The translations under genes were made by a program, and so were the position numbers. From Mycobacterium sp. UM_WGJ (GTDB taxonomy: Bacteria; Actinomycetota; Actinomycetes; Mycobacteriales; Mycobacteriaceae), in contig NZ_AUWR01000054.1 in the NCBI RefSeq assembly GCF_000455125.1, positions 1 through 64,000 on the forward strand: a stretch of 64,000 nucleotides of DNA, in the 5' to 3' direction. The notes under the pieces are model-generated. The model saw only the letters and a program-made list of their open reading frames with translations, was not told where the DNA came from and did no database searches. Position 1 is the first letter of the stretch. The number at the start of each line of letters is the position of its first letter. This document shows, one piece after another, positions 1 to 64,000 of the stretch.

Positions 1-26
1 TCAACCCGGCGGTTCAGCCGGAGGCT

Positions 27-257
27 CTAACCCGGTGGTGCATCCCGTGGCCGGGTGTCTTCCGTCCAGCTCTGGCCGTCGAAGTAGCGCAGCTGCGCAG
101 CGTCAGCCGGATCGGGATACCAGTTCGGAACCACGGGCAGTTGCTCAGTGTGCGTCGCTCTGGCCTTGACCAGAAAAACGATGGCCACCACGATTCCTAC
201 CATCACGGCCAGGAAGACGAGGTCGGCCACCAGGGTTCCGGCGTTGTAGACCGTCAC
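27..257 (-). CDS. Small membrane protein with DUF2510 motif
   Basis: The 76-residue product has one hydrophobic segment at about residues 8-30 and then a C-terminal motif NWYPDPADAAQLRYFDGQSW, the hallmark of the DUF2510 domain found in many actinobacterial membrane proteins. It should sit in the membrane with the DUF2510 part outside the bilayer; no enzymatic role is known. The GTG start overlaps the TGA of pafC by 4 bases, so it is probably translationally coupled to pafB-pafC. In M. tuberculosis the gene directly after pafC is tatA; tatA would have to lie left of this window if the order is otherwise kept. The function is unknown. Confidence 0.75.
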   Translation of the reverse strand: MTVYNAGTLVADLVFLAVMVGIVVAIVFLVKARATHTEQLPVVPNWYPDPADAAQLRYFDGQSWTEDTRPRDAPPG

Positions 258-1201
258 AGGCTGACCTCATACATCGCCAGTGCGGCGGTCGACGCGTCAC
301 GTAGCCCGGTGACGACCGATTCCGGTGCCTTGACCTGCACCTCATCGCCCATACCCAGCAGCAGCCGGATCAGCCACTCATCGGACGCGTAGGTCAGCCG
401 GGCTTCGCGCCAGCCGTCGGCGAGCTCGCCGAGATCCTGCATCGGGTAGTACTCGAACATCCACGCCGCCGACGGCGCCACCCGCACGATGGCGACCGGC
501 AGTGACGGGTCGGCGTCGAACAGCGAGGTGTCGGTTTCGGCCTGGCGCGCCGGCTCCGGCGGCGCCGACGGTTCGTCGAGCAAGCGGACCTCGTCAATGC
601 GGTCGAACCGGAACAACCGCACCCCCTCGGAGTCGCGGCACCACGCCTCCAGATAACTGTGTGCGCCGATCAACACCACCCGGATCGGGTCCACGATCCG
701 ATGCGACACGCTGTCCCGCGACGCCGCGTAGTAGTCGATCGCCAACGCTCGGTGTTGCTGGACGCCGTCGCGGACCACGTCGGCGGCCGAGGCGTCGTGC
801 GTGACCGAGACGGGCGCCGCTGGTGCTGCGGCGCCGGCGGCCTCCTCGATCTTGGCGATCGCACTGCGGGCGGCCCGCGGGTCGACGATCCCGGGCATGT
901 CGACCAGGGTGCGCAACGCCATGAGCATGACCGTGGCCTCACGCGACGTCAGCCGCAACGGCCGATCGACACCGGCGGATTCGAACACGTCCAGGCGATC
1001 TTCATAGAACGTCACGTCGATCAGGTCGCCGGGCCCGTAACCGGGCAGGCCACACATCACCAGCTGCTGCAGGTCGCTCTGCAGCTGGCTGAGGCTCACG
1101 CCGAGTTCGGCGGCGGCCTGTTTCTTGCTGATCCCGGGGCGAGCTTTCAGATACGGCACCATGTTCAGCAGCCGGACCAGGCGTTTCGACAGCTGGGTCA
1201 C
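254..1201 (-). CDS. pafC: WYL-domain transcriptional activator PafC
   Basis: PafC (315 residues) forms with PafB the activator of the RecA/LexA-independent mycobacterial DNA-damage response. The N-terminus (about residues 1-65) is a winged-helix region; a WYL domain follows in the middle (about 140-215, with the degenerate signature AIDYYAASRDSVSHRIVDP), then a C-terminal WCX-like extension. WYL domains sense a nucleic-acid ligand and switch the regulator on. The GTG start overlaps the pafB stop by 4 bases, so the two subunits are translationally coupled, as in other mycobacteria. Length agrees with Rv2095c. Identification is secure from sequence layout and from the pafA-pafB neighbourhood. 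Confidence 0.93.
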   Translation of the reverse strand: MTQLSKRLVRLLNMVPYLKARPGISKKQAAAELGVSLSQLQSDLQQLVMCGLPGYGPGDLIDVTFYEDRLDVFESAGVDRPLRLTSREATVMLMALRTLVDMPGIVDPRAARSAIAKIEEAAGAAAPAAPVSVTHDASAADVVRDGVQQHRALAIDYYAASRDSVSHRIVDPIRVVLIGAHSYLEAWCRDSEGVRLFRFDRIDEVRLLDEPSAPPEPARQAETDTSLFDADPSLPVAIVRVAPSAAWMFEYYPMQDLGELADGWREARLTYASDEWLIRLLLGMGDEVQVKAPESVVTGLRDASTAALAMYEVSL

Positions 1202-2193
1202 ACCGGCACCTCCCCCACGCGCGCGCTCAGTCGCGCCACCACATCGTCGCGCAGCGACGGCGGGTCCAAGACGATGGCGTCGGCCCCGTAGCCGGCGATC
1301 TCCCGGGCCAGCCGGTCATGGGTCCCTATATCGACGCCGATGATGTCGCCGTCGCGGCCGGCGAGGGCCTGGCGGGCGAGTACGGTGCCGGCCCGGCGCA
1401 GCGCCACGGCACGGCCATCGGCGACCCAGATGCGTGCCTGCAGCCCGCTGGGTGCATCGCCGACCGCCTCGGCGACGATCGCGCGCAGGTCGGCGTTGTC
1501 GGGCCGGGTGACGGCGCCGGTGGGCCCGATCGGCCGAACCTCCGGACCGATCCGCGACAGCCGGAAGGTGCGTATCGCGTTGCGGTCGCGATCGTGGCCG
1601 ACCACATACCAGCGGCCGGTGTGGGTGACCACTCCCCACGGCTCGAGGGTGCGGGTGACATACGGCTCGACCGGTGAGGGCCGGTGCTCGAACTGCACAG
1701 CCTGCCCGTTCTGGACGGCGTCCATCAGCGCGCCCAGCGCCGGCTCGGCCCGGTGTATACCCGGGAGCGCTGCGGGTGTCGCCACCAGCACGTCGGCCTG
1801 CCTCGGGTCCACCTCGACACCGGCGGCATGCAGTTTGGCGACGGCACCTTCGGCGTTGGCGCGCAACTCCGGTGACTGCCACAGCTGAACCGCGACCGCC
1901 ACTGCGGCGGCCTCGTCGCGGGTCAGGTCGATGGTCGGCAGGGCGTAGGCATCGGGGTTGATCCGGTAGCCGTCCACCGTCTCGAAGGCCGACACTTTGC
2001 CGGTCTCCAGCGGAATGCCCAGGTCACGCAGCTCGTTCTTGTCCCGCTCGAACATTCGGGAGAACGCCTCGTCGCTGGGGTTGTCGCCGTAGCCCTGCAC
2101 GGTGGCTCGGATCCTCTCGGCGGTCAGGTAGCTGCGGGTAGCCAGCAACGCGATGACGAGATTGAGGAGTCGCTCGACTTTCGCGGTCGCCAT
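1198..2193 (-). CDS. pafB: WYL-domain transcriptional activator PafB
   Basis: The 331-residue partner of PafC. The N-terminal helix-turn-helix begins ERLLNLVIALLATRSYLTAERI, the typical opening of WYL regulators; the central WYL domain carries EHRPSPVEPYVTRTLEPWGVVTHTGRWYVVGHDRDRNAIRTF split over about residues 155-210, including the W-Y-V core. PafBC binds promoters of DNA-repair genes. The gene is in the paf cluster but separated from pafA by an extra secreted-protein gene, whereas pafA and pafB are adjacent in M. tuberculosis. The ATG at 2193 is chosen because it gives the usual length and leaves the HTH intact. Confidence 0.93.
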   Translation of the reverse strand: MATAKVERLLNLVIALLATRSYLTAERIRATVQGYGDNPSDEAFSRMFERDKNELRDLGIPLETGKVSAFETVDGYRINPDAYALPTIDLTRDEAAAVAVAVQLWQSPELRANAEGAVAKLHAAGVEVDPRQADVLVATPAALPGIHRAEPALGALMDAVQNGQAVQFEHRPSPVEPYVTRTLEPWGVVTHTGRWYVVGHDRDRNAIRTFRLSRIGPEVRPIGPTGAVTRPDNADLRAIVAEAVGDAPSGLQARIWVADGRAVALRRAGTVLARQALAGRDGDIIGVDIGTHDRLAREIAGYGADAIVLDPPSLRDDVVARLSARVGEVPV

Positions 2194-2230
2194 GACAAGA
2201 CAGGATAAGGGCTCGCGGCGTGGTGGTTGT

Positions 2231-2722
2231 TCAGATGTGGATCGCCGGCGTGCATGCCATGCCCGGGAAGTCCCAGGTGCTGCATTGGTAGTCCGAGAAT
2301 TCGGGGTCTTCGGCGCGCGGCTGGCCGGGGAGATCGGTGCGTGCCGTCATCTTCGCGCCGTACACGCCCGGGTACAGCGGCATCAACCGGTCGTCGTTGG
2401 GAAACGCCACCGAGAAGCTGTCGCCGGTGTGCACCGCAAGGGTCTCGGCGTAGGTGAGGGTGTGCGACGGGCCGGCCAGCTCCAACGGCGCTCCGGACGC
2501 CGTCAGGTGCATCTGCAGGGTCAGCGGCGTGCCGGGAAGATCGGTCCGGCAATCGCTGACGTCGACCCGGCTGCCCATGTAGTCGGCACCATTGACCGAG
2601 TAGACGAACGGCTTGGCCACGCTGAACTGGCAGATGACGACGCCGCCGGCGTGCGCGGCCGGTGACCCGGCCAGCGCGATGCCCAGCGGGATGAGGGCGG
2701 CCAGGCCGCTGAGCCGAGTCAT
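2231..2722 (-). CDS. Secreted cysteine-containing protein, unknown function
   Basis: The 163-residue product starts with a signal peptide: MTRL, a hydrophobic stretch LAALIPLGIALAGSPAAHA, and a likely AHA cleavage site near residue 25. No lipobox cysteine is present. The mature part has four cysteines (near VICQFS, VSDCRTD, YQCSTW and MACTPA), which could form two disulfides outside the cytoplasm. I do not recognise a named family. It lies between pafA (10-base gap) and pafB (37-base gap) in the same direction, so it is probably co-transcribed with the pupylation ligase although nothing in it suggests a proteasome role. A GTG at 2725 is an alternative start. Confidence 0.7.
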   Translation of the reverse strand: MTRLSGLAALIPLGIALAGSPAAHAGGVVICQFSVAKPFVYSVNGADYMGSRVDVSDCRTDLPGTPLTLQMHLTASGAPLELAGPSHTLTYAETLAVHTGDSFSVAFPNDDRLMPLYPGVYGAKMTARTDLPGQPRAEDPEFSDYQCSTWDFPGMACTPAIHI

Positions 2723-2732
2723 CACCGGTTCG

Positions 2733-4091
2733 CTACATGCTGGCGATCAGGCGCTTGACCCGCTCGTCGACCGACCGGAACGGGTCCTTGCACAACACGG
2801 TGCGCTGGGCCTGGTCGTTGAGCTTGAGGTGCACCCAGTCGACGGTGAAATCGCGTCCGGCTGCCTGGGCGGCACTGATGAATTCGCCCCGGAGCTTGGC
2901 GCGGGTCGTCTGCGGCGGGGTGTCGATCGCCTCGTCGACTTCCTCGTCGGTGGTGATGCGGGTGGCCAATCCCTTGCGCTGCAGTAGATCGAACACTCCG
3001 CGCCCGCGCTTGATGTCGTGATAGGCCAGGTCCAACTGGGCGATCTTGGGATCGGACAGCTCCATGTTGTAGCGATCCTGGTAGCGCTGGAACAGCTTTC
3101 GCTTGATCACCCAATCGATCTCAGTGTCCACCTTGGCGAAGTCCTGGGTTTCCACAGCGTCAAGCTGGCGGCCCCACAAATCGATGACCTGCTCGAGCTG
3201 GGGGTTGCTGGCTCGGGTCTGCACGTACTCCACGGCCCGCCCGTAGTACTCACGCTGGATGTCCAGGGCACCGGCTTGGCGTCCGCCGGCCAGCCGCACC
3301 GGCCGCCGGCCGGTGACATCGTGGCTGACTTCGCGGATCGCCCGGATCGGGTTGTCCAACGAGAAGTCCCGGAAGGGCACCCCGGCCTCGATCATCTCCA
3401 GCACCAGGGCCGCGCTGCCCACCTTGAGCAGCGTCGAGGTCTCGGACATGTTGGAGTCGCCGACGATGACGTGCAGCCGCCGGTACTTCTCGGCGTCGGC
3501 GTGCGGCTCGTCTCGGGTGTTGATGATCGGCCGCGACCGAGTGGTGGCGCTCGAGACGCCTTCCCAGATGTGCTCGGCACGCTGGGACAGGCAGAACGTG
3601 GCAGCCTTGGGGGTCTGCAGCACCTTGCCGGCGCCGCAGATCAGCTGACGAGTCACCAGGAACGGCAGCAGCACGTCGGAGATCCGGGAGAACTCCCCGG
3701 CCCGCACGATCAGGTAGTTCTCGTGGCAGCCGTAGGAGTTGCCGGCCGAATCGGTGTTGTTCTTGAACAGGTAGATGTCGCCGCCGATGCCCTCATCGGC
3801 CAGCCGCTGCTCGGCGTCGATCAGCAGGTCTTCGAGGACGCGTTCACCGGCCCGGTCGTGGGTGACCAGCTGAATGAGGTTGTCGCACTCGGCGGTGGCG
3901 TATTCGGGATGGCTGCCGACATCCAGGTACAGCCGAGCTCCGTTGCGCAGGAACACATTCGAGCTACGTCCCCAAGACACCACCCGGCGGAACAGATAGC
4001 GCGCCACCTCGTCGGGCGACAACCTCCGATGGCCGTGGAAGGTGCAGGTGACACCGAACTCCGTCTCAATGCCCATGATTCTGCGCTGCAC
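2733..4091 (-). CDS. pafA: Pup--protein ligase PafA
   Basis: PafA attaches the small protein Pup, through its C-terminal glutamate, to lysines of substrates destined for the mycobacterial proteasome, using ATP. The N-terminus [14 protein letters not shown] carries the conserved glutamate of the glutamine-synthetase-like fold, and the motifs [22 protein letters not shown] (split) and [10 protein letters not shown] are typical of the PafA/Dop family. The open frame extends upstream to 4466 inside pdtaR, but the GTG at 4091 ([13 protein letters not shown]) gives 452 residues, the length of Rv2097c, and matches the family start. No good ribosome-binding site precedes it; a TACGCT box 7 bases upstream suggests a leaderless or near-leaderless message. 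Upstream is pdtaR rather than the proteasome genes prcAB. Confidence 0.95.
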
Positions 4092-4152
4092 GTCATCGAG
4101 CGTACTTGCTGAACCAACCCGACGGGGCTCAGCGAGGTTGGTGGCGTGACTA

Positions 4153-4776
4153 TCAGGCCGGTGGGTTGACCGGGGCCTCGACGTTTTCCAGCACCACTTC
4201 GGCGACCTGGCGCATGGTGGTCCGCTTATCCATCGCCGCGCGCTGAATCCACTTGAAGGCCTCGGGTTCGGTGAAGCCGTGTGCGGTCTGCAGCACGCCC
4301 TTGGCCCGCTCGACGAGCTTGCGGGTTTCCAGCTGGTCGGAGAGGTTGCTGACCTCGCGCTCCAAGGCGGTGATCTCCTCGGCCCGACTGAGCGCCAGTT
4401 CGATGGCCGGGACCAGGTCACCGGCGGTGAACGGCTTGACCAGGTAAGCCATTGCCCCGGCGTCACGGGCGCGTTCGACCAGGTCGCGCTGGCTGAACGC
4501 GGTCAGGATGACGATCGGAGCGATCCGCTTGGCGGCGATCTCAGACGCCGCGTCGATGCCGTCGCGGCGCGGCATCTTCACATCCAGGATCACCAGGTCC
4601 GGGCGCAGCAGTTCGGCCAGCTCGACGGCCTCCTGCCCGTCGCCGGCCTCGCCCACCACCTCATAGCCCTCTTCGCGCAGCATCTCGGCGAGATCCAGCC
4701 GGATCAGCGCCTCATCCTCGGCGATCAGCACCCGCCGGGCTGGGCGTGGGCTGCTGTCGGACGTGGGCTCGGTCAT
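4153..4776 (-). CDS. pdtaR: Response regulator with ANTAR RNA-binding domain, PdtaR
   Basis: The 207-residue protein has a receiver domain (about residues 14-130) with acidic pocket residues in AEDE and phospho-acceptor Asp65 in VILDVKMP, then a linker helix and a C-terminal ANTAR domain (about 145-200). ANTAR proteins bind paired hairpins in mRNA leaders and act by antitermination; PdtaR is phosphorylated by the kinase PdtaS, which is encoded elsewhere. The ATG at 4776 is chosen because it gives 207 residues against 205 for Rv1626 and the receiver fold starts just after it; the longer open frame upstream runs through the tRNA. Its stop is 61 bases from the pafA start. Confidence 0.95.
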
Positions 4777-4856
4777 CCCCCTATTCTGTCGTGGCTGCCG
4801 GCTGGGGCAACCCCGAGGGGCATCGTCTAAGGTAGGAAGCCGCGCGTCAGCGCTGG

Positions 4857-4933
4857 GCCCTCGTATCCCAACTGGCAGAGGAAACGGATTCAAAACCCGT
4901 GCAGTGTGAGTTCGAATCTCACCGAGGGCACCA
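4857..4933 (+). tRNA. tRNA-Leu (anticodon CAA)
   Basis: A 77-base cloverleaf including an encoded CCA. The acceptor arm pairs GCCCTCG with CGAGGGC; the T arm is GTGAG-TTCGAAT-CTCAC; the anticodon loop is TTCAAAA with anticodon CAA at 4891-4893, reading UUG. The variable region between the anticodon stem and T stem is only five bases, so this is a class I shape although leucine tRNAs usually have a long variable arm. The D stem looks like only three pairs, and the last pair of the anticodon stem is an A-C mismatch. A TAAGGT box at 4828-4833 is a plausible -10 element. Confidence 0.9.
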
Positions 4934-5140
4934 CCAACGTCACGTAAAATGCCGCTGGCCGAAGGCTTATCGGACCAGCGCAACCGCGTACCTGGAGTTG
5001 CTGTAACGCGCAATGTGCCGCGGACGGCTTCGTGCCAACCGGCGAGCCGACGAGTCTCAAGCGAATCGTCATTGTCGCCCCCCACCGACACCGCCGAACT
5101 TAGACTCGGGCACGCCGGGACTGGCAGCCGAGGAGGGCCC

Positions 5141-5704
5141 TTGAGGAAATCCGTGCTGGGTGTGCTGGTGGTGCTGCTGGGCGTGTCGGTCGGCTTTCTC
5201 TTGTGGATCTCGAACCACGCGCACGACGCCAAGTACGTGCAGGCCAAGACTCGCGGGCAATACGACGACGCGTCATCCGGCCATGACGGCGGCATCGGCG
5301 GCAATCTCCTGCAACGCGACCCACTGCAGGAGATTGCTCGCGAGCCCAGCTACGACGACTGCGAATCGTGCAACTTGCCCTTTGTCCCGTTTTTCGGGAC
5401 GCGGGCCGGGATCAACTGCGAAATAAATTACCGGCGCGGGGAACTGCCCGATGCGGCCTACTGCATGTCGGTGAATCCGCCGCAGCACGTATCGATGGAC
5501 AGCGACGGGGAGTTGTCGATGTGCAGTGACAGCGTCAACTGTTTGTCCAATCCCCCGTTCGATCAACCGATTCTTCCGTTCGGCCAGAGCGCGGCTGCCG
5601 GACCGTTCACCTGTCAATCGGAAGCCGCCGGGGTGACCTGCACCGTCGAGTCATCCGGACGTGGCTTCGTGATCTCAAGTTCGGGTATCGAAGCCGTCGG
5701 GTGA
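5141..5704 (+). CDS. Membrane-anchored extracytoplasmic protein, unknown
   Basis: A 187-residue product from the TTG at 5141, chosen because AGGAGG lies just upstream (5131-5136) and because the start then falls directly before a signal-anchor helix (KSVLGVLVVLLGVSVGFLLW). The outside part has about eight cysteines, and the end, TCQSEAAGVTCTVESSGRGF, resembles the repeat-like tail of mycobacterial DUF6636-type secreted proteins. That likeness is by eye only. It lies between the tRNA and a convergent UPF0060 gene. The open frame reaches back to 4949, but that segment overlaps no family feature. The function is unknown. Confidence 0.65.
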   Translation: MRKSVLGVLVVLLGVSVGFLLWISNHAHDAKYVQAKTRGQYDDASSGHDGGIGGNLLQRDPLQEIAREPSYDDCESCNLPFVPFFGTRAGINCEINYRRGELPDAAYCMSVNPPQHVSMDSDGELSMCSDSVNCLSNPPFDQPILPFGQSAAAGPFTCQSEAAGVTCTVESSGRGFVISSSGIEAVG

Positions 5705-5711
5705 CGCTGCG

Positions 5712-6059
5712 TCAACGCGGCGAGTACATGATCACGCCCACCCCGATCAGACAGATCAGCGCCCCCACGATGTCAGCACGGTCGGGCCGGAAGCCGTCGA
5801 ACGCCATCCCCCAGGCCAGCGAGCCGGCGACGAACACCCCGCCATAGGCGGCCAGGATCCGGCCGAACTGGGCATCGGGCTGCAAGGTGGCCACGAAGCC
5901 ATAGAACCCCAGGGCGATCACCCCGGCACCGGCCCACAGCAGGCCGCGGTGCTCCCGCACCCCCTGCCACACCAGCCAGGCCCCGCCGATCTCGGCGACG
6001 GCAGCCAACACGAACAGCGCGACGGAACGCACAACCATGAGCGCCGACCCTAGACTCAC
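5712..6059 (-). CDS. UPF0060 (YnfA-like) small membrane protein
   Basis: A 115-residue protein made almost wholly of four hydrophobic helices, with the UPF0060/YnfA signatures [38 protein letters not shown] and [17 protein letters not shown]. The family is related to the small multidrug resistance transporters and is thought to act as a dimer in the cytoplasmic membrane, although substrates are not established. It is convergent with the preceding gene (7-base gap) and divergent from the cyclase gene. In M. tuberculosis the family member is at an unrelated locus (Rv2639c), so its presence here between pdtaR and the cyclase is a local difference. Confidence 0.9.
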
Positions 6060-6102
6060 GCTCCCGACCTGGTGAAACCGCCAACGGCCCAGCTCAGCGG
6101 AT

Positions 6103-6108
6103 TAGGCT
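6103..6108 (+). promoter_or_regulatory. -10 box for a leaderless cyclase transcript
   Basis: TAGGCT ends 7 bases before the GTG start codon of the cyclase gene. At that spacing transcription would begin at or next to the GTG, and there is no purine-rich ribosome-binding site before it. This is an inference from spacing and motif only. Confidence 0.5.
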
Positions 6109-6115
6109 GTCGCTT

Positions 6116-7426
6116 GTGTCCGTCAAGCGGTTCCTCGCGGTGCCGGCCGAGGCTTCCAGCCCCTACCGGCGCACACACTGCATACCGGCCCGCACCCGCC
6201 ATTACACGGCGCGGGTGTCGCAGCGGCTGCGGATCCTCAAGCTGGCTGCCGGGCTGGCCGCGCTCATCAGCGCGGGCTGGGGAATGCTGGAGATCTGGGT
6301 TGATCCCGCCTACTGGTGGATCGGCGCGATCAATCTCGTCGCCGCCGCCGGGCTGGTCCTGACACCGCTGCTCTACCGCTACGGCGAGCTTCTCGCGCCC
6401 CTGACCTTCGTGGCCATTGCCTACTCGACGACCGCCGTCGTCTGCTGGATGGTGGGCACCGGCTCGGGGATCCAGTTCTATTTTCTGGCCTCGGCGTCGA
6501 TCAGCGTGCTGATTCTGGGCGTGGACCGGATCAAACTGGCAGCCGTGGTGGCCGGCATCGGTGCGGGGCTGACCATCGCCCTGCAGTTCCTGGTCCCCGC
6601 CGACAACGTCCACCAACCGGAGTGGCTGCACAACCTGTCCTACGTGCTGGTGGTCGTGTCGGCCTGCTTCATGGTGGTCGCCACGGTCTGGTTCGCGCTG
6701 CGCGAGATCTCTCACGCCGAAGCGGCGATGGAGGCCGAGTACGAACGGTCCGAAGCGCTGCTGGCCAACATTTTGCCCACCGCGGTCGCCGAGCGACTGA
6801 AAAACCCGGCGGTGGACGTGATCGCCGACAGCTACCCCGACGCCTCGGTGCTGTTCGCCGACATCGCCGACTTCACCCGACGGGCCAGCCAGACCGACCC
6901 GGGCCAGCTGGTCGGGTTCCTCAACGAGCTCTACAGCGACTTGGACCGGCTCGTCGATCAGCACGGCCTGGAGAAGATCAAGACCAGCGGCGACTCCTAC
7001 ATGGTGGTCAGCGGCGTTCCGGACCCGAGACCCGATCACCTGCACGCGCTGGCGCGGCTGGCGCTCGACATCGCCGCGACCATCGCCGACCTGCGCGATC
7101 CGCTGGGCCGGCCGGTGTCGCTGCGGATCGGTTTGGCCACCGGCCCGGTGGTGGCCGGAGTCGTCGGCCACCGCCGGTTCTTCTACGACGTGTGGGGTGA
7201 CGCGGTGAACCTGGCCTCGCGGATGGAGTCAACCGGCGCCCCGAACCGCATCCAGGTGCCGCAACCGGTCTATGAACGACTCAAAGAGGACTTCGTGTTC
7301 GAGGAGCGCGGCGACGTCGACGTCAAGGGCAAGGGCGTCATGCGCACCTGGTTTCTGGTTGACGCCCGTACCCCGGCCTCGCGCGGTCCGGCGCCCCGAT
7401 CGCTGTCGGCGACCTCAGCGGGCTGA
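6116..7426 (+). CDS. cya: Membrane class III adenylate cyclase (Rv1625c-like)
   Basis: Makes cyclic AMP from ATP. The 436-residue protein has an N-terminal membrane part with six hydrophobic helices (about residues 40-200), a coupling helix with EAAMEAEYERSEALLANILP, and a C-terminal class III catalytic domain. Every catalytic residue is visible: metal-binding Asp249 and Asp293, substrate Lys289 and Asp358 (YDVWGD), and transition-state residues Asn365 and Arg369. Spacing between them equals that of Rv1625c (D256/D300, K296, D365, N372, R376). It should work as a homodimer. The start is a GTG. As in M. tuberculosis it is divergent from pdtaR, though with a tRNA and two small genes between. 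Confidence 0.93.
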   Translation: MSVKRFLAVPAEASSPYRRTHCIPARTRHYTARVSQRLRILKLAAGLAALISAGWGMLEIWVDPAYWWIGAINLVAAAGLVLTPLLYRYGELLAPLTFVAIAYSTTAVVCWMVGTGSGIQFYFLASASISVLILGVDRIKLAAVVAGIGAGLTIALQFLVPADNVHQPEWLHNLSYVLVVVSACFMVVATVWFALREISHAEAAMEAEYERSEALLANILPTAVAERLKNPAVDVIADSYPDASVLFADIADFTRRASQTDPGQLVGFLNELYSDLDRLVDQHGLEKIKTSGDSYMVVSGVPDPRPDHLHALARLALDIAATIADLRDPLGRPVSLRIGLATGPVVAGVVGHRRFFYDVWGDAVNLASRMESTGAPNRIQVPQPVYERLKEDFVFEERGDVDVKGKGVMRTWFLVDARTPASRGPAPRSLSATSAG

Positions 7427-7432
7427 TCCGGT

Positions 7433-7484
7433 GGTTCAGCGAGCCTCGACGCAGGAGAGGCGAAGCTGGGACCACCGCATAAAC
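7433..7484 (+). repeat. Copy of interspersed 57-bp-type repeat
   Basis: The segment starting GGTTCAGCGAG and continuing through CTCGACGCAGGAGAGGCGAA and GCTGGGACC to CATAAAC matches, with few differences, the repeat unit found twice in tandem in front of hisF (reverse strand there). It sits in the gap between the cyclase stop (7426) and the esterase start (7548), and nothing else in the gap is recognisable. It is too short for an insertion sequence and has no coding potential of its own. A dispersed small repeat family is the likely explanation. Confidence 0.8.
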
Positions 7485-7547
7485 GGGTGGTTCGGCCGAT
7501 TTCGGTAGGGTGCCGAATCAGGTCGTCCCACAACGCTGAGGAGCGCA

Positions 7548-8801
7548 ATGCGAAGGCTTTTGGCCGTGCTCGGTTCGCTGGCCGGTCTGGCCAGCACCAC
7601 GAACGGGTATCGCCCGCTGACCAAGCGCGGCTATCCGTCGCTGTACGCGTTCGCCTTCGGCTTGTTCGCCTCGGAGCTGCCGTTGCAGCTCATCGCCGGA
7701 CATTCCGCGGCGTTGGCGGCGGTGAGTCGGCGGTTGTCGCCGCGGGCTCGGCGGACCAGCTGGCTGCTGTCGGCGCTCTCCTGGCTGGGCTTAGTGGGGC
7801 TGAACTATGCCGGCCGTACCGCCAATAGACCGTTGACCGCGGCGCTGGACGCCGAACTCGGTGCGGGACGACGCACCGAAAGCCGGGATTTGTGGAAGCG
7901 GCCGGGGTCGGACGCGGAAATCGCCAAGGCACCCGGCGTGGTGCGCATGATGCGGGTCTACCGGGACTACGCCTCCGACTCCGACATCCCCTACGGCGAG
8001 TACGGCGGCCGCAACACGCTCGATGTGTGGCGGCATCGCGACCTGCCTCGTGATGGTCGCGCGCCGGTACTGCTGCAGATTCCCGGTGGTGCCTGGATGG
8101 TGGGAAGTAAACGCGGACAAGCACATCCGCTGATGGCCCACCTGGTCGAACGCGGTTGGGTGTGTGTGTCGATCAACTACCGGCTGAGCCCCCGCTCCAC
8201 TTGGCCTGACCACATCATCGACGTCAAGCGGGCCTTGGCGTGGACCAAAGCCCACATCGCCGACTACGGCGGCGACCCGGACTGGGTCGCGGTGACCGGG
8301 GGCTCCGCAGGTGGTCACCTCTGCGCTCTAACCGCTCTGACCGCAAACGATCCGCGTTTCCAACCGGGTTTCGCCGACGCCGATACCAGCGTGCGGGCGG
8401 CGGTCCCGTTCTACGGCATCTACGACTTCACCGGCGAGACTGGATTGCACCCGCTGCTGACCCCGGCATTGGGGGCCTACGTGTTCAAGCAGAGCCGGCG
8501 GCGCTTCCCCGATACCTACCGCGACGCCTCCCCGATGACGTATCTATCTGCTGATGCGCCACCGTTTTTCGTGCTGCACGGAACCAATGATTCGCTGGTG
8601 CCGGTGGAGCAGGGCCGAGCATTTGCCGAGCGGCTACGGGAAGTCAGCACGAGCCCGGTCGTCTATGCCGAGTTGCCTTTGGCCCAACACGCTTTCGACA
8701 TTTTCGGCTCGCCCCGGGCCGCGCACACGGCGGTAGCCGTCGAGCAGTTCCTCGCCGAGGCTTATGCGAGGCAGACCACGCAGGTCATCTCGGGCCGCTG
8801 A
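7548..8801 (+). CDS. Alpha/beta-hydrolase esterase, LipO/LipQ-like
   Basis: A 417-residue esterase of the hormone-sensitive-lipase-like group. The first 120 residues hold two or three hydrophobic helices (LFASELPLQLIAG and SWLLSALSWLGLVGLNYAG), so it is probably membrane-associated. The hydrolase core has an oxyanion motif IPGGAW, the nucleophile Ser253 in TGGSAGG, an acid in HGTNDSLVPV and the histidine in AQHAFDIF. This arrangement fits mycobacterial LipO (Rv1426c) and LipQ (Rv2485c). The ATG is preceded by GAGGAG. It opens a three-gene rightward accessory block that occupies the position of cydABDC in M. tuberculosis. Substrate unknown, probably acyl esters. Confidence 0.85.
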   Translation: MRRLLAVLGSLAGLASTTNGYRPLTKRGYPSLYAFAFGLFASELPLQLIAGHSAALAAVSRRLSPRARRTSWLLSALSWLGLVGLNYAGRTANRPLTAALDAELGAGRRTESRDLWKRPGSDAEIAKAPGVVRMMRVYRDYASDSDIPYGEYGGRNTLDVWRHRDLPRDGRAPVLLQIPGGAWMVGSKRGQAHPLMAHLVERGWVCVSINYRLSPRSTWPDHIIDVKRALAWTKAHIADYGGDPDWVAVTGGSAGGHLCALTALTANDPRFQPGFADADTSVRAAVPFYGIYDFTGETGLHPLLTPALGAYVFKQSRRRFPDTYRDASPMTYLSADAPPFFVLHGTNDSLVPVEQGRAFAERLREVSTSPVVYAELPLAQHAFDIFGSPRAAHTAVAVEQFLAEAYARQTTQVISGR

Positions 8802-8849
8802 GGCGGCCAATGCCCGGCCGGAACGCCACATCTGTGCCAGACTTCGACC

Positions 8850-9440
8850 ATGGAAACATCGCTTTCGCGCCTGCTGCCGAATCTGTGGAAGTCGACACTG
8901 GTTTCTGGTGTCTTGGCCCTCGTCTTGGGCGTGCTGATCTTGGTCTGGCCGGGCCGGACCATCATCGCTGCCGCTGTGCTGCTCGGTGTGTATCTGGTGG
9001 TCACCGGAATCGCGCAGTTGATCTTCGCGTTCAGCCTGCCCGTCATGTCCGCCGGCGGACGCGTGTTGCTGTTCCTCAGCGGCACCGCGTCGGTGATTCT
9101 GGCGGTCCTGTGTTTCCGGCACTTCAACTCCGACGAAGAAGCACTGGCGGTGCTGCTGCTGGCCATCTGGATCGCGGTCGGCTTCATCTTCCGTGGGGTG
9201 GCGACTGCCGTGGCAGCCATCAGCGACCCGGCGCTGCCGGGCCGGGGTTGGCAGATCTTCACGGGCGTGGTCAGTCTGCTGGCCGGTCTGGTGACGCTGG
9301 CGTCACCATTCGCGTCACTATGGGTGCTGGCGGTGGTCGTCGGCAGCTGGCTCATCGTCATCGGCATTGTCGAGGTCGTCACCGCACTCAAGATTCGGAG
9401 CGCTTCACACAAGGTCGGTACTACGCTGCAGGCCGGGTAG
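8850..9440 (+). CDS. HdeD-like membrane protein (DUF308)
   Basis: A 196-residue integral membrane protein with six predicted hydrophobic helices in three pairs, starting with LVSGVLALVLGVLILVWPGRT, the DUF308/HdeD repeat signature (Gly-rich helix, then WPG). The same pattern recurs at about residues 65-115 and 125-180, consistent with internal repeats. HdeD is an acid-stress membrane protein in enterobacteria; in actinobacteria the role is not known. It follows the esterase gene by 48 bases and may share its transcript. Confidence 0.85.
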   Translation: METSLSRLLPNLWKSTLVSGVLALVLGVLILVWPGRTIIAAAVLLGVYLVVTGIAQLIFAFSLPVMSAGGRVLLFLSGTASVILAVLCFRHFNSDEEALAVLLLAIWIAVGFIFRGVATAVAAISDPALPGRGWQIFTGVVSLLAGLVTLASPFASLWVLAVVVGSWLIVIGIVEVVTALKIRSASHKVGTTLQAG

Positions 9441-9539
9441 CGGCGACAGGCGACCCGCGGCCTGATTGCCCCGTCGCGGGTACCCTTGAATTCTGACCTG
9501 TTTGATACCTGCGTGAAGCTCTGATCTGGAGTCTGCTCA

Positions 9540-10103
9540 ATGCCCGAGTCCGGCATGCCCTCGCTGTCGCCTGAGTCTCAGCAATCCTGGCCGTCGCCCG
9601 GTCCCAGCTACCCTCCGCCGCCGGGCTACCCGTATCCGCCGGTGCCCGGGCAGTACCTCGGCTATCCCCCCGCGGCGGTACCGCCGGTGCTCAAGAACGG
9701 GGCGGGCATCGCGGCCCTGATCGTTGCGATCGCCGGGATCGTGACCGCGTTGTCGGTGATCGGTGGGGTGGGACTGGGCTTGGCGGCTGTCGTGCTCGGA
9801 CTGATCGGCCGTGGCCGGGCCAAGCGGCGGGAGGCTGACAACGGCGGCGTCGCACTCGCCGGGATCATTTTGGGTGCGCTGGCGGTGATCGCCGGCATCG
9901 GCTGCATCTTCGTATATGTCGGCATCTGGCGGACCGCCGGCGCCGGCGACTATGTGGCGTGCATGAGCAAGGCCGGTTCGGACACCGACGCCCAGCAGCA
10001 GTGCACCGAACGATTCCGGGAGCACTTCGAGAACACCTTCGGCAGCGGCGCCGACGCGCCCATGGTGCAGGAGGAATCGGACTCCGCGCTGATGCCGGCC
10101 TAG
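9540..10103 (+). CDS. Proline-rich DUF4190-type membrane protein
   Basis: A 187-residue protein. Residues 1-50 are rich in Pro, Tyr and Gly (PGPSYPPPPGYPYPPVPGQY) and probably cytoplasmic. Two hydrophobic helices follow, with the DUF4190 pattern of helix, GLIGRGRAKRREADNGG, then ALAGIILGALAVIAGIG. The C-terminal 60 residues include two cysteines in YVACMSKAGSDTDAQQQC. Many mycobacterial genes of this layout exist; none has a known biochemical role. It is the last gene of the accessory block and is convergent with tesB, separated by 52 bases. Confidence 0.8.
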   Translation: MPESGMPSLSPESQQSWPSPGPSYPPPPGYPYPPVPGQYLGYPPAAVPPVLKNGAGIAALIVAIAGIVTALSVIGGVGLGLAAVVLGLIGRGRAKRREADNGGVALAGIILGALAVIAGIGCIFVYVGIWRTAGAGDYVACMSKAGSDTDAQQQCTERFREHFENTFGSGADAPMVQEESDSALMPA

Positions 10104-10155
10104 CGGGAACTGCTAGCGCGGCGAAGCCGGGCGACGCAGGTTCGCGCCATGGGAA

Positions 10156-11034
10156 CTAGCGCTTAGTGCTGGGGAAGTACTTCAGCACGCCTTCTTGCGT
10201 GACGGTGGCCAGCAGTTGCCCGGATCGGTCGAAGAAGTGTCCGGTGCCCAACCCCCGGGAGTCGGCTGCCACCGGTGACGACGTCGCATACAGCACCCAG
10301 TCGTCGAACCGGATCGGCCGGTGAAACCACAGCGTGTGGTTGGCGCTGGCCGCAAAGATCCGGTCGTAGCCCCAGGACAGCCCATGGGTGGTGATGATCG
10401 AGTCGAGCACCGTGGTGTCCGACGAATAGACCAACATCGCGGTGTGCAGGACCGGGTCGTCGGGGATCGTCCCGTCGGCCTTGACCCAGACCCGGTTGTG
10501 GCTCAGTCGTCCACCCTTGTCGCGCATCACCCAGGCTGGATCGTTGGTGTAGCGCCACTCGATCGGGTGCGGGGCCTTGACGAAGCCAGGGACCACTTCC
10601 TCGTAGCCGTTGAGCAGTTCGCGTAACCGCGGCAACGACTCGGGCCCGGCGACCGTGGGCGCCTCGACGCTGTGCTCCAGCCCGCTACCTCCAGAGAGGT
10701 AGGAGACCATCGACGTGGCGATCAAGGTGTCACCTTGCAGCGCGTCGACCCGGCGATTGGCGAACCGGCGTTCGTCGCGGAGTCGGTGCACCCGGAATTC
10801 TATGTCGCGGGCCGGATCACCACCGTTGATGAAGTGGACTGACAACGCACCGGGCGGCAGGTGCTCGGCGACGGTACGGCTGGCGGCCACGAATGACTGG
10901 GCCATCAATTGACCGCCGAAGGTGCGTAGCGGCGTCTTGCTCGGGTGCGATCCGACGAAGGCGTCGTCGCCGACACTTTTGAGATCCAGTACGGTCAGCA
11001 GTTCCTCGAGATCCGTGTTCGGCTCGGCCGGCAC
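10156..11034 (-). CDS. tesB: Acyl-CoA thioesterase II TesB
   Basis: Hydrolyses medium- and long-chain acyl-CoA to free acid and CoA. The 292-residue protein is a double hot-dog thioesterase. The N-terminal half has VGSHPSKTPLRTFGGQLMAQ, and the C-terminal half has TTHGLSWGYDRIFAASANHTLWFHRPIRFDDW, with the Asp/Gln/Thr-type active-site region of TesB. Length fits Rv1618 (tesB1). The GTG start overlaps the pykA stop by one base (TAGTG), so it is translated with pykA, as in M. tuberculosis. Confidence 0.93.
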   Translation of the reverse strand: MPAEPNTDLEELLTVLDLKSVGDDAFVGSHPSKTPLRTFGGQLMAQSFVAASRTVAEHLPPGALSVHFINGGDPARDIEFRVHRLRDERRFANRRVDALQGDTLIATSMVSYLSGGSGLEHSVEAPTVAGPESLPRLRELLNGYEEVVPGFVKAPHPIEWRYTNDPAWVMRDKGGRLSHNRVWVKADGTIPDDPVLHTAMLVYSSDTTVLDSIITTHGLSWGYDRIFAASANHTLWFHRPIRFDDWVLYATSSPVAADSRGLGTGHFFDRSGQLLATVTQEGVLKYFPSTKR

Positions 11035-12452
11035 TAGATGTCGTCCTCCCCGAGTCGGTGCACGTGGATCATGTTGGTGGAGCCCTCGGTTCCCGGTGGG
11101 GCGCCCGCGACGATGACCATCAGATCACCGCGCTCGTAACGACCCAGATCGAGCAGTGCCTTGTCCACCTGGCGGATCATTCCGTCGGTGGTGTGTGCCT
11201 GCGGGACGATGAAGGTCTCGGTTCCCCAGGTCATCGCCAACTGACTGCGAATCTCGGGGCGCGCGGTGAACGCCAACAACGGCAGCGGCGTGTGCAACCG
11301 GGCCAGCCGTCGTACGGTGTCACCCGATTGGGTGAACGCCACCAATGCCTTGGCGTCCAGGCGTTCACCGATCTCGCGTGCGGCGAACGAGATCACGCCC
11401 CGCTTGGTGCGCGGAGCGTGCGTCAACGGCGGTGCCGCCGTGGAGTTCTGCTCCACCGCACAGATGATCCGGCTCATGGTGCGCACGGCAGCGAGAGCGT
11501 GCTTGCCCACGGCGGTCTCCCCCGACAGCATCACTGCGTCAGCGCCGTCGAGTACGGCGTTGGCCACGTCGGAGGCCTCCGCTCGAGTGGGCCGGAAGTT
11601 CTCGATCATCGATTCCAGCATCTGGGTGGCCACGATCACCGGACGCGCGTTCTCGCGTGCCACCTGGATGACCCGCTTCTGCACCAGCGGCACCTCTTCG
11701 AGCGCCAGTTCCACGCCCAGGTCACCGCGGGCCACCATGACGGCGTCGAAGGCCAGGACCACGGCCTCGAGATTCTCGATGGCCTCCGGCTTCTCCATCT
11801 TGGCGACCACCGGGACGCGACGGCCGACCCGGTCCATCACCTCGTGCACCAGTTCCACGTCCGACGGCGAGCGCACGAACGACAGCGCCACGATGTCGAC
11901 GCCGAGCTCCAGCGCGAACTCCAGGTCCTCGATGTCCTTCTCCGACAGCGCCGGCGCGGAGACCTTCATGCCGGGCAGCGAAATGCCCTTGTGGTTGCTG
12001 ACCGGACCGCCTTCGGTGACCGTGCAGACCACGTCATCGCCGTCGATGTGCTCCACCACCAGTCCGACCTTGCCGTCGTCGACCAGCACCCGGTCACCCG
12101 GAGCTGCATCAGCGGCCAGCTTCTTGTAGGTGGTCGACACCCGGTCGTGGTCGCCGGGGCAGTCTTCGACGGTGATCCGCACGGTCTCACCGTTGGCCCA
12201 ATAGACGGGGCCGTCGGCGAAACGCCCCAACCGGATCTTGGGGCCCTGCAGGTCGGCCAGCACACCGACTGCCCGCCCGGTGGCATCCGAAGCAGCGCGC
12301 ACCCACTCGTAGGAAGCCTGGTGGTCTTTGTGATCGCCGTGGCTGAAGTTCAGGCGGGCCACGTCCATGCCCGCGTCGACGAGTGCCCGGACCATCTCCG
12401 CGGAGTGGGTCACGGGACCAAGAGTGCAGACGATCTTTCCGCGTCTATTCAC
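11034..12452 (-). CDS. pykA: Pyruvate kinase
   Basis: Converts phosphoenolpyruvate and ADP to pyruvate and ATP at the end of glycolysis. The 472-residue product starts RRGKIVCTLGPVTHSAEMV with the conserved TLGP, then RLNFSHGDH, the catalytic KMEKPEAI, the metal-binding region VMVARGDLGVEL, and ATQMLESM. The C-terminal third is the regulatory domain of the standard enzyme. Length and order match Rv1617. The GTG start has no ribosome-binding site, but TATGCT lies 6 bases before it. Confidence 0.96.
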   Translation of the reverse strand: MNRRGKIVCTLGPVTHSAEMVRALVDAGMDVARLNFSHGDHKDHQASYEWVRAASDATGRAVGVLADLQGPKIRLGRFADGPVYWANGETVRITVEDCPGDHDRVSTTYKKLAADAAPGDRVLVDDGKVGLVVEHIDGDDVVCTVTEGGPVSNHKGISLPGMKVSAPALSEKDIEDLEFALELGVDIVALSFVRSPSDVELVHEVMDRVGRRVPVVAKMEKPEAIENLEAVVLAFDAVMVARGDLGVELALEEVPLVQKRVIQVARENARPVIVATQMLESMIENFRPTRAEASDVANAVLDGADAVMLSGETAVGKHALAAVRTMSRIICAVEQNSTAAPPLTHAPRTKRGVISFAAREIGERLDAKALVAFTQSGDTVRRLARLHTPLPLLAFTARPEIRSQLAMTWGTETFIVPQAHTTDGMIRQVDKALLDLGRYERGDLMVIVAGAPPGTEGSTNMIHVHRLGEDDI

Positions 12453-12458
12453 GGCACC

Positions 12459-12464
12459 AGCATA
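12459..12464 (-). promoter_or_regulatory. -10 box for leaderless pykA
   Basis: On the reverse strand TATGCT, six bases (GGTGCC) and then the GTG of pykA. Directly upstream, AGTCGG (12464-12469) pairs with CCGACT (12480-12485), a 6-base inverted repeat covering the -35 region that might bind a regulator. Both readings are inference. Confidence 0.5.
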
Positions 12465-12543
12465 GTCGGACCGGCTGAGCCGACTCCCTCAGGAATGGTT
12501 GCGGCCAACGAAAATCCTTGTGACGCAGGGGTGCGGCGGTGGT

Positions 12544-12939
12544 TCAGCTGCCATCGCGCAGCGGTCGACCCTGCTTGTCGTCCACCCGCCCGCTCAGCAT
12601 CAGGATCGCGTCGACGATGCCCCAGACGAGCGGCACGACGAGGCCCAACCCGTAGGTCGTGATGGTGGCCAACACACCGATCAACAGCTGGACCAGGCCC
12701 AGCCCGGTTTGGCCCAGATATATGCGTCCGAACCCGAGAAAGCCGAAGAACCCCAGCAACTGCAACAGTGCGGCGGTGACTTTCGACTTCGGCGAATAGG
12801 GCTGGCCCGTCCTGGGATGACGTCCGTAGGGCGCCCATGCGTCCGCGTAGCCCGGATACGGCACGGGGTAGCCCGGCGGTGGCGGGTAGGGCTGTCCCCC
12901 GCCCTGCGGCCCCGGTGGGGGCCACGAGGGAACGGTCAT
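12544..12939 (-). CDS. TM2-domain membrane protein
   Basis: A 131-residue protein. An N-terminal Pro/Gly/Tyr-rich segment (about residues 1-45) is followed by a TM2 domain: SKVTAALLQLLGFFGFLGFGRIYLGQ in two pieces, then a second helix and VPLVWGIVDAILMLSG. The TM2 fold is a pair of helices joined by a short DRFYLG-like loop; here the loop reads GFGRIYLG. It corresponds in position and size to Rv1616, between pykA and lgt. The role is unknown. Confidence 0.85.
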   Translation of the reverse strand: MTVPSWPPPGPQGGGQPYPPPPGYPVPYPGYADAWAPYGRHPRTGQPYSPKSKVTAALLQLLGFFGFLGFGRIYLGQTGLGLVQLLIGVLATITTYGLGLVVPLVWGIVDAILMLSGRVDDKQGRPLRDGS

Positions 12940-12984
12940 CTGTTCAGCATGCCAGAAATGCCGGATGCGGCGGTGGGCCCGCGG

Positions 12985-14457
12985 TCAGGACTGAACCGGG
13001 TCGTCTGGGTCGGTTGAGTCGTCCGAGTCGGCTGCCGGTTCGTCGGCGGCCTCGTCAACGGGTTCGTCGGGTTGTTCGGCTTCATCTGAGTTGTCGGATT
13101 CGTCGACGACGTCGCCGCCCGAGTCCTCAGCGGCCGTACCGTCGTCACTGTCCGGCCCGGAGTCAGCCGGCTCGTCTACGTCGGCCACCGCCTCCGGTTC
13201 GGGCCCGGGTTCGGGTTCGGCAGACTCCTCGGCCGCGTCCTCTGGGACTACCTTCGGTTCCTCGGAATCCTCGGTGTCGTCTTGCTCCTCGGCTTCGTCG
13301 GTGTCCGCAATGGCGGCTTCCTCGTCGGCCTCGGCGTCGGCCACGGCATCCGACTCGCCGACCATCGACTCCGGCTCATCCGCGGCCTCGGCATCGTCAT
13401 CAGCGTCAGCCTCTGCCAATTCGGCTTCGCCGGTAAGCCTTTTCGGCACCCGGACCACCGAGCCGACACCGTTTGCGACGCCGGCCGCCATCAGCTCTTT
13501 GTCGGCGGACCCTGCGTGCTCTTCGTCCGACTCGACTTCGGGCTCTGCCACTGCGGCAGCGTCCCGGTCGGCGGCTTCGTCGGGTTGCCATGCTCGACGG
13601 ATGGCTTCGGGGTCCTCGCGCCCCTTGGTTGCGAGCAGGATGTACACCACCGCACCGATGAAGACGAACGTCGACGTGAACGAGTTGACCCGGATTCCGG
13701 CGATGTGAGTCGCTGCATCGTCACGGAGCAGCTCGATGCCGAACCGGCCGATGCAGTAGCCGGCGACGTAGAGGGCGAACAACCGTCCGTGACCCATCCG
13801 GAACCGTCGGTCGACGTAGATGAGCACGAGGAAAACCACGAGGTTCCACAACAATTCGTACAAGAACGTGGGTTGCACGATCTTGTAGAGCTCACCGGTC
13901 GATACGCCGTCGAGTAGGTGCGGGTCGCGGACCCCGGTGGCGTCTTGGCGCCAGAAGATCTCCAGGCCCCACGGCAGCGTGGTCTCGTGGCCGTAGAGCT
14001 CCTGATTGAAGTAGTTCCCGATGCGCCCGATCGCCTGTGCCAGGACGATTCCGGGTGCGACGGCATCGCCGAACGCCGGCAGGGAGATCCCGCGGCGGCG
14101 ACATCCGATCCACGCGCCGACCCCACCGAGCGCTACCGCGCCCCAGATCCCCAGGCCGCCGTCCCAGATCCGCGGCGTCGCTTCCCATCCGACGCCGCCC
14201 TCGCCGAAGTAGGTCCGCCAGTCGGTCATCAAGTGATAGAGCCGGCCACCGATCAGCCCGAACGGCACCGCCCACAGCGCGATGTCATAGATGACGCCCG
14301 GCTCGCCGCCACGGGCCCGCCACCGGCGATCACCGAGCACCAGGGCGGCGACGATGCCGATGATGATGCACAGTGCGTAGGCCCGGATCGGCACCGGTCC
14401 GAGGTGCCAGACACCGCGCGCAGGACTGGGAAAATAGGTGAGCCAGTCCAACGTCAT
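12985..14457 (-). CDS. lgt: Prolipoprotein diacylglyceryl transferase Lgt with acidic tail
   Basis: Transfers diacylglycerol from phosphatidylglycerol to the lipobox cysteine of prelipoproteins, the first step of lipoprotein maturation. The first 280 residues form the seven-helix membrane enzyme, with GLIGGRLYHLMTDW, the essential-residue loop AQAIGRIGNYFNQELYG, and RFGIELLRDD. From about residue 290 a roughly 200-residue tail follows that is dominated by Asp, Glu, Ala and Ser and has no hydrophobic helix. Mycobacterial Lgt proteins commonly have such a tail (Rv1614 is also long). The ATG overlaps the trpA stop by 4 bases, so lgt is translationally coupled to the tryptophan genes. lspA, the next step, is at the other end of this window. 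Confidence 0.95.
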   Translation of the reverse strand: MTLDWLTYFPSPARGVWHLGPVPIRAYALCIIIGIVAALVLGDRRWRARGGEPGVIYDIALWAVPFGLIGGRLYHLMTDWRTYFGEGGVGWEATPRIWDGGLGIWGAVALGGVGAWIGCRRRGISLPAFGDAVAPGIVLAQAIGRIGNYFNQELYGHETTLPWGLEIFWRQDATGVRDPHLLDGVSTGELYKIVQPTFLYELLWNLVVFLVLIYVDRRFRMGHGRLFALYVAGYCIGRFGIELLRDDAATHIAGIRVNSFTSTFVFIGAVVYILLATKGREDPEAIRRAWQPDEAADRDAAAVAEPEVESDEEHAGSADKELMAAGVANGVGSVVRVPKRLTGEAELAEADADDDAEAADEPESMVGESDAVADAEADEEAAIADTDEAEEQDDTEDSEEPKVVPEDAAEESAEPEPGPEPEAVADVDEPADSGPDSDDGTAAEDSGGDVVDESDNSDEAEQPDEPVDEAADEPAADSDDSTDPDDPVQS

Positions 14458-15260
14458 TGCATCGAAACCTTTTGACGCACACCGGAGGCGAGCTCTTGCG
14501 TCAACGTCCTAAGCTCGGCCAGGCCATCGGCTAGCGCGCTGACCAGCGCCGAACCGACGATGACACCGTCGGTGTAGGCGCCGATCTCGGCGGCCTGTGC
14601 GCCCGAGCGCACACCCAGCCCGACACCGACCGGGATGTCGGAGACCTCACGCACCCTGGCCACCAGTTCCGGCGCCGCGTTCGACACCGTGTTGCGGGCG
14701 CCGGTGACGCCCATCGTGGAGGCGGCGTAGACGAATCCGCTGGTCGCTTTGACGGTCTCGGACAGTCGCTGCGGCGTCGAGGAAGGGGCGACCAGAAAGA
14801 TCCGATCCAGCGCATGCCGCTCGGAGGCGGCCATCCAGTCATCTGCTTCGTCGACTATCAAGTCGGGGGTGATCAGACCCAGTCCGCCGGCCGACGCCAG
14901 ATCGCGAGCGAACGCGTCGACGCCATAGCGCAGCACCGGGTTCCAGTAGGTCATCACCACGGCTCGTCCGCCGGCCTTGGCGATGGCCTCGACCGCGGTC
15001 AGCGTGTCGCGCACCCGCACCCCGCCCTGCAGAGCAGTCTCGGTGGCGCGTGCGATGGTCGGGCCGTCCATTCCCGGATCCGAATAAGGCACACCGACTT
15101 CGATGAGGTCACAACCGGATTCGACCAGGGTGATCAACGCGGCGATGGAGCCCGGCAGGTCCGGGTAGCCGGTCGGCAGGTAGCCGATCAGCGCAGCGCG
15201 GTCCTCGGCTCGGCACGCGGTGAACATCGGGGCCAGCCGGTCGCCGGCGTGGCCGCTCAC
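14454..15260 (-). CDS. trpA: Tryptophan synthase alpha subunit
   Basis: Cleaves indole-3-glycerol phosphate to indole and glyceraldehyde 3-phosphate; indole passes through a tunnel to TrpB. From the GTG at 15260 the product is 268 residues, close to Rv1613; that start overlaps the trpB stop as GTGA, so I prefer it to the upstream start at 15296. Conserved motifs include YLPTGYPD, the catalytic glutamate in [16 protein letters not shown], and [13 protein letters not shown]. It is in the leftward operon trpE-membrane gene-trpC-trpB-trpA-lgt. Confidence 0.95.
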
Positions 15261-16525
15261 GACGCGTCCCCTGCCTCGTCGAACAGACCGAACCACTTGG
15301 CGGCGGTTTCCACGTCCTTGTCGCCACGGCCGGACACGTTGACCACGATGACCTTGCCGGGCCCCAGCTCGGTCGCCAGCTTGAGCGCACCGGCCACCGC
15401 ATGTGCTGACTCGATTGCCGGGATGATTCCTTCAGTGCGGCAAAGGATTCCGAACGCGTCCATCGCTTCGGCATCGGTGATCGGGCGATACTCGGCGCGT
15501 CCGGTTTCACGCAGCCAGGCGTGCTCGGGGCCCACCCCCGGGTAGTCCAGCCCGGCCGAGATCGAGTGCGACTCGATGGTCTGACCGTCGTCGTCCTGCA
15601 ACAGGTAGGAGAACGATCCCTGGAAGGCGCCCGGGGTTCCGCCGGCGAATGTCGCGGCGTGCCGGCCGGTGTCGACGCCATCGCCGCCGGCCTCGAACCC
15701 GATCAGCCGGACCGCGGGATCGTCGAGGAACGGATGGAAGATGCCGATAGCGTTCGACCCGCCGCCCACACACGCCACCACGGCGTCAGGCAGTCGGCCC
15801 GCCATCTGCTGGATCTGAACTCGCGTCTCCAGGCCGACGATCCGCTGGAAGTCGCGCACCATGGTGGGGAACGGGTGCGGCCCGGCCGCGGTGCCGAAAC
15901 AGTAGTAGGTGCGGTCAGCATTGGTGACCCAGTCCCGGAAGGCCTCGTTGATGGCGTCCTTGAGCGTCTGCGAACCGGATTCGACCGAGACCACCTCGGC
16001 GCCCAGCAGTCGCATCCGTGCCACGTTGAGCGCCTGTCGGCGAGTGTCGACGGCACCCATATAGATCACGCATTCCAGGCCGAGCAACGCGCAGGCGGTG
16101 GCCGTCGCAACGCCATGCTGACCGGCGCCGGTCTCGGCGATCACCCGGGTCTTGCCCATGTGTCGCGCCAGCAGAGCCTGGCCGAGCACGTTGTTGATCT
16201 TGTGAGAACCGGTGTGGTTCAGGTCCTCTCGCTTCAAGAAGATGCGGGCCCCGCCGGCGTGTGCGGTCAGACGCTCGGCCTCATACAGCGGTGAGGGTCG
16301 GCCGGTGTAGTGCGTCTGCAGGTCGTCGAGGGTGTTCAAAAACTCCGGGTCGTTGCGCACCTTGTCGTAGGCGGCGGTGACCTCTTCGATGACGGCCATC
16401 AGCGCTTCGGCGACGTAGCGGCCCCCATAGACGCCGAAATGCCCGCGGGCATCGGGATCATGTGCGGACGGCTCAGCCACTCCGGCGCTGGCACGCGGAA
16501 GACTCGGTTGCGTGGTGTCTGACAT
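15257..16525 (-). CDS. trpB: Tryptophan synthase beta subunit
   Basis: PLP enzyme that joins indole and serine to make tryptophan. The 422-residue product has the standard motifs: [14 protein letters not shown] at the start of the fold, the PLP lysine in [22 protein letters not shown] and the glycine loop [10 protein letters not shown]. The first 25 residues ([20 protein letters not shown]) are a non-conserved extension, as in Rv1612. Its ATG abuts the trpC stop as TAAATG. Cognate trpD (anthranilate phosphoribosyltransferase) is not in this window, as is usual for mycobacteria. Confidence 0.96.
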
Positions 16526-17344
16526 TTAGCGAGCCGGCTTCGGGCAGGACGGATGCTTACCCGCACTGACCAAATCGGCAACGGCCGCCCGCGGGTCGCC
16601 ACTGGTGACGAGTCCCTCGCCGACCAGGACAGCGTCCGCACCGGCACCGGCGTAGGCCAGCAGGTCCGCGGTGCCCCGCACCCCGGACTCGGCGATCTTG
16701 ACCACCTCGGTGGGCAGTCCGGGCGCGATCCGCGCGAAACAGTCGCGGTCGACCTCCAGCGTGGTCAGATCACGCGCATTGACACCGATCACCTTGGCGC
16801 CGGCGGTCAATGCGCGGTCGGCCTCTTCTTCGGTATGCACCTCGACCAGTGCGGTCATGCCGAGCGACTCGGTGCGGTCCAGCAGGGATTCCAATGCCTG
16901 TTGTTCCAGCGCCGCCACGATCAGCAGCAGCATGTCTGCGCCGTGGGCGCGGGCCTCGTGAATCTGGTACGGCCGCACGATGAAGTCCTTGCGCAGCACC
17001 GGAACCGACACCGCGGCACGTACCGCGTCCAGGTCGGCCAGCGAGCCGTTGAACCGGCGCTGCTCGGTCAGCACGCTGATCGCGCGGGCCCCGCCGTCGG
17101 CGTAGGAGCCGGCCAGCTCTGCCGGGTCGGCGATGGGCGCCAGTTGGCCTTTGGACGGACTGGCGCGCTTCACCTCGGCGATGACCGCGATGCCGGGCTC
17201 ACGCAGCGCTGCCATCACGTCCCGTGGCGCTGGCATGGCCTCGGCCGCTGCCTTGACTTCCGCGAGCGGGACGAGGGCCTCTCGGGCGGCAAGGTCGGCG
17301 CAGACTCCCTCGATGATGGAGTCGAGAACGGATGCCGAACTCAT
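16526..17344 (-). CDS. trpC: Indole-3-glycerol phosphate synthase
   Basis: Closes the indole ring from CdRP. The 272-residue (beta/alpha)8 barrel has the catalytic motifs [12 protein letters not shown] (active-site lysine), VLRKDFIV, and [16 protein letters not shown]. Length fits Rv1611, with no fused TrpF domain; mycobacteria use HisA/PriA for that step, and such a hisA is present at 25.6 kb. A 102-base gap separates it from the upstream membrane gene. Confidence 0.95.
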
Positions 17345-17446
17345 GACTGCCGCTTCCTCTCCCGCGTCCAGTGGACTTTCGTCGAAGACCTTTATGAAGG
17401 GTAACGACCGTCGCTGCCCGCGGTGTCACCGGCCCGTCAACAACAC

Positions 17447-18106
17447 CTAGCCGTCCGGTTCGGTTGCCCGGTTATCCGGATCCCCGGTGGGGTCACGGCC
17501 CTCGTCGAGGGCGTCCCACATCATGCGTTCCGACAACTGGCCGTCCGGGTCGGCGCGCTTGCCCGCCTCGACATCACGCGCCGCCGCCCGGCGCTCCGCA
17601 GGTGCCGAGTACTTGGTGACCCGGACTGCGCTGTGTGCGGCGACCCGCATCAACAGCACCGCCGCAGCCAGGACACCCACGGCGGCGACCAGGCTCAATA
17701 CGGCGCCGGTGAGACGGCGCTCGGTGCCCAGCAGCGAAGTCAGCGGAATCTCGGCGATGTCCAGGGCCCGCAGGGTGATGTCGCGGGCCGCCCACATGCT
17801 GGTGGCCAGATAACCGCACGCCAGACTCACCGCAGCCAGCACCACCGCCAGCACCCGCAGCTGCCACCCGCGCACCGCCATCGCCGCGACGGCGGCGGCC
17901 AGGCACAGCAGCGCCAGAGGCAGCAGCGCTGTCGACCAGGACGCGCCGGTGAGGGTGATCTGCTTGGGCTGCCCGAGTCCGTCGAACGAGCGGATCAGGA
18001 CCCACGGCAGCCGTGCGGCGCCCCAGAGAACTCCGGCGGCCGCCACCAGCAGCAGTTGTGCCCCGCGCAGCGCGCGAGTGTCGTTGCGTTCGCGACCGTC
18101 AGCCAT
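17447..18106 (-). CDS. Trp-operon-associated membrane protein (TIGR02234 type)
   Basis: A 219-residue protein with four hydrophobic helices, located between trpE and trpC. This position and the pattern of an [22 protein letters not shown] opening, a central helix pair and a final helix before [15 protein letters not shown] match the actinobacterial trp-associated membrane protein family (Rv1610 in M. tuberculosis). It overlaps the trpE end by 8 bases and is therefore co-translated. A role in tryptophan or anthranilate transport has been suggested only from context. The C-terminal 40 residues are charged and cytoplasmic. Confidence 0.88.
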
Positions 18107-19640
18107 CGGTCCCGGGCGCTGCCAGGGTCTCGGCGGCGGCGATGGCGGCCAGCACGGCCCGAGCCTTGTTGGATGCCTCGGTGTATTCGTAGGGCCCGTT
18201 GGAGTCGGCGACCACTCCGCCGCCCGCCTGGACGTAGGCGGTGCCGCTCCGCATCAACGCCGTGCGGATCGCGATCGCGAAGTCGGCGTTGCCGGCGAAG
18301 TCCAGATAGCCGACGACGCCGCCGTAGAGGCCGCGCCGGGTCTTCTCGACCTCCTCGATCAGCTCCATCGCGCGCACCTTGGGTGCCCCGGACAAGGTGC
18401 CCGCCGGGAAGCACGCGGTCACGGCGTCCAGCGCGGTCCGGTCGACGGCGAGCTCTCCGGTGACGGTGGACACCAGGTGCATGACGTGGCTGTAGCGCTC
18501 GATGTGGCTGTAGTCGGAGACCCGCACGGTTCCCGGAACACACACCCGGCCCAGGTCGTTGCGGCCCAGATCGACCAGCATCAGGTGCTCGGCGAGCTCC
18601 TTCTCGTCGTTCAACAGGTCCTTGGCCAGCAGCTGGTCTTCATCCTCGGTCGCCCCCCGCCACCGGGTTCCGGCGATCGGGTGGGTGGTCGCGCGGCCGT
18701 CCTGGACGGTCACCAGCGCTTCCGGGCTGGAACCCACGATCGAGAAGGCCAGTCCCCCGTCGTCGTCGGGCACCTGCAGCAGGTACATGTACGGGCTCGG
18801 ATTGGACACCCGCAGCATCCGGTAGACATCGAGGGGGTCCGCCGGCGTGGTCATCTCGAAACGCTGCGAGGGAACCACCTGGAACGCCTCGCCGGCCTCG
18901 ATCTCGCCGACCAGCCGCTCAACGATCGCCCCGTACTCCTCGGCGGTGCGCTGACCGCGGTAGACCGGGTCGGGCCGGTCGAAGGTGGCGACGCTGGATT
19001 CCAGCGGCTGGCTCAGCGCCGCGGCCATCACGCCGAGGCGGGCGAGCGCGTCGTCGTAGGCCTCATCGACGCGCTCGTCGGTGCCGTTCCAGTTGACCGC
19101 GTTGGCGATCAGGGTGATGGTGCCCTCGTGGTGGTCGACGGCGGCCATGTCGGTGGCCAGCAGCAGCAGCATGTCGGGCAGCTGCAAGTCGTCGACGGCC
19201 AGTTCGGGCAGCCGCTCCAGGCGACGCACCAGGTCGTAGGTGAAGAAACCCACCAGGCCGCTTGACAACGGCGGCAGCCCGGGGATGGCGGCCGTCTCCA
19301 GCAGCGTCAGTGTCTGACGCAGGGCCTGCAACGGATCCCCGCCGGTGGGTGCGTCCTGCGGTGCAGCACCCAGCCACACCGCTGCGCCGTCGCGCACCGT
19401 CAACGCCGAGGTGGTGCCGGCGCCGATGAACGACCACCGCGACCACGACCGGCCGTTCTCGGCCGACTCCAGCAGGAAAGTGCCGGGGCGGTTGGCGGCC
19501 AGCTTGCGGTATGCCGACAGCGGTGTCTCGGCGTCGGCCAGCACCTTGCGGGTCACCGGGACCACGCGGTGCTCAGCCGCCAGCGCCCGGAAGTCCGCCC
19601 GGGATGTGACGCCGGCCTTAGCAGTGCTCGTGGTTTGCAC
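18099..19640 (-). CDS. trpE: Anthranilate synthase component I
   Basis: Makes anthranilate from chorismate and ammonia, the first committed step to tryptophan. The 513-residue protein has the N-terminal regulatory domain with [18 protein letters not shown] (the tryptophan-binding LLES motif) and the chorismate-binding domain with [38 protein letters not shown], and [16 protein letters not shown]. The presence of LLES and PSPYM suggests feedback inhibition by tryptophan. Starts at a GTG; the first gene of the leftward trp operon, divergent from bcp. Confidence 0.96.
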
Positions 19641-19794
19641 GCGCCCATCTTCCCAGACATCGGCGGGTCGCCAGAACCAGCACTGGCGATCGCTGGGGGC
19701 ACCTTCGGCTCGCCGGGGACGGGCCGGCGCAACCGCATCGCCCGCTCACCACTACCGTCGCCGCCGCACCCGCACCCGGAGTAGCGTGACCGCC

Positions 19795-20259
19795 ATGAAA
19801 ACCGGTGACACCGTGGCCGACTTCGAGCTCCCCGACCAGACCGGGGCGCCGTGCAAACTCAGCGACCTGCTGGCCGGTGGGCCGGTGGTGCTGTTCTTCT
19901 ATCCGGCCGCCATGACGCCGGGGTGCACCAAGGAAGCCTGCCACTTCCGCGACCTGGCCGGCGAGTTCGCCGCGGTCGGGGCCACCCGGGTGGGGATCAG
20001 CGCCGACGAGGTGGCCAAGCAGGCCAAATTCGCCGACCAGCAGGGCTTCGACTACCCGCTGCTGTCCGACACCGAAGGCACGGTGGCACAACAGTTCGGC
20101 GTCAAGCGCGGCTTGCTGGGCAAGCTCATCCCGGTCAAGCGCACCACGTTCGTCATCGACACAGACCGCACGGTGCTGGATGTGATCGCCAGCGAATTCT
20201 CGATGGACACCCACGCCGACAAGGCGCTGGAGGTGCTGCGGGCGCGCTCGTCGGCCTAG
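19795..20259 (+). CDS. bcp: Thioredoxin-dependent peroxiredoxin Bcp
   Basis: Reduces hydrogen peroxide and organic hydroperoxides. The 154-residue product has the peroxidatic Cys44 in YPAAMTPGCTKEAC and a second cysteine at 49, the CxxxxC arrangement of Bcp/PrxQ enzymes that form an intramolecular disulfide reduced by thioredoxin. Length equals Rv1608c. The open frame extends upstream to 19345, antisense to trpE, but the ATG at 19795 (KTGDTVADFELPDQTG) is the family start. Divergent from trpE across 154 bases. Confidence 0.95.
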   Translation: MKTGDTVADFELPDQTGAPCKLSDLLAGGPVVLFFYPAAMTPGCTKEACHFRDLAGEFAAVGATRVGISADEVAKQAKFADQQGFDYPLLSDTEGTVAQQFGVKRGLLGKLIPVKRTTFVIDTDRTVLDVIASEFSMDTHADKALEVLRARSSA

Positions 20260-20299
20260 CGGGCGGTAGCACCGGGCACCAACGAGTCGGCTGACTGCC

Positions 20300-21343
20300 C
20301 TAGTCGGCGTCCTGCTCTGCTTCGGGCGCGTCCGCGATCTCAGCGGCGGGCGCTTCGGGCAGATCGGGCACGTGGCGGTTCTCTCCGACGGTGGTGTCGA
20401 TCCAGTTTCTGATCTCGCTGAGGTGGGTGACGATTCCGGCCCGCTCGCGCTTCAGCAGTTCCACTTCGGCCTGTGTGCGGTCGGTGAGCACCTTGGCTTC
20501 ACGCTTGGTGCCGGCGATCAAGGAGGACGCCTCCAGCCGGGCCTCTTTGTCGAGCTTGGCGATATTGGCCTCGGCCTGTTCCCACGCCGCCTTCATCTTC
20601 TGGTCCAGGCGGTGTTGGGCCTCTCGGCGGTTGCGCTCGTCCTCTTCCCAGGCCAGTTTGATCTGCTCGTCCAGGGATTCCTGGGCGGCCCGGCGGTTGC
20701 GTTCGTCCTCTTCGGCCAGGCGCTGGTACAACTCGCGGCGGCTGCGTTCGGCCTCTTCGATCTCCCGGGCGATACGGCTGCGCTCCTCGTGCGCGATCTG
20801 CAGGATCTGCTCGGCTTCCTGGGTCGCGGCCTCGAGGATCTTGGTCCGGCGGGCGTTGGTGGACGCCTGGAACTCCGAGAGCGCCTCACTGGCGGCGGCC
20901 CGATCGTGTTTGGCGGCTTCCAACTGCTCGCGCAGTTCCGCGGTCAGCGCCTCGGCGTCCTGGCGGGCCAGTTCCTTGGTGCGTCGCGCCTCCTCGGAGG
21001 CGATGCGCATCATCCGCGCAATGCGGTCGGACATGCCCTCGACGGAGTCCACCGGACCGGTAACCTGCTCGAACTGCGATCGCAGTTGGGCCAGTTCGGC
21101 GGTGAGACGTTGTCGTTCCGAATCTGCCTCGGCGGTCATCCGGACCACGTCGCTCTGCAGCCGGGTGACCTCAGCGACGAGCTGTTCGCGATCGATCAGC
21201 GTCTGCGACTTCGTTGCTTCCAGGGATTTGCTGCGGTCCTGCAGAATATCGATCTCGTGGTGCAGACGTGCGATGTAGTCGGAGACCTCGTTGCGATCGA
21301 AACCGCGCATCTGCGTTTCGAATTCGGGAATCTCTAGTGCCAC
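20300..21343 (-). CDS. DivIVA-like coiled-coil protein, paralogue 1
   Basis: A 347-residue, highly charged protein. Residues 1-35 (ALEIPEFETQMRGFDRNEV, then SDYIARLHHEIDIL) resemble the lipid-binding N-terminus of DivIVA/Wag31, where an RGYD-type turn follows a short helix. The rest, to about residue 310, is nearly continuous predicted coiled coil rich in Glu, Arg, Ala and Gln, with repeated RRAAQESLDEQIKLAWEEDE-type blocks, and an acidic tail follows. The GTG at 21343 is preferred over 21361 because AGGAG lies 7 bases before it and because the paralogue begins at the equivalent residue. It probably forms a cytoplasmic scaffold; the role is unknown. Confidence 0.85.
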   Translation of the reverse strand: MALEIPEFETQMRGFDRNEVSDYIARLHHEIDILQDRSKSLEATKSQTLIDREQLVAEVTRLQSDVVRMTAEADSERQRLTAELAQLRSQFEQVTGPVDSVEGMSDRIARMMRIASEEARRTKELARQDAEALTAELREQLEAAKHDRAAASEALSEFQASTNARRTKILEAATQEAEQILQIAHEERSRIAREIEEAERSRRELYQRLAEEDERNRRAAQESLDEQIKLAWEEDERNRREAQHRLDQKMKAAWEQAEANIAKLDKEARLEASSLIAGTKREAKVLTDRTQAEVELLKRERAGIVTHLSEIRNWIDTTVGENRHVPDLPEAPAAEIADAPEAEQDAD

Positions 21344-21542
21344 CGGCGTACTCCTAAGCACCTGACAGGTTCGGTCTGCGGGTCGATGGGCAACCAGCGT
21401 TCAACCGAGTTGGCTTGTGCGGGAGGCCAAATGGGCATGCTGGCTCCAGTCCCCACGCGACGGAGCGTATCAGACCCACAAGTGCGTGTCACCGGCCTTG
21501 CAGTGGGGAAAAGCCCCTTAAGCGCGGACGATCTTCGCGAAA

Positions 21543-21565
21543 TCAGGACTCATTTGCCGTCCTGA
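21543..21565. terminator. Hairpin after coiled-coil gene 2
   Basis: TCAGGAC (21543-21549) pairs with GTCCTGA (21559-21565) across a 9-base loop, 45 bases past the stop of coiled-coil gene 2. There is no T-run, which is common for mycobacterial terminators. The remaining part of the 266-base gap holds the promoter region of coiled-coil gene 1 and nothing else I can name. Confidence 0.35.
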
Positions 21566-21609
21566 GGGATTGGCGGTTGACTCCAGTTCCGGCGACCGTG
21601 TGGGGTCCC

Positions 21610-22563
21610 CTAACGGGTATTGATCCAGTTCTTGATCAGCTTCAGGTCGCCGACGAGTTCGGTGCGCTCCTGCTTCAGCTGATCCACTTCCGCTTGAGCG
21701 CGTTCACTGATCACCTTGACTTCGTGCTGCGCGGTGGCGACCAGTGTTGCAGCCTCCCACTGCGCCTCCGTTTCGAGCTTGGCGATAGCGGCCTCGGTCT
21801 GTTCCCAGCCCGCCCGCAAATTCTGGTCCAGCCGACGCTGCGCCTCAGCGCGGTGACGCTCGTCTTCCTCCCAGGCCAGCTTCAATTGCTCGTCGAGCGT
21901 TTCGTGCGCTGCCAGGCGGTGGCGTTCTTCCTCCTCGGCCAGGCGCTGGTACACCGCACGGCGGGTGCGCTCGGCTTCTTCAGTCTCCTCGGCGATGCGG
22001 TCGCGCTCCTCATGCGCCAGCCGCAGAATCTCCTGGGCCTGTGCCGTCGCGATCTCCAGGATCTTCGTCCGGCGCATGTTGGCCGAGGCCTGCAATTCGG
22101 CCAGTTCCGCGGCGGCGGCCGCCCGGTCGGCTCTGGCGGCGATCAACTGCTTGCGCAGGTCCCCGCTCAGCGATTCCGCCTCCTGGTGGGCCAGTTCCTT
22201 GGTGCGCCGGGCTTCCTCTGAGGCGATACGCATCATCCGGGCGATGCGATCCGACATCCCCTCGACGGTGTCGACCGGTGCCGTGATCTGTTCGAACTGG
22301 CTGTGCAGCTGCGTCATTTCCGCAATGAGTTCCCGACGCTTTGCCTCGGCCTCGGCAGTCCGCTGCGCGAGGTCATTCTGCAGCCGCGCGATCTCGGCGG
22401 AAAGCCGTTCGCAGTCGGATCGAGCGTGCCCCCTGGCCGAGTCCAGGGATTTAGTGCGGTCGCGCAGAATTTCAACTCTATGGTGAAGCCGACCAAGGTA
22501 ATCAGCGACCTCATTGCGATCGAACCCGCGAAGCTGAGTTTCGAATTCAGGAATATCCAGCAT
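21610..22563 (-). CDS. DivIVA-like coiled-coil protein, paralogue 2
   Basis: A 317-residue protein clearly homologous to the preceding gene over its whole length: both share the start IPEFETQ-RGFDRNEV, the block VEGMSDRIARMMRIASEEAR followed by RTKELA, and LAWEEDER with RLDQ, and both end near the sequence NWI. More than half the positions agree by eye. It lacks the acidic C-terminal tail of paralogue 1. The first 35 residues are the DivIVA-like head, the rest coiled coil. It is transcribed leftward, with 177 bases to gene 3 and 266 to gene 1, so each may have its own promoter. Confidence 0.85.
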   Translation of the reverse strand: MLDIPEFETQLRGFDRNEVADYLGRLHHRVEILRDRTKSLDSARGHARSDCERLSAEIARLQNDLAQRTAEAEAKRRELIAEMTQLHSQFEQITAPVDTVEGMSDRIARMMRIASEEARRTKELAHQEAESLSGDLRKQLIAARADRAAAAAELAELQASANMRRTKILEIATAQAQEILRLAHEERDRIAEETEEAERTRRAVYQRLAEEEERHRLAAHETLDEQLKLAWEEDERHRAEAQRRLDQNLRAGWEQTEAAIAKLETEAQWEAATLVATAQHEVKVISERAQAEVDQLKQERTELVGDLKLIKNWINTR

Positions 22564-22740
22564 CCGCGACTGACCCCTTCTCCCGACAAGACCTGGTCGT
22601 CTGCCGGGCGCTACCCGGCTTCTGGCCGAACGTAATTGCTAATGAAAGCAAGTCGGCTATTGCACGATAGCTGCCGCGCGGGGAATCGTAGCAGACAGGC
22701 GCGGAGGTGTCACCGATGATTCAAATGGCAGCGCAGTGGT

Positions 22741-23520
22741 TCAGTGCGGGCGATTTTCGCGAAACCAAGTTTCTCGGCCGGACAAAGCAGATTCGCGATC
22801 AGCCTGAAGAGAAGCATTCACGTGAGTTTCTGCGTTAACTTGATTCGCGCGATTAACTTGACCCGTTGTGCGCTCTATCTGGCCGACGATTTTCGCGCGC
22901 GCGTCGATGAGTTCGGCCAAGCGCCGTTGGGCGTCGGCGACGTGGCTGGTGATCGCCTGATTCATCTCGGTCAAGATCGCCGAGGCGTGGCTCTCGGCTT
23001 CCTTCATGATCTCGGCGGCACTGAGAACGGCCTGTCGCCGCAGGTGAGCGGCTTGCGCGCGTAGCTGCTTGTGCTGGGTTTCCAACTCGGCCCGCAGCTC
23101 AGCCGCCTCCCGGCGCTGCGCCTCGGCGTCTGCGAGAATCGCCGCGGCTTCGTTCTCGGCCGCGGCGCGCAGTTCGTCCGCGAAGTGCTGCGCCTCCGCG
23201 CGGATGTCGTCTGCTTCTGCAACCGCTCCGTTGAGGATGCCGGACAGCCGATCACTTAGATCGACAATGTCGCCCGGAATCGCCGAGGCCAACTCATTGA
23301 ACTTCGCCGACGCGGACTCCAGGTGCGCCTGCGATTCACTGAGCTGGTTTGTCAGCGCGACTATCCGCGATCCGTCGCGCGGCATGTGTGCCTCGATGTC
23401 GCTAACGGTGCCCTGCGCATAGTGCGAGTCGATCTGGAGCGACAGCCGCTCCAACTCCAAACCCCTGGGACGCGGCTCGTGCTCCAACTGGTACCAGTCA
23501 TCAGGCTCGTCGGAGTTCAC
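22741..23520 (-). CDS. Coiled-coil protein, third member of the cluster
   Basis: A 259-residue, mostly helical protein. The first 30 residues (SDEPDDWYQLEHEPRPRGLE) are unlike the DivIVA-like head of the two neighbours. From about residue 85 a block IVDLSDRLSGILNGAVAEAD aligns with the GMSDRIARMMRIASEEAR block of the neighbours, and then a long Ala/Glu/Arg coiled coil (ENEAAAILADAEAQRREAAE) follows. I read it as a diverged relative. It starts at a GTG; the ribosome-binding site is weak. hisI ends 36 bases downstream in coordinates, but the direction is away from this gene's start, so hisI is upstream in the same orientation. Confidence 0.8.
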   Translation of the reverse strand: MNSDEPDDWYQLEHEPRPRGLELERLSLQIDSHYAQGTVSDIEAHMPRDGSRIVALTNQLSESQAHLESASAKFNELASAIPGDIVDLSDRLSGILNGAVAEADDIRAEAQHFADELRAAAENEAAAILADAEAQRREAAELRAELETQHKQLRAQAAHLRRQAVLSAAEIMKEAESHASAILTEMNQAITSHVADAQRRLAELIDARAKIVGQIERTTGQVNRANQVNAETHVNASLQADRESALSGRETWFRENRPH

Positions 23521-23556
23521 AATCGGCCAGCATACCGCTACGCAGCTATGCGCGAA

Positions 23557-23913
23557 TCAATCTGCGGGACCGAGTAACACGTCCGCGTCAAAACAGCTGT
23601 GATCACCGGTATGGCAGGCACCACCGGTTTGATCGACGGTCAGCAGCAACGTGTCACCGTCGCAGTCCAGTCGCACCGCATGCACGTACTGGGTGTGGCC
23701 TGACGTCGCGCCCTTGATCCACTGCTCATTGCGGGAACGCGAAAAATACGTCGCCTCACGGGTCGCCAGGGTGCGGGCCAACGCCTCGTCGTCCATCCAG
23801 GCGACCATCAGGACGTCGCCGCTGCCGCGCTCTTGCACCACTGCTGCGATCAGCCCGTCGGGGTTGCGCTTGAGTCGCGCCGCGATCGCCGGATCCAGGG
23901 ACATCGGACTCAT
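23557..23913 (-). CDS. hisI: Phosphoribosyl-AMP cyclohydrolase
   Basis: Hydrolyses phosphoribosyl-AMP in histidine synthesis. The 118-residue single-domain enzyme (no fused HisE) has [33 protein letters not shown], and the metal-binding set DCDGDTLLL and [12 protein letters not shown]. The ATG overlaps the hisF stop as ATGA, and this start gives the length of Rv1606. It is the last gene of the leftward his operon. Confidence 0.95.
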
Positions 23914-24695
23914 CGCACCGTGATCCCCTCTGCCGCCATTGCGGCCTTGACCTGGCCGATGGTGAGTTCCCGGAAATGAAAGACGCTGGCGGCCAGGACC
24001 GCATCGGCACCAGCACCCACCGCCGGGGCGAAATGCTCTGCCGCACCGGCTCCCCCGCTGGCGATCACCGGTACGTTCACCGCGGCCCGAACCGCGCGCA
24101 GCATCGACAGATCGAATCCGGCTTTGGTTCCGTCGGCATCCATCGAGTTCAGCAGGATCTCCCCCACGCCGAGCTCCACACCGCGAATCGCCCACTCGAC
24201 CGCGTCGATACCGGTGCCCTGCCGGCCACCGTGGGTGGTGACCTCCCATCCGGAAGCGGTGGGCGGCGAACCGGCCGGGACGGTACGGGCGTCGACCGAC
24301 AACACGATGCACTGGGAACCGAACTGGCGGGACAGCTCCGCCAACAGTTCCGGGCGCGCGATCGCGGCGGTGTTCACCGATACCTTGTCCGCGCCGGCGC
24401 GCAGCAACACGTCCACGTCGGCGACCGTGCGTACTCCGCCGCCGACGGTCAGTGGGATGAACACCTGATCGGCGGTGCGTGCGACGACCTCGAGCATGGT
24501 CGCCCGGCCCGACGACGACGCCGTCACATCGAGGAAGGTCAGCTCGTCGGCTCCCTCGGCGTCATAGGCCGCGGCCAGCTCGACCGGGTCGCCGGCATCG
24601 CGCAGGTTGGCGAAATTGACGCCCTTGACGACGCGGCCGCCGTCGACGTCCAGACACGGAATGACCCGTACCGCTACATCACTGTGCCTATGCAT
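23910..24695 (-). CDS. hisF: Imidazole glycerol phosphate synthase cyclase subunit HisF
   Basis: With HisH makes imidazole glycerol phosphate and AICAR. The barrel starts [21 protein letters not shown], with the first catalytic aspartate in CLDVD and the second in NSMDADGTK. From ATG 24695 the product is 261 residues. The open frame continues in frame through two copies of a 57-base repeat to another ATG at 24809 (a start [19 protein letters not shown]), one base after the impA stop (TGAGATG). That upstream ATG is well placed for translational coupling and would add 38 residues. Which start is used is open; other mycobacterial HisF proteins have a short unrelated N-terminal segment. Confidence 0.92.
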
Positions 24696-24809
24696 CGGTC
24701 CCAGCTTCGCCTCTCCTGCGTCGAGCCTCGCTGAACCGCTGTGCTTATGCATCGGTCCCAGCTTCGCCTCTCCTGCGTCGAGCCTCGCTGAACCGCTGGG
24801 CTTATCCAT
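24682..24809 (-). repeat. 57-bp tandem repeat at the hisF 5' end
   Basis: Two full units, 24682-24738 and 24739-24795, differ at one base (24688 versus 24745); a third partial unit, 24796-24809, keeps 12 of 14 bases. On the coding strand each unit contains GGTTCAGCGAGGCTCGACG, CAGGAGAGGCGAAGCTGGG and ACCGATGCATA. As 57 is divisible by three, the repeat is open in the hisF frame and reads [20 protein letters not shown] further copy without tandem structure is at 7433-7484. Confidence 0.9.
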
Positions 24810-24810
24810 C

Positions 24811-25626
24811 TCAGTAGTCCCCCGGTGCGCCGACTCGCCTGAGGATCTCGAGGATCTGATCGTGTACCCCGGGCGCGGCGACCAGTGCCGAATCCGAGCG
24901 GGCCGTCCACGCTGCGCCGGCCAGGTCGGTGACGATGCCGCCGGCCGCCCGCACCATGGCCACACCGGCAGCGTGGTCCCAGATGTGGTCGCCGAAACTG
25001 ATCGCCCCGCCGAGGGTCCCGTCGGCGACATAGGCCAAGTCGATTCCGGTGGCGCCGTGCATCCGGGTCCGCGAGGTCACCCGGGTCAGGCCTTCGAGCA
25101 CCGCAAGTCGGTAGCGGCCGGGGAACCGGCCGCGCCACTCGACGTTGAAGGTGCCGATGCCGACCAACGAGTCGGCCAAGTCAACGGTTTTCAGTGGCGG
25201 CTGCGCCACCCCGTTGCGAATCAGCGGGCCACCGGCGACCGCGGTGTAGCGCTGGTCGGCGAAGGGCAGCCAGGTCAGCCCCGCGACCGGCTCACCGTCG
25301 CGCAGCAGCCCCAGCAGGACCGCCGACATCGGCGATCCGGCGGCGTAGTTGAACGTCCCGTCGATGGGATCGAGCACCCACACCAGCGGCGAATCGATCG
25401 GGGGCCCACCGAACTCCTCGCCGTGCACCCCGATTCCGGTATCGGCCACCAGCGCTTCGGTGATCTGCCGTTCCAAGGCCAGGTCGACCTCGGTGGCGAA
25501 GTCGTTGGCGCCCTTGCGGACCGCAGAGTCGGCCCGGTGGCCGGCGAGGAAAGGCTCGGCGGCGACATCGAGGATCCGCGACGCCGCTGCGACCAGCGCG
25601 CCCAGATCCGCGGTGTCCAGCGCCAT
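24811..25626 (-). CDS. impA: Inositol monophosphatase family protein ImpA
   Basis: Member of the lithium-sensitive, magnesium-dependent phosphatase family. The 271-residue protein has both signature motifs: [15 protein letters not shown] (metal ligands) and [19 protein letters not shown]. In mycobacteria this gene (Rv1604) sits in the his operon; family members act on inositol phosphates or on histidinol phosphate, and the substrate cannot be settled from sequence. It is 6 bases after hisA and one base before the potential upstream start of hisF. Confidence 0.92.
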
Positions 25627-25632
25627 GTCGGC

Positions 25633-26397
25633 CTACTCCTGCACCGTGGACAGCGCCTCGGGCAGAGTGAAGCGACCCGCGTAGAGCGCCTTGCCGACGA
25701 TGGCGCCCTCGACGCCGCGGCCGACCAGCGTGGCGATCGCCCGGAGGTCATCCAGGCTCGACACTCCCCCGGAGGCGATCACCGGGGCGTCGGTGCGGTC
25801 AGTGACCGCGCCGAGCAGCTCCAGGTTCGGGCCGCCCAGCGTGCCGTCCTTGGTCACATCGGTGACCACGTAGCGCGAACAACCTTCGCGGTCAAGACGT
25901 TCCAGCACCGGCCACAGGTCACCGCCGTCGGTCTCCCAACCGCGGCCCCGCAGCCGGTGGATGCCGTCGGGGTGATCGGGGTCGATCTGCACGTCCAACC
26001 CGACCGCGACCTTCTCGCCGTGCTCAGCGATCGCTCGCGCGCACCACTGCGGGTTCTCCAGGGCCGCTGTGCCCAAATTCACCCGGGCGCAGCCGGTGGC
26101 CAGCGCCGCCGCCAGCGTGTCGTCGTCGCGGATGCCGCCGGACAATTCGACCTTCACATCAAGGCGCCCAACGACATCGGCAAGCAGCTCACGGTTCGAT
26201 CCGCGCCCGAAAGCGGCATCCAGATCGACTAGGTGGATCCATTCCGCGCCGTCGCGCTGCCAGCCCAGCGCGGCGTCCAGCGCCGAACCGTACTCGGTCT
26301 CACTGCCGGCCTTGCCCTGCACCAGACGAACCGCACGGCCATCGACCACGTCGACGGCCGGCAGCAGAACCAGCGCCTTGTTCACAGCAGTACTCAC
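25633..26397 (-). CDS. hisA: Phosphoribosyl isomerase HisA/PriA
   Basis: Isomerises ProFAR in histidine synthesis and, in actinobacteria, also phosphoribosyl anthranilate in tryptophan synthesis, so one enzyme serves both operons of this window. The barrel starts [25 protein letters not shown] with the catalytic Asp, and the second Asp lies in [15 protein letters not shown]. No trpF is present. The GTG at 26397 overlaps the hisH stop as GTGA, giving 254 residues; a second GTG at 26385 would give 250. The larger upstream open frame runs antisense-like through hisH and is not used. Confidence 0.94.
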
Positions 26398-27013
26398 AGT
26401 GCCTCCACCCAGTTGCTCAACAGTGTCGCCCCGGCATCCCCACTCTTTTCGGGGTGAAACTGGGTGGCGGCCAATGGCCCATCCTCGACAGCCGCCACGA
26501 ACGGTACCTGATGAGTCGCCCAGGTCACCAAAGCCTCTGGACGCCCCTCCCACCGTTGCGCGGCGTAGGAGTGCACGAAGTAGAACCGGGTGTCGGCGTC
26601 CAGACCGGCGAACAGGGTGCTGCCGGCCGCGGAGTCCACGACGTTCCAGCCCATGTGTGGGATCACCGGGGCATCGAGCCGGGTGACCGCGCCCGGCCAC
26701 TGGCCGCAGCCGGCGGTATCCACCCCGAACTCGACTCCGTGTGCGAACAGGATCTGCATCCCGACGCACACGCCGAGTACCGGCCGGCCGGCCTGCACTC
26801 GTTCGGCGATGATCTTGTCGCCGTTGACCTTGCGAAGCCCGGTCATGCACGCCGCGTACGCCCCGACGCCCGGCACCAGCAGGCCGTCGGCGTCGGTGGC
26901 GGCGTCGGCGTCGGCGGTCACCTCGACCTGGGCGCCGACCCGTTGCAGGGCCCGCTGGGCGGAGCGCAGATTCCCCGAACCGTAGTCCAGGATCACCACC
27001 CTGGGAGAGCTAC

Positions 27014-27017
<4 letters not shown>
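26394..27017 (-). CDS. hisH: Imidazole glycerol phosphate synthase glutaminase subunit
   Basis: Supplies ammonia from glutamine to HisF. This class I amidotransferase of 207 residues has the oxyanion-strand start [13 protein letters not shown], the nucleophilic cysteine in [13 protein letters not shown], and the His/Glu pair in TQFHPEKSG. Overlaps both hisB and hisA by 4 bases. Confidence 0.95.
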
Positions 27018-30086
<3,069 letters not shown>

Positions 30087-30131
30087 CAGGCCGGTGTTCA
30101 CGCCGTCCATTGTCCCAGAGGGGCTCAAGTG

Positions 30132-30137
30132 ATTATC
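30132..30137 (-). promoter_or_regulatory. Putative -10 box of the his operon
   Basis: GATAAT on the reverse strand, in the 162-base gap between hisD and the rightward deazaflavin-reductase-like genes. It is the only clear -10-like element ahead of hisD, about 46-51 bases before the ATG. No T-box or histidine-rich leader peptide is visible. Confidence 0.4.
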
Positions 30138-30248
30138 GCCAAGCTCGGCCGACCCCGAAAGCCGTCCTGCGCGCCGCTTCAACGCCGGTCCGGTCGAACC
30201 CGGCTAGGGTGGGAAATCGAGCTGTGAACTTCGAGAACGGAGCACGGT

Positions 30249-30653
30249 ATGCCCACCAGGGACCACCCCAAGAGCGTTCCCGGGGTCCCCTACATCTTTC
30301 CGGACTGGCTGGACTACCTGCAGCGCACCATCGAAAGCCCCGTTGTCAAACGATTCCACCTCCCTACCTTCGCGGTGATCGACCATCGGGGCCGAAAGTC
30401 CGGCAACCCGTACCGCACCGTCGTACGCGCCTTCTGCAAGGGCCCGCGGCTGGCTATCATGCTCGGCCACGGCAAAGCCGACTGGGTCAGGAACGTGCTG
30501 GCCGCCGGGGAGGCCGACGTACACCTGTTCCGGCGCGACGTTCGCGTCACCAACCCGCGGATCGTGCCGGTCGGCGGCGACACCAGCGGCCTGCCGTGGA
30601 TCACCCGGTTGGGGTCCCGGCGGGTCGGGATACTGGTCGCAGACATCACCTGA
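30249..30653 (+). CDS. Deazaflavin (F420)-dependent nitroreductase-family protein 1
   Basis: A 134-residue single-domain split beta-barrel protein of the DDN/DUF385 family, which uses coenzyme F420. The signature VIDHRGRKSGNPYRTVV is clear, followed by GHGKADWVRNVLAAGEADVHL and a C-terminal TRLGSRRVGILVADI. Family members reduce quinones and nitro-compounds; no substrate can be assigned. It is followed after 24 bases by a close paralogue, so a tandem duplication is likely. Divergent from hisD. Confidence 0.88.
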   Translation: MPTRDHPKSVPGVPYIFPDWLDYLQRTIESPVVKRFHLPTFAVIDHRGRKSGNPYRTVVRAFCKGPRLAIMLGHGKADWVRNVLAAGEADVHLFRRDVRVTNPRIVPVGGDTSGLPWITRLGSRRVGILVADIT

Positions 30654-30677
30654 AACACCACGAGGAACGGAGTCCGT

Positions 30678-31088
30678 ATGGCTGGCGACAAGAGTGCCGG
30701 GGATGAGCCCAAGCTGCCGGTGGTGTTCCCGCCGTGGCTGGACCGGCTGCAGATCAAATACATGAACCCGGTGGTCAAGCCGCTGTCCCGGTTCCTTCCC
30801 GGCACGTCGGTAATCAAGCACCGCGGCCGTAAGTCCGGCAATCCCTACGAGACGGTGGTGACGACCTACCGCAAGGGTGACCTGCTGGCTGTGGCGTTGG
30901 GCCACGGCATGGCCGACTGGGTTAAGAACGTGGTGGCCGCCGGGGAGGCCGACGTGCGGTTGTTCCGCAGTGAACTGCACCTGACCAACCCGCGGATCCT
31001 GCCAGCCGGTACGGCCGATGGGTCCCTGCCGTGGGCCGTGCGGCTGCAGAACCGCAAAGTCGCGGTGCTGGTCACTGACATCAGCTGA
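30678..31088 (+). CDS. Deazaflavin (F420)-dependent nitroreductase-family protein 2
   Basis: A 136-residue paralogue of the preceding gene; both share HRGRKSGNPY, the GHG-ADWV-NV-AAGEADV block, and TNPRI, with the strongest divergence at the N-terminus. A ribosome-binding site GAGGAACGGAG lies just upstream of the ATG. The last codons and stop fall inside a perfect 20-base palindrome. Member of the DDN/DUF385 family; likely F420-binding and cytoplasmic. Its substrate is unknown. Confidence 0.88.
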   Translation: MAGDKSAGDEPKLPVVFPPWLDRLQIKYMNPVVKPLSRFLPGTSVIKHRGRKSGNPYETVVTTYRKGDLLAVALGHGMADWVKNVVAAGEADVRLFRSELHLTNPRILPAGTADGSLPWAVRLQNRKVAVLVTDIS

Positions 31089-31094
31089 TGTCAG
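31075..31094. repeat. Perfect 20-bp palindrome over a stop codon
   Basis: CTGACATCAGCTGATGTCAG reads the same on both strands. It covers the end of the second deazaflavin-reductase-like gene and the stop of the methyltransferase remnant on the other strand. With no loop it is better explained as a protein-binding site or chance than as a terminator. Confidence 0.6.
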
Positions 31095-31290
31095 CGGGCG
31101 GCAGGTCAGCGACGACAGGGCGGTAGCCGAGAGTCCAGGTCTCGCTGATCGAGGAGATCGCGGTGCCGGGCTTCCGGCGTCATCGCCAGGAGCGACATGT
31201 CGGCTTGCACTGTCGGATCCAGGTAGGCGGGCGGGCGACGCCAGTAGGCACCCCCGAACCCGTCAGTGCAGTCATGCGGTACGGGGACCC
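31081..31290 (-). pseudogene. C-terminal remnant of a SAM methyltransferase
   Basis: The reverse strand of this otherwise empty stretch reads DGFGGAYWRRPPAYLDPTVQ, then ADMSLLAMTPEARHRDLLDQ, and after a frame change near 31140 ETWTLGYRPVVADLPPADIS and a stop. That is the C-terminal end of a common mycobacterial class I SAM-dependent methyltransferase family (AYWRRPEAYLDP ... DLGYRLVVAD). The usual stretch between the two blocks is shortened and the frame is broken, and no catalytic N-terminal part lies upstream. I read it as a decayed gene. It fills most of the 315-base gap before the VapB-like gene. Confidence 0.55.
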
Positions 31291-31370
31291 GTCGTCATTC
31301 ACAGCGCCCATGCGTGGATCCGGCCGCCCGGTCCTGTCTTACCGGGTCACGTCGATGCCTCGCGCCTGAT

Positions 31371-31397
31371 TCTTACCGCGCCGAGTAAGAGTAGGAT
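31371..31397 (+). promoter_or_regulatory. Promoter and likely operator of the toxin-antitoxin pair
   Basis: TCTTAC (31371-31376) and GTAAGA (31385-31390) form an inverted repeat, and TAGGAT (31392-31397) is a -10-like box ending 6 bases before the ATG of the antitoxin gene. The layout predicts a leaderless message with the inverted repeat over the promoter, where the AbrB-type antitoxin could bind to repress its own operon. A second GTAAG occurs at 31399-31403. Confidence 0.5.
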
Positions 31398-31403
31398 CGT
31401 AAG

Positions 31404-31631
31404 ATGCGAATCACCAGCAAGGGCCAGGTGACTATTCCTCAGCACATCCGGGAACGGTACGGGTTATTGCCCGATACCGAGGTCGACTTCATCGATGACG
31501 ACGGGACGGTGACGCTCGCACCGCGACGATCCGGCCGACCCGATCGAGGCGACAACGCGGTTGCCGTTCTCCGCGGAACCGGCCATCGCAGGATGTCGAC
31601 CGATGAGTTGCTGCGCCTGACCCGTGACTGA
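31404..31631 (+). CDS. AbrB/MazE-type antitoxin (VapB-like)
   Basis: A 75-residue protein with an N-terminal AbrB/SpoVT swapped-hairpin DNA-binding domain: MRITSKGQVTIPQHIRERYG then LLPDTEVDFIDDDGTVTLAP. The C-terminal part (about residues 45-75) should bind and block the toxin. It overlaps the following PIN-domain gene by 8 bases, the normal antitoxin-toxin arrangement. There is no ribosome-binding site and a -10 box is 6 bases upstream, suggesting a leaderless message. Confidence 0.9.
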   Translation: MRITSKGQVTIPQHIRERYGLLPDTEVDFIDDDGTVTLAPRRSGRPDRGDNAVAVLRGTGHRRMSTDELLRLTRD

Positions 31632-32058
31632 GCCCTGCCGCCCCGCCGGCTACCTGGTCGACTCGAACGTGCTGCTCGACGTCGCCACCGAGGATCCGCG
31701 GTGGTTCGGGTGGTCGTCCGAGGCGTTGAGCACCGCGGCGCGGACCGTGCCGTTGCTGATCAATCCCCTGGTTTACGCGGAGGTCTCCGCCAACTACGAC
31801 ACGGTCGAGGAACTCGACGAGGCTCTGCCCGAGGCCCTGTTTCGCAGGGCTCCGCTGCCCTATCCGGCCGGATTCGTCGCAGCGCGCGCGTTTCTGGCCT
31901 ACCGCTCGCGGGGCGGCGCACGGAGATCACCGCTACCAGATTTCTACATCGGCGCGCACGCGGCGGTGGACCGACTCGGCCTGGTAACTCGGGATGCTCG
32001 TCGGTATCGCAGCTATTTCCCGACCGTGGAGTTGATTGCCCCGGACTCCGGCGCCTGA
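31624..32058 (+). CDS. PIN-domain ribonuclease toxin (VapC-like)
   Basis: A 144-residue PIN-domain protein. The acidic metal-binding residues are all present: Asp13 (LVDSNVLLDV), Glu53 (YAEVS), Asp106 (PDFYIGAHA) and Asp124 (VTRDARRYRSYFP). VapC toxins cut specific tRNAs or rRNA when not bound by the antitoxin. The GTG start lies inside the antitoxin gene. All catalytic residues are intact, so the toxin is predicted active. The target RNA cannot be predicted. Confidence 0.9.
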   Translation: MTEPCRPAGYLVDSNVLLDVATEDPRWFGWSSEALSTAARTVPLLINPLVYAEVSANYDTVEELDEALPEALFRRAPLPYPAGFVAARAFLAYRSRGGARRSPLPDFYIGAHAAVDRLGLVTRDARRYRSYFPTVELIAPDSGA

Positions 32059-32079
32059 TCGTCACACCGGGATCGCGAG

Positions 32080-32128
32080 TGTGCGGTTTCATCCGCAGCG
32101 GGCGGCGCGTCGCGGATGAAACCGCACA
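32080..32128. terminator. Long perfect hairpin between convergent genes
   Basis: TGTGCGGTTTCATCCGC (32080-32096) pairs perfectly with GCGGATGAAACCGCACA (32112-32128), a 17-base stem with a 15-base GC-rich loop. It lies between the VapC-like gene and nadC, which converge, so it may stop transcription from both sides. There is no T-run. The length and perfection of the stem are also what a dispersed palindromic repeat would show. Confidence 0.6.
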
Positions 32129-32173
32129 ACCGAGCAGACGGGGATGGCGGTAGCGGCAGCGGGGCCACCTGAC

Positions 32174-33031
32174 TTACATGTCCAGGCCGATGTCGAGCAC
32201 TCGCACCGAATGGGTGAGGGCTCCCACGGCCAGGTAGTCGACTCCGGTGGCGGCGTAGGCTCCCGCGCTGTCGAGGGTCAGCCCGCCCGAGGACTCCAGC
32301 AGTACGCCGGGGGCGCGCGAGTCGCGTCGCTGCACGGCCATCTGGGTCTGCCAGACCTCGAAGTTGTCCAGGAGCACCAGCTCGGGCCCCTCGGCGAGCA
32401 CCTCGTCGAACTGCTCGAGTGAATCGACCTCGACCTCGCAGGGCACGTCGGGCGCTGCCGCCCGCACCGCCCGCAGCGCCGCGGCCACCGAACCCGCCGC
32501 GGCCACATGGTTGTCCTTGATCAGCGCGGCATCGCCCAGGCCCATCCGGTGATTTACCCCGCCGCCGACGCGTACCGCGTACTTCTGCAGCAGCCGCAGG
32601 CCGGGCAGCGTCTTGCGGGTGTCGCGGATGCGCGCTGACGTGCCGTCTACGGCGTCGACCCAAGCCGCGGTGGCCGTTGCGATCCCGGACAGGTGGCACA
32701 CCAGGTTGAGCATGGTGCGTTCGGCGGTCAGCAGGCCACGAGTGTCGGCCTTGAGGCTCAGTACCGGTGCGCCGGCCGGCAGTCGGCTGCCGTCGGTCAC
32801 CTTGTCCAACACCTGGTAGCCGTCGGCTCCGAGGACCTCGTCGAGCACCAGGAGGGCCAGGTCGACCCCGGCGATCACCCCGGGCGCCCGCGTGACCATG
32901 GCCGCTTCGGCCGTCACACCGGCGGGAACCGTTGCGGCGGTGGTGACATCGGGCCCGTAACGCAGGTCCTCATCGAGCGCGCGGCCGATGACCTGGCGCG
33001 CCTCGTCGAGTTCGGTCTCGGACAACGTCAC
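32174..33031 (-). CDS. nadC: Nicotinate-nucleotide pyrophosphorylase (carboxylating)
   Basis: Converts quinolinate and PRPP to nicotinate mononucleotide. The 285-residue protein has RDTRKTLPGLRLLQKYAVRVGGGVNHR (in two halves around the active site), LIKDNHV, and VEVDSLEQFDE with the acidic barrel residues. Third enzyme of the de novo NAD operon nadA-nadB-nadC, overlapping nadB by 4 bases. Length equals Rv1596. Confidence 0.95.
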   Translation of the reverse strand: MTLSETELDEARQVIGRALDEDLRYGPDVTTAATVPAGVTAEAAMVTRAPGVIAGVDLALLVLDEVLGADGYQVLDKVTDGSRLPAGAPVLSLKADTRGLLTAERTMLNLVCHLSGIATATAAWVDAVDGTSARIRDTRKTLPGLRLLQKYAVRVGGGVNHRMGLGDAALIKDNHVAAAGSVAAALRAVRAAAPDVPCEVEVDSLEQFDEVLAEGPELVLLDNFEVWQTQMAVQRRDSRAPGVLLESSGGLTLDSAGAYAATGVDYLAVGALTHSVRVLDIGLDM

Positions 33032-34613
33032 GATGCGACCCCCGCGGGTGTCTCGAGCGCGACAAACCCGTCGCGCAGCCGGATGGTGGAACTACGGGCC
33101 TGACCAGGATCGGGGTCCGGGCAGTCGGACCGGTGGTGGCAGCCCCGGCTTTCGGCGCGCGCCGACGCCGCCGCTGTGACGACGCGGGCGGCCAAGGTCA
33201 GTGCGGCGTCCTCGACACCGGCCCGGTCGGTGACCTGGCGGGCACCGGCGCCGCCCAGCAGCTCGTGCAGTCGGGTGAGGCCATGCACGTCACGGACCCC
33301 CGAGGCGTCGCGCGACATCGCGTCCTGCAGCGTCTGCCGGTCCAGTGCCGTGTGCCGGGCGGGCTCGCCCACCACCGCGTCGCAGCCACCCACTGATACC
33401 GAGTGAGCTGCGGCCGCAGCGCCCGCGCGGTCACCGACCACCAGACCTTCCAGCAGGCTGTTGGACGCCAGCCGGTTGGCGCCGTGCATGCCGGTTCGGG
33501 CCACCTCGCCCGCGGCGAACAGACCGGGCAACTCGGTGCGGCCGGCGATGTCGGTGACCACCCCACCACAGCTGTAATGCGCGCCGGGAACCACCGGAAT
33601 CGGTTGACGCACCGGGTCGATCCCGGCGTCGCGGCAGGCCGCGGTGACGGTCGGGAAGCGTTGCGCGAAGCCGTCGATCCCGCGCGCATCGAGATACGCG
33701 CACTCGTCGCCGGTTTCGCGCAGCCGCGCGTCGATAGCTCCCGCCACCACGTCGCGCGGGGCCAGATCCCCCATCGGGTGCACCCCATCGGTGATCGAGG
33801 CGCCGCGGGCGTCGATCAGCCTGGCGCCTTCACCGCGCACCGCCTCGGTGATCAGCGGCCGGCGCCCGCCGGTGCCGCGGCCGTTGGCGACTCCCGAGAA
33901 CAGCATGGTCGGGTGGAACTGGATGAATTCCAGGTCGCTGACCGCCACACCGGCCCAGAGCGCCAGGGCCAGCCCGTCGCCGGTCGCCCCACCGGGATTG
34001 GTGGTCGCCCGGTACAGATGCCCCAGACCGCCGGTGGCCAGCACCACCGACGGGGTGTGAATCACGCCGATACCGTCGGCGTTGGCCACCAGCACGCCGG
34101 TGACGCGGTCGGCGTCGCGCAGGATCTCACACACCACCTGACCGCAGCGAACATCAAGTGCGGCGGCGGCCTGGTCAAGCGCACGCTGCACCTCGGCGCC
34201 GGTGGCGTCGCCGCCGGCATGAATGATGCGGCGCCGGGAGTGCCCGCCTTCGCGGGTGAGCGCCCAGTGGCCGTCGCGGCCCTGGTCGAACACCGCACCC
34301 GAGCCGGCCAGGTTACAGACCGCACGATAACCGTCGGCCACGATCGAGGTCACCGCCTCGCGGTCGCACAATCCGCCGCCGGCGGCCAGGGTGTCGGCGA
34401 CGTGGTCGGCCACCGAGTCGTCATTGCCGGGCAGGACCACTGCGATCCCGCCCTGGGCGTAGTGCGTCGCCGTGGCGGCTGAGCCCGCGGCGGACTTGCT
34501 GAGTACCACCACCTCACGCCCGGCGCGGTACGCGGCTCGCGCCGCCGCCAGCCCGCCGACACCGGTGCCGATGACCACGACATCGGCCCGCTGCTGCCAG
34601 CTGGGACCAGGGG

Positions 34614-34617
<4 letters not shown>
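33028..34617 (-). CDS. nadB: L-aspartate oxidase
   Basis: FAD enzyme oxidising aspartate to iminoaspartate. From GTG 34617, which overlaps the nadA stop as GTGA, the product is 529 residues, near Rv1595. The N-terminus [19 protein letters not shown] is the FAD dinucleotide-binding fold; further motifs are [27 protein letters not shown], and [24 protein letters not shown] (in two parts). Iminoaspartate passes to NadA. Open frame upstream of 34617 is inside nadA. Confidence 0.95.
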
Positions 34618-35666
<1,049 letters not shown>

Positions 35667-35688
35667 GAGTGACTCCTTCTCAAAACAG

Positions 35689-35711
35689 GTTTTCGACTTA
35701 TAATCGAAAAC
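35689..35711. promoter_or_regulatory. NrtR-type operator with overlapping divergent promoters
   Basis: A 23-base inverted repeat with 8-base perfect arms: GTTTTCGA (35689-35696), spacer CTTATAA, TCGAAAAC (35704-35711). The rightward strand contains TATAAT at 35699-35704, ending 7 bases before the nrtR GTG, and the leftward strand contains TATAAG in the same spacer. Binding here would block both nadA and nrtR. NrtR regulators are known to bind palindromes ahead of NAD genes; assignment to the adjacent regulator is inference. Confidence 0.8.
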
Positions 35712-36404
35712 GTGGTCCATACTAGCACCGCGCACGAAGTGCTCACCGTCGTCTTCCAGGTTGGCGGCCTTGATCAGCGCCGCCCCAGACTCAATGTGCT
35801 GCTGTGGGAACGCGCGCGCGAACCGCAGTCGGGGCGCTGGTCACTGCCCGGTGGCCTGCTGCGCAATGACGAGGATGTCACGGCGTCGGCCCGACGCCAG
35901 CTGGCTGAAAAGGTCGACCTACGTGAGATCGCCCACCTTGAGCAGCTGGCTGTGTTTTCCGACCCGCGCCGGGTGCCCGGCGTGCGCACCATCGCCTCGA
36001 CCTTTCTGGGCTTGGTGCCCTCCCCCGCGGACCCGGAGCTGCCGAGCGACACCCACTGGCATCCGGTCGACGCCTTGCCGGCCATGGCGTTCGACCACGG
36101 ACCGATGGTGGCGCACGCACACAGTCGTCTGGTCGCCAAGATGTCCTATACCAACATCGGATTCGGCTTGGCGCCAACGGAATTCATCTTGTCCACGCTG
36201 CGCGACATCTACAGCGTGGTGTTGGGCTACCAGGTCGATGCCACCAATCTGCAGCGGGTGCTGGTGCGCCGCGGGGTGATCACCCGCACCGGTACCACCG
36301 CCCGATCGGGGCGTAGCGGGGGCCGTCCGGCGGCCCGATACCGGTTCACCGACTCCGAACTTCGCGTCACCGACGAATTCGCCGCATTGCGCCCGCCCGG
36401 GTGA
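35712..36404 (+). CDS. nrtR: Nudix-related transcriptional regulator NrtR
   Basis: A 230-residue repressor of NAD synthesis. The N-terminal two-thirds is a Nudix fold with a degenerate Nudix box ([20 protein letters not shown] in place of the catalytic GxxxxxExxxxxxxREUxEE), so it should bind an NAD-related ligand rather than hydrolyse it. The C-terminal 80 residues form a winged helix-turn-helix ([20 protein letters not shown], then [13 protein letters not shown]). It faces nadABC, its expected target. The GTG start touches the operator and a TATAAT box is 7 bases upstream, so the message should be leaderless. Confidence 0.92.
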
Positions 36405-36446
36405 GTCGACTGGAATCTTAACGCCCTCTTAAGCAAGAATGCCGGG

Positions 36447-37784
36447 ATGGATGTCGACAGTCTGGCCCGCGAAACATCTGTCGAGTGGATCGGGCAGGCC
36501 CCGCACCAGCCGCTGCAGGCCGGCGAACGCCCCCTGCCGGTGGACGAAGATCCGTTCTATGCGCCGCCGGCAGGCTTCCAGCACGCCGTGGCCGGCACGG
36601 TCCTGCGCTCCCGCGACGTCGAGCTGGCCTTTTTGGGCCTGATCCCGCAGCAACTGCAGGCCACCCAACTGCTCTACCGCACCGTCGACCGCAATAACAT
36701 CCCGCAGGTGTCGGTGACCACCGTGGTGGTGCCCTCCGACCGGGACCGGACCCGGCCATGCCCGATCGTGTCGTACCAGTGCGCGATCGACGCGGTGGAC
36801 GGCCGCTGCTTCCCGTCCTTCGCGCTGCGCCGCCGCGCCCGGGCGCACGGGTCTTTCACCCAACTCGAATTCGTGCTGATCGCAGCCATCCTGTCGCAGG
36901 GCTGGGCGGTCTCGATCCCCGACCACGAGGGCCGCTTCGGCCACTGGGGGGCGCCGTATGAACCCGGCTACTACGTGCTCGACGGGCTGCGCGCCGCGCT
37001 GGGCCACGACCAGCTGGGACTGTCCGCCGACGCCCAGGTGGGCCTCTGGGGCTACTCCGGCGGCGGTCTGTCCACGGCGTGGGCGGCTCAGGTCTGCGGC
37101 GACTACGCCCCCGACCTCAATATCGTCGGCGTCGCACTGGGCTCACCGGTGGGCGACCTCGGCAACACCCTGCAGCGTCTCAACGGCTCATTCTGGTCCG
37201 GCCTGCCGGCCATCATGATCTCCGCGCTGGCCCGGGTGTATCCCGACCTCGACAAGGTCATCGAGGAGCACGCCACCGTCGAAGGCCGCGCACTGCTGCA
37301 CTCCCTGGAGCTGGTCACCACCGCGACCGCGGTGCTGCGCCTGCACCATCGCGCCCTGGACACCTTCATCGACCGGCCGCTGGAACAGCTGATCGAACAC
37401 CCCGTCGTCCAGCATGTGTTCGACGACACCCGACTGGGCGGCGCGGTCCCGGCTGTCCCGGTGCTGATGCTGCAGGCCATCCACGACCAGGTGATCTCCG
37501 TCGACGACATCGACGCGCTCGCCGAGACCTACGCGGCCGGCGGCGTGCCGATCACCTACCACCGCGATCTGCTCAGCGAGCACGTGACACTGCATCCACT
37601 GTCGGCACCGATGGTGCTGGACTGGTTGCGCGACCGGTTCGCCAACCGGCCGCTGCCGCAGGCGCCGGTGAGCAGTGCCTGGCCGGCGCTGCTGAACCCC
37701 AAGACCTATCTCGGGCTGTTGCGCCTGGGTGTGGTCGCGGGCCGGGTCATCACCGGCGGGGCGGTGCGACGCCTTCCGCTGTGA
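36447..37784 (+). CDS. Secretory-lipase-family alpha/beta hydrolase (Rv1592c-like)
   Basis: A 445-residue protein of the secretory lipase family (LIP, PF03583). Motifs are VTTVVVPSDRDRTRPCPIVS, the nucleophile Ser204 in LWGYSGGGLSTAW, a likely acid in AIHDQVISVDDIDAL and the histidine in LLSEHVTLH. No clear signal peptide is visible at the chosen start, an oddity for a family named secretory. Position next to the NAD regulator and the biotin genes matches Rv1592c. The last 35 bases overlap the tail of the convergent DUF2567 gene. Confidence 0.9.
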   Translation: MDVDSLARETSVEWIGQAPHQPLQAGERPLPVDEDPFYAPPAGFQHAVAGTVLRSRDVELAFLGLIPQQLQATQLLYRTVDRNNIPQVSVTTVVVPSDRDRTRPCPIVSYQCAIDAVDGRCFPSFALRRRARAHGSFTQLEFVLIAAILSQGWAVSIPDHEGRFGHWGAPYEPGYYVLDGLRAALGHDQLGLSADAQVGLWGYSGGGLSTAWAAQVCGDYAPDLNIVGVALGSPVGDLGNTLQRLNGSFWSGLPAIMISALARVYPDLDKVIEEHATVEGRALLHSLELVTTATAVLRLHHRALDTFIDRPLEQLIEHPVVQHVFDDTRLGGAVPAVPVLMLQAIHDQVISVDDIDALAETYAAGGVPITYHRDLLSEHVTLHPLSAPMVLDWLRDRFANRPLPQAPVSSAWPALLNPKTYLGLLRLGVVAGRVITGGAVRRLPL

Positions 37785-38382
37785 CCGCCCGCTGCGGTCG
37801 CCGCACGGATTCCGGCGGATAGCCGCCCAAGTCGTCGCGGGTGCTCCACGTGGCGCACATGCCGTAGACCAATGCCGCAGTGGCGGCAGGCAGCAGCAGG
37901 GAGGCCGCGATCTGCAGCGGCGTGTGCCCGAAGAACACCGGCGGCCCCTCGGCGACGTAGTGCACCCGGTGGTCGGGGCTCACCGGCGCGGCATCCACGT
38001 CGATGCTGCCGTAGCGGCGCTGCACCAAGACGGTGCCGGTCAGGACCGCCAGCGCTGCCCCGGCAGCCAGGCCTCCCACCAGGCCGGCGATCATGCCCGG
38101 TCCCCGATGGGCCCGCCACTGCCAGGCCAGGGTGGCCGCCACCACTGCCACTACGCCCAACAGCCCGAGCAGCAGGAACGGCGCGATGAAGAAGTTCTCG
38201 GCCTCGTTGCCCAGGTAGGCCTGCACCCGCTCGCCGCCGCGGGTCAGTGCCACCACCCCGTTGATGGGCGGGGCGACCCACGCCCACAATGCGCCGATCG
38301 GCAGGCCGATGACGGCCAGTCCGGCGGCGATGGTCAGGTATGCCCGTTTCCGCGTGATCCGCGGCGCTCCGGGGGTCGTCAC
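37750..38382 (-). CDS. DUF2567-type membrane protein (Rv1591-like)
   Basis: A 210-residue membrane protein with four hydrophobic helices (about residues 18-45, 70-92, 100-125 and 165-190), separated by a charged outside segment [20 protein letters not shown]. Matches Rv1591 in place and size. The GTG at 38382 overlaps the bsaP stop as GTGA, so bioB, bsaP and this gene are one transcriptional unit. Context hints at biotin metabolism, but no function is known. Confidence 0.85.
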
Positions 38383-38621
38383 CGCTGGGTGTCCAGGTCG
38401 GCCGAATCCACCAGACCGTGCCGCGAACACTTGGCCCACCAGCCATCAGGGCGGACCTGCACCATCATCCGGCGCCCACAGGAGGCACAGAACCGCGGCG
38501 GCTCCAGGCCCAACTGGGCCGCGGTCGGCAACGAAGCCCCGGCGGGATCGTCGCTCTGCACGCCGGTGTAGACGTTGTAGACACCGGCTGCCACCGGAAC
38601 GGGCAGGTCGCGAACCATCAC
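38379..38621 (-). CDS. bsaP: Biotin synthase auxiliary protein BsaP
   Basis: An 80-residue protein with a CxxC pair (Cys45, Cys48 in RFCASCGRR) and a further Cys65 with His68 in WWAKCSRHG. It corresponds to Rv1590, which recent work reported as BsaP, a small iron-sulfur protein needed by mycobacterial biotin synthase to turn dethiobiotin into biotin. Overlap with bioB (GTGA) puts the two in fixed ratio. The assignment depends on position, size and cysteine pattern. Confidence 0.88.
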
Positions 38622-39616
38622 AGGGTGGCGTTGAGTGCCTTGATCGGCATCTGCAGGTCGTCGAGCAGTTCCAGGTCGGTCTCGGCAGGCCGGCCCAGGG
38701 TGGTCAGGTAGTTGCCGACGATGATGGCGTTGATACCGCCCAGGATGCCCTGCTTGGCGCCCAGGTCGCCCAGCGTGATCTCCCGGCCGCCCGCGAAGCG
38801 CAGCATGGTGCGCGGCAGCGCCAGCCGGAACGCCGCGACGGCCCGCAGCGCGTCGGCGGCCGGCAGCACCTCCAGGTCGCCGAACGGAGTGCCCGGGCGT
38901 GGGTTGAGGAAGTTCAGCGGCACTTCGTCGGGGTTGAGCTCAGCCAGATCGGCGGCGAACTCCGCGCGTTGCTCCAGCGTCTCGCCCATGCCGAGGATGC
39001 CGCCGGAACAGACCTCCATGCCGGCCTCGGCCACCATGCGCAGGGTCTCCCACCGCTCTTCCCAGGTGTGGGTGGTGACGACGTTGGGGAAATGCGATCG
39101 GGCGGTCTCCAGGTTGTGGTTGTAGCGGTGCACGCCCATGGCGGCCAGCTTGTCCACCTGCTCCTGGGTCAGCATGCCCAGCGAACAGGCGATCTGGATG
39201 TCGACCTCGTTGCGGATGGCTTCGATGCCCGCGGCGACCTGGGCGAGCAGCCGCTCGTCGGGCCCGCGTACCGCGGCGACGATGCAGAACTCGGTGGCGC
39301 CGGTCTTGGCGGTCTGTTTGGCCGCCTCGACCAGGCTGGGAATGTCCAGCCACGCGCTACGCACCGGTGAGGAGAACAGTCCCGACTGCGAGCAGAAGTG
39401 GCAATCCTCGGGGCAGCCACCGGTTTTCAGGCTGATGATGCCCTCGACCTCGATCTCCGGACCACACCAGCGCATCCGCACCTCGTGGGCCAACGCCAGC
39501 AGCTCATCGAGGCGATCGTCGGGTAGCTGCAGCACTTCGAGAACCTGATCCCGACGCAACGCCTCGCCGCGCTCCAGTACCTGCTCCCGCGCCAGCGCCA
39601 GGATGTCGTCGGTCAC
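38618..39616 (-). CDS. bioB: Biotin synthase
   Basis: Radical SAM enzyme that inserts sulfur into dethiobiotin. From the GTG at 39616 (GGGGAG five bases before it) the product is 332 residues. The SAM cluster ligands are Cys68, Cys72 and Cys75 in [12 protein letters not shown]; further motifs are [14 protein letters not shown] and [11 protein letters not shown]. Divergent from bioQ across a BioQ-type operator, so probably repressed by it when biotin is plentiful. The upstream start at 39631 would run into the operator region and is not preferred. Confidence 0.95.
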
Positions 39617-39636
39617 ACGTGCTCCCCTCAAAAACT

Positions 39637-39649
39637 TGAACGGTGTTCA
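39637..39649. promoter_or_regulatory. BioQ-type operator between bioB and bioQ
   Basis: TGAAC-GGT-GTTCA, a perfect 5-3-5 inverted repeat in the 48-base gap between divergent bioB and bioQ. On the leftward strand a TAACCT box directly precedes it; on the rightward strand TAGGCT (39653-39658) ends 6 bases before the bioQ GTG. BioQ of mycobacteria is known to bind sites of this type in its own and bio promoters. The same pattern recurs ahead of bioF. Confidence 0.85.
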
Positions 39650-39664
39650 GGTTAGGCTAGGGGG

Positions 39665-40252
39665 GTGCAGCTGCACAAACCTGACGTGGTCGCGGCGGCG
39701 ACCACCATCCTGGACGACTACGGCATCGCCGATCTGTCGATGCGCCGGCTGGCGCGCGAGCTCAATGTCAGCCCCAGCGCGCTGTACTGGCATTTCGCCA
39801 ACAAGCAGCAGTTGCTGGGTGCGGTCGCCGACCGCGTGCTGGCGCCCGCGTGTGCCGATCCCGGGCCGGGCAGCTGGCAGTGGCGGATCCAGACCGTGGG
39901 CCAACGCCTGCGCGATGCGCTGCTGTCCCACACCGACGGTGCCGAGCTGGTGTCGGCCAGCATGGCGGCCGGCCAGTCGCAGGCGGCCACCGACATCCTG
40001 ACGCTGTTGGCGGAGTCGGCGACAGCCGCAGGCGTACACCCGGATCAGGCCGGGCAGGTCGCCCGCACCGTTGTCTACTACGTGCTGGGGTTCACCGCCG
40101 ACGAACAGTCCCGCCTGCAGTGGGACGCTGCCGGGGCCGCCGAGATCACGCCCGAGGCCGACCCGAGCGGCGCATTCGCGTTCGGGATGGGACTGCTGAT
40201 CGACGGCCTGACGATGCGGGCCGGTGTAACCGTCGGTAGCCCTTCGCGGTGA
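39665..40252 (+). CDS. bioQ: TetR-family biotin regulator BioQ
   Basis: A 195-residue TetR repressor. The N-terminal helix-turn-helix DLSMRRLARELNVSPSALYWHFANKQQLL is typical of the family; the C-terminal part (about 70-195) is the ligand-binding dimer domain. Divergence from bioB and the palindromes at 39637 and 42663 identify it as BioQ. Starts at GTG with a -10 box 6 bases upstream and no ribosome-binding site, so probably leaderless. M. tuberculosis has prophage/REP material in this general interval; here the locus is continuous. Confidence 0.9.
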   Translation: MQLHKPDVVAAATTILDDYGIADLSMRRLARELNVSPSALYWHFANKQQLLGAVADRVLAPACADPGPGSWQWRIQTVGQRLRDALLSHTDGAELVSASMAAGQSQAATDILTLLAESATAAGVHPDQAGQVARTVVYYVLGFTADEQSRLQWDAAGAAEITPEADPSGAFAFGMGLLIDGLTMRAGVTVGSPSR

Positions 40253-40290
40253 CCCTTCGCGCCCGGCCTCGCCGCGCCTGCGATCACCGC
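40246..40290. terminator. Possible bidirectional terminator after bioQ
   Basis: GCGGTGA (40246-40252) is the reverse complement of TCACCGC (40284-40290) with a GC-rich 31-base loop that can itself fold. It lies between convergent bioQ and the RNA-ligase-like gene. Weak evidence. Confidence 0.3.
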
Positions 40291-40794
40291 TTAGATCAGA
40301 TACTCGTTGCGCGCGTTGCCATCCCATCGGCGCAGCCCGACAAATCGCCCGCTGATGTCAGCTCGGCCGGCGATGCGCTGAGCCCGGCCCAACTGGTCCG
40401 GCCCGACCCGGCGGGCCAGCGTGGTGTGCGCCGTCCACCGGCCCGGCGTCACGTTGGCCAACGGTCCGGGCATCAGGAGGGGTGCGCATAACCGGTACAC
40501 CTGCTCGTGCAGTTCCAGCAGGGCCACCGTCGGCACCACCAGCCGTGCCAGCACCCCGTGTGAGCGGCCGAAGATCAGCGTCGCGCCAAGCGTGCAGTCC
40601 ATCGGCAGTCGGTCGGCAACGGTGGCCAGCGCGGCGTCGGCCTGCGGATCGATGCGCTGGGCGACCACCAGGGTGACGTGCGGTCGCGCGGCCGGGGCCT
40701 GGCTGGGCACGCCGGCGGCGGCCAGATCGGTCCAGATCCGCCGGACCGCGGTCTCGGTGCCGGCGTCGAAGACCAGCTCGATCGAGTGCACCAT
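40291..40794 (-). CDS. 2'-5' RNA ligase-family protein
   Basis: A 167-residue protein with the two HxT motifs of the 2H phosphoesterase superfamily: His39-Val-Thr41 in RPHVTLVV and His123-Thr-Thr125 in WTAHTTLARR. Such enzymes join or cleave 2'-5' or cyclic phosphate bonds in RNA. It follows bioD by 2 bases and is at the end of bioA-F-D, matching the position of Rv1571. I chose ATG 40794; the longer frame upstream lies inside bioD. A link with biotin is unproven. Confidence 0.85.
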   Translation of the reverse strand: MVHSIELVFDAGTETAVRRIWTDLAAAGVPSQAPAARPHVTLVVAQRIDPQADAALATVADRLPMDCTLGATLIFGRSHGVLARLVVPTVALLELHEQVYRLCAPLLMPGPLANVTPGRWTAHTTLARRVGPDQLGRAQRIAGRADISGRFVGLRRWDGNARNEYLI

Positions 40795-40796
40795 CG

Positions 40797-41477
40797 CTAC
40801 CCCGCCAGGGTGCGCACCCAGTCGGTGTCGAACGCTGCGGCACTCATGGCCGCGAACTCCGCGACGCCCAGCGCGGCGGCACCGGCCGGCAGCACCGCGC
40901 GTACCGCAGCTTGCCGGGCCAGCGCCCCGCGGTTGCTGGTGGCGGCCGGTCCGGGCTGCGCCGGCCAGCTGCCGATCACCAATCCGGCGCACGACAACCC
41001 CTGTCCGGCCAGTGATTCCAGGGTCAGTGCGGTGTGGTTGAGGGTGCCCAGTTCGGCGCCGACCACCACCAGCACGGTGGCGCCGAGGTCGACGGCCAGA
41101 TCGCGCAGCGTGACGCCGTCGGCTGCCAGCTCGACGAGCAGGCCACCGGCGCCCTCCACCAGGGTCAGTCGTTCCGGGCGGTCGGCGGCCCGGATCAGCG
41201 CCGACAGCTCGGCGCGGGTCGGCAGTGTCATCCCGGCCTGCTCGGCCGCGGCCGCCGGGGCCAGCGGCGCCGGGTAGCGGGCAGCGGCGAACAGTTCGCT
41301 CACCCCCGAGAGCCGGCCGACCTCGGCCAGGTCGTCGTCGCCGTCAGCGGTGCCGGTCTGAACCGGTTTGCACACCGCCACGTCCAGCCCGGCCTGCCGG
41401 GCAGCGCCGGCCAGCGCGGCGGTCGCGATCGTCTTGCCCACGCCGGTGCCGGTACCGGTGATGACCAAGACGGTCAT
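40797..41477 (-). CDS. bioD: Dethiobiotin synthetase
   Basis: Closes the ureido ring of dethiobiotin from DAPA, CO2 and ATP. The 226-residue protein has the P-loop [16 protein letters not shown], the Lys in CKPVQTG, and [12 protein letters not shown]. The ATG overlaps the bioF stop as ATGA, and its length equals Rv1570. Larger open frame upstream lies in bioF. Confidence 0.95.
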
Positions 41478-42631
41478 GACGACAAAGCGGGATGGTCGCG
41501 CAGCACGGCGCGCAGCACCCGTCGCGCCAACTCCAGATCGTCGGCGGTCAGCGAAGCCCGCGCGGTCAGCCGCAACCGGGACGTGCCCGCGGGCACGGTG
41601 GGCGGCCGGAAGCAACCGACCCGGACTCCGGCGTCCAGACAGGTGGTCGCGGCGGCCACCGCCGTCTCCGCGTCCCCGAGAATGACCGAGACCACCGCGG
41701 ATTGCGGCTGGTCGCGCAGCTCGCAGATCTCCGCCAACACGCCCGCGTGCCGAAGCACGTCGGCGGCGCGAGACGGCTCGGCGACCAGCACGTCCAGCGC
41801 GGCCGACGCGGCGCCCAGCGCTGCCGGGGCCAGACCGGTGTCGAAGATGAACGTGCGGGCGGCGTCGATGAGGTGATCGCGAACCTCTACGGGCCCCAGC
41901 ACCGCACCGCCCTGACTGCCCAGGGCCTTGGACAACGTCGTCGTGATCACCACATCGGGCGCGCCGGCCAACCCGACCTCGTGCACCAGCCCGCGGCCAC
42001 CGGAGCCGCGCACCCCCAGTGCGTGCGCCTCGTCGACGATCAACAGGGCGCCGTACCTGCGGCACACCTCGTGCAGCCGGCGCAGCGGGGCCAGCGCGCC
42101 GTCAGTGCTGAACACCGACTCGGTGAGCACAACGGCGCGTTCCTCGGTCCGGCCGGCCAGTGCCGCGGCGACGGCGTCCACGTCCCGGTGCTCGGTGACG
42201 ACGACCCTCGCCCTCGAGAGCCGGCAGGCGTCCACCAGAGATGCGTGACAGTAGGCGTCCGACACCACCAGTGCCCCCGGCCCGGACAGGCTGACCACCG
42301 CGCCGAGATTGGCGGTGTAACCGGAGGAGAACACCAAACCCGCTGGCGCACCGACGAAGTCGGCAAGATCCTGTTCGAACTGCTGATGCAGTTCGGTATT
42401 GCCGGTCACCAGACGCGATCCCCCGGCGCCGCCGCCCCAGGTCTGCAGCGCCTCGACACCGCCGGCGATGACGGCCGGGTGGGTCGCCAGGCCGAGGTAG
42501 TCGTTGGACGCCAGGTCCAGTTCGGTGGCGACCACAGGCCGCACCCGCAGTGAACGTCGCAGACCGGCCTGTCGACGCCGCTGCTCCACCTCGGCCAGCC
42601 AGGCCAGTGGCGACACATCGGTGCGGGTCAC
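41474..42631 (-). CDS. bioF: 8-amino-7-oxononanoate synthase
   Basis: PLP enzyme joining pimeloyl thioester and alanine. The 385-residue product has [42 protein letters not shown] and the PLP lysine in [16 protein letters not shown]. Starts at GTG with AGGGAGAG 4 bases before it. A BioQ-type palindrome lies 32-44 bases upstream with a TAGCCT box next to it, so bioF-bioD can be transcribed from an own promoter inside the bioA end. Confidence 0.95.
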
Positions 42632-42662
42632 GCGGCTCTCCCTGTGCGGTCTCGAGACGACT

Positions 42663-42675
42663 TGAACACTGTTCA
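42663..42675. promoter_or_regulatory. BioQ-type operator overlapping the bioA stop
   Basis: TGAAC-ACT-GTTCA, perfect 5-3-5 inverted repeat. Its last three bases are the bioA stop codon on the reverse strand. Next to it on that strand is TAGCCT, matching TAACCT next to the bioB site, so both promoters place the operator directly after the -10 box. Regulates bioF-bioD; bioA itself has no such site upstream. Confidence 0.85.
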
Positions 42676-43965
42676 GGCTAAGGCATGCACCGCGTCGACC
42701 ATCGCGCCGCCGATCCGGGCGATCTCCTCGGGGCTACAGATGTAGGGCGGCATCGCGTAGACCAGGTTGCGGAAGGGGCGCAGCCACACGCCGTGCGCCA
42801 GTGCCGCTCGAGTCGCAACGGCCATGTCCACCGGTTCCCGGCATTCGATGACTCCGATCGCGCCGCAGACCCGGACGTCAGCGACCCCGGGCAGGTCACG
42901 TGCGGGTTGTAGGGCAGCGGTCAGCCCGGCGCCGATCCCGGCGACCGATGCACGCCAGTCCTGGCGCAGCAACAGTTCGGTGCTGGCGACCGAGACCGCG
43001 CAGGCCAGCGGGTTCGCCATGAAGGTCGGCCCGTGCATCAGTGCGCCGGCCTCCCCGCCGCTGATCGTGTGGGCGATCTCGGTGCTGCACAACGTGGCGG
43101 CCAGGCTGAGGTAACCGCCGGTCATGGCCTTGCCGACACACATGATGTCGGGGGTCACGCCCGCGTGATCGGCGGCGAAGAGCTCACCGGTGCGGCCGAA
43201 GCCGGTGGCGATCTCGTCGAAGATCAGCAGTACGCCGTGGCGGGTGCAGGCGTCGCGCAGGTCCACCAGGTAGCGCGGGTCGTGGAAGCGCATACCGCCG
43301 GCGCCCTGTACCACCGGCTCCACGATCACGGCAGCCACCTCGTCGCGGTGCTGCTCCAGCTGGGCCTCGAACGCGGCGCTGTAGGCCGGGTCGTAGTCGC
43401 GGGGCACCTGCGGGGCGAACAGCTGGGCCACCAAGACATCGCGCCACAGCGAGTGCATGCCGCCGTCGGGGTCGCAGACGCTCATCGGAGTGAAGGTGTC
43501 GCCGTGGTAGCCGCCGCGCCAGGTCATCAGCCGGTGTTTGGCGCCGCGGCCGCGAGCGCGCCAGTACTGCAGCGCCATCTTGACCGCGACCTCCACCGAC
43601 ACCGACCCCGAGTCGGAGAAGAACACCGTGTCCAGCCCGGCCGGGGTGATGTCCACCAGCAGCTCGGCTAGCCGAGCGGCGGGTTCGTGGGTGAGCCCGC
43701 CGAACATGACGTGGCTCATGGTGCCTACCTGCGCGGTGAGCGCGGCGTCCAGTTCGGGGTGGCCGTGGCCGTGGATCGCAGTCCACCACGAGCTCATCGC
43801 GTCGAGTACGTCGAGAGGTGCCTCGTCGACGACCAGAGTCAGGTAGGCGCCCCGGGCGGCCAGCGCCACCGTCGGCGCCAGAGATTCGGCGCCGATTGTG
43901 CTGTACGGGTGCCACAGGTGTGCGGCGTCGATGGCGCTGATCTGGTCGGGAGTCAACGCGGACAT
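42673..43965 (-). CDS. bioA: Adenosylmethionine--8-amino-7-oxononanoate aminotransferase
   Basis: Makes DAPA using SAM as amino donor. From ATG 43965 the product is 430 residues; Rv1568 is 437. Motifs are [50 protein letters not shown], the PLP aspartate in [14 protein letters not shown], and the lysine in [11 protein letters not shown]. An upstream start at 44007 would add 14 residues. No BioQ palindrome precedes it, so it may be expressed constitutively while bioF-D and bioB are controlled. Confidence 0.95.
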
Positions 43966-44122
43966 GCCTGACGACAGTAGTGGCCGCCGGCATAACCGTT
44001 GGGTCACAGGTTGCGCAATTTCTCTTCCGCGGCGGCTGATGGGGCGTAAACGCCGGTAGTCTCTGTGACAGAAGTGACGAGTGATACTGCCGTGAATATC
44101 GGCCGAGAAGGGGGTTGCTCCT

Positions 44123-44761
44123 ATGAAACGCGTCTGCGCTACCGCGATCGCATTGGCGGCGGCCCTGGCTCCGGCGCTGAATGCCGCGCCCGCCTACGCC
44201 GACCCGCTGTCTCAGACCGGTCAGAACCAGCTCGTCGAGCGGGTGATCCAGCGAGCGCTCTCGCAGCGCGGCGTGCCCTTCGTCTACGGCGGCGGTGACG
44301 TCAACGGGCCCACCAACAGCGCGCGGGCCCGCGCTGCCACCACCCGCAGCTCATTGACCGACATCACCGGCCGCGCCGGCGTCCCGAGCACCCCCAGCAA
44401 TCCGCTGCTGCCGGGAAGCGTCACCCCGGGTCTGCCGGGCACGTCGCTGGCACCCACCGAGGACATTCCGGACACCACCACCGTCGGTTTCGACGCATCC
44501 GGCCTGATCCAGTACGCGTTCGCCGGCGCCGGCATCAGAATGCCGCGCACCTCCGGCGAGCAGTGCAGCGTCGGCCAGAAGGTCCCGCCCGCCCAGGCCC
44601 GCCCCGGTGATCTGCTGTGCTACGGCCCGGGCGGGACGCAGAGCGTTGCCCTCTACCTGGGCAACAACCAGATGATCGAGGGCACCAGCCCCGCGGTCGC
44701 GGTCTCGCCGGCGCGCACCTCCAACATGGTCCCCTACCTGACCCGAGTGATCGGCTCCTGA
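44123..44761 (+). CDS. ripD: Secreted NlpC/P60-fold peptidoglycan-binding protein RipD
   Basis: A 212-residue secreted protein: signal peptide with cleavage near AYADP (residue 26), a Pro/Gly-rich linker (about 65-115), and an NlpC/P60 domain. The catalytic cysteine is replaced by Ala125 ([12 protein letters not shown] instead of DCSGL) and the catalytic histidine by Ser174 (TQSVALYLG). This double loss is the known hallmark of mycobacterial RipD (Rv1566c), which binds peptidoglycan without cutting it. It lies in the same place, next to bioA. Acts in the cell wall. Confidence 0.92.
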
Positions 44762-44832
44762 CCGACTCGGCCGACGTCACAACGCGCAGAATGCGGTTTC
44801 TCCAGGCAGGTTAGGTAGATTGTCGGGCGATC

Positions 44833-47043
44833 ATGATTGCCCTGTCCCCGCCTCGACCGGCAGTAACACCTGTTGCAGAGCCCGCATCCGGCTCGGTTCC
44901 GACCCGCGGGTCGGCCACCGTGATGGGCACCCGCAAGGAGGGCTTTTACCGCCACGATCTGGACGGTCTGCGGGGCGTCGCGATCGCGTTGGTGGCGGTG
45001 TTCCATGTCTGGTTCGGGCGAGTCTCCGGCGGGGTCGACGTCTTCCTGGCGCTCTCGGGCTTCTTCTTCGGCGGCAAGCTGCTGCGGGTCGCGCTGAACC
45101 CGGCCTCGTCACTGTCACCGCTTCCCGACCTGAGCCGGCTGGTCCGCCGCCTGCTGCCCGCACTGGTGGTGGTGCTGGCCGCCTGCGCGCTGCTGACGAT
45201 CTTGATCCAGCCGCAGACCCGCTGGGAGACGTTCGCCGACCAGAGCCTGGCCAGCCTCGGCTACTACCAGAACTGGGAGCTGGCCCGCAGCGCCGCCGAC
45301 TACCTGCAGGCCGGTGAGGCCGTCAGCCCCCTGCAGCACATCTGGTCGATGTCGGTACAGGGCCAGTTCTACCTGAGCTTCCTGCTGCTGGTCTTCGGCC
45401 TCGCCTTCCTGCTCCGGCGCATACTCGGCAAGCACCTTCGGGTCGCGTTCGTCGTGCTGCTCACGGCGCTGACGGTGGCCTCTTTCTGGTATGCGATCGT
45501 CGCGCACCAGGCCAATCAGTCACTGGCCTACTACAACAGCTTCGCCCGCGCCTGGGAGCTGTTGATCGGCGCGCTGGTCGGCGCGCTGGTCCCCTACATC
45601 CGCTGGCCGATGTGGCTGCGGACCGCCGTCGGCACGGTGGCGCTGGCGGCCATCCTGAGCTGCGGGGCCCTCATCGAGGGCGTGCGGGAGTTCCCCGGAC
45701 CGTGGGCGCTGGTGCCGGTCGGAGCCACGGTGGCGTTCATCCTGGCCGGGGCCAACCGGCAAGCCCTCCCGAGCACCAGTGCGAAACTGCCGTGGCCCAA
45801 CCGGTGGCTGGCGGCGGCGCCGCTGGTCACCCTCGGCTCGATGGCCTACTCGTTGTACCTGTGGCACTGGCCGTTGCTGATCTTCTGGCTGTCCTACAGC
45901 GGGCACCGGCACGCAAGCCTGCTGGACGGCGCGGTGATCCTGGCGGTCTCCGGCGTACTGGCCTACCTGACCACCCGATTCGTCGAAGATCCGCTGCGCT
46001 CCCGCAAGCCGGCCGGCCAGCCCGCCGCGCCGGTGCTGCGCCCGCGGTGGCGCAAGCCCACGGCCGGCTGGTGGCGACGTCCGACGTCGGTGTTGGGCTC
46101 GACCGTGGTGTTGCTGGGGGTGGCGCTGACGGCGACGTCATTCTCCTGGCGCGAACATGTCACCGTGCAACGCGCCAGCGGGACCGAGCTGGTCAAGCTG
46201 AGCAAGGACGACTACCCCGGCGCCCGCGCGCTGCTCAAGCACAAGCGGGTCCCCAAACTCCGGATGCGGCCGACCATCCTGGAGGCCAAGAAGGACCTGC
46301 CGGTGTCCACCCGGGAAGGCTGCATCAGCAACTTCACCAACCCGGACCTGATCAACTGCACCTACGGCGACCACGAGGCGACCCGGACTGTCGCGCTGGC
46401 CGGCGGGTCGCACGCTGAACACTGGCTGCCTGCGCTGGACATCCTCGGCCAGCGGCACCACTTCAAGGTGGTGACCTACCTCAAGATGGGCTGCCCGCTG
46501 TCCACCGAGAAGGTCCCGCTGATCATGGGCAACAACGCCCCCTACCCGCAGTGCTACCAGTGGGTGGGCAAGACGATGGAAAAACTGATCGCCGACCGCC
46601 CGGACTTCGTGTTCACCACCGCCACCCGGCCGTGGAACATCAAACCGGGCGACGTGATGCCGGGAACCTACATCGGGATCTGGAAGCAGCTGTCGGACAA
46701 CAACATCCCCATCCTGGGGGTCCGCGACACCCCGTGGCTGGTGCGTGACGGCGACCCGTTCCAGCCCGCGGACTGCCTGGCCTCCGGCGGCGACGCGGAG
46801 TCCTGCGGCATCAAACGCTCTGAAGTGCTTGTCGAGCGCAACCCCACCCTGGACTTCGTCAAGAAATTCCCGCTGCTCAAGCCGTTAGACCTGTCCGACG
46901 CGGTCTGCGACAAAGAGATCTGCCGCGCGGTCGAGGGGAATGTGCTGATCTATCACGACTCTCACCACCTGTCGGCAACCTACATGCGCACCATGACCGG
47001 AGAACTCGGACGTCAGATGGGCGCCGCCACCGGCTGGTGGTGA
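44833..47043 (+). CDS. OafA-like acyltransferase with SGNH domain (Rv1565c-like)
   Basis: A 736-residue membrane protein. The N-terminal half is an acyltransferase-3 domain with about ten membrane helices, starting FYRHDLDGLRGVAIALVAVF with the catalytic His region; the C-terminal half (from about residue 440) is an extracytoplasmic SGNH-hydrolase domain, with the nucleophile block as ALAGGSHAEHW and the closing Asp-His in IYHDSHHLSATYM. Such proteins transfer acyl groups from the cytoplasm to envelope sugars. The usual GDS is GGS here. Same place as Rv1565c. The target glycan is unknown. Confidence 0.92.
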   Translation: MIALSPPRPAVTPVAEPASGSVPTRGSATVMGTRKEGFYRHDLDGLRGVAIALVAVFHVWFGRVSGGVDVFLALSGFFFGGKLLRVALNPASSLSPLPDLSRLVRRLLPALVVVLAACALLTILIQPQTRWETFADQSLASLGYYQNWELARSAADYLQAGEAVSPLQHIWSMSVQGQFYLSFLLLVFGLAFLLRRILGKHLRVAFVVLLTALTVASFWYAIVAHQANQSLAYYNSFARAWELLIGALVGALVPYIRWPMWLRTAVGTVALAAILSCGALIEGVREFPGPWALVPVGATVAFILAGANRQALPSTSAKLPWPNRWLAAAPLVTLGSMAYSLYLWHWPLLIFWLSYSGHRHASLLDGAVILAVSGVLAYLTTRFVEDPLRSRKPAGQPAAPVLRPRWRKPTAGWWRRPTSVLGSTVVLLGVALTATSFSWREHVTVQRASGTELVKLSKDDYPGARALLKHKRVPKLRMRPTILEAKKDLPVSTREGCISNFTNPDLINCTYGDHEATRTVALAGGSHAEHWLPALDILGQRHHFKVVTYLKMGCPLSTEKVPLIMGNNAPYPQCYQWVGKTMEKLIADRPDFVFTTATRPWNIKPGDVMPGTYIGIWKQLSDNNIPILGVRDTPWLVRDGDPFQPADCLASGGDAESCGIKRSEVLVERNPTLDFVKKFPLLKPLDLSDAVCDKEICRAVEGNVLIYHDSHHLSATYMRTMTGELGRQMGAATGWW

Positions 47044-47093
47044 ACCCGGCCATGCTCGGCGGCGAATGCCGGAAAAGCGGATAAGGTCAAGCG

Positions 47094-49262
<2,169 letters not shown>

Positions 49263-49263
49263 G

Positions 49264-50613
49264 CTAGGCCGCCCGGCGCCCGAAATAGCGGATACCGGCC
49301 AACTGTGGGATGCGGTAGGGGCTGCGGATGCGACGCGTCGCCGCTGCGCGCCCGCGCAGGTGATAGCGGCTGAGTTCGCGTCGCACCGAGGGCGCCAGCA
49401 GCGGCCCCAACACCGCACCGGCGCCGAGCGCCAGCGCCAGCCCGGCCGCCATCCCGAGTGAGGCTCCGGCGTTGGGTTGCCCGTTGACCAATTGTACGAA
49501 GCCCCGGAACAGGGTCAGCCCGGGAACCAGCGGGATGATGCCCGCCATGATGATGACCAACGGCGTGACCCGAAGCCGGGGCGCCAGCAGGGTGCCGACC
49601 AGCCCGGTCGCCGCGGCGGCCGCGAACGAGCTCACGATCGCGTTGGTCTGCAGCAGTTGCAGCCCGAAGAACAGCAGCGTGGCGGTCGCCCCGGCAAGGC
49701 CGGCCGCCAGTGCCGCCTTGAGCTGCGCATAGCCCGCAATCGCAGCGGCGGCCGCGCCGGTGGCGCCCGCCAGTAGATAGACCGGCACGCTCAGTGCTGC
49801 CACCGGCATCTCTGGGCTCACCCGGACTTGCGCTCCGAAAACCCCGCCGATCTGCACCGCGATCGAGACGCCGACCAGGATTCCGACCGACAAGAGCAGG
49901 ATGTCCATCCCCCTCGAGACAGCCGTGAGTTGGTAGCCGGTGATGGCATCCTGCACCGAACCTACGGTGGCCAGCCCGGATAACAGCACCACGATGTTGG
50001 CGGCCACCACCGGTGATACCGGGGTGCCGGCCGGCAGCCAGCCGACGGCGTGCAGGCCGATGGCGACCCCGGTGGCCACGGCGGCGGCGACGACCTGCTG
50101 GAAGAGCAGTGGCAGTTGCCAGCCGTTGAGCACGCGGCCGATCCGGTCGATCAGGGCGGTGGTGACCGCAGATATCAGCGCGACCAGCGGCCCGGCACCG
50201 ATCAGTACGGCGAAGCCGCCGGCCATCACCGCCCAACCGGCGGTGGCCACCCAGCGGGGATAGGGGTGATCGGCCCGGGTCACGATGTCCAGCTGCTGTT
50301 GCACCCACTCGGGATCCGGCGTCGTGTTCACCACTTGCTCGGCCAGATCGGTGGCCAGCTGCAGCCGCGTGTAGTCCAGTGAGCGCGACTGCACCAGATA
50401 CATCGCGGTGACCGGGGCGCCCGGCACCCCGCGGGGCACTGAGACCCGGATCGAGTTGGCCATGATGTCCACCTGGGTCTGCGGCAGTCCGTAGGCGGTG
50501 GCGATGGCCAACATGCTTGAGGCGACGTCGGCGGTTCCGGCCTGTGATCCCAGCAGCAGCTGCCCGAATCGCAGGGCGATATCGAGCACCCGGCGGACGT
50601 CGGTTTCATCCAT
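49264..50613 (-). CDS. ThrE-type threonine/serine exporter
   Basis: A 449-residue membrane protein of the ThrE family. The N-terminal 140 residues are the soluble domain (RFGQLLLGSQAGTADVASSM is the family start); about ten hydrophobic helices follow in two sets, with PLVIIMAGIIPLVPGLTLFRG a typical block. Exports threonine and serine. The ATG at 50613 has CGGAGA 9 bases before it; other in-frame ATGs are at 50619 and 50640. The M. tuberculosis counterpart (Rv3737) is elsewhere. It lies 81 bases from ilvA, the threonine deaminase, an interesting match of substrate. Confidence 0.88.
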   Translation of the reverse strand: MDETDVRRVLDIALRFGQLLLGSQAGTADVASSMLAIATAYGLPQTQVDIMANSIRVSVPRGVPGAPVTAMYLVQSRSLDYTRLQLATDLAEQVVNTTPDPEWVQQQLDIVTRADHPYPRWVATAGWAVMAGGFAVLIGAGPLVALISAVTTALIDRIGRVLNGWQLPLLFQQVVAAAVATGVAIGLHAVGWLPAGTPVSPVVAANIVVLLSGLATVGSVQDAITGYQLTAVSRGMDILLLSVGILVGVSIAVQIGGVFGAQVRVSPEMPVAALSVPVYLLAGATGAAAAAIAGYAQLKAALAAGLAGATATLLFFGLQLLQTNAIVSSFAAAAATGLVGTLLAPRLRVTPLVIIMAGIIPLVPGLTLFRGFVQLVNGQPNAGASLGMAAGLALALGAGAVLGPLLAPSVRRELSRYHLRGRAAATRRIRSPYRIPQLAGIRYFGRRAA

Positions 50614-50694
50614 GCGCATTGTCTCCGATGACACCATCACGGTCGGCTACCCGTTCGGTGCCCGGAGCTCACCTGCTGCGCTGAATCCGCGCTG

Positions 50695-52017
50695 CTACAG
50701 CAGGTAGCGGTAGGCGGGCGAGCCGGGTTCCAGTGGCTCGACGTGGATCTCCGAGGTACGCATGCGGTCCAGCAGGCCCTCGAGGTCGGCAGCCGAGCCC
50801 AGTTGCACACCGACCAGGGCCTCGCCGGTCTCGCGGTTATTGCGCTTGACGTACTCGAACAGCGTGACGTCGTCGCCGGGCCCGAGAACCTCGTCGAGGA
50901 AGCGCCGCAAAGCGCCCGGTTCCTGCGGGAAGTCGACCAGGAAGTAGTGCTTGAGGCCCAGGTGCACCAGCGAGCGCTCCAGGATCTCGCCGTAGCGGGA
51001 CACGTCGTTGTTGCCGCCGGAGATGAGGCACACCACCGTGGACCCCGGGGCCAGCATGCCGGAGTCGACCTCCAGCAGCGCGGCCACCGACAGGGCGCCC
51101 GCCGGCTCGGCGATGATCCCCTCGTTCTGGTACAGGTCGAGCATCGCGGTGCACACCGCACCTTCGTCGACGGTGGTCACCGACACCATGTCGCCGGCCC
51201 CGGACAGCACCGCAAACGGCAGAGCCCCGGCGCGCCGGACAGCGGCACCGTCGACGAACTGGTCGACGTGGTCGAGGCTCACCAGCTCCCCTGCCGCCAA
51301 CGCGGCCATCATCGATGCGGCCCCGGCCGGCTCGACGCCCAGCACGGCACTCCTGGTGGTCCGCTCGGCCAGATAGGTGGTGATGCCCGAGATGCAGCCG
51401 CCACCGCCGACCGGCACCACTACCAGGTCCGGCTCGGTGTCGAGCTGGTCGAGCAGTTCCACCGCGATGGTGCCCTGGCCCGCCATAGTCCGCAGGTCGT
51501 CGTAGGGCGGCACCAGCGTCGCACCGGTGCGGGCGACATCGGCCAATGCCGCCTCCGCGGCCAGGTCGTAGGTCGCGCCGCCGACGATCAGCTCGATGAA
51601 CTCGCCGCCGTGGTAGCGGATGCGGTCGCGCTTCTGCTTCGGTGTCTTGGCCGGCACATAGACCCGGCCGTGGACCCCGAGCGATCGGCAGGCGTAGGCG
51701 AATCCCTGCGCGTGATTACCGGCCGACGAGCACACCACACCTGCCGCGAGCTCGGCGTCGCTGAGCTGGACCAGCAGGTTGTAAGCGCCCCGCAGCTTGT
51801 AGGAGCGCACCGACTGCAGGTCTTCCCGCTTGAGATAGACGTTGGCGCCGGTCTGCGCGGAGAGCCGGTCGCTGTACTGCAGCGGGGTGGGCGCCACCAC
51901 GCCGGCGATTCGCTTGGCCGCCGCGTCAATGTCGGCCGCGGTCAACGGGCCCTTCGACGGGCCCTGTGCGGGGCCGGGATGGGAGCCACTTCGGTTCTGG
52001 CGCAGTTCGGCGGACAC
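50695..52017 (-). CDS. ilvA: Threonine dehydratase (biosynthetic)
   Basis: Deaminates threonine to 2-oxobutyrate for isoleucine. The 440-residue protein has a PLP domain with Lys74 in SYKLRGAYN, CSSAGNHAQGFAYA, and the glycine loop VPVGGGGCISGI, and a C-terminal ACT-like regulatory domain with SLVHLGLKHYFLVDFPQEPG and FEYVKRNNRETGEALVG, where isoleucine probably inhibits. One regulatory module is visible, the shorter actinobacterial form. Matches Rv1559. Confidence 0.94.
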   Translation of the reverse strand: MSAELRQNRSGSHPGPAQGPSKGPLTAADIDAAAKRIAGVVAPTPLQYSDRLSAQTGANVYLKREDLQSVRSYKLRGAYNLLVQLSDAELAAGVVCSSAGNHAQGFAYACRSLGVHGRVYVPAKTPKQKRDRIRYHGGEFIELIVGGATYDLAAEAALADVARTGATLVPPYDDLRTMAGQGTIAVELLDQLDTEPDLVVVPVGGGGCISGITTYLAERTTRSAVLGVEPAGAASMMAALAAGELVSLDHVDQFVDGAAVRRAGALPFAVLSGAGDMVSVTTVDEGAVCTAMLDLYQNEGIIAEPAGALSVAALLEVDSGMLAPGSTVVCLISGGNNDVSRYGEILERSLVHLGLKHYFLVDFPQEPGALRRFLDEVLGPGDDVTLFEYVKRNNRETGEALVGVQLGSAADLEGLLDRMRTSEIHVEPLEPGSPAYRYLL

Positions 52018-52045
52018 CGCAATATGGTGTCACCCAGCAGGGGGT

Positions 52046-52483
52046 TCAGCCCACCGGGGTCAGGACGAACACCGGGATCTGACGATCGGTCTTCTCCTGA
52101 TACTCGGCGTAATAGGGGAACGCGTCGACCGCGCGTTCCCACCACTGCGCCTTTTCCTCGCCGAATACCTCGCGGGCGTCGTAGTCGCCGCTGACGGGTC
52201 CGTCTTGCAGCTCGACACGCGGGTTCGCCGCGACGTTGTAGTACCAGACCGGGTTCTGCGGGGCGCCGCCCAGCGACGCGACAATCGCGTACTGACCGTT
52301 GTGTTCCACCCGCATCAGCGGGACCTTGCGCAGCTTGCCGGTTTTGGCGCCGACCGTGGTCAACAGCACGACCGGTTTGCCCTTCATCTCGATGCCCTCG
52401 GTGCCACCGGACTCCATGTACTTCTCGGCGTTCTCGCGTGACCAATCCAACGGGCTGGGTGCATATTCTCCGCTCAGAGGCAT
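52046..52483 (-). CDS. Deazaflavin-dependent nitroreductase-family protein (Rv1558-like)
   Basis: A 145-residue member of the DDN family: [20 protein letters not shown] is the conserved barrel segment, followed by [20 protein letters not shown] and [20 protein letters not shown]. It binds F420 and probably reduces quinones or nitro-compounds. Position next to ilvA equals Rv1558. It belongs to another subgroup than the two DDN-like genes at 30.2 kb, which lack the AQWWERAV block. ATG 52483 gives a normal family start; the frame is open to 52507. Confidence 0.9.
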
Positions 52484-52573
52484 GCAGCCAGCGTAATACC
52501 GTGTCACGACATAACAATCCGGCGAGCAGATTTCGGCTGGCCTAACAATTGATTATCGCGTACCGTTAAATCC

Positions 52574-52783
52574 ATGACCACCGCCCAGCGCTTCGGGCAG
52601 CACGTGCCCATCGCCGGTGTGCCGTGGCCGGCCTACAAGTTGGTCGCGCTGGCCATCGGCTTGGTCACCCTGCTGATCGTCGGTGCCGTGACCTCCAGCG
52701 CCGCGGCCGCGGTTCTGACCGCTGCGGGCGCCTGCAGCGCGGTGTGGGTCGTCTTGGGTTCGCGACACCCCTCGCGGCGCTGA
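52574..52783 (+). CDS. Small two-helix membrane protein
   Basis: A 69-residue protein with two hydrophobic helices (YKLVALAIGLVTLLIVGAVT and AAAVLTAAGACSAVWVVLG) and a basic tail SRHPSRR. TACCGT ends 7 bases before the ATG, so a leaderless message is possible. Divergent from the deazaflavin reductase gene. I do not recognise a family; coding is supported by length of hydrophobic pattern and codon use typical of the region, and remains moderately certain. Confidence 0.6.
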   Translation: MTTAQRFGQHVPIAGVPWPAYKLVALAIGLVTLLIVGAVTSSAAAAVLTAAGACSAVWVVLGSRHPSRR

Positions 52784-52789
52784 CCGCGG

Positions 52790-53320
52790 CTATTCGGGTT
52801 CGGCAGCCGGGCCGTCATAGATCAGCACCGCGCCGGCTACGCGTGCTTCGGCGGTCGGCCGGTGGTCGCGCAGCTTGCCGTCGTGCATCAGGTGCCGTAC
52901 CTCGGTTCCGCGGACCAGGGTGAGGTAGTCGGCGATCAGCCTGCGATGACATCTCCACCAGACGGTCTCGGCGCACATCACCGCAACCTGTTGATCCGCC
53001 GCTTCGGCCAGCAACTCATCGATTCCGGCCCGGAAGTCCTCGCTGCGCATGTAGCCCGCGTAGGACCGAAACGAGTCATTGCGCAACCCGACGTCGGGGC
53101 TCTCCCCCTTGGTCGGCCGCCAGCCGCCCAGTCGTGGCTCCCACCGATAGCCGATACCGGCTGCCGGCAGCCAACGCTGCATCTCCTCGCGCGCGGAGTC
53201 CGGGTTGCGCCGGCTTCCCGGGGCGCTGCGTACGTCGATGAGGCCTTGCACACCGGCACCTGTCAGCAGCGCGGTGATCTCGGCCCGGTCCGCGGTGCCG
53301 TGGCCGAAGGTGAAAACCAT
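52790..53320 (-). CDS. DUF488 family protein
   Basis: A 176-residue protein with the DUF488 signatures: FTFGHGTADRAEITALL at the start, LIDVRSAPGSRRNP, and MCAETVWWRCHRRLIADYL with the conserved cysteines and histidine. The family is widespread; no biochemical function is firmly known. Convergent with the small membrane protein by 6 bases. The upstream 138 bases to the enoyl-CoA hydratase gene hold nothing I recognise. Confidence 0.85.
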   Translation of the reverse strand: MVFTFGHGTADRAEITALLTGAGVQGLIDVRSAPGSRRNPDSAREEMQRWLPAAGIGYRWEPRLGGWRPTKGESPDVGLRNDSFRSYAGYMRSEDFRAGIDELLAEAADQQVAVMCAETVWWRCHRRLIADYLTLVRGTEVRHLMHDGKLRDHRPTAEARVAGAVLIYDGPAAEPE

Positions 53321-53458
53321 TGGCGGCGTCGCGTTCTCCTGTCTGAAAGACGCCGAGGAGATCGAAAGCCTCTACGCCAGCGTCTGCGTATCGCCGACGG
53401 TGCATAAGGTGGCCGCCAGCGATGTCTGCGTCATCTGTTCCTCCTGCTCACGGTCGCC

Positions 53459-54256
53459 TCAGCGGCGACTGACTCGTTCCAGATATGCCATCGCCGATGC
53501 CTGCGACTCGGGATCGTGCACCGCGGTGACCAGTGCGTCGGCGTCGTTCCAGCTGCGTGTGGTCCCCACCATGCCGTCGGTCACCGCGTTGACCTGACGT
53601 TTGGTGCCGCCCAGCGTGAGCGCGGATTTGTTGACCAGCTGGTCTACCAGTTCGTCGACCGCCGCGCCGAGGTCTGCCTCGGGTACCACCCGGTTGAGCA
53701 AACCGATCGCCTTGGCCTCGGCGGCGTCGAACGGGCGGCAGGTCAAGACGAGTTCCTTGGTGAGCGCCGGCCCGATCTCGCGGACCAGTCGCGGGATACC
53801 GCCCCAGGCCAGCGGAATTCCCAGGTCGACTTCCGGAATCGAGAATCGGGTGTCCTCGGCGGACACCCGCAGATCGCACGCCGCGGCCAGCACGACGCCG
53901 CCGCCCACACAGTGGCCGTGCAGCCGCGCCACCGTCACCGCCCGCATGGCTTCGATGGCATCGGCCATCCGCCGCCCGGCGTCGGCGGCGTCCCGCAGGG
54001 CTGCGGTTCCGCCGCCGGCGGCGACGAACGCGCCCAGGTCGGCGCCGGCGGAGAACGCCCGGCCGCTGCCGGCCACCACCACGACTTTCACCGCGGGGCG
54101 GGCGTCGAACCAGCGGGCCGCCGCCACCAACTCGTTCAGCGTCGCCGTGCTCAGCGGGTTGAGCTTGTCCGGACGACTCAGCGTGATGGAACCGAGCGCA
54201 CCGTCGGCTGCGACCGCGATGGTCGTTGCCGGCAGAGTTTCCGTGGCGCCTTCCAT
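53459..54256 (-). CDS. Enoyl-CoA hydratase/isomerase family protein
   Basis: A 265-residue crotonase-fold protein. Oxyanion-hole segments are GSGRAFSAGADLGAF and RLHGHCVGGGVVLAAACDLRV; the second catalytic-region helix reads FSIPEVDLGIPLAWGGIPRL, where a glutamate is kept. Hydrates or isomerises acyl-CoA esters; many EchA paralogues exist in mycobacteria and I cannot tell which this is. Isolated gene, divergent from the methyltransferase gene. Confidence 0.88.
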   Translation of the reverse strand: MEGATETLPATTIAVAADGALGSITLSRPDKLNPLSTATLNELVAAARWFDARPAVKVVVVAGSGRAFSAGADLGAFVAAGGGTAALRDAADAGRRMADAIEAMRAVTVARLHGHCVGGGVVLAAACDLRVSAEDTRFSIPEVDLGIPLAWGGIPRLVREIGPALTKELVLTCRPFDAAEAKAIGLLNRVVPEADLGAAVDELVDQLVNKSALTLGGTKRQVNAVTDGMVGTTRSWNDADALVTAVHDPESQASAMAYLERVSRR

Positions 54257-54342
54257 GGCGTCGACGTTAGTGGCGCCGCCGCGGCCTAGGCGCGGGATTG
54301 CCGTTACGGGCCGCTACCGCCGACATCGCTTACGGTGAGCCC

Positions 54343-55176
54343 ATGTCGATTGCCGTCACCGAGTTCAGCCTGGTCGAGCAGACCGCCTTCCTCACCGCGT
54401 ACGCCCGTGCACTGGACTGTCGCGCTCCCGTACCGATCCTTGGTGACGAGTTCTCCGAGCGCGTGGTCGGCCAGATCGATTACGACTTCCCGGCATTCCG
54501 CATTCCGGCGAGCGTGGTGCGCCAAACTGCCCTCCGCGCCAAGATGCTCGACGAGCGCGTCCGCGGGTACGCGGCTGCGCACCCCGATGCGGTGGTGGTC
54601 GACCTCGGCGCCGGGCTCAACGAGCCGTTGGCCCGGGTGAAACCGCCGGCGGGCGTCGACTGGTACAGCATCGATCTGCCGCGCGTGATCGCGCTGCGCG
54701 AGAAGGTGGTGCCGGCTCAGCCCGGCGAGCACCTCATCGCCGCCGATCTGACCGGGACGGACTGGACGGACAGTGTCCCGACCGGTCGACCCACCATGGT
54801 GATCGCCGACGGACTGTTCGCTTTTCTCACCGAGGCACAGGTCATTGCGCTGATCGCGCACGCCATCGACCATCTCGGGACCGGCGAGTTGGCGTTCAAC
54901 GACTACGGCCGGGTCGGGCCGTTCAGCTGGCTGGGCATGAAGCTGGCGCCGCGGGGAATGTTCACCGTGCTGCGCCACGTCTGGGCCAATCCCGGCTTCA
55001 CCGACCCGCGCACCCCGCAGCGGTGGGACCCTCGGCTGCGCCTGGTCGAACAGGCCTGCTTGGCGCACGCAGCCGAGGTCGATTCGTTTCCGGGCCCGGC
55101 TCGCAGAATCACCCGGCTTGCCGGCCGCTTCAAATCGGTGGCCGGCAAGGCCCGGGTGCTGCGCTACAAGTTCTGA
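54343..55176 (+). CDS. Leucine-carboxyl-methyltransferase-family SAM methyltransferase
   Basis: A 277-residue class I methyltransferase of the LCM type (PF04072). SAM-binding motif VVVDLGAGLNEPLARVKP, then VDWYSIDLPRVIALREKVVP and VIADGLFAFLTEAQVI. Related to the many mycobacterial PPM-type O-methyltransferases; substrate unknown. The ATG at 54343 follows a GGTGAGC segment and begins just ahead of the conserved fold. Confidence 0.85.
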   Translation: MSIAVTEFSLVEQTAFLTAYARALDCRAPVPILGDEFSERVVGQIDYDFPAFRIPASVVRQTALRAKMLDERVRGYAAAHPDAVVVDLGAGLNEPLARVKPPAGVDWYSIDLPRVIALREKVVPAQPGEHLIAADLTGTDWTDSVPTGRPTMVIADGLFAFLTEAQVIALIAHAIDHLGTGELAFNDYGRVGPFSWLGMKLAPRGMFTVLRHVWANPGFTDPRTPQRWDPRLRLVEQACLAHAAEVDSFPGPARRITRLAGRFKSVAGKARVLRYKF

Positions 55177-55185
55177 GCCGAGGGG

Positions 55186-55911
55186 TTAGAAGCCGGCCCA
55201 GGCGTCACCGAGGTACTGCGACGGGTCGAAGTCGAGACTGGCGAACGGGTCGTTCGGAACAAGGTAGTCCGGCACCTCGGGGATCCACGAGTGGAACAGG
55301 CTGTTCCACAAGAACAGCGGGTCGTCGTCGCCGATCGTGACGTAGGCCGCCGATGCGAAGTTGATCGGGTCGGTCACCACGGTGTAACCGAGGTCGCCGG
55401 CCGACATGACCCAGTAGTTCAGGTCGTGCGGTCCCACGCCGTTGATCGTCAGGTTGGTGAAGTCACCGATGTTGACCTCGTAGATCGAGGAGCCGGACAG
55501 GTATCCGAAGTTGCCCAGGCTGCTCAGGTCGAAGTCGGCGGGCAGGGTCGGGTTGGCGACGAAGTCACCGAACTGGTAGGCCCGGGTGGAGAAGAACGAG
55601 TTCCAGTAGTCCTCGATCTTGATGTTGTACGTCCCGGCGTCGAGCGTGTTGTCGCCGTCGGTGTAGGTGATGGTGTAGGGCTGGTCGCCCTTCCAGTCGG
55701 TGATGAACGGGCGGACGCCCTGGTATGTCCAGCCACCGTCGAGGATGTCCCCCATCACCATGCAGACCGCACCGTTACAGGTCTCATACGGCCCGCCGTC
55801 CAGGAACGGGTCCCCCGCCGCGTTGGCGGCGGACCCCGGAATCACCAGCGCGGCGAACGCGGCGGCAGCGCCCATCCCCAGCAGGTTGAGAAGACGACGC
55901 GAAACCCACAT
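55186..55911 (-). CDS. Secreted protein with acidic aromatic repeats, unknown
   Basis: A 241-residue secreted protein: signal peptide (MWVSRRLLNLLGMGAAAAFA with cleavage near ANAAGD), and a mature part rich in Asp, Tyr, Asn, Phe and Gly and almost free of Lys and Arg. There is one Cys pair (ETCNGAVCM). Patterns like TDGDNTLDAGTYNIKIEDYW and DDPLFLWNSLFHSWIPEVPD suggest beta structure. Resembles the C-terminal regions of some mycobacterial PE-type and other cell-surface proteins, but no PE domain is present. The ATG at 55911 has GGAGG 5 bases before it; 55938 would move the start away from this site. Confidence 0.75.
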   Translation of the reverse strand: MWVSRRLLNLLGMGAAAAFAALVIPGSAANAAGDPFLDGGPYETCNGAVCMVMGDILDGGWTYQGVRPFITDWKGDQPYTITYTDGDNTLDAGTYNIKIEDYWNSFFSTRAYQFGDFVANPTLPADFDLSSLGNFGYLSGSSIYEVNIGDFTNLTINGVGPHDLNYWVMSAGDLGYTVVTDPINFASAAYVTIGDDDPLFLWNSLFHSWIPEVPDYLVPNDPFASLDFDPSQYLGDAWAGF

Positions 55912-56183
55912 GACTGCCTCCGTGTTGTTCAAGCTCATATATTGCTGTGAATCAACAGGCGTCCGATGTTACGCCTGTGTAACAGCATAGATATCCTATG
56001 CTAATAGTACTCTTGGGTAAAGTTCAATTTTTTGCGATAGCGCGCCCGCCGGAACCGGCTCCGCGCAGCCCTCAACGCTCTCTACCTCCCCCCGAGGCCG
56101 CACATGTTGTGCGAGGAGTTTCAGACGTTACACCAGTTATGCGATGTTGTTATAGGAAACAGATCTCACCGTTACGTTGAGAT
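55912..56183. other. AT-rich intergenic region
   Basis: A 272-base gap between the starts/ends of two leftward genes, visibly richer in A and T than the rest of the window in 55930-56040 and 56110-56180. It holds the promoter of the secreted-protein gene, an inverted repeat GTTAC (55969-55973)/GTAAC (55979-55983) and no open frame of note. Confidence 0.6.
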
Positions 56184-56570
56184 TCAGACTTTCGGCGGAT
56201 GAATTCCACAGGTGCACGCATCGATGGACGGACAAGTACACCGCATTCCCCACTCGATGACTGCACGGGCCCGCCGCAGCGACTCCAGCCGAGCGTCGAT
56301 CTCGGCAAGTTTCGCCCGGGCCAGCGCCGTGCTCGCCGGACGCCCGGGTGCGTCGTCGGCGAAGAGCAGCTGAATCTCCTCGAGCGTGAACCCCGCAGCC
56401 TTGCACAGTCCGATCACGTCGAGCCGGGCCAGCGCCGCAGCGTCATAGCGGCGTTGACCCCCGACCCGATATGGGGCAGCCAGCAAGCCGATCCGCTCGT
56501 AGTAGCGCAAGGTGCTGGCAGCGACGCCGCTGCGGTTCGCCACCTCGCCGATGGTCAACGGATCGGGCAC
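56184..56570 (-). CDS. MerR-family regulator with C-terminal cysteine cluster
   Basis: A 128-residue MerR regulator: N-terminal winged helix (LTIGEVANRSGVAASTLRYY, ERIGLLAAPYRVGGQRRYD), a dimerisation helix (about 80-112) and a terminal MRCTCPSIDACTCGIHPP with four cysteines spaced CxC-x5-CxC. These could bind a metal or an iron-sulfur cluster. The GTG at 56570 is chosen because GGAGG lies 5 bases before it; GTG 56576 would leave only 1 base. Divergent from the PPOX gene across a palindromic operator. Its signal is unknown. Confidence 0.9.
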   Translation of the reverse strand: MPDPLTIGEVANRSGVAASTLRYYERIGLLAAPYRVGGQRRYDAAALARLDVIGLCKAAGFTLEEIQLLFADDAPGRPASTALARAKLAEIDARLESLRRARAVIEWGMRCTCPSIDACTCGIHPPKV

Positions 56571-56589
56571 CCACACCTCCGGGGACTTG

Positions 56590-56609
56590 ACTTGAAGTCA
56601 ACTTTAAGT
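56590..56609. promoter_or_regulatory. MerR-type operator between divergent genes
   Basis: ACTTGAAGT (56590-56598), spacer CA, ACTTTAAGT (56601-56609): a near-perfect inverted repeat (8 of 9) in the 53-base gap. It resembles the SoxR-type box in size and symmetry. The only A/T-rich part of the gap, it must hold promoters for both genes. Confidence 0.75.
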
Positions 56610-56623
56610 TGTTCCCTGGTGGT

Positions 56624-57076
56624 ATGCACCCGCAATCAACCGACGAGCTACGCCACACCCGCTACGCGCTGCTGCGCACCTTTCGCCGCGACGGCACGCC
56701 CGTGGACACCCCGATATGGTTCGCGCTCGATGACGGCACCGTGTTGTTCCGGACCAAGATCGGTCCCAAGACGCGAAGACTGACCGCGCGCCCGGAGGTG
56801 GAGTTGACCGCCTGCGACCACCACGGCCGGCGCCGACGCGACGCGACCGCGCTACTCGGAAAGGCGACCGTGCTCTCCGGCGAGGAGGCCGAAGCCGCCA
56901 ACCGCAGCCTGCACCGGCGCTACGGCTGGCAGTGGAACATCGTGCCGATGGTCCCGGTACCCGGCGTGACCAACGTGCACCGGGATCTGCCACTGCGGGA
57001 TAAGTTGCGGCGCATCCGAACTCGTACCCTGTGGCCCGACAGCGCGATCGTTCGGGTTGACCCGTTCGCGCGCTAG
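56624..57076 (+). CDS. PPOX-class flavin/F420-binding oxidoreductase
   Basis: A 150-residue split-barrel protein of the pyridoxamine-5'-phosphate-oxidase-like class. YALLRTFRRDGTPVDTPIWF is the conserved start, then TVLFRTKIGPKTRRLTARPE. In mycobacteria many of these bind F420 or FMN. Divergent from the MerR gene and likely its target. ATG 56624 is chosen over TTG 56609, which would lie in the operator. Substrate unknown. Confidence 0.88.
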   Translation: MHPQSTDELRHTRYALLRTFRRDGTPVDTPIWFALDDGTVLFRTKIGPKTRRLTARPEVELTACDHHGRRRRDATALLGKATVLSGEEAEAANRSLHRRYGWQWNIVPMVPVPGVTNVHRDLPLRDKLRRIRTRTLWPDSAIVRVDPFAR

Positions 57077-57109
57077 ACCGCACTCCTGGCCGGACAGCGC
57101 CGCCGTCGG

Positions 57110-60100
57110 TTACCCGCCCAAACAGCCGGGGCCGAGCAAGGCCTTCAAGTCCCCCATCAGCGCCGAGGACGGCGTCACCCGCAGCGAGGGGTCCAGCTCC
57201 AGGACGGTGATGCGCTCCCCGCTGATCAGCCGCAGCTGCACCTGTGCGGTACCGGGATGACGGGTCAGCACCTGCTTGAGCGCACTGACTTTGTCCATGG
57301 TGCATTGGCGGGTAGGAAGGCTCACCGCCAGCGGACGATCCGGGGCATTGGCGGAGAAATCCGGCACCACCAGTTCGTTGGCGATCAACGAGATCCGGTC
57401 GTCGCGGATGTTGACCTTGGCACTGACCAGCACCACGGCGTCGTCGGCGACGTCGGCACCATAGGCGGAGTAGGTCTGTGGAAAGAACATCACCTCGATG
57501 CCGCCGGTGAGATCCTCCAATTGCGCCGAGGCCCAGGGCAGTCCGTTCTTGTTGACCCGGCGGTTCACCGAGGCCAGGATGCCGCCGACCTTTACCTGGG
57601 TGTCGGCGGCGACGTCACCTTCCAGGATCGCTGGGATCTGGGTGTCGACCTGGGCGGCCAGCAGGTGTGCAATGCCGTTGAGCGGGTGCCCGGACACATA
57701 GAGACCGAGCATCTCTCGTTCCAGGGCCAGCTTGTGCTTGTCGGCCCACTCCTCGTCGGGCACCTTGATGCCGAATACGGCATCGGTTGCGGCGCTTTCG
57801 CCGTCTCCCCCGCCGAACAGGTCGAACTGCCCCACCGCCTCGGCCTTCTTGGTGCCCAACACCGAGTCGACCGCGTCGGTGTGTACCAGGAACAGCCCCT
57901 TGCGCGGATGTCCCAGCGAGTCGAAGGCACCCGCCTTGATCAGAGACTCGGTGACCTTCTTGTTGCAGGCGGCGATATCGATCTTGTTGAGGTAGTCGGA
58001 GAAGTCGGTGAAACGGCCCTTGTGCGTCCGGGTGTTGATCAGCGAGCCGACGACATTGGCGCCGACGTTGCGTACCGCACCCAGCCCGTAGCGGATGTCC
58101 TCGCCCACCGAAGCGAAGTTCAGCCCGGATTCGTTGACGTCCGGCGGCAGCACGGTGATCCCCAGCCGGCGGCAGTCGGCCAGATAGACCGCGGCCTTGT
58201 CTTTGTCGTCACCGACCGACGTCAACAGCCCGGCCATGTATTCGGCCGGGTAATTGGCCTTGAGGTAAGCCGTCCAGTACGACACCAGACCGTAGCCGGC
58301 CGCGTGCGACTTGTTGAACGCATAGCCGGCGAACGGCAAGATGGTGTCCCACAACGCTTTCACGGCCTTTTCGGAGAACCCGTTGGCCGTCATCCCCTCA
58401 TAGAAGCCCTTGTATTCGGCTTCGAGCACTTCAAGTTTCTTCTTGCCCATGGCCTTACGCAGCGCGTCGGCCTTGCCCATGGTGTAGGAGGCCACCTTCT
58501 GGGCGATGAACATGATCTGCTCTTGGTAGACGATCAGTCCGTAGGTCTCCGAGAGGATGTCGCGCAGCGGCTCTTCGAGTTCGGGATGGATCGGTTTGAT
58601 GGCCTGTCGCTCGTTCTTGCGGTCGGCGTAGTCGTTGTGGGCGTTCATGCCCATCGGACCGGGCCGATACAGCGCCAGCACTGCGACGATGTCGTTGAAC
58701 TCGGTGGGCTGCATGCGGCGCAGCAGGTCGCGCATGGGGCCGCCGTCGAGCTGGAACACGCCCAGGGTGTCGCCGCGGCCCAGCAGTTCGTAGGTGGCCG
58801 GGTCATCGAAGGGCAGCGTGTCCAGATCCAGGTCGATGCCCCGGTTGGCTTTGATGTTCTCCAGGCAGTCGCCGATGATCGTCAGGTTGCGCAGGCCCAG
58901 GAAGTCCATCTTCAGCAGGCCGATTTCTTCACACGACGGGTAGTCCCAGCCGGTGATGATGGCGCCGTCCTGCGGGCGCTTCCACAACGGGATCGCGTCG
59001 ATCAGCGGCTCAGAGCTCATGATCACCGCGCAGGCGTGCACGCCGGCGTTGCGGACCAGGCCCTCCAGTCCGCGCGCGGTTTCGTAGATGGTGCGTACAT
59101 CGGGGTCGGTGTCGATCAACGCGCGAACCTCGGCGGCCTCCTTGTACCGCTCGTGGTTGGGGTCGGTGATGCCCGACAGCGGGATGTCCTTGGCCATGAT
59201 CGGCGGCGGCAACGCCTTGGTGATGCGGTCGGCGATGGCATAGCCGGGCTGGCCATAGTTCACGCGAGCTGAATCCTTCAGCGCCGCTTTGGTTTTAATG
59301 GTGCCGAAGGTGATCACCTGGGCTACCCGGTCACTGCCCCACCGCTCGGCGGCGTAGCGGACCATCTCGCCGCGGCGACGGTCATCGAAGTCGATGTCGA
59401 TATCGGGTGCCGACGGCCGTTCCGGGTTGAGGAAGCGCTCGAACAGCAGACCGTGCGGGATCGGGTCGATGTTGGTGATGCCCAGCGCGTAGGCCACCAG
59501 CGATCCGGCAGCCGACCCGCGGCCCGGGCCCACCCGGATGTTGATCGAGCGGGCGTAGTTGATCAGGTCCGCGACGATCAGGAAGTACGACGGAAATCCC
59601 TTGCCGCAGATGACATCGATCTCGTAGGAGGCGCGGTCGGTGTACTCGCTCGGCACGCCGGCCGGAAAGCGCCGCTCCAGCCCGGCCTGCACCTCGTGGC
59701 GCAGCCAGGAGCCCTGGTCGTGGCCCTCGGGGACGGGAAACACCGGCATCCGGTCGCGCGGGGCCCACACGTCGGCATAGGACTGCACCCGCTCGGCGAT
59801 CAACAGGGTGGAATCGCAGGCCTCGGGCAGCTGGTCGTCCCAGAGCGCGCGCATCTCGGCGGCCGACTTCAGGTAGTAGCCGTCGCCGTCGAACTTGAAC
59901 CGGGTGGGATCCGACAGCGTCTTGCCGGTCTGCACACACAGCAGCGCCTCGTGGTTCGAGGAGGCGTCGCGGGTGACGTAGTGGCAGTCGTTGGTGGCCA
60001 GCGTCGGGATGCCGAGCTTGCGCCCGACGTCCAACAGTCCGTCGCGGACCCGGCGCTCGATGGCCAGCCCGTGGTCCATCACCTCCAGGAAGTAGTTCTC

Positions 60101-60661
60101 CGGGCCGAAGATCTCCCGCCATTTGGCGGCCGACTCCAGCGCCTCGCGCTCATGACCCAGCCGCAGCCGGGTCTGTACCTCCCCCGAGGGGCACCCGGTG
60201 GTGGCGATGATGCCCTCGGCGTGCTCGGCGATGATCTCGGCGTCCATCCGCGACCACTTGCCGAGCTGGCCCTCGAAGGAGGCCAGCGATGACAGCTTGA
60301 ACAGGTTGCGCAACCCGGTGGCGTTTTCGGCCACCATGGTCAGGTGGGTGTAGGAGCCGCTGCCGGAGACGTCGTCGCTCTTCTGGCTCGGGTCGCCCCA
60401 GTGGACCCGGCGGGTGTCGAACCGCGAACCCGGGGCGATATAGGCCTCCACCCCGATGATCGGCTTGATGCCGGCCTTGGTCGCCGCGTTGTAGAACTCG
60501 CTGGCGCCGAACATGTTTCCGTGGTCGGTCATCCCGATCGCGGGCATCCCCAAGCGCTGCGCCTCAGCCAGCATCGGGGCGATCTTCGCCGCGCCGTCGA
60601 GCATCGAGTACTCGGTGTGGTTATGCAGGTGCACGAAGGACCGCGACGATGAACTGTCCAT
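57110..60661 (-). CDS. dnaE1: DNA polymerase III alpha subunit DnaE1
   Basis: The replicative polymerase, 1183 residues. Domains in order: PHP (about 1-290, with His11, His13 and His15 in [14 protein letters not shown]), the Pol III palm with the catalytic aspartates in PDIDIDFDD (about residues 419-427), fingers and thumb, helix-hairpin-helix, and a C-terminal OB fold ([20 protein letters not shown] region). In mycobacteria the DnaE1 PHP domain is an active 3'-5' exonuclease that does the proofreading; the metal ligands seen here are intact. Length equals Rv1547. Followed by a convergent PPOX gene. Confidence 0.97.
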
Positions 60662-60799
60662 AGGACCGCCAGTCTATGGCGCAGCACCGACGCTTCTCGG
60701 GCGTGTCGTCGCCCGTGTCTCTTCGGCGGTCATTTCCCGGGACAGCGGCCGCCGCCGTGCACTACGTTGAGGTTCGGCTGAAGCGGAGGAGAGTCATAC

Positions 60800-61036
60800 A
60801 TGAGCGTGTACCGGGTGATCGACATCATCGGGACCAGTCCGTCATCCTGGGAGAACGCCGCGGCCGAAGCGGTGCACCGGGCCAAGCAGACCATCGACGA
60901 CATCCGCGTCGCCCAGGTCGTCGAGCAGGACCTCACCCTCGACGACAAAGGCGGGATCATCTACCGCACCAAACTGCGCATCTCCTTCAAGATCCGCCCG
61001 CCGAAGTCATCCAAGCCGGCTGACGAATCGAGCTAA
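60800..61036 (+). CDS. Dodecin flavoprotein
   Basis: A 78-residue protein that forms hollow dodecamers storing flavin or CoA. SVYRVIDIIGTSPSSWENAA is the family start, followed by a helix and VEQDLTLDDKGGIIYRTKLRISFKI. The ATG follows a GGAGGAG ribosome-binding site. Divergent from dnaE1 and 8 bases ahead of the methyltransferase gene. The M. tuberculosis dodecin (Rv0379) is elsewhere. Confidence 0.92.
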   Translation: MSVYRVIDIIGTSPSSWENAAAEAVHRAKQTIDDIRVAQVVEQDLTLDDKGGIIYRTKLRISFKIRPPKSSKPADESS

Positions 61037-61044
61037 CGACCTCG

Positions 61045-61806
61045 ATGTCACGTAGCTTCGACGATTTGGTGGCCGAGGCCGCCGCCGCACCCGTCGACGG
61101 CTGGGACTTCTCCTGGCTTGACGGCCGCGCCACCGAGCAGCGCCCCTCCTGGGGCTATCAGCGCCTCATGAGTCAGCGTCTCGCGGCCGCCTCGGCCGGT
61201 CTGGACCTGCAGACCGGCGGCGGCGAAGTGCTGGCCGGCGCCGAGGTGTTCCCGCCGGCCATGGCCGCCACCGAGTCGTGGCCGCCCAACGCGGCGCGCG
61301 CCACCCAGTTGCTGCATCAGCGGGGCGTCGTGGTGATAGCCACACCGGATCACCCGCCGCTGCCGTTCGCCGATGAAGCGTTCGACCTGGTCACCAGTCG
61401 GCACCCCATCGTGGTGTGGTGGTCGGAGATCGCCCGGGTGCTCAAGCCGGGCGGCAGCTATCTGGCCCAGCACATCGGGCCGGGCACGGTCGGTGAGCTG
61501 GCCGACTACTTCGACGCGCCGCCCGCGGCCCGGCATGCCGCGTTGGACGTGGCGGGCCAGGTCGCCGAGGCGCAGGCCGCCGGCCTGCAGCCGGTGGACG
61601 CCCGCATGGAGCGGCTGCGAGTCGAGTTCTTCGACGTCGGGTCGGTGATCTACTTCCTGCGCAAGGTGATCTGGATCGTGCCGGGCTTCACCGCCGAAGG
61701 CTACCTGGACCGACTGCGTGCGTTGCACGACCGGATCGCAACCGACGGCCCGTTCGTCGCGCACGCTACCCGCGTGCTGATCGACGCCAAAAAGCCGGAG
61801 CGCTGA
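61045..61806 (+). CDS. Class I SAM-dependent methyltransferase
   Basis: A 253-residue methyltransferase. The SAM-binding region is degenerate at motif I (LQTGGGEVLAGAEVFPP) but has LPFADEAFDLVTSRHPIVVW as motif II-III and ARVLKPGGSYLAQHIGPG as motif IV. Belongs to the UbiE/Methyltransf_11-like group. Substrate unknown. Probably co-transcribed with dodecin; convergent with the pseudouridine synthase gene, one base apart. Confidence 0.88.
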   Translation: MSRSFDDLVAEAAAAPVDGWDFSWLDGRATEQRPSWGYQRLMSQRLAAASAGLDLQTGGGEVLAGAEVFPPAMAATESWPPNAARATQLLHQRGVVVIATPDHPPLPFADEAFDLVTSRHPIVVWWSEIARVLKPGGSYLAQHIGPGTVGELADYFDAPPAARHAALDVAGQVAEAQAAGLQPVDARMERLRVEFFDVGSVIYFLRKVIWIVPGFTAEGYLDRLRALHDRIATDGPFVAHATRVLIDAKKPER

Positions 61807-61807
61807 C

Positions 61808-62728
61808 TCAGCGCCGCAACACCTCCAAAGCGTGCTGCAGATCGGCCGGGTATTCGCTGGTGATCTCGATGCGCCGCCCGTCGCCGGGATGCGCGAATGC
61901 CAGAGCGCGCGCGTGCAGCCACTGCCGTTCCAGCCCGAGCTTGCGCGCCAGCGTGGGGTCGGCGCCGTAGGTGAGGTCGCCGCAGCAGGGATGCCGCAGG
62001 GCCGAGAAGTGCACCCGGATTTGGTGGGTACGGCCGGTTTCCAGGTGCACGTCGAGCAGGCTCGCGGCGACGAACGCCTCCACGGTGTCGTAGTGGGTGA
62101 TGCTGTGCCGCCCGTCGGCGGTCACGGTGAACTTCCAGTCCGGTCCGTGATGCCGCCCGATCGGCGCGTCGATGGTGCCGCTGGACGGATCCGGATGGCC
62201 CTGCACCAGGGCGTGATAGCGCTTTTCCACGGTGCGCGCCTTGAACGCGCGTTTGAGCGCGGTGTAGGCGCGTTCGGAGATCGCCACCACCATCACCCCC
62301 GAAGTCCCGACATCGAGCCGGTGCACGATGCCCTGGCGCTCGGGGACGCCCGACGTGGTGATCCGGTAGCCGGCCGCCGCCAAGCCCCCGAGCACGGTCG
62401 GCCCGCTCCAGCCCACGGAGGCGTGCGCGGCCACCCCGGCGGGCTTGTCCACGGCGACGATGTCGGCATCGGAGTACAGGATCGTCATGCCCTCGACCTC
62501 GGCCGGGGTGTTCTCCAGCGGTGGCGGCGCTTCGGGCAGTCGCACCTGTAACCACGCCCCGGAGACGAGCCGGTCGGACTTGCCGGCGGCTGCGCCGTCC
62601 AGTTCCACATCGCCGTTCTCGGCCAGGGTGGCCACCACGTTGCGCGACAGGCCCAGCAGGCGGGCCAGCCCGGCGTCCACGCGCATGCCGGCCAGCCCCT
62701 CGGGGACCGGCATGGATCGTTCGGTCAC
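61808..62728 (-). CDS. RluA-family pseudouridine synthase
   Basis: Isomerises uridine to pseudouridine in rRNA. From GTG 62728 the protein has 306 residues, close to Rv1540. An S4 RNA-binding domain (about 12-65) is followed by the catalytic domain with Asp139 in [26 protein letters not shown], and [12 protein letters not shown]. Four bases after the lspA stop region in the same direction; lspA-rluA pairing is common in bacteria. Which rRNA position is modified cannot be told. Confidence 0.93.
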
Positions 62729-62735
62729 AGCCGCA

Positions 62736-63374
62736 TCAGGGTTGCTCGCCGTCGCCGTCGCCGTCGTCGTCGTCGGCAGCACCCACTGGACGCGGCTGCG
62801 CAGCATCGTCGCCGGCACGGCGGCGACCCCCCGCGTCGAAGTCGAAGCCGAACACCGACAGCGCCACCAGCAGGATCGCACCGCCCACCACGGCGGGGTC
62901 GGCGACATTGAACACCGGCCACCAGCCGATCGACAGGAAGTCGACCACGTGGCCCTGCAGATGCCCGGGCGCCCGGAAGAACCGGTCCACCAGGTTGCCC
63001 AACGCGCCGCCGAGGATCATCCCCAGCCCGATCGCCCACCACGGCGACACCAGGCGGCGCGACATCCAGATGATGCCAAGCACCACTGAGCTGGCGATCA
63101 GTGTCAACACCCAGGTGTAGCTGGTGGCCATCGAGAACGCGGCGCCGGAGTTGCGGACCAGCGTCCAGGTGACGGTGTCGCCGATGATCGACACCGGCTG
63201 GCCGGGGGTCAGCATCTTCACCGCGAGCACCTTGGTGACGACGTCGGCCAGCAGCACCACCGCGGCCACGGACAGCAGCAGCCCCAGCCGGCGGGGCGGG
63301 GCAGCGGATTCCGTCTCAGCTGCCGCGACCGGGTCCACCTCCGTCGCGGTGGAGTCGGTTGTCTCGTCAGTCAC
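62736..63374 (-). CDS. lspA: Lipoprotein signal peptidase
   Basis: Cleaves the signal peptide of lipoproteins after Lgt has modified the cysteine. The 212-residue protein has four helices; the two catalytic aspartates lie in [12 protein letters not shown] and [11 protein letters not shown], and [23 protein letters not shown] is the family block. A 25-residue acidic N-terminal extension and a C-terminal Asp/Gly tail are cytoplasmic. GTG 63374 matches the start of Rv1539; ATGs at 63386/63383 are alternatives. Confidence 0.94.
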
Positions 63375-63416
63375 GCTCTCCATCATCCCTTAACCCGGGT
63401 GCGGCATGATCGCGGC

Positions 63417-64000
63417 ATGCTGTCCAAGCGTCTCACCGTCATCACCACCGGGGGCACCATCTCCTGCAGCACCGGAGGCGACGGGGCGCTGCGGCCCGCC
63501 CGCAGCGGCTCGGACCTGCTCGCGGACACCGGCGCCGCCGATGTCACCGTGGTGGATCTGATGGCGCGAGACAGCTCGGAGCTGGGCCCGGCCGACTGGT
63601 CGCAGCTTCTCGCCGCGGTCAACGCCGCGGTGGACGGCGGCGCCGACGGCGTTGTGGTCACCCACGGCACCGACACCTGCGAAGAGGGTGCGCTCTGGCT
63701 GGAACTCGGCTATCGCGGGGATGCGCCGGTCGTGCTGACCGGGGCTCAGCGCGGTGCGGACGCGCCCGACGCCGACGGGCCGGGCAACCTGCGCGACGCC
63801 CTGGCGGTGGCCGCCGATCCGGCGGCCCGGGGGCTGGGGGTGCTGATGTGCTTCGCCGGCCGGGTACTGGCCCCGCTGGGCCTGCAGAAGACGACCATCA
63901 CCGGGCTGACCGGTTTCACCGGTCCGCTGCTGGGCAGCGTCACCGACGGTCACGTCACACTGTCCGGCGACAAGACTCGGCCCTACCTCGGTGCACCGGC
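63417..64000 (+). CDS. ansA: L-asparaginase (5' part, runs off the window)
   Basis: The first 194 residues of a type I/II asparaginase, continuing past the window end. Conserved motifs: [11 protein letters not shown] with the nucleophilic threonine (Thr11 by count) and [12 protein letters not shown] with the second threonine and aspartate, then [19 protein letters not shown]. Converts asparagine to aspartate and ammonia. Same divergent position to lspA as Rv1538c. Confidence 0.93.

What the first reader, a model, noticed from the sequence alone, without database searches (positions are those of the whole stretch)
24682..24809. A 57-bp tandem repeat reads in frame into hisF
Two nearly identical 57-base units plus a 14-base partial unit separate the impA stop from the conserved HisF start. 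The length is a multiple of three and the repeat is open in the hisF frame, giving [19 protein letters not shown] twice. The outermost ATG (24809) is one base after the impA stop (TGAGATG), ideal for coupling. So either HisF has a 38-residue repeat-encoded extension, or the repeat moved the start away from its coupling partner and supplies a new ATG (ATGCAT) in each unit. A mobile short repeat that donates start codons inside an operon would be unusual.
Basis: partly seen in the sequence, partly recalled or inferred. Interest (0 to 1): 0.7.

Follow-up and report, generated by a model that had tools for sequence, protein, structure and literature searches.

The report
Palindromic repeats inserted in-frame into genes
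The doubled 57-letter repeat at the start of the histidine gene hisF is one copy of a family of about a hundred hairpin-shaped DNA repeats that this bacterium carries between genes and also, without breaking the reading frame, inside a number of genes, including one for cell-wall synthesis.

Summary
The repeat is real: 24682-24810 (- strand) holds two 57-nt units plus a partial one, open in the hisF frame. It is not private to hisF. A covariance model finds 104 copies of its ~47-nt hairpin in this genome, another one in the window (7430-7476), and 47 in Mycolicibacter sp. MYC123. The stem covaries. By my reading 24 of 72 loci examined lie in frame within ORFs. Orthologs of five genes (hisF, murD, an acetoacetate decarboxylase, a GNAT, a DUF255 protein) show empty and filled sites, with about 57 nt per unit. 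At hisF the insert lies after the native start; 11 of 24 genomes, this one included, carry 1, 2 or 6 units, in frame with the ATG that follows the impA stop. AlphaFold leaves residues 1-42 disordered and the barrel intact. So the extension is favoured and the start was not moved; but the last unit's ATG sits at native start distance, so internal starts remain possible. It lives like Rickettsia palindromic elements, is unlike a recalled MIRU motif, and no RAYT transposase was found. Mobiliser unknown.

The parts
24682..24810 (-). tandem array: two 57-nt units plus partial unit, in frame with hisF
   Evidence: TRF; sequence
24741..24797 (-). unit 1 (57 nt; hairpin core 24751-24797)
   Evidence: covariance model R1, 71.8 bits
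24684..24740 (-). unit 2 (57 nt; hairpin core 24694-24740)
   Evidence: covariance model R1, 71.8 bits
24807..24809 (-). outer ATG, one base after the impA stop: favoured start of HisF, in the position of the start of repeat-free relatives
24750..24752 (-). ATG inside unit 1
   Evidence: sequence
24693..24695 (-). ATG inside unit 2, at native start distance from the HisF core; possible internal start
23910..24809 (-). hisF read from the outer ATG (299 aa); HisF family match at residues 45-299
   Evidence: TIGR00735 369.6 bits, cut-off 294.55; AlphaFold
24811..25626 (-). upstream inositol-monophosphatase/HisN-like gene (impA of the finding)
   Evidence: NCBIfam matches, all below their cut-offs
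7430..7476 (+). second copy of the hairpin in the window, intergenic by eye, just after a stop codon
   Evidence: R1, 72.2 bits; sequence; frames (L228)

Best explanation
The array is a local tandem expansion of a ~57-bp palindromic interspersed element. Shown: the family is dispersed, its hairpin covaries, and it is present or absent at orthologous sites in five genes; in register it reads GGCGGTTCAG(...)ACCGCCGCATGAAYCC and, in those genes, stands after a C or CC, often before a GGC-like sequence. Because 57 is a multiple of three and the consensus has no stop in four of its six frames, a copy that lands in a gene can be read through as a 19-residue hydrophilic insert. Inferred: the element spread by insertion through an unknown enzyme or recombination route; at hisF it landed just after the start codon; slippage or unequal recombination then gave 1, 2 or 6 copies; HisF is made mainly from the outer ATG with a disordered N-terminal tail that leaves the barrel intact. 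Most likely it brings HisF no benefit: it is tolerated selfish DNA whose hairpin, not its peptide, is kept.
For: Dispersal: 47 BLAST matches in the own genome, 104 model matches, 47 in named Mycolicibacter sp. MYC123 and 0 in Mycobacterium attenuatum, matches in 33 of 396 genus genomes, own included, some of them short and weak. Hairpin: 94.4% of 538 cells paired, 5 pairs with changes on both sides, 0 of 500 shuffles reach the covariation score, slid versions pair at 23.7-51.8%. Filled and empty sites, own genome included: hisF 11 filled, 1 remnant, 12 empty of 24; GNAT 4 filled, 18 empty, 1 not found of 23; DUF255 3 filled, 20 without of 23; MurD 6 filled, 4 in-frame scars, 10 empty, 2 of other length, 1 not found of 23; acetoacetate decarboxylase 3 filled, 19 empty, 1 not found of 23. 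Four pairs written out each differ by 57 nt. Pfam or NCBIfam matches run across the insert in 11 genes and come in two stretches at it in 2 more. Outer start. Disordered tail, confident barrel.
Against: No mobiliser known: the RAYT-type Y1 transposase family PF01797 has no match in the own genome, and other transposases were not searched. No sign of protein-level selection on the hisF array: 13 distinct variants in 28 units, 5 synonymous and 8 not. The 57-nt period is only weakly enriched in genes: 9 of 9 genic loci against 18 of 27 others, Fisher p = 0.076. Two filled hisF (G022, G226) carry one extra codon besides the units. No expression, ribosome or peptide data. On the hisF-region tree the filled/empty state changes only 2, 4 and 3 times, so part of the pattern may be loss or transfer rather than fresh insertion.
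Confidence: 0.8

Rival explanations
1. MIRU-like leader: translation of HisF starts at the last ATG (24695) and the array acts as a leader that hands ribosomes to it, as proposed for mycobacterial interspersed repetitive units that insert at start codons.
For: The ATG is invariant in 28 of 28 hisF units and the last one restores the native N-terminal length, while the usual codon there in copies elsewhere is CCG (by eye). A review says MIRUs insert at start codons with the MIRU ORF coupled to the gene (PMC12548453, passage).
Against: No stop lies between the outer ATG and HisF in any of the 11 filled genomes, so a ribosome starting there reads into HisF. G078 lacks the inner ATG. Four other genes take the same insert inside the coding sequence, where no start is needed.
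Confidence: 0.22
2. The element is a MIRU proper.
For: Mycobacterial, 57 nt, tandem, dispersed; some copies sit right after a start codon at an operon junction (hisF; L112; L227).
Against: No similarity above shuffles to a MIRU-like 53-bp unit found with a motif recalled from memory (score 18; 96 of 500 shuffles reach it), and that motif is distributed differently (175 of 396 genus genomes, one match in the own genome).
Confidence: 0.07
3. The repeat is a locally arisen minisatellite in hisF without mobility.
For: Unit number in hisF differs between species, as in ordinary minisatellites.
Against: 104 dispersed copies, empty sites in five genes, covarying hairpin.
Confidence: 0.01
4. The genic inserts are useful: the element supplies flexible linkers or a regulatory hairpin that hosts keep.
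For: The forward frame GGSARLDxGEAKLGPP, a hydrophilic linker-like peptide, is the one used in 16 of my 24 genic loci; covariation shows that the hairpin is kept.
Against: Relatives do without the insert in each of the five genes compared; the peptide shows no sign of purifying selection at hisF.
Confidence: 0.1

Closest known systems
Rickettsia palindromic elements (RPE)
   Same: Dispersed palindromic elements, nearly half of them in frame within unrelated genes, adding peptide to the product (PMC10969869, passage).
   Different: RPEs are ~150 bp and from Rickettsia; this one is 57 nt, in mycobacteria, tandemly amplified at some sites, and read in at least four of its frames over the genic loci (two on each strand; one of them at a single start-proximal copy). 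Sequence kinship not tested.
Cod-2 repeat of Corynebacterium diphtheriae
   Different: Reported as 32 nt, 43 copies, genic; here 47-57 nt, about 100 copies, two thirds of the examined loci outside genes by my reading. Sequences not compared.
MIRU (mycobacterial interspersed repetitive unit)
   Same: Short, tandem, dispersed in mycobacterial genomes; some copies at start codons.
   Different: Unlike the recalled MIRU-like motif; at hisF the frame is open through the repeat, and most genic copies lie away from start codons.
REP / BIME sequences
   Same: Palindromic, high copy number, mostly outside genes.
   Different: No RAYT-type transposase (PF01797) here; about a third of the examined loci are inside ORFs.
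PARCEL (palindromic amphipathic repeat coding element)
   Same: A palindromic coding repeat, by title and start of abstract (PMC2996958, search listings).
   Different: Presented there as an intragenic tandem repeat of diverse microbes; paper not read, sequence not compared; the short name is recalled.

Membership tests
MIRU | Sequence of the MIRU unit | tested here: inconclusive
   No similarity above shuffles (96 of 500) to a 53-bp unit found with a motif recalled from memory; that this motif is the published MIRU was not verified.
MIRU | Own short ORF coupled to the following gene rather than fused with it | tested here: not met
   At hisF the frame runs through without stop in 11 of 11 filled genomes.
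Rickettsia palindromic elements | Palindromic and dispersed | tested here: met
Rickettsia palindromic elements | In-frame insertion in unrelated genes, with empty orthologs | tested here: met
Rickettsia palindromic elements | Size near 150 bp | tested here: not met
   57 nt per unit.
Rickettsia palindromic elements | Sequence homology to RPE families | not tested
   No RPE sequences fetched.
REP with RAYT | Palindromic, high copy, mostly extragenic | tested here: met
REP with RAYT | Y1 (RAYT-type) transposase in the genome | tested here: not met
   PF01797: 0 matches in the own genome; it rings in 5 of 14 control genomes including E. coli.

The most novel reading that the evidence does not exclude
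Mycolicibacter and neighbouring mycobacteria carry a mobile 57-bp palindromic element fitted to life inside genes: codon-multiple length, stop-free in four of six frames, entering GC-rich CC|GGC-like sites even in MurD, and moved by a still unknown, non-RAYT mechanism, so that dozens of host proteins differ between sister species by 19-residue blocks.
Probability: 0.4. Interest if true: 0.78.

Novelty: new variant of a known kind. Interest (0 to 1): 0.63.

Why it matters
In-frame invasion of genes by short palindromes is known best from Rickettsia. Here it appears in mycobacteria with filled and empty orthologs, in-frame scars and copy-number series, including MurD, a peptidoglycan enzyme held to be essential (general knowledge). 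That makes it testable what such inserts do to enzymes, how they enter, and whether selfish DNA lengthens host proteins. It also warns annotators: start sites and odd insertions in these proteins can be repeat-derived, and draft assemblies may break at the repeats.

Tried and rejected
MIRU identity: tested with a recalled motif; no similarity above shuffles; not verified against the published unit. RAYT mobilisation: PF01797 absent; other transposase families not searched. Rfam on 24400-25100: two matches far below their gathering scores, neither on the repeat. Protein-level selection on the hisF array: none visible (5 synonymous, 8 not). Frame enrichment of unit length in genes: a trend only (p = 0.076). 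A 15-bp target duplication that copied the hisF start codon was considered, because the inner ATGCATAAGCACAGC resembles the empty-site ATGCAGCAGCACAGC of G377; set aside because the same 57-nt length is found at the other four genes, so that stretch is better taken as the element's own tail with CCG changed to ATG. Insertions that break a gene's frame were not counted, so the share of in-frame landings among all genic landings is unknown.

Literature: PubMed Central searches listed no paper that I recognised as describing this element (listings only; one search showed 10 of 13); the library holds open-licence papers only. Seen as passages: PMC12548453 (also outline and abstract), PMC2267715, PMC10969869, PMC4213456, PMC2884548, PMC10117815. 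PMC2996958 only in listings. The 1997 and 2000 MIRU papers of Supply and colleagues were not seen.

Full report
WHAT IS THERE. Tandem Repeats Finder gives 24682-24810, period 57, 2.3 copies, score 237, far above the other five arrays of the window. On the - strand TGA (impA stop) - G - ATG opens a frame that reads MDKPS, two [16 protein letters not shown](K/R)HS blocks, then [13 protein letters not shown] of HisF. HisF meets its family model (TIGR00735, 369.6 bits against a cut-off of 294.55, residues 45-299).

NOT A HISF PECULIARITY. The repeat used as query matches 47 places of the own genome (4.47 Mb, 116 contigs; 40 of 93 first-look candidates were scored). Alignment of one unit from each of 38 loci (A1) gives the consensus GGCGGTTCAGCGAGGCTCGACGnAGGAGAGGCGAAGCTGGGACCGCC. 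RNAalifold predicts one hairpin, with 3 of 13 pairs changed on both sides. With the structure written as 15 pairs, 94.4% of 538 cells pair, five pairs show changes on both sides, and 0 of 500 shuffles reach the covariation score (4 of 500 reach the number of further pair types); sliding the partners drops pairing to 23.7-51.8%. The pair 15-31 is not paired in 18 of 36 distinct rows. The sequences are related, so the shuffle control is not a probability, but the slid controls agree. A covariance model from A1 finds 104 copies at E <= 0.01 in the own genome (150 of 6967 candidates scored), including the two hisF units and one at window 7430-7476, where the stem reads GGTGGTTC...GGGACCACC, a paired change. 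The same model finds 47 in the named genome Mycolicibacter sp. MYC123 and none in Mycobacterium attenuatum or in a 2.0-Mb MAG. By BLAST, 33 of 396 genus genomes, own included, have a match; about ten of these are short or weak. G351 of that call shares match positions with MYC123, so the carriers include Mycolicibacter; that the window's own species belongs there is inference.

HISF ACROSS RELATIVES. HisF was taken from 27 of the 32 other genomes with matches (all 27 gave it). With the own genome that makes 28; analyses 24 (G117, G175, G382 and G387, outside the clade and without repeat, were dropped). Filled: 11 (one unit G022, G372; two G000, G016, G069, G073, G174, G181, G226; six G101, G130). 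Remnant: G078. Empty: 12. The script accepted only an ATG close behind a TGA and in frame with HisF; it found one in 23 of 24 (in G309 the start overlaps the stop, TGATG, and was missed). G022 and G226 have one codon more than whole units explain. In G377 and G086 the empty site reads TGACATGCAGCAGCACAGC followed by GATGTG or GACGTC; in G101, sister of G086, six units stand between the AGCAC and the GAC codon. So the insert is 3' of the native start. The 28 units show 13 distinct variants, 5 synonymous, 8 in the last 13 nt, no stop and no indel. AlphaFold on the 299-residue form (36 sequences) gives block means of 30-38 for residues 1-40 and a confident barrel from about residue 47, with one weak loop at 97-100 (mean 81.8, pTM 0.79). 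From general knowledge of HisF-HisH, the N-terminus lies on the face where ammonia enters; the tail seems tolerated there.

COPIES INSIDE OTHER GENES. For 40 loci and 32 further loci I compared coding scores on both sides and read the frames. I assign 24 of 72 to in-frame positions within ORFs: L001 (hisF), L002, L004, L012, L102, L103, L106, L110, L112, L114, L116, L118, L121, L122 and L226, L227, L229, L231, L233, L234, L235, L240, L243, L250. This is my reading, partly by eye; two loci at contig ends (L113, L236) could not be judged, and hisF, L004, L112, L114 and L227 lie at or near N-termini, where the start is uncertain. Family models run across the insert in eleven: acetoacetate decarboxylase L121, short-chain dehydrogenases L118 and L243, AMP-binding L103, GNAT L116, GT87 L002, Mur ligase middle domain of MurD L229, SRAP L231, polyketide cyclase L234, mannosyltransferase MptA L235, arabinose-binding domain L240. 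In two, carbon-nitrogen hydrolase L012 and KshA L233, the match comes in two stretches and the listed one ends at the insert (one search was given 10 of the first 14, without L106, L110, L112, L114). No family was found for L102 and L250. In L004, L122, L226 and L227 the domain lies beside the insert. The other loci look intergenic by eye, many right after a stop codon.

FILLED AND EMPTY SITES (own genome included, 23 genomes each). GNAT: 4 filled with 1, 2, 2 and 4 units, 18 empty, 1 not found. DUF255: 3 filled, 20 without, one of these 3 residues longer. MurD: 6 filled; 4 with in-frame scars that keep a tail like CCGCATGAATCC; 10 empty; 2 of other length; 1 not found. Acetoacetate decarboxylase: 3 filled, 19 empty, 1 not found; the copy in G292 differs in sequence from that in G000 but sits at the same place, which means a preferred site or an old, mostly lost insertion. 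Filled minus empty is 57 nt in each of the four pairs written out. In a common register the unit GGCGGTTCAG...CCGCCGCATGAAYCC stands after C or CC, often before GGC. On a hisF-region tree (9 of 21 inner branches well supported) the filled/empty state changes at least 2 (hisF, remnant counted as filled), 4 (GNAT) and 3 (DUF255) times; G362, where the GNAT site was not found, was counted as empty. Five further matches in other genomes were read: in-frame copies in a flavin-monooxygenase-like ORF (G174), an NAD(P)HX-dehydratase-like ORF (G362) and a UvrD-like ORF (G359); the G117 copy is at the N-terminal edge of a dehydrogenase-like ORF; the G309 copy is intergenic (these gene names are recalled from motifs, no family search was run).

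WHY IT CAN LIVE IN GENES. The consensus unit is 57 nt and free of stops in four of six frames. Tandem periods, measured on the first 40 loci and 15 loci of G022 and G016, were 57 in 10 of 10 genic cases; elsewhere 55-58, with 24 of 39 divisible by three; per locus 9 of 9 against 18 of 27, p = 0.076. The trend fits selection for frame but does not prove it.

START CODON. For the outer ATG: conserved junction, frame kept through every array, loss of the inner ATG in G078. For an inner start: the ATG is present in all 28 hisF units while the usual codon elsewhere is CCG, and the last ATG gives a HisF of native length. I put about 0.75 on the outer start being the main one; both may be used.

WHAT IT IS LIKE. 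Brown and Wade describe MIRUs as mobile and inserting at start codons (PMC12548453, passage). A MIRU-like 53-bp array found with a recalled motif sits at the start codon of a gene beginning MTRVLVIDDEP (L168), but its unit is not similar to ours beyond chance. The way of life seen here, in-frame insertion in unrelated genes, is that of Rickettsia palindromic elements (PMC10969869) and of the Cod-2 repeat of C. diphtheriae (PMC2267715). No RAYT-type transposase was found, so the means of movement is open.

VERDICT. The real finding is wider: a genic, frame-keeping palindromic repeat family in mycobacteria, of which my ten literature searches listed no description.

Noticed in passing
window 7430-7476 (+): A second copy of the element, intergenic just after a stop codon (the gene before it looks like an adenylate cyclase by eye, not searched), with a paired change in the stem.
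   Followed up: partly
L168 (G235), about 1488-1650: A MIRU-like 53-bp triple array with GATGACCCG repeated at the start codon of a gene beginning MTRVLVIDDEP; the recalled motif behind it occurs in 175 of 396 genus genomes.
   Followed up: partly
own genome contig ends: C1, C12, C28, C78: Copies lie at or within about 45 bases of contig ends, so the draft assembly probably breaks at this repeat and array lengths may be collapsed.
   Followed up: no
L229 and orthologs L256-L277 (murD): Four genomes keep only a short in-frame scar of the element, a footprint of imprecise loss.
   Followed up: yes
L283 (G292) versus L121 (G000): Two different copies of the element at the identical site of an acetoacetate decarboxylase gene in distant clade members: a hotspot or an old insertion.
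   Followed up: partly
L249 (own genome C4:6787-6934): Two copies with a longer loop (69 nt) spaced 79 nt apart; 69-nt matches also occur in MYC123. Perhaps a sub-family.
   Followed up: no
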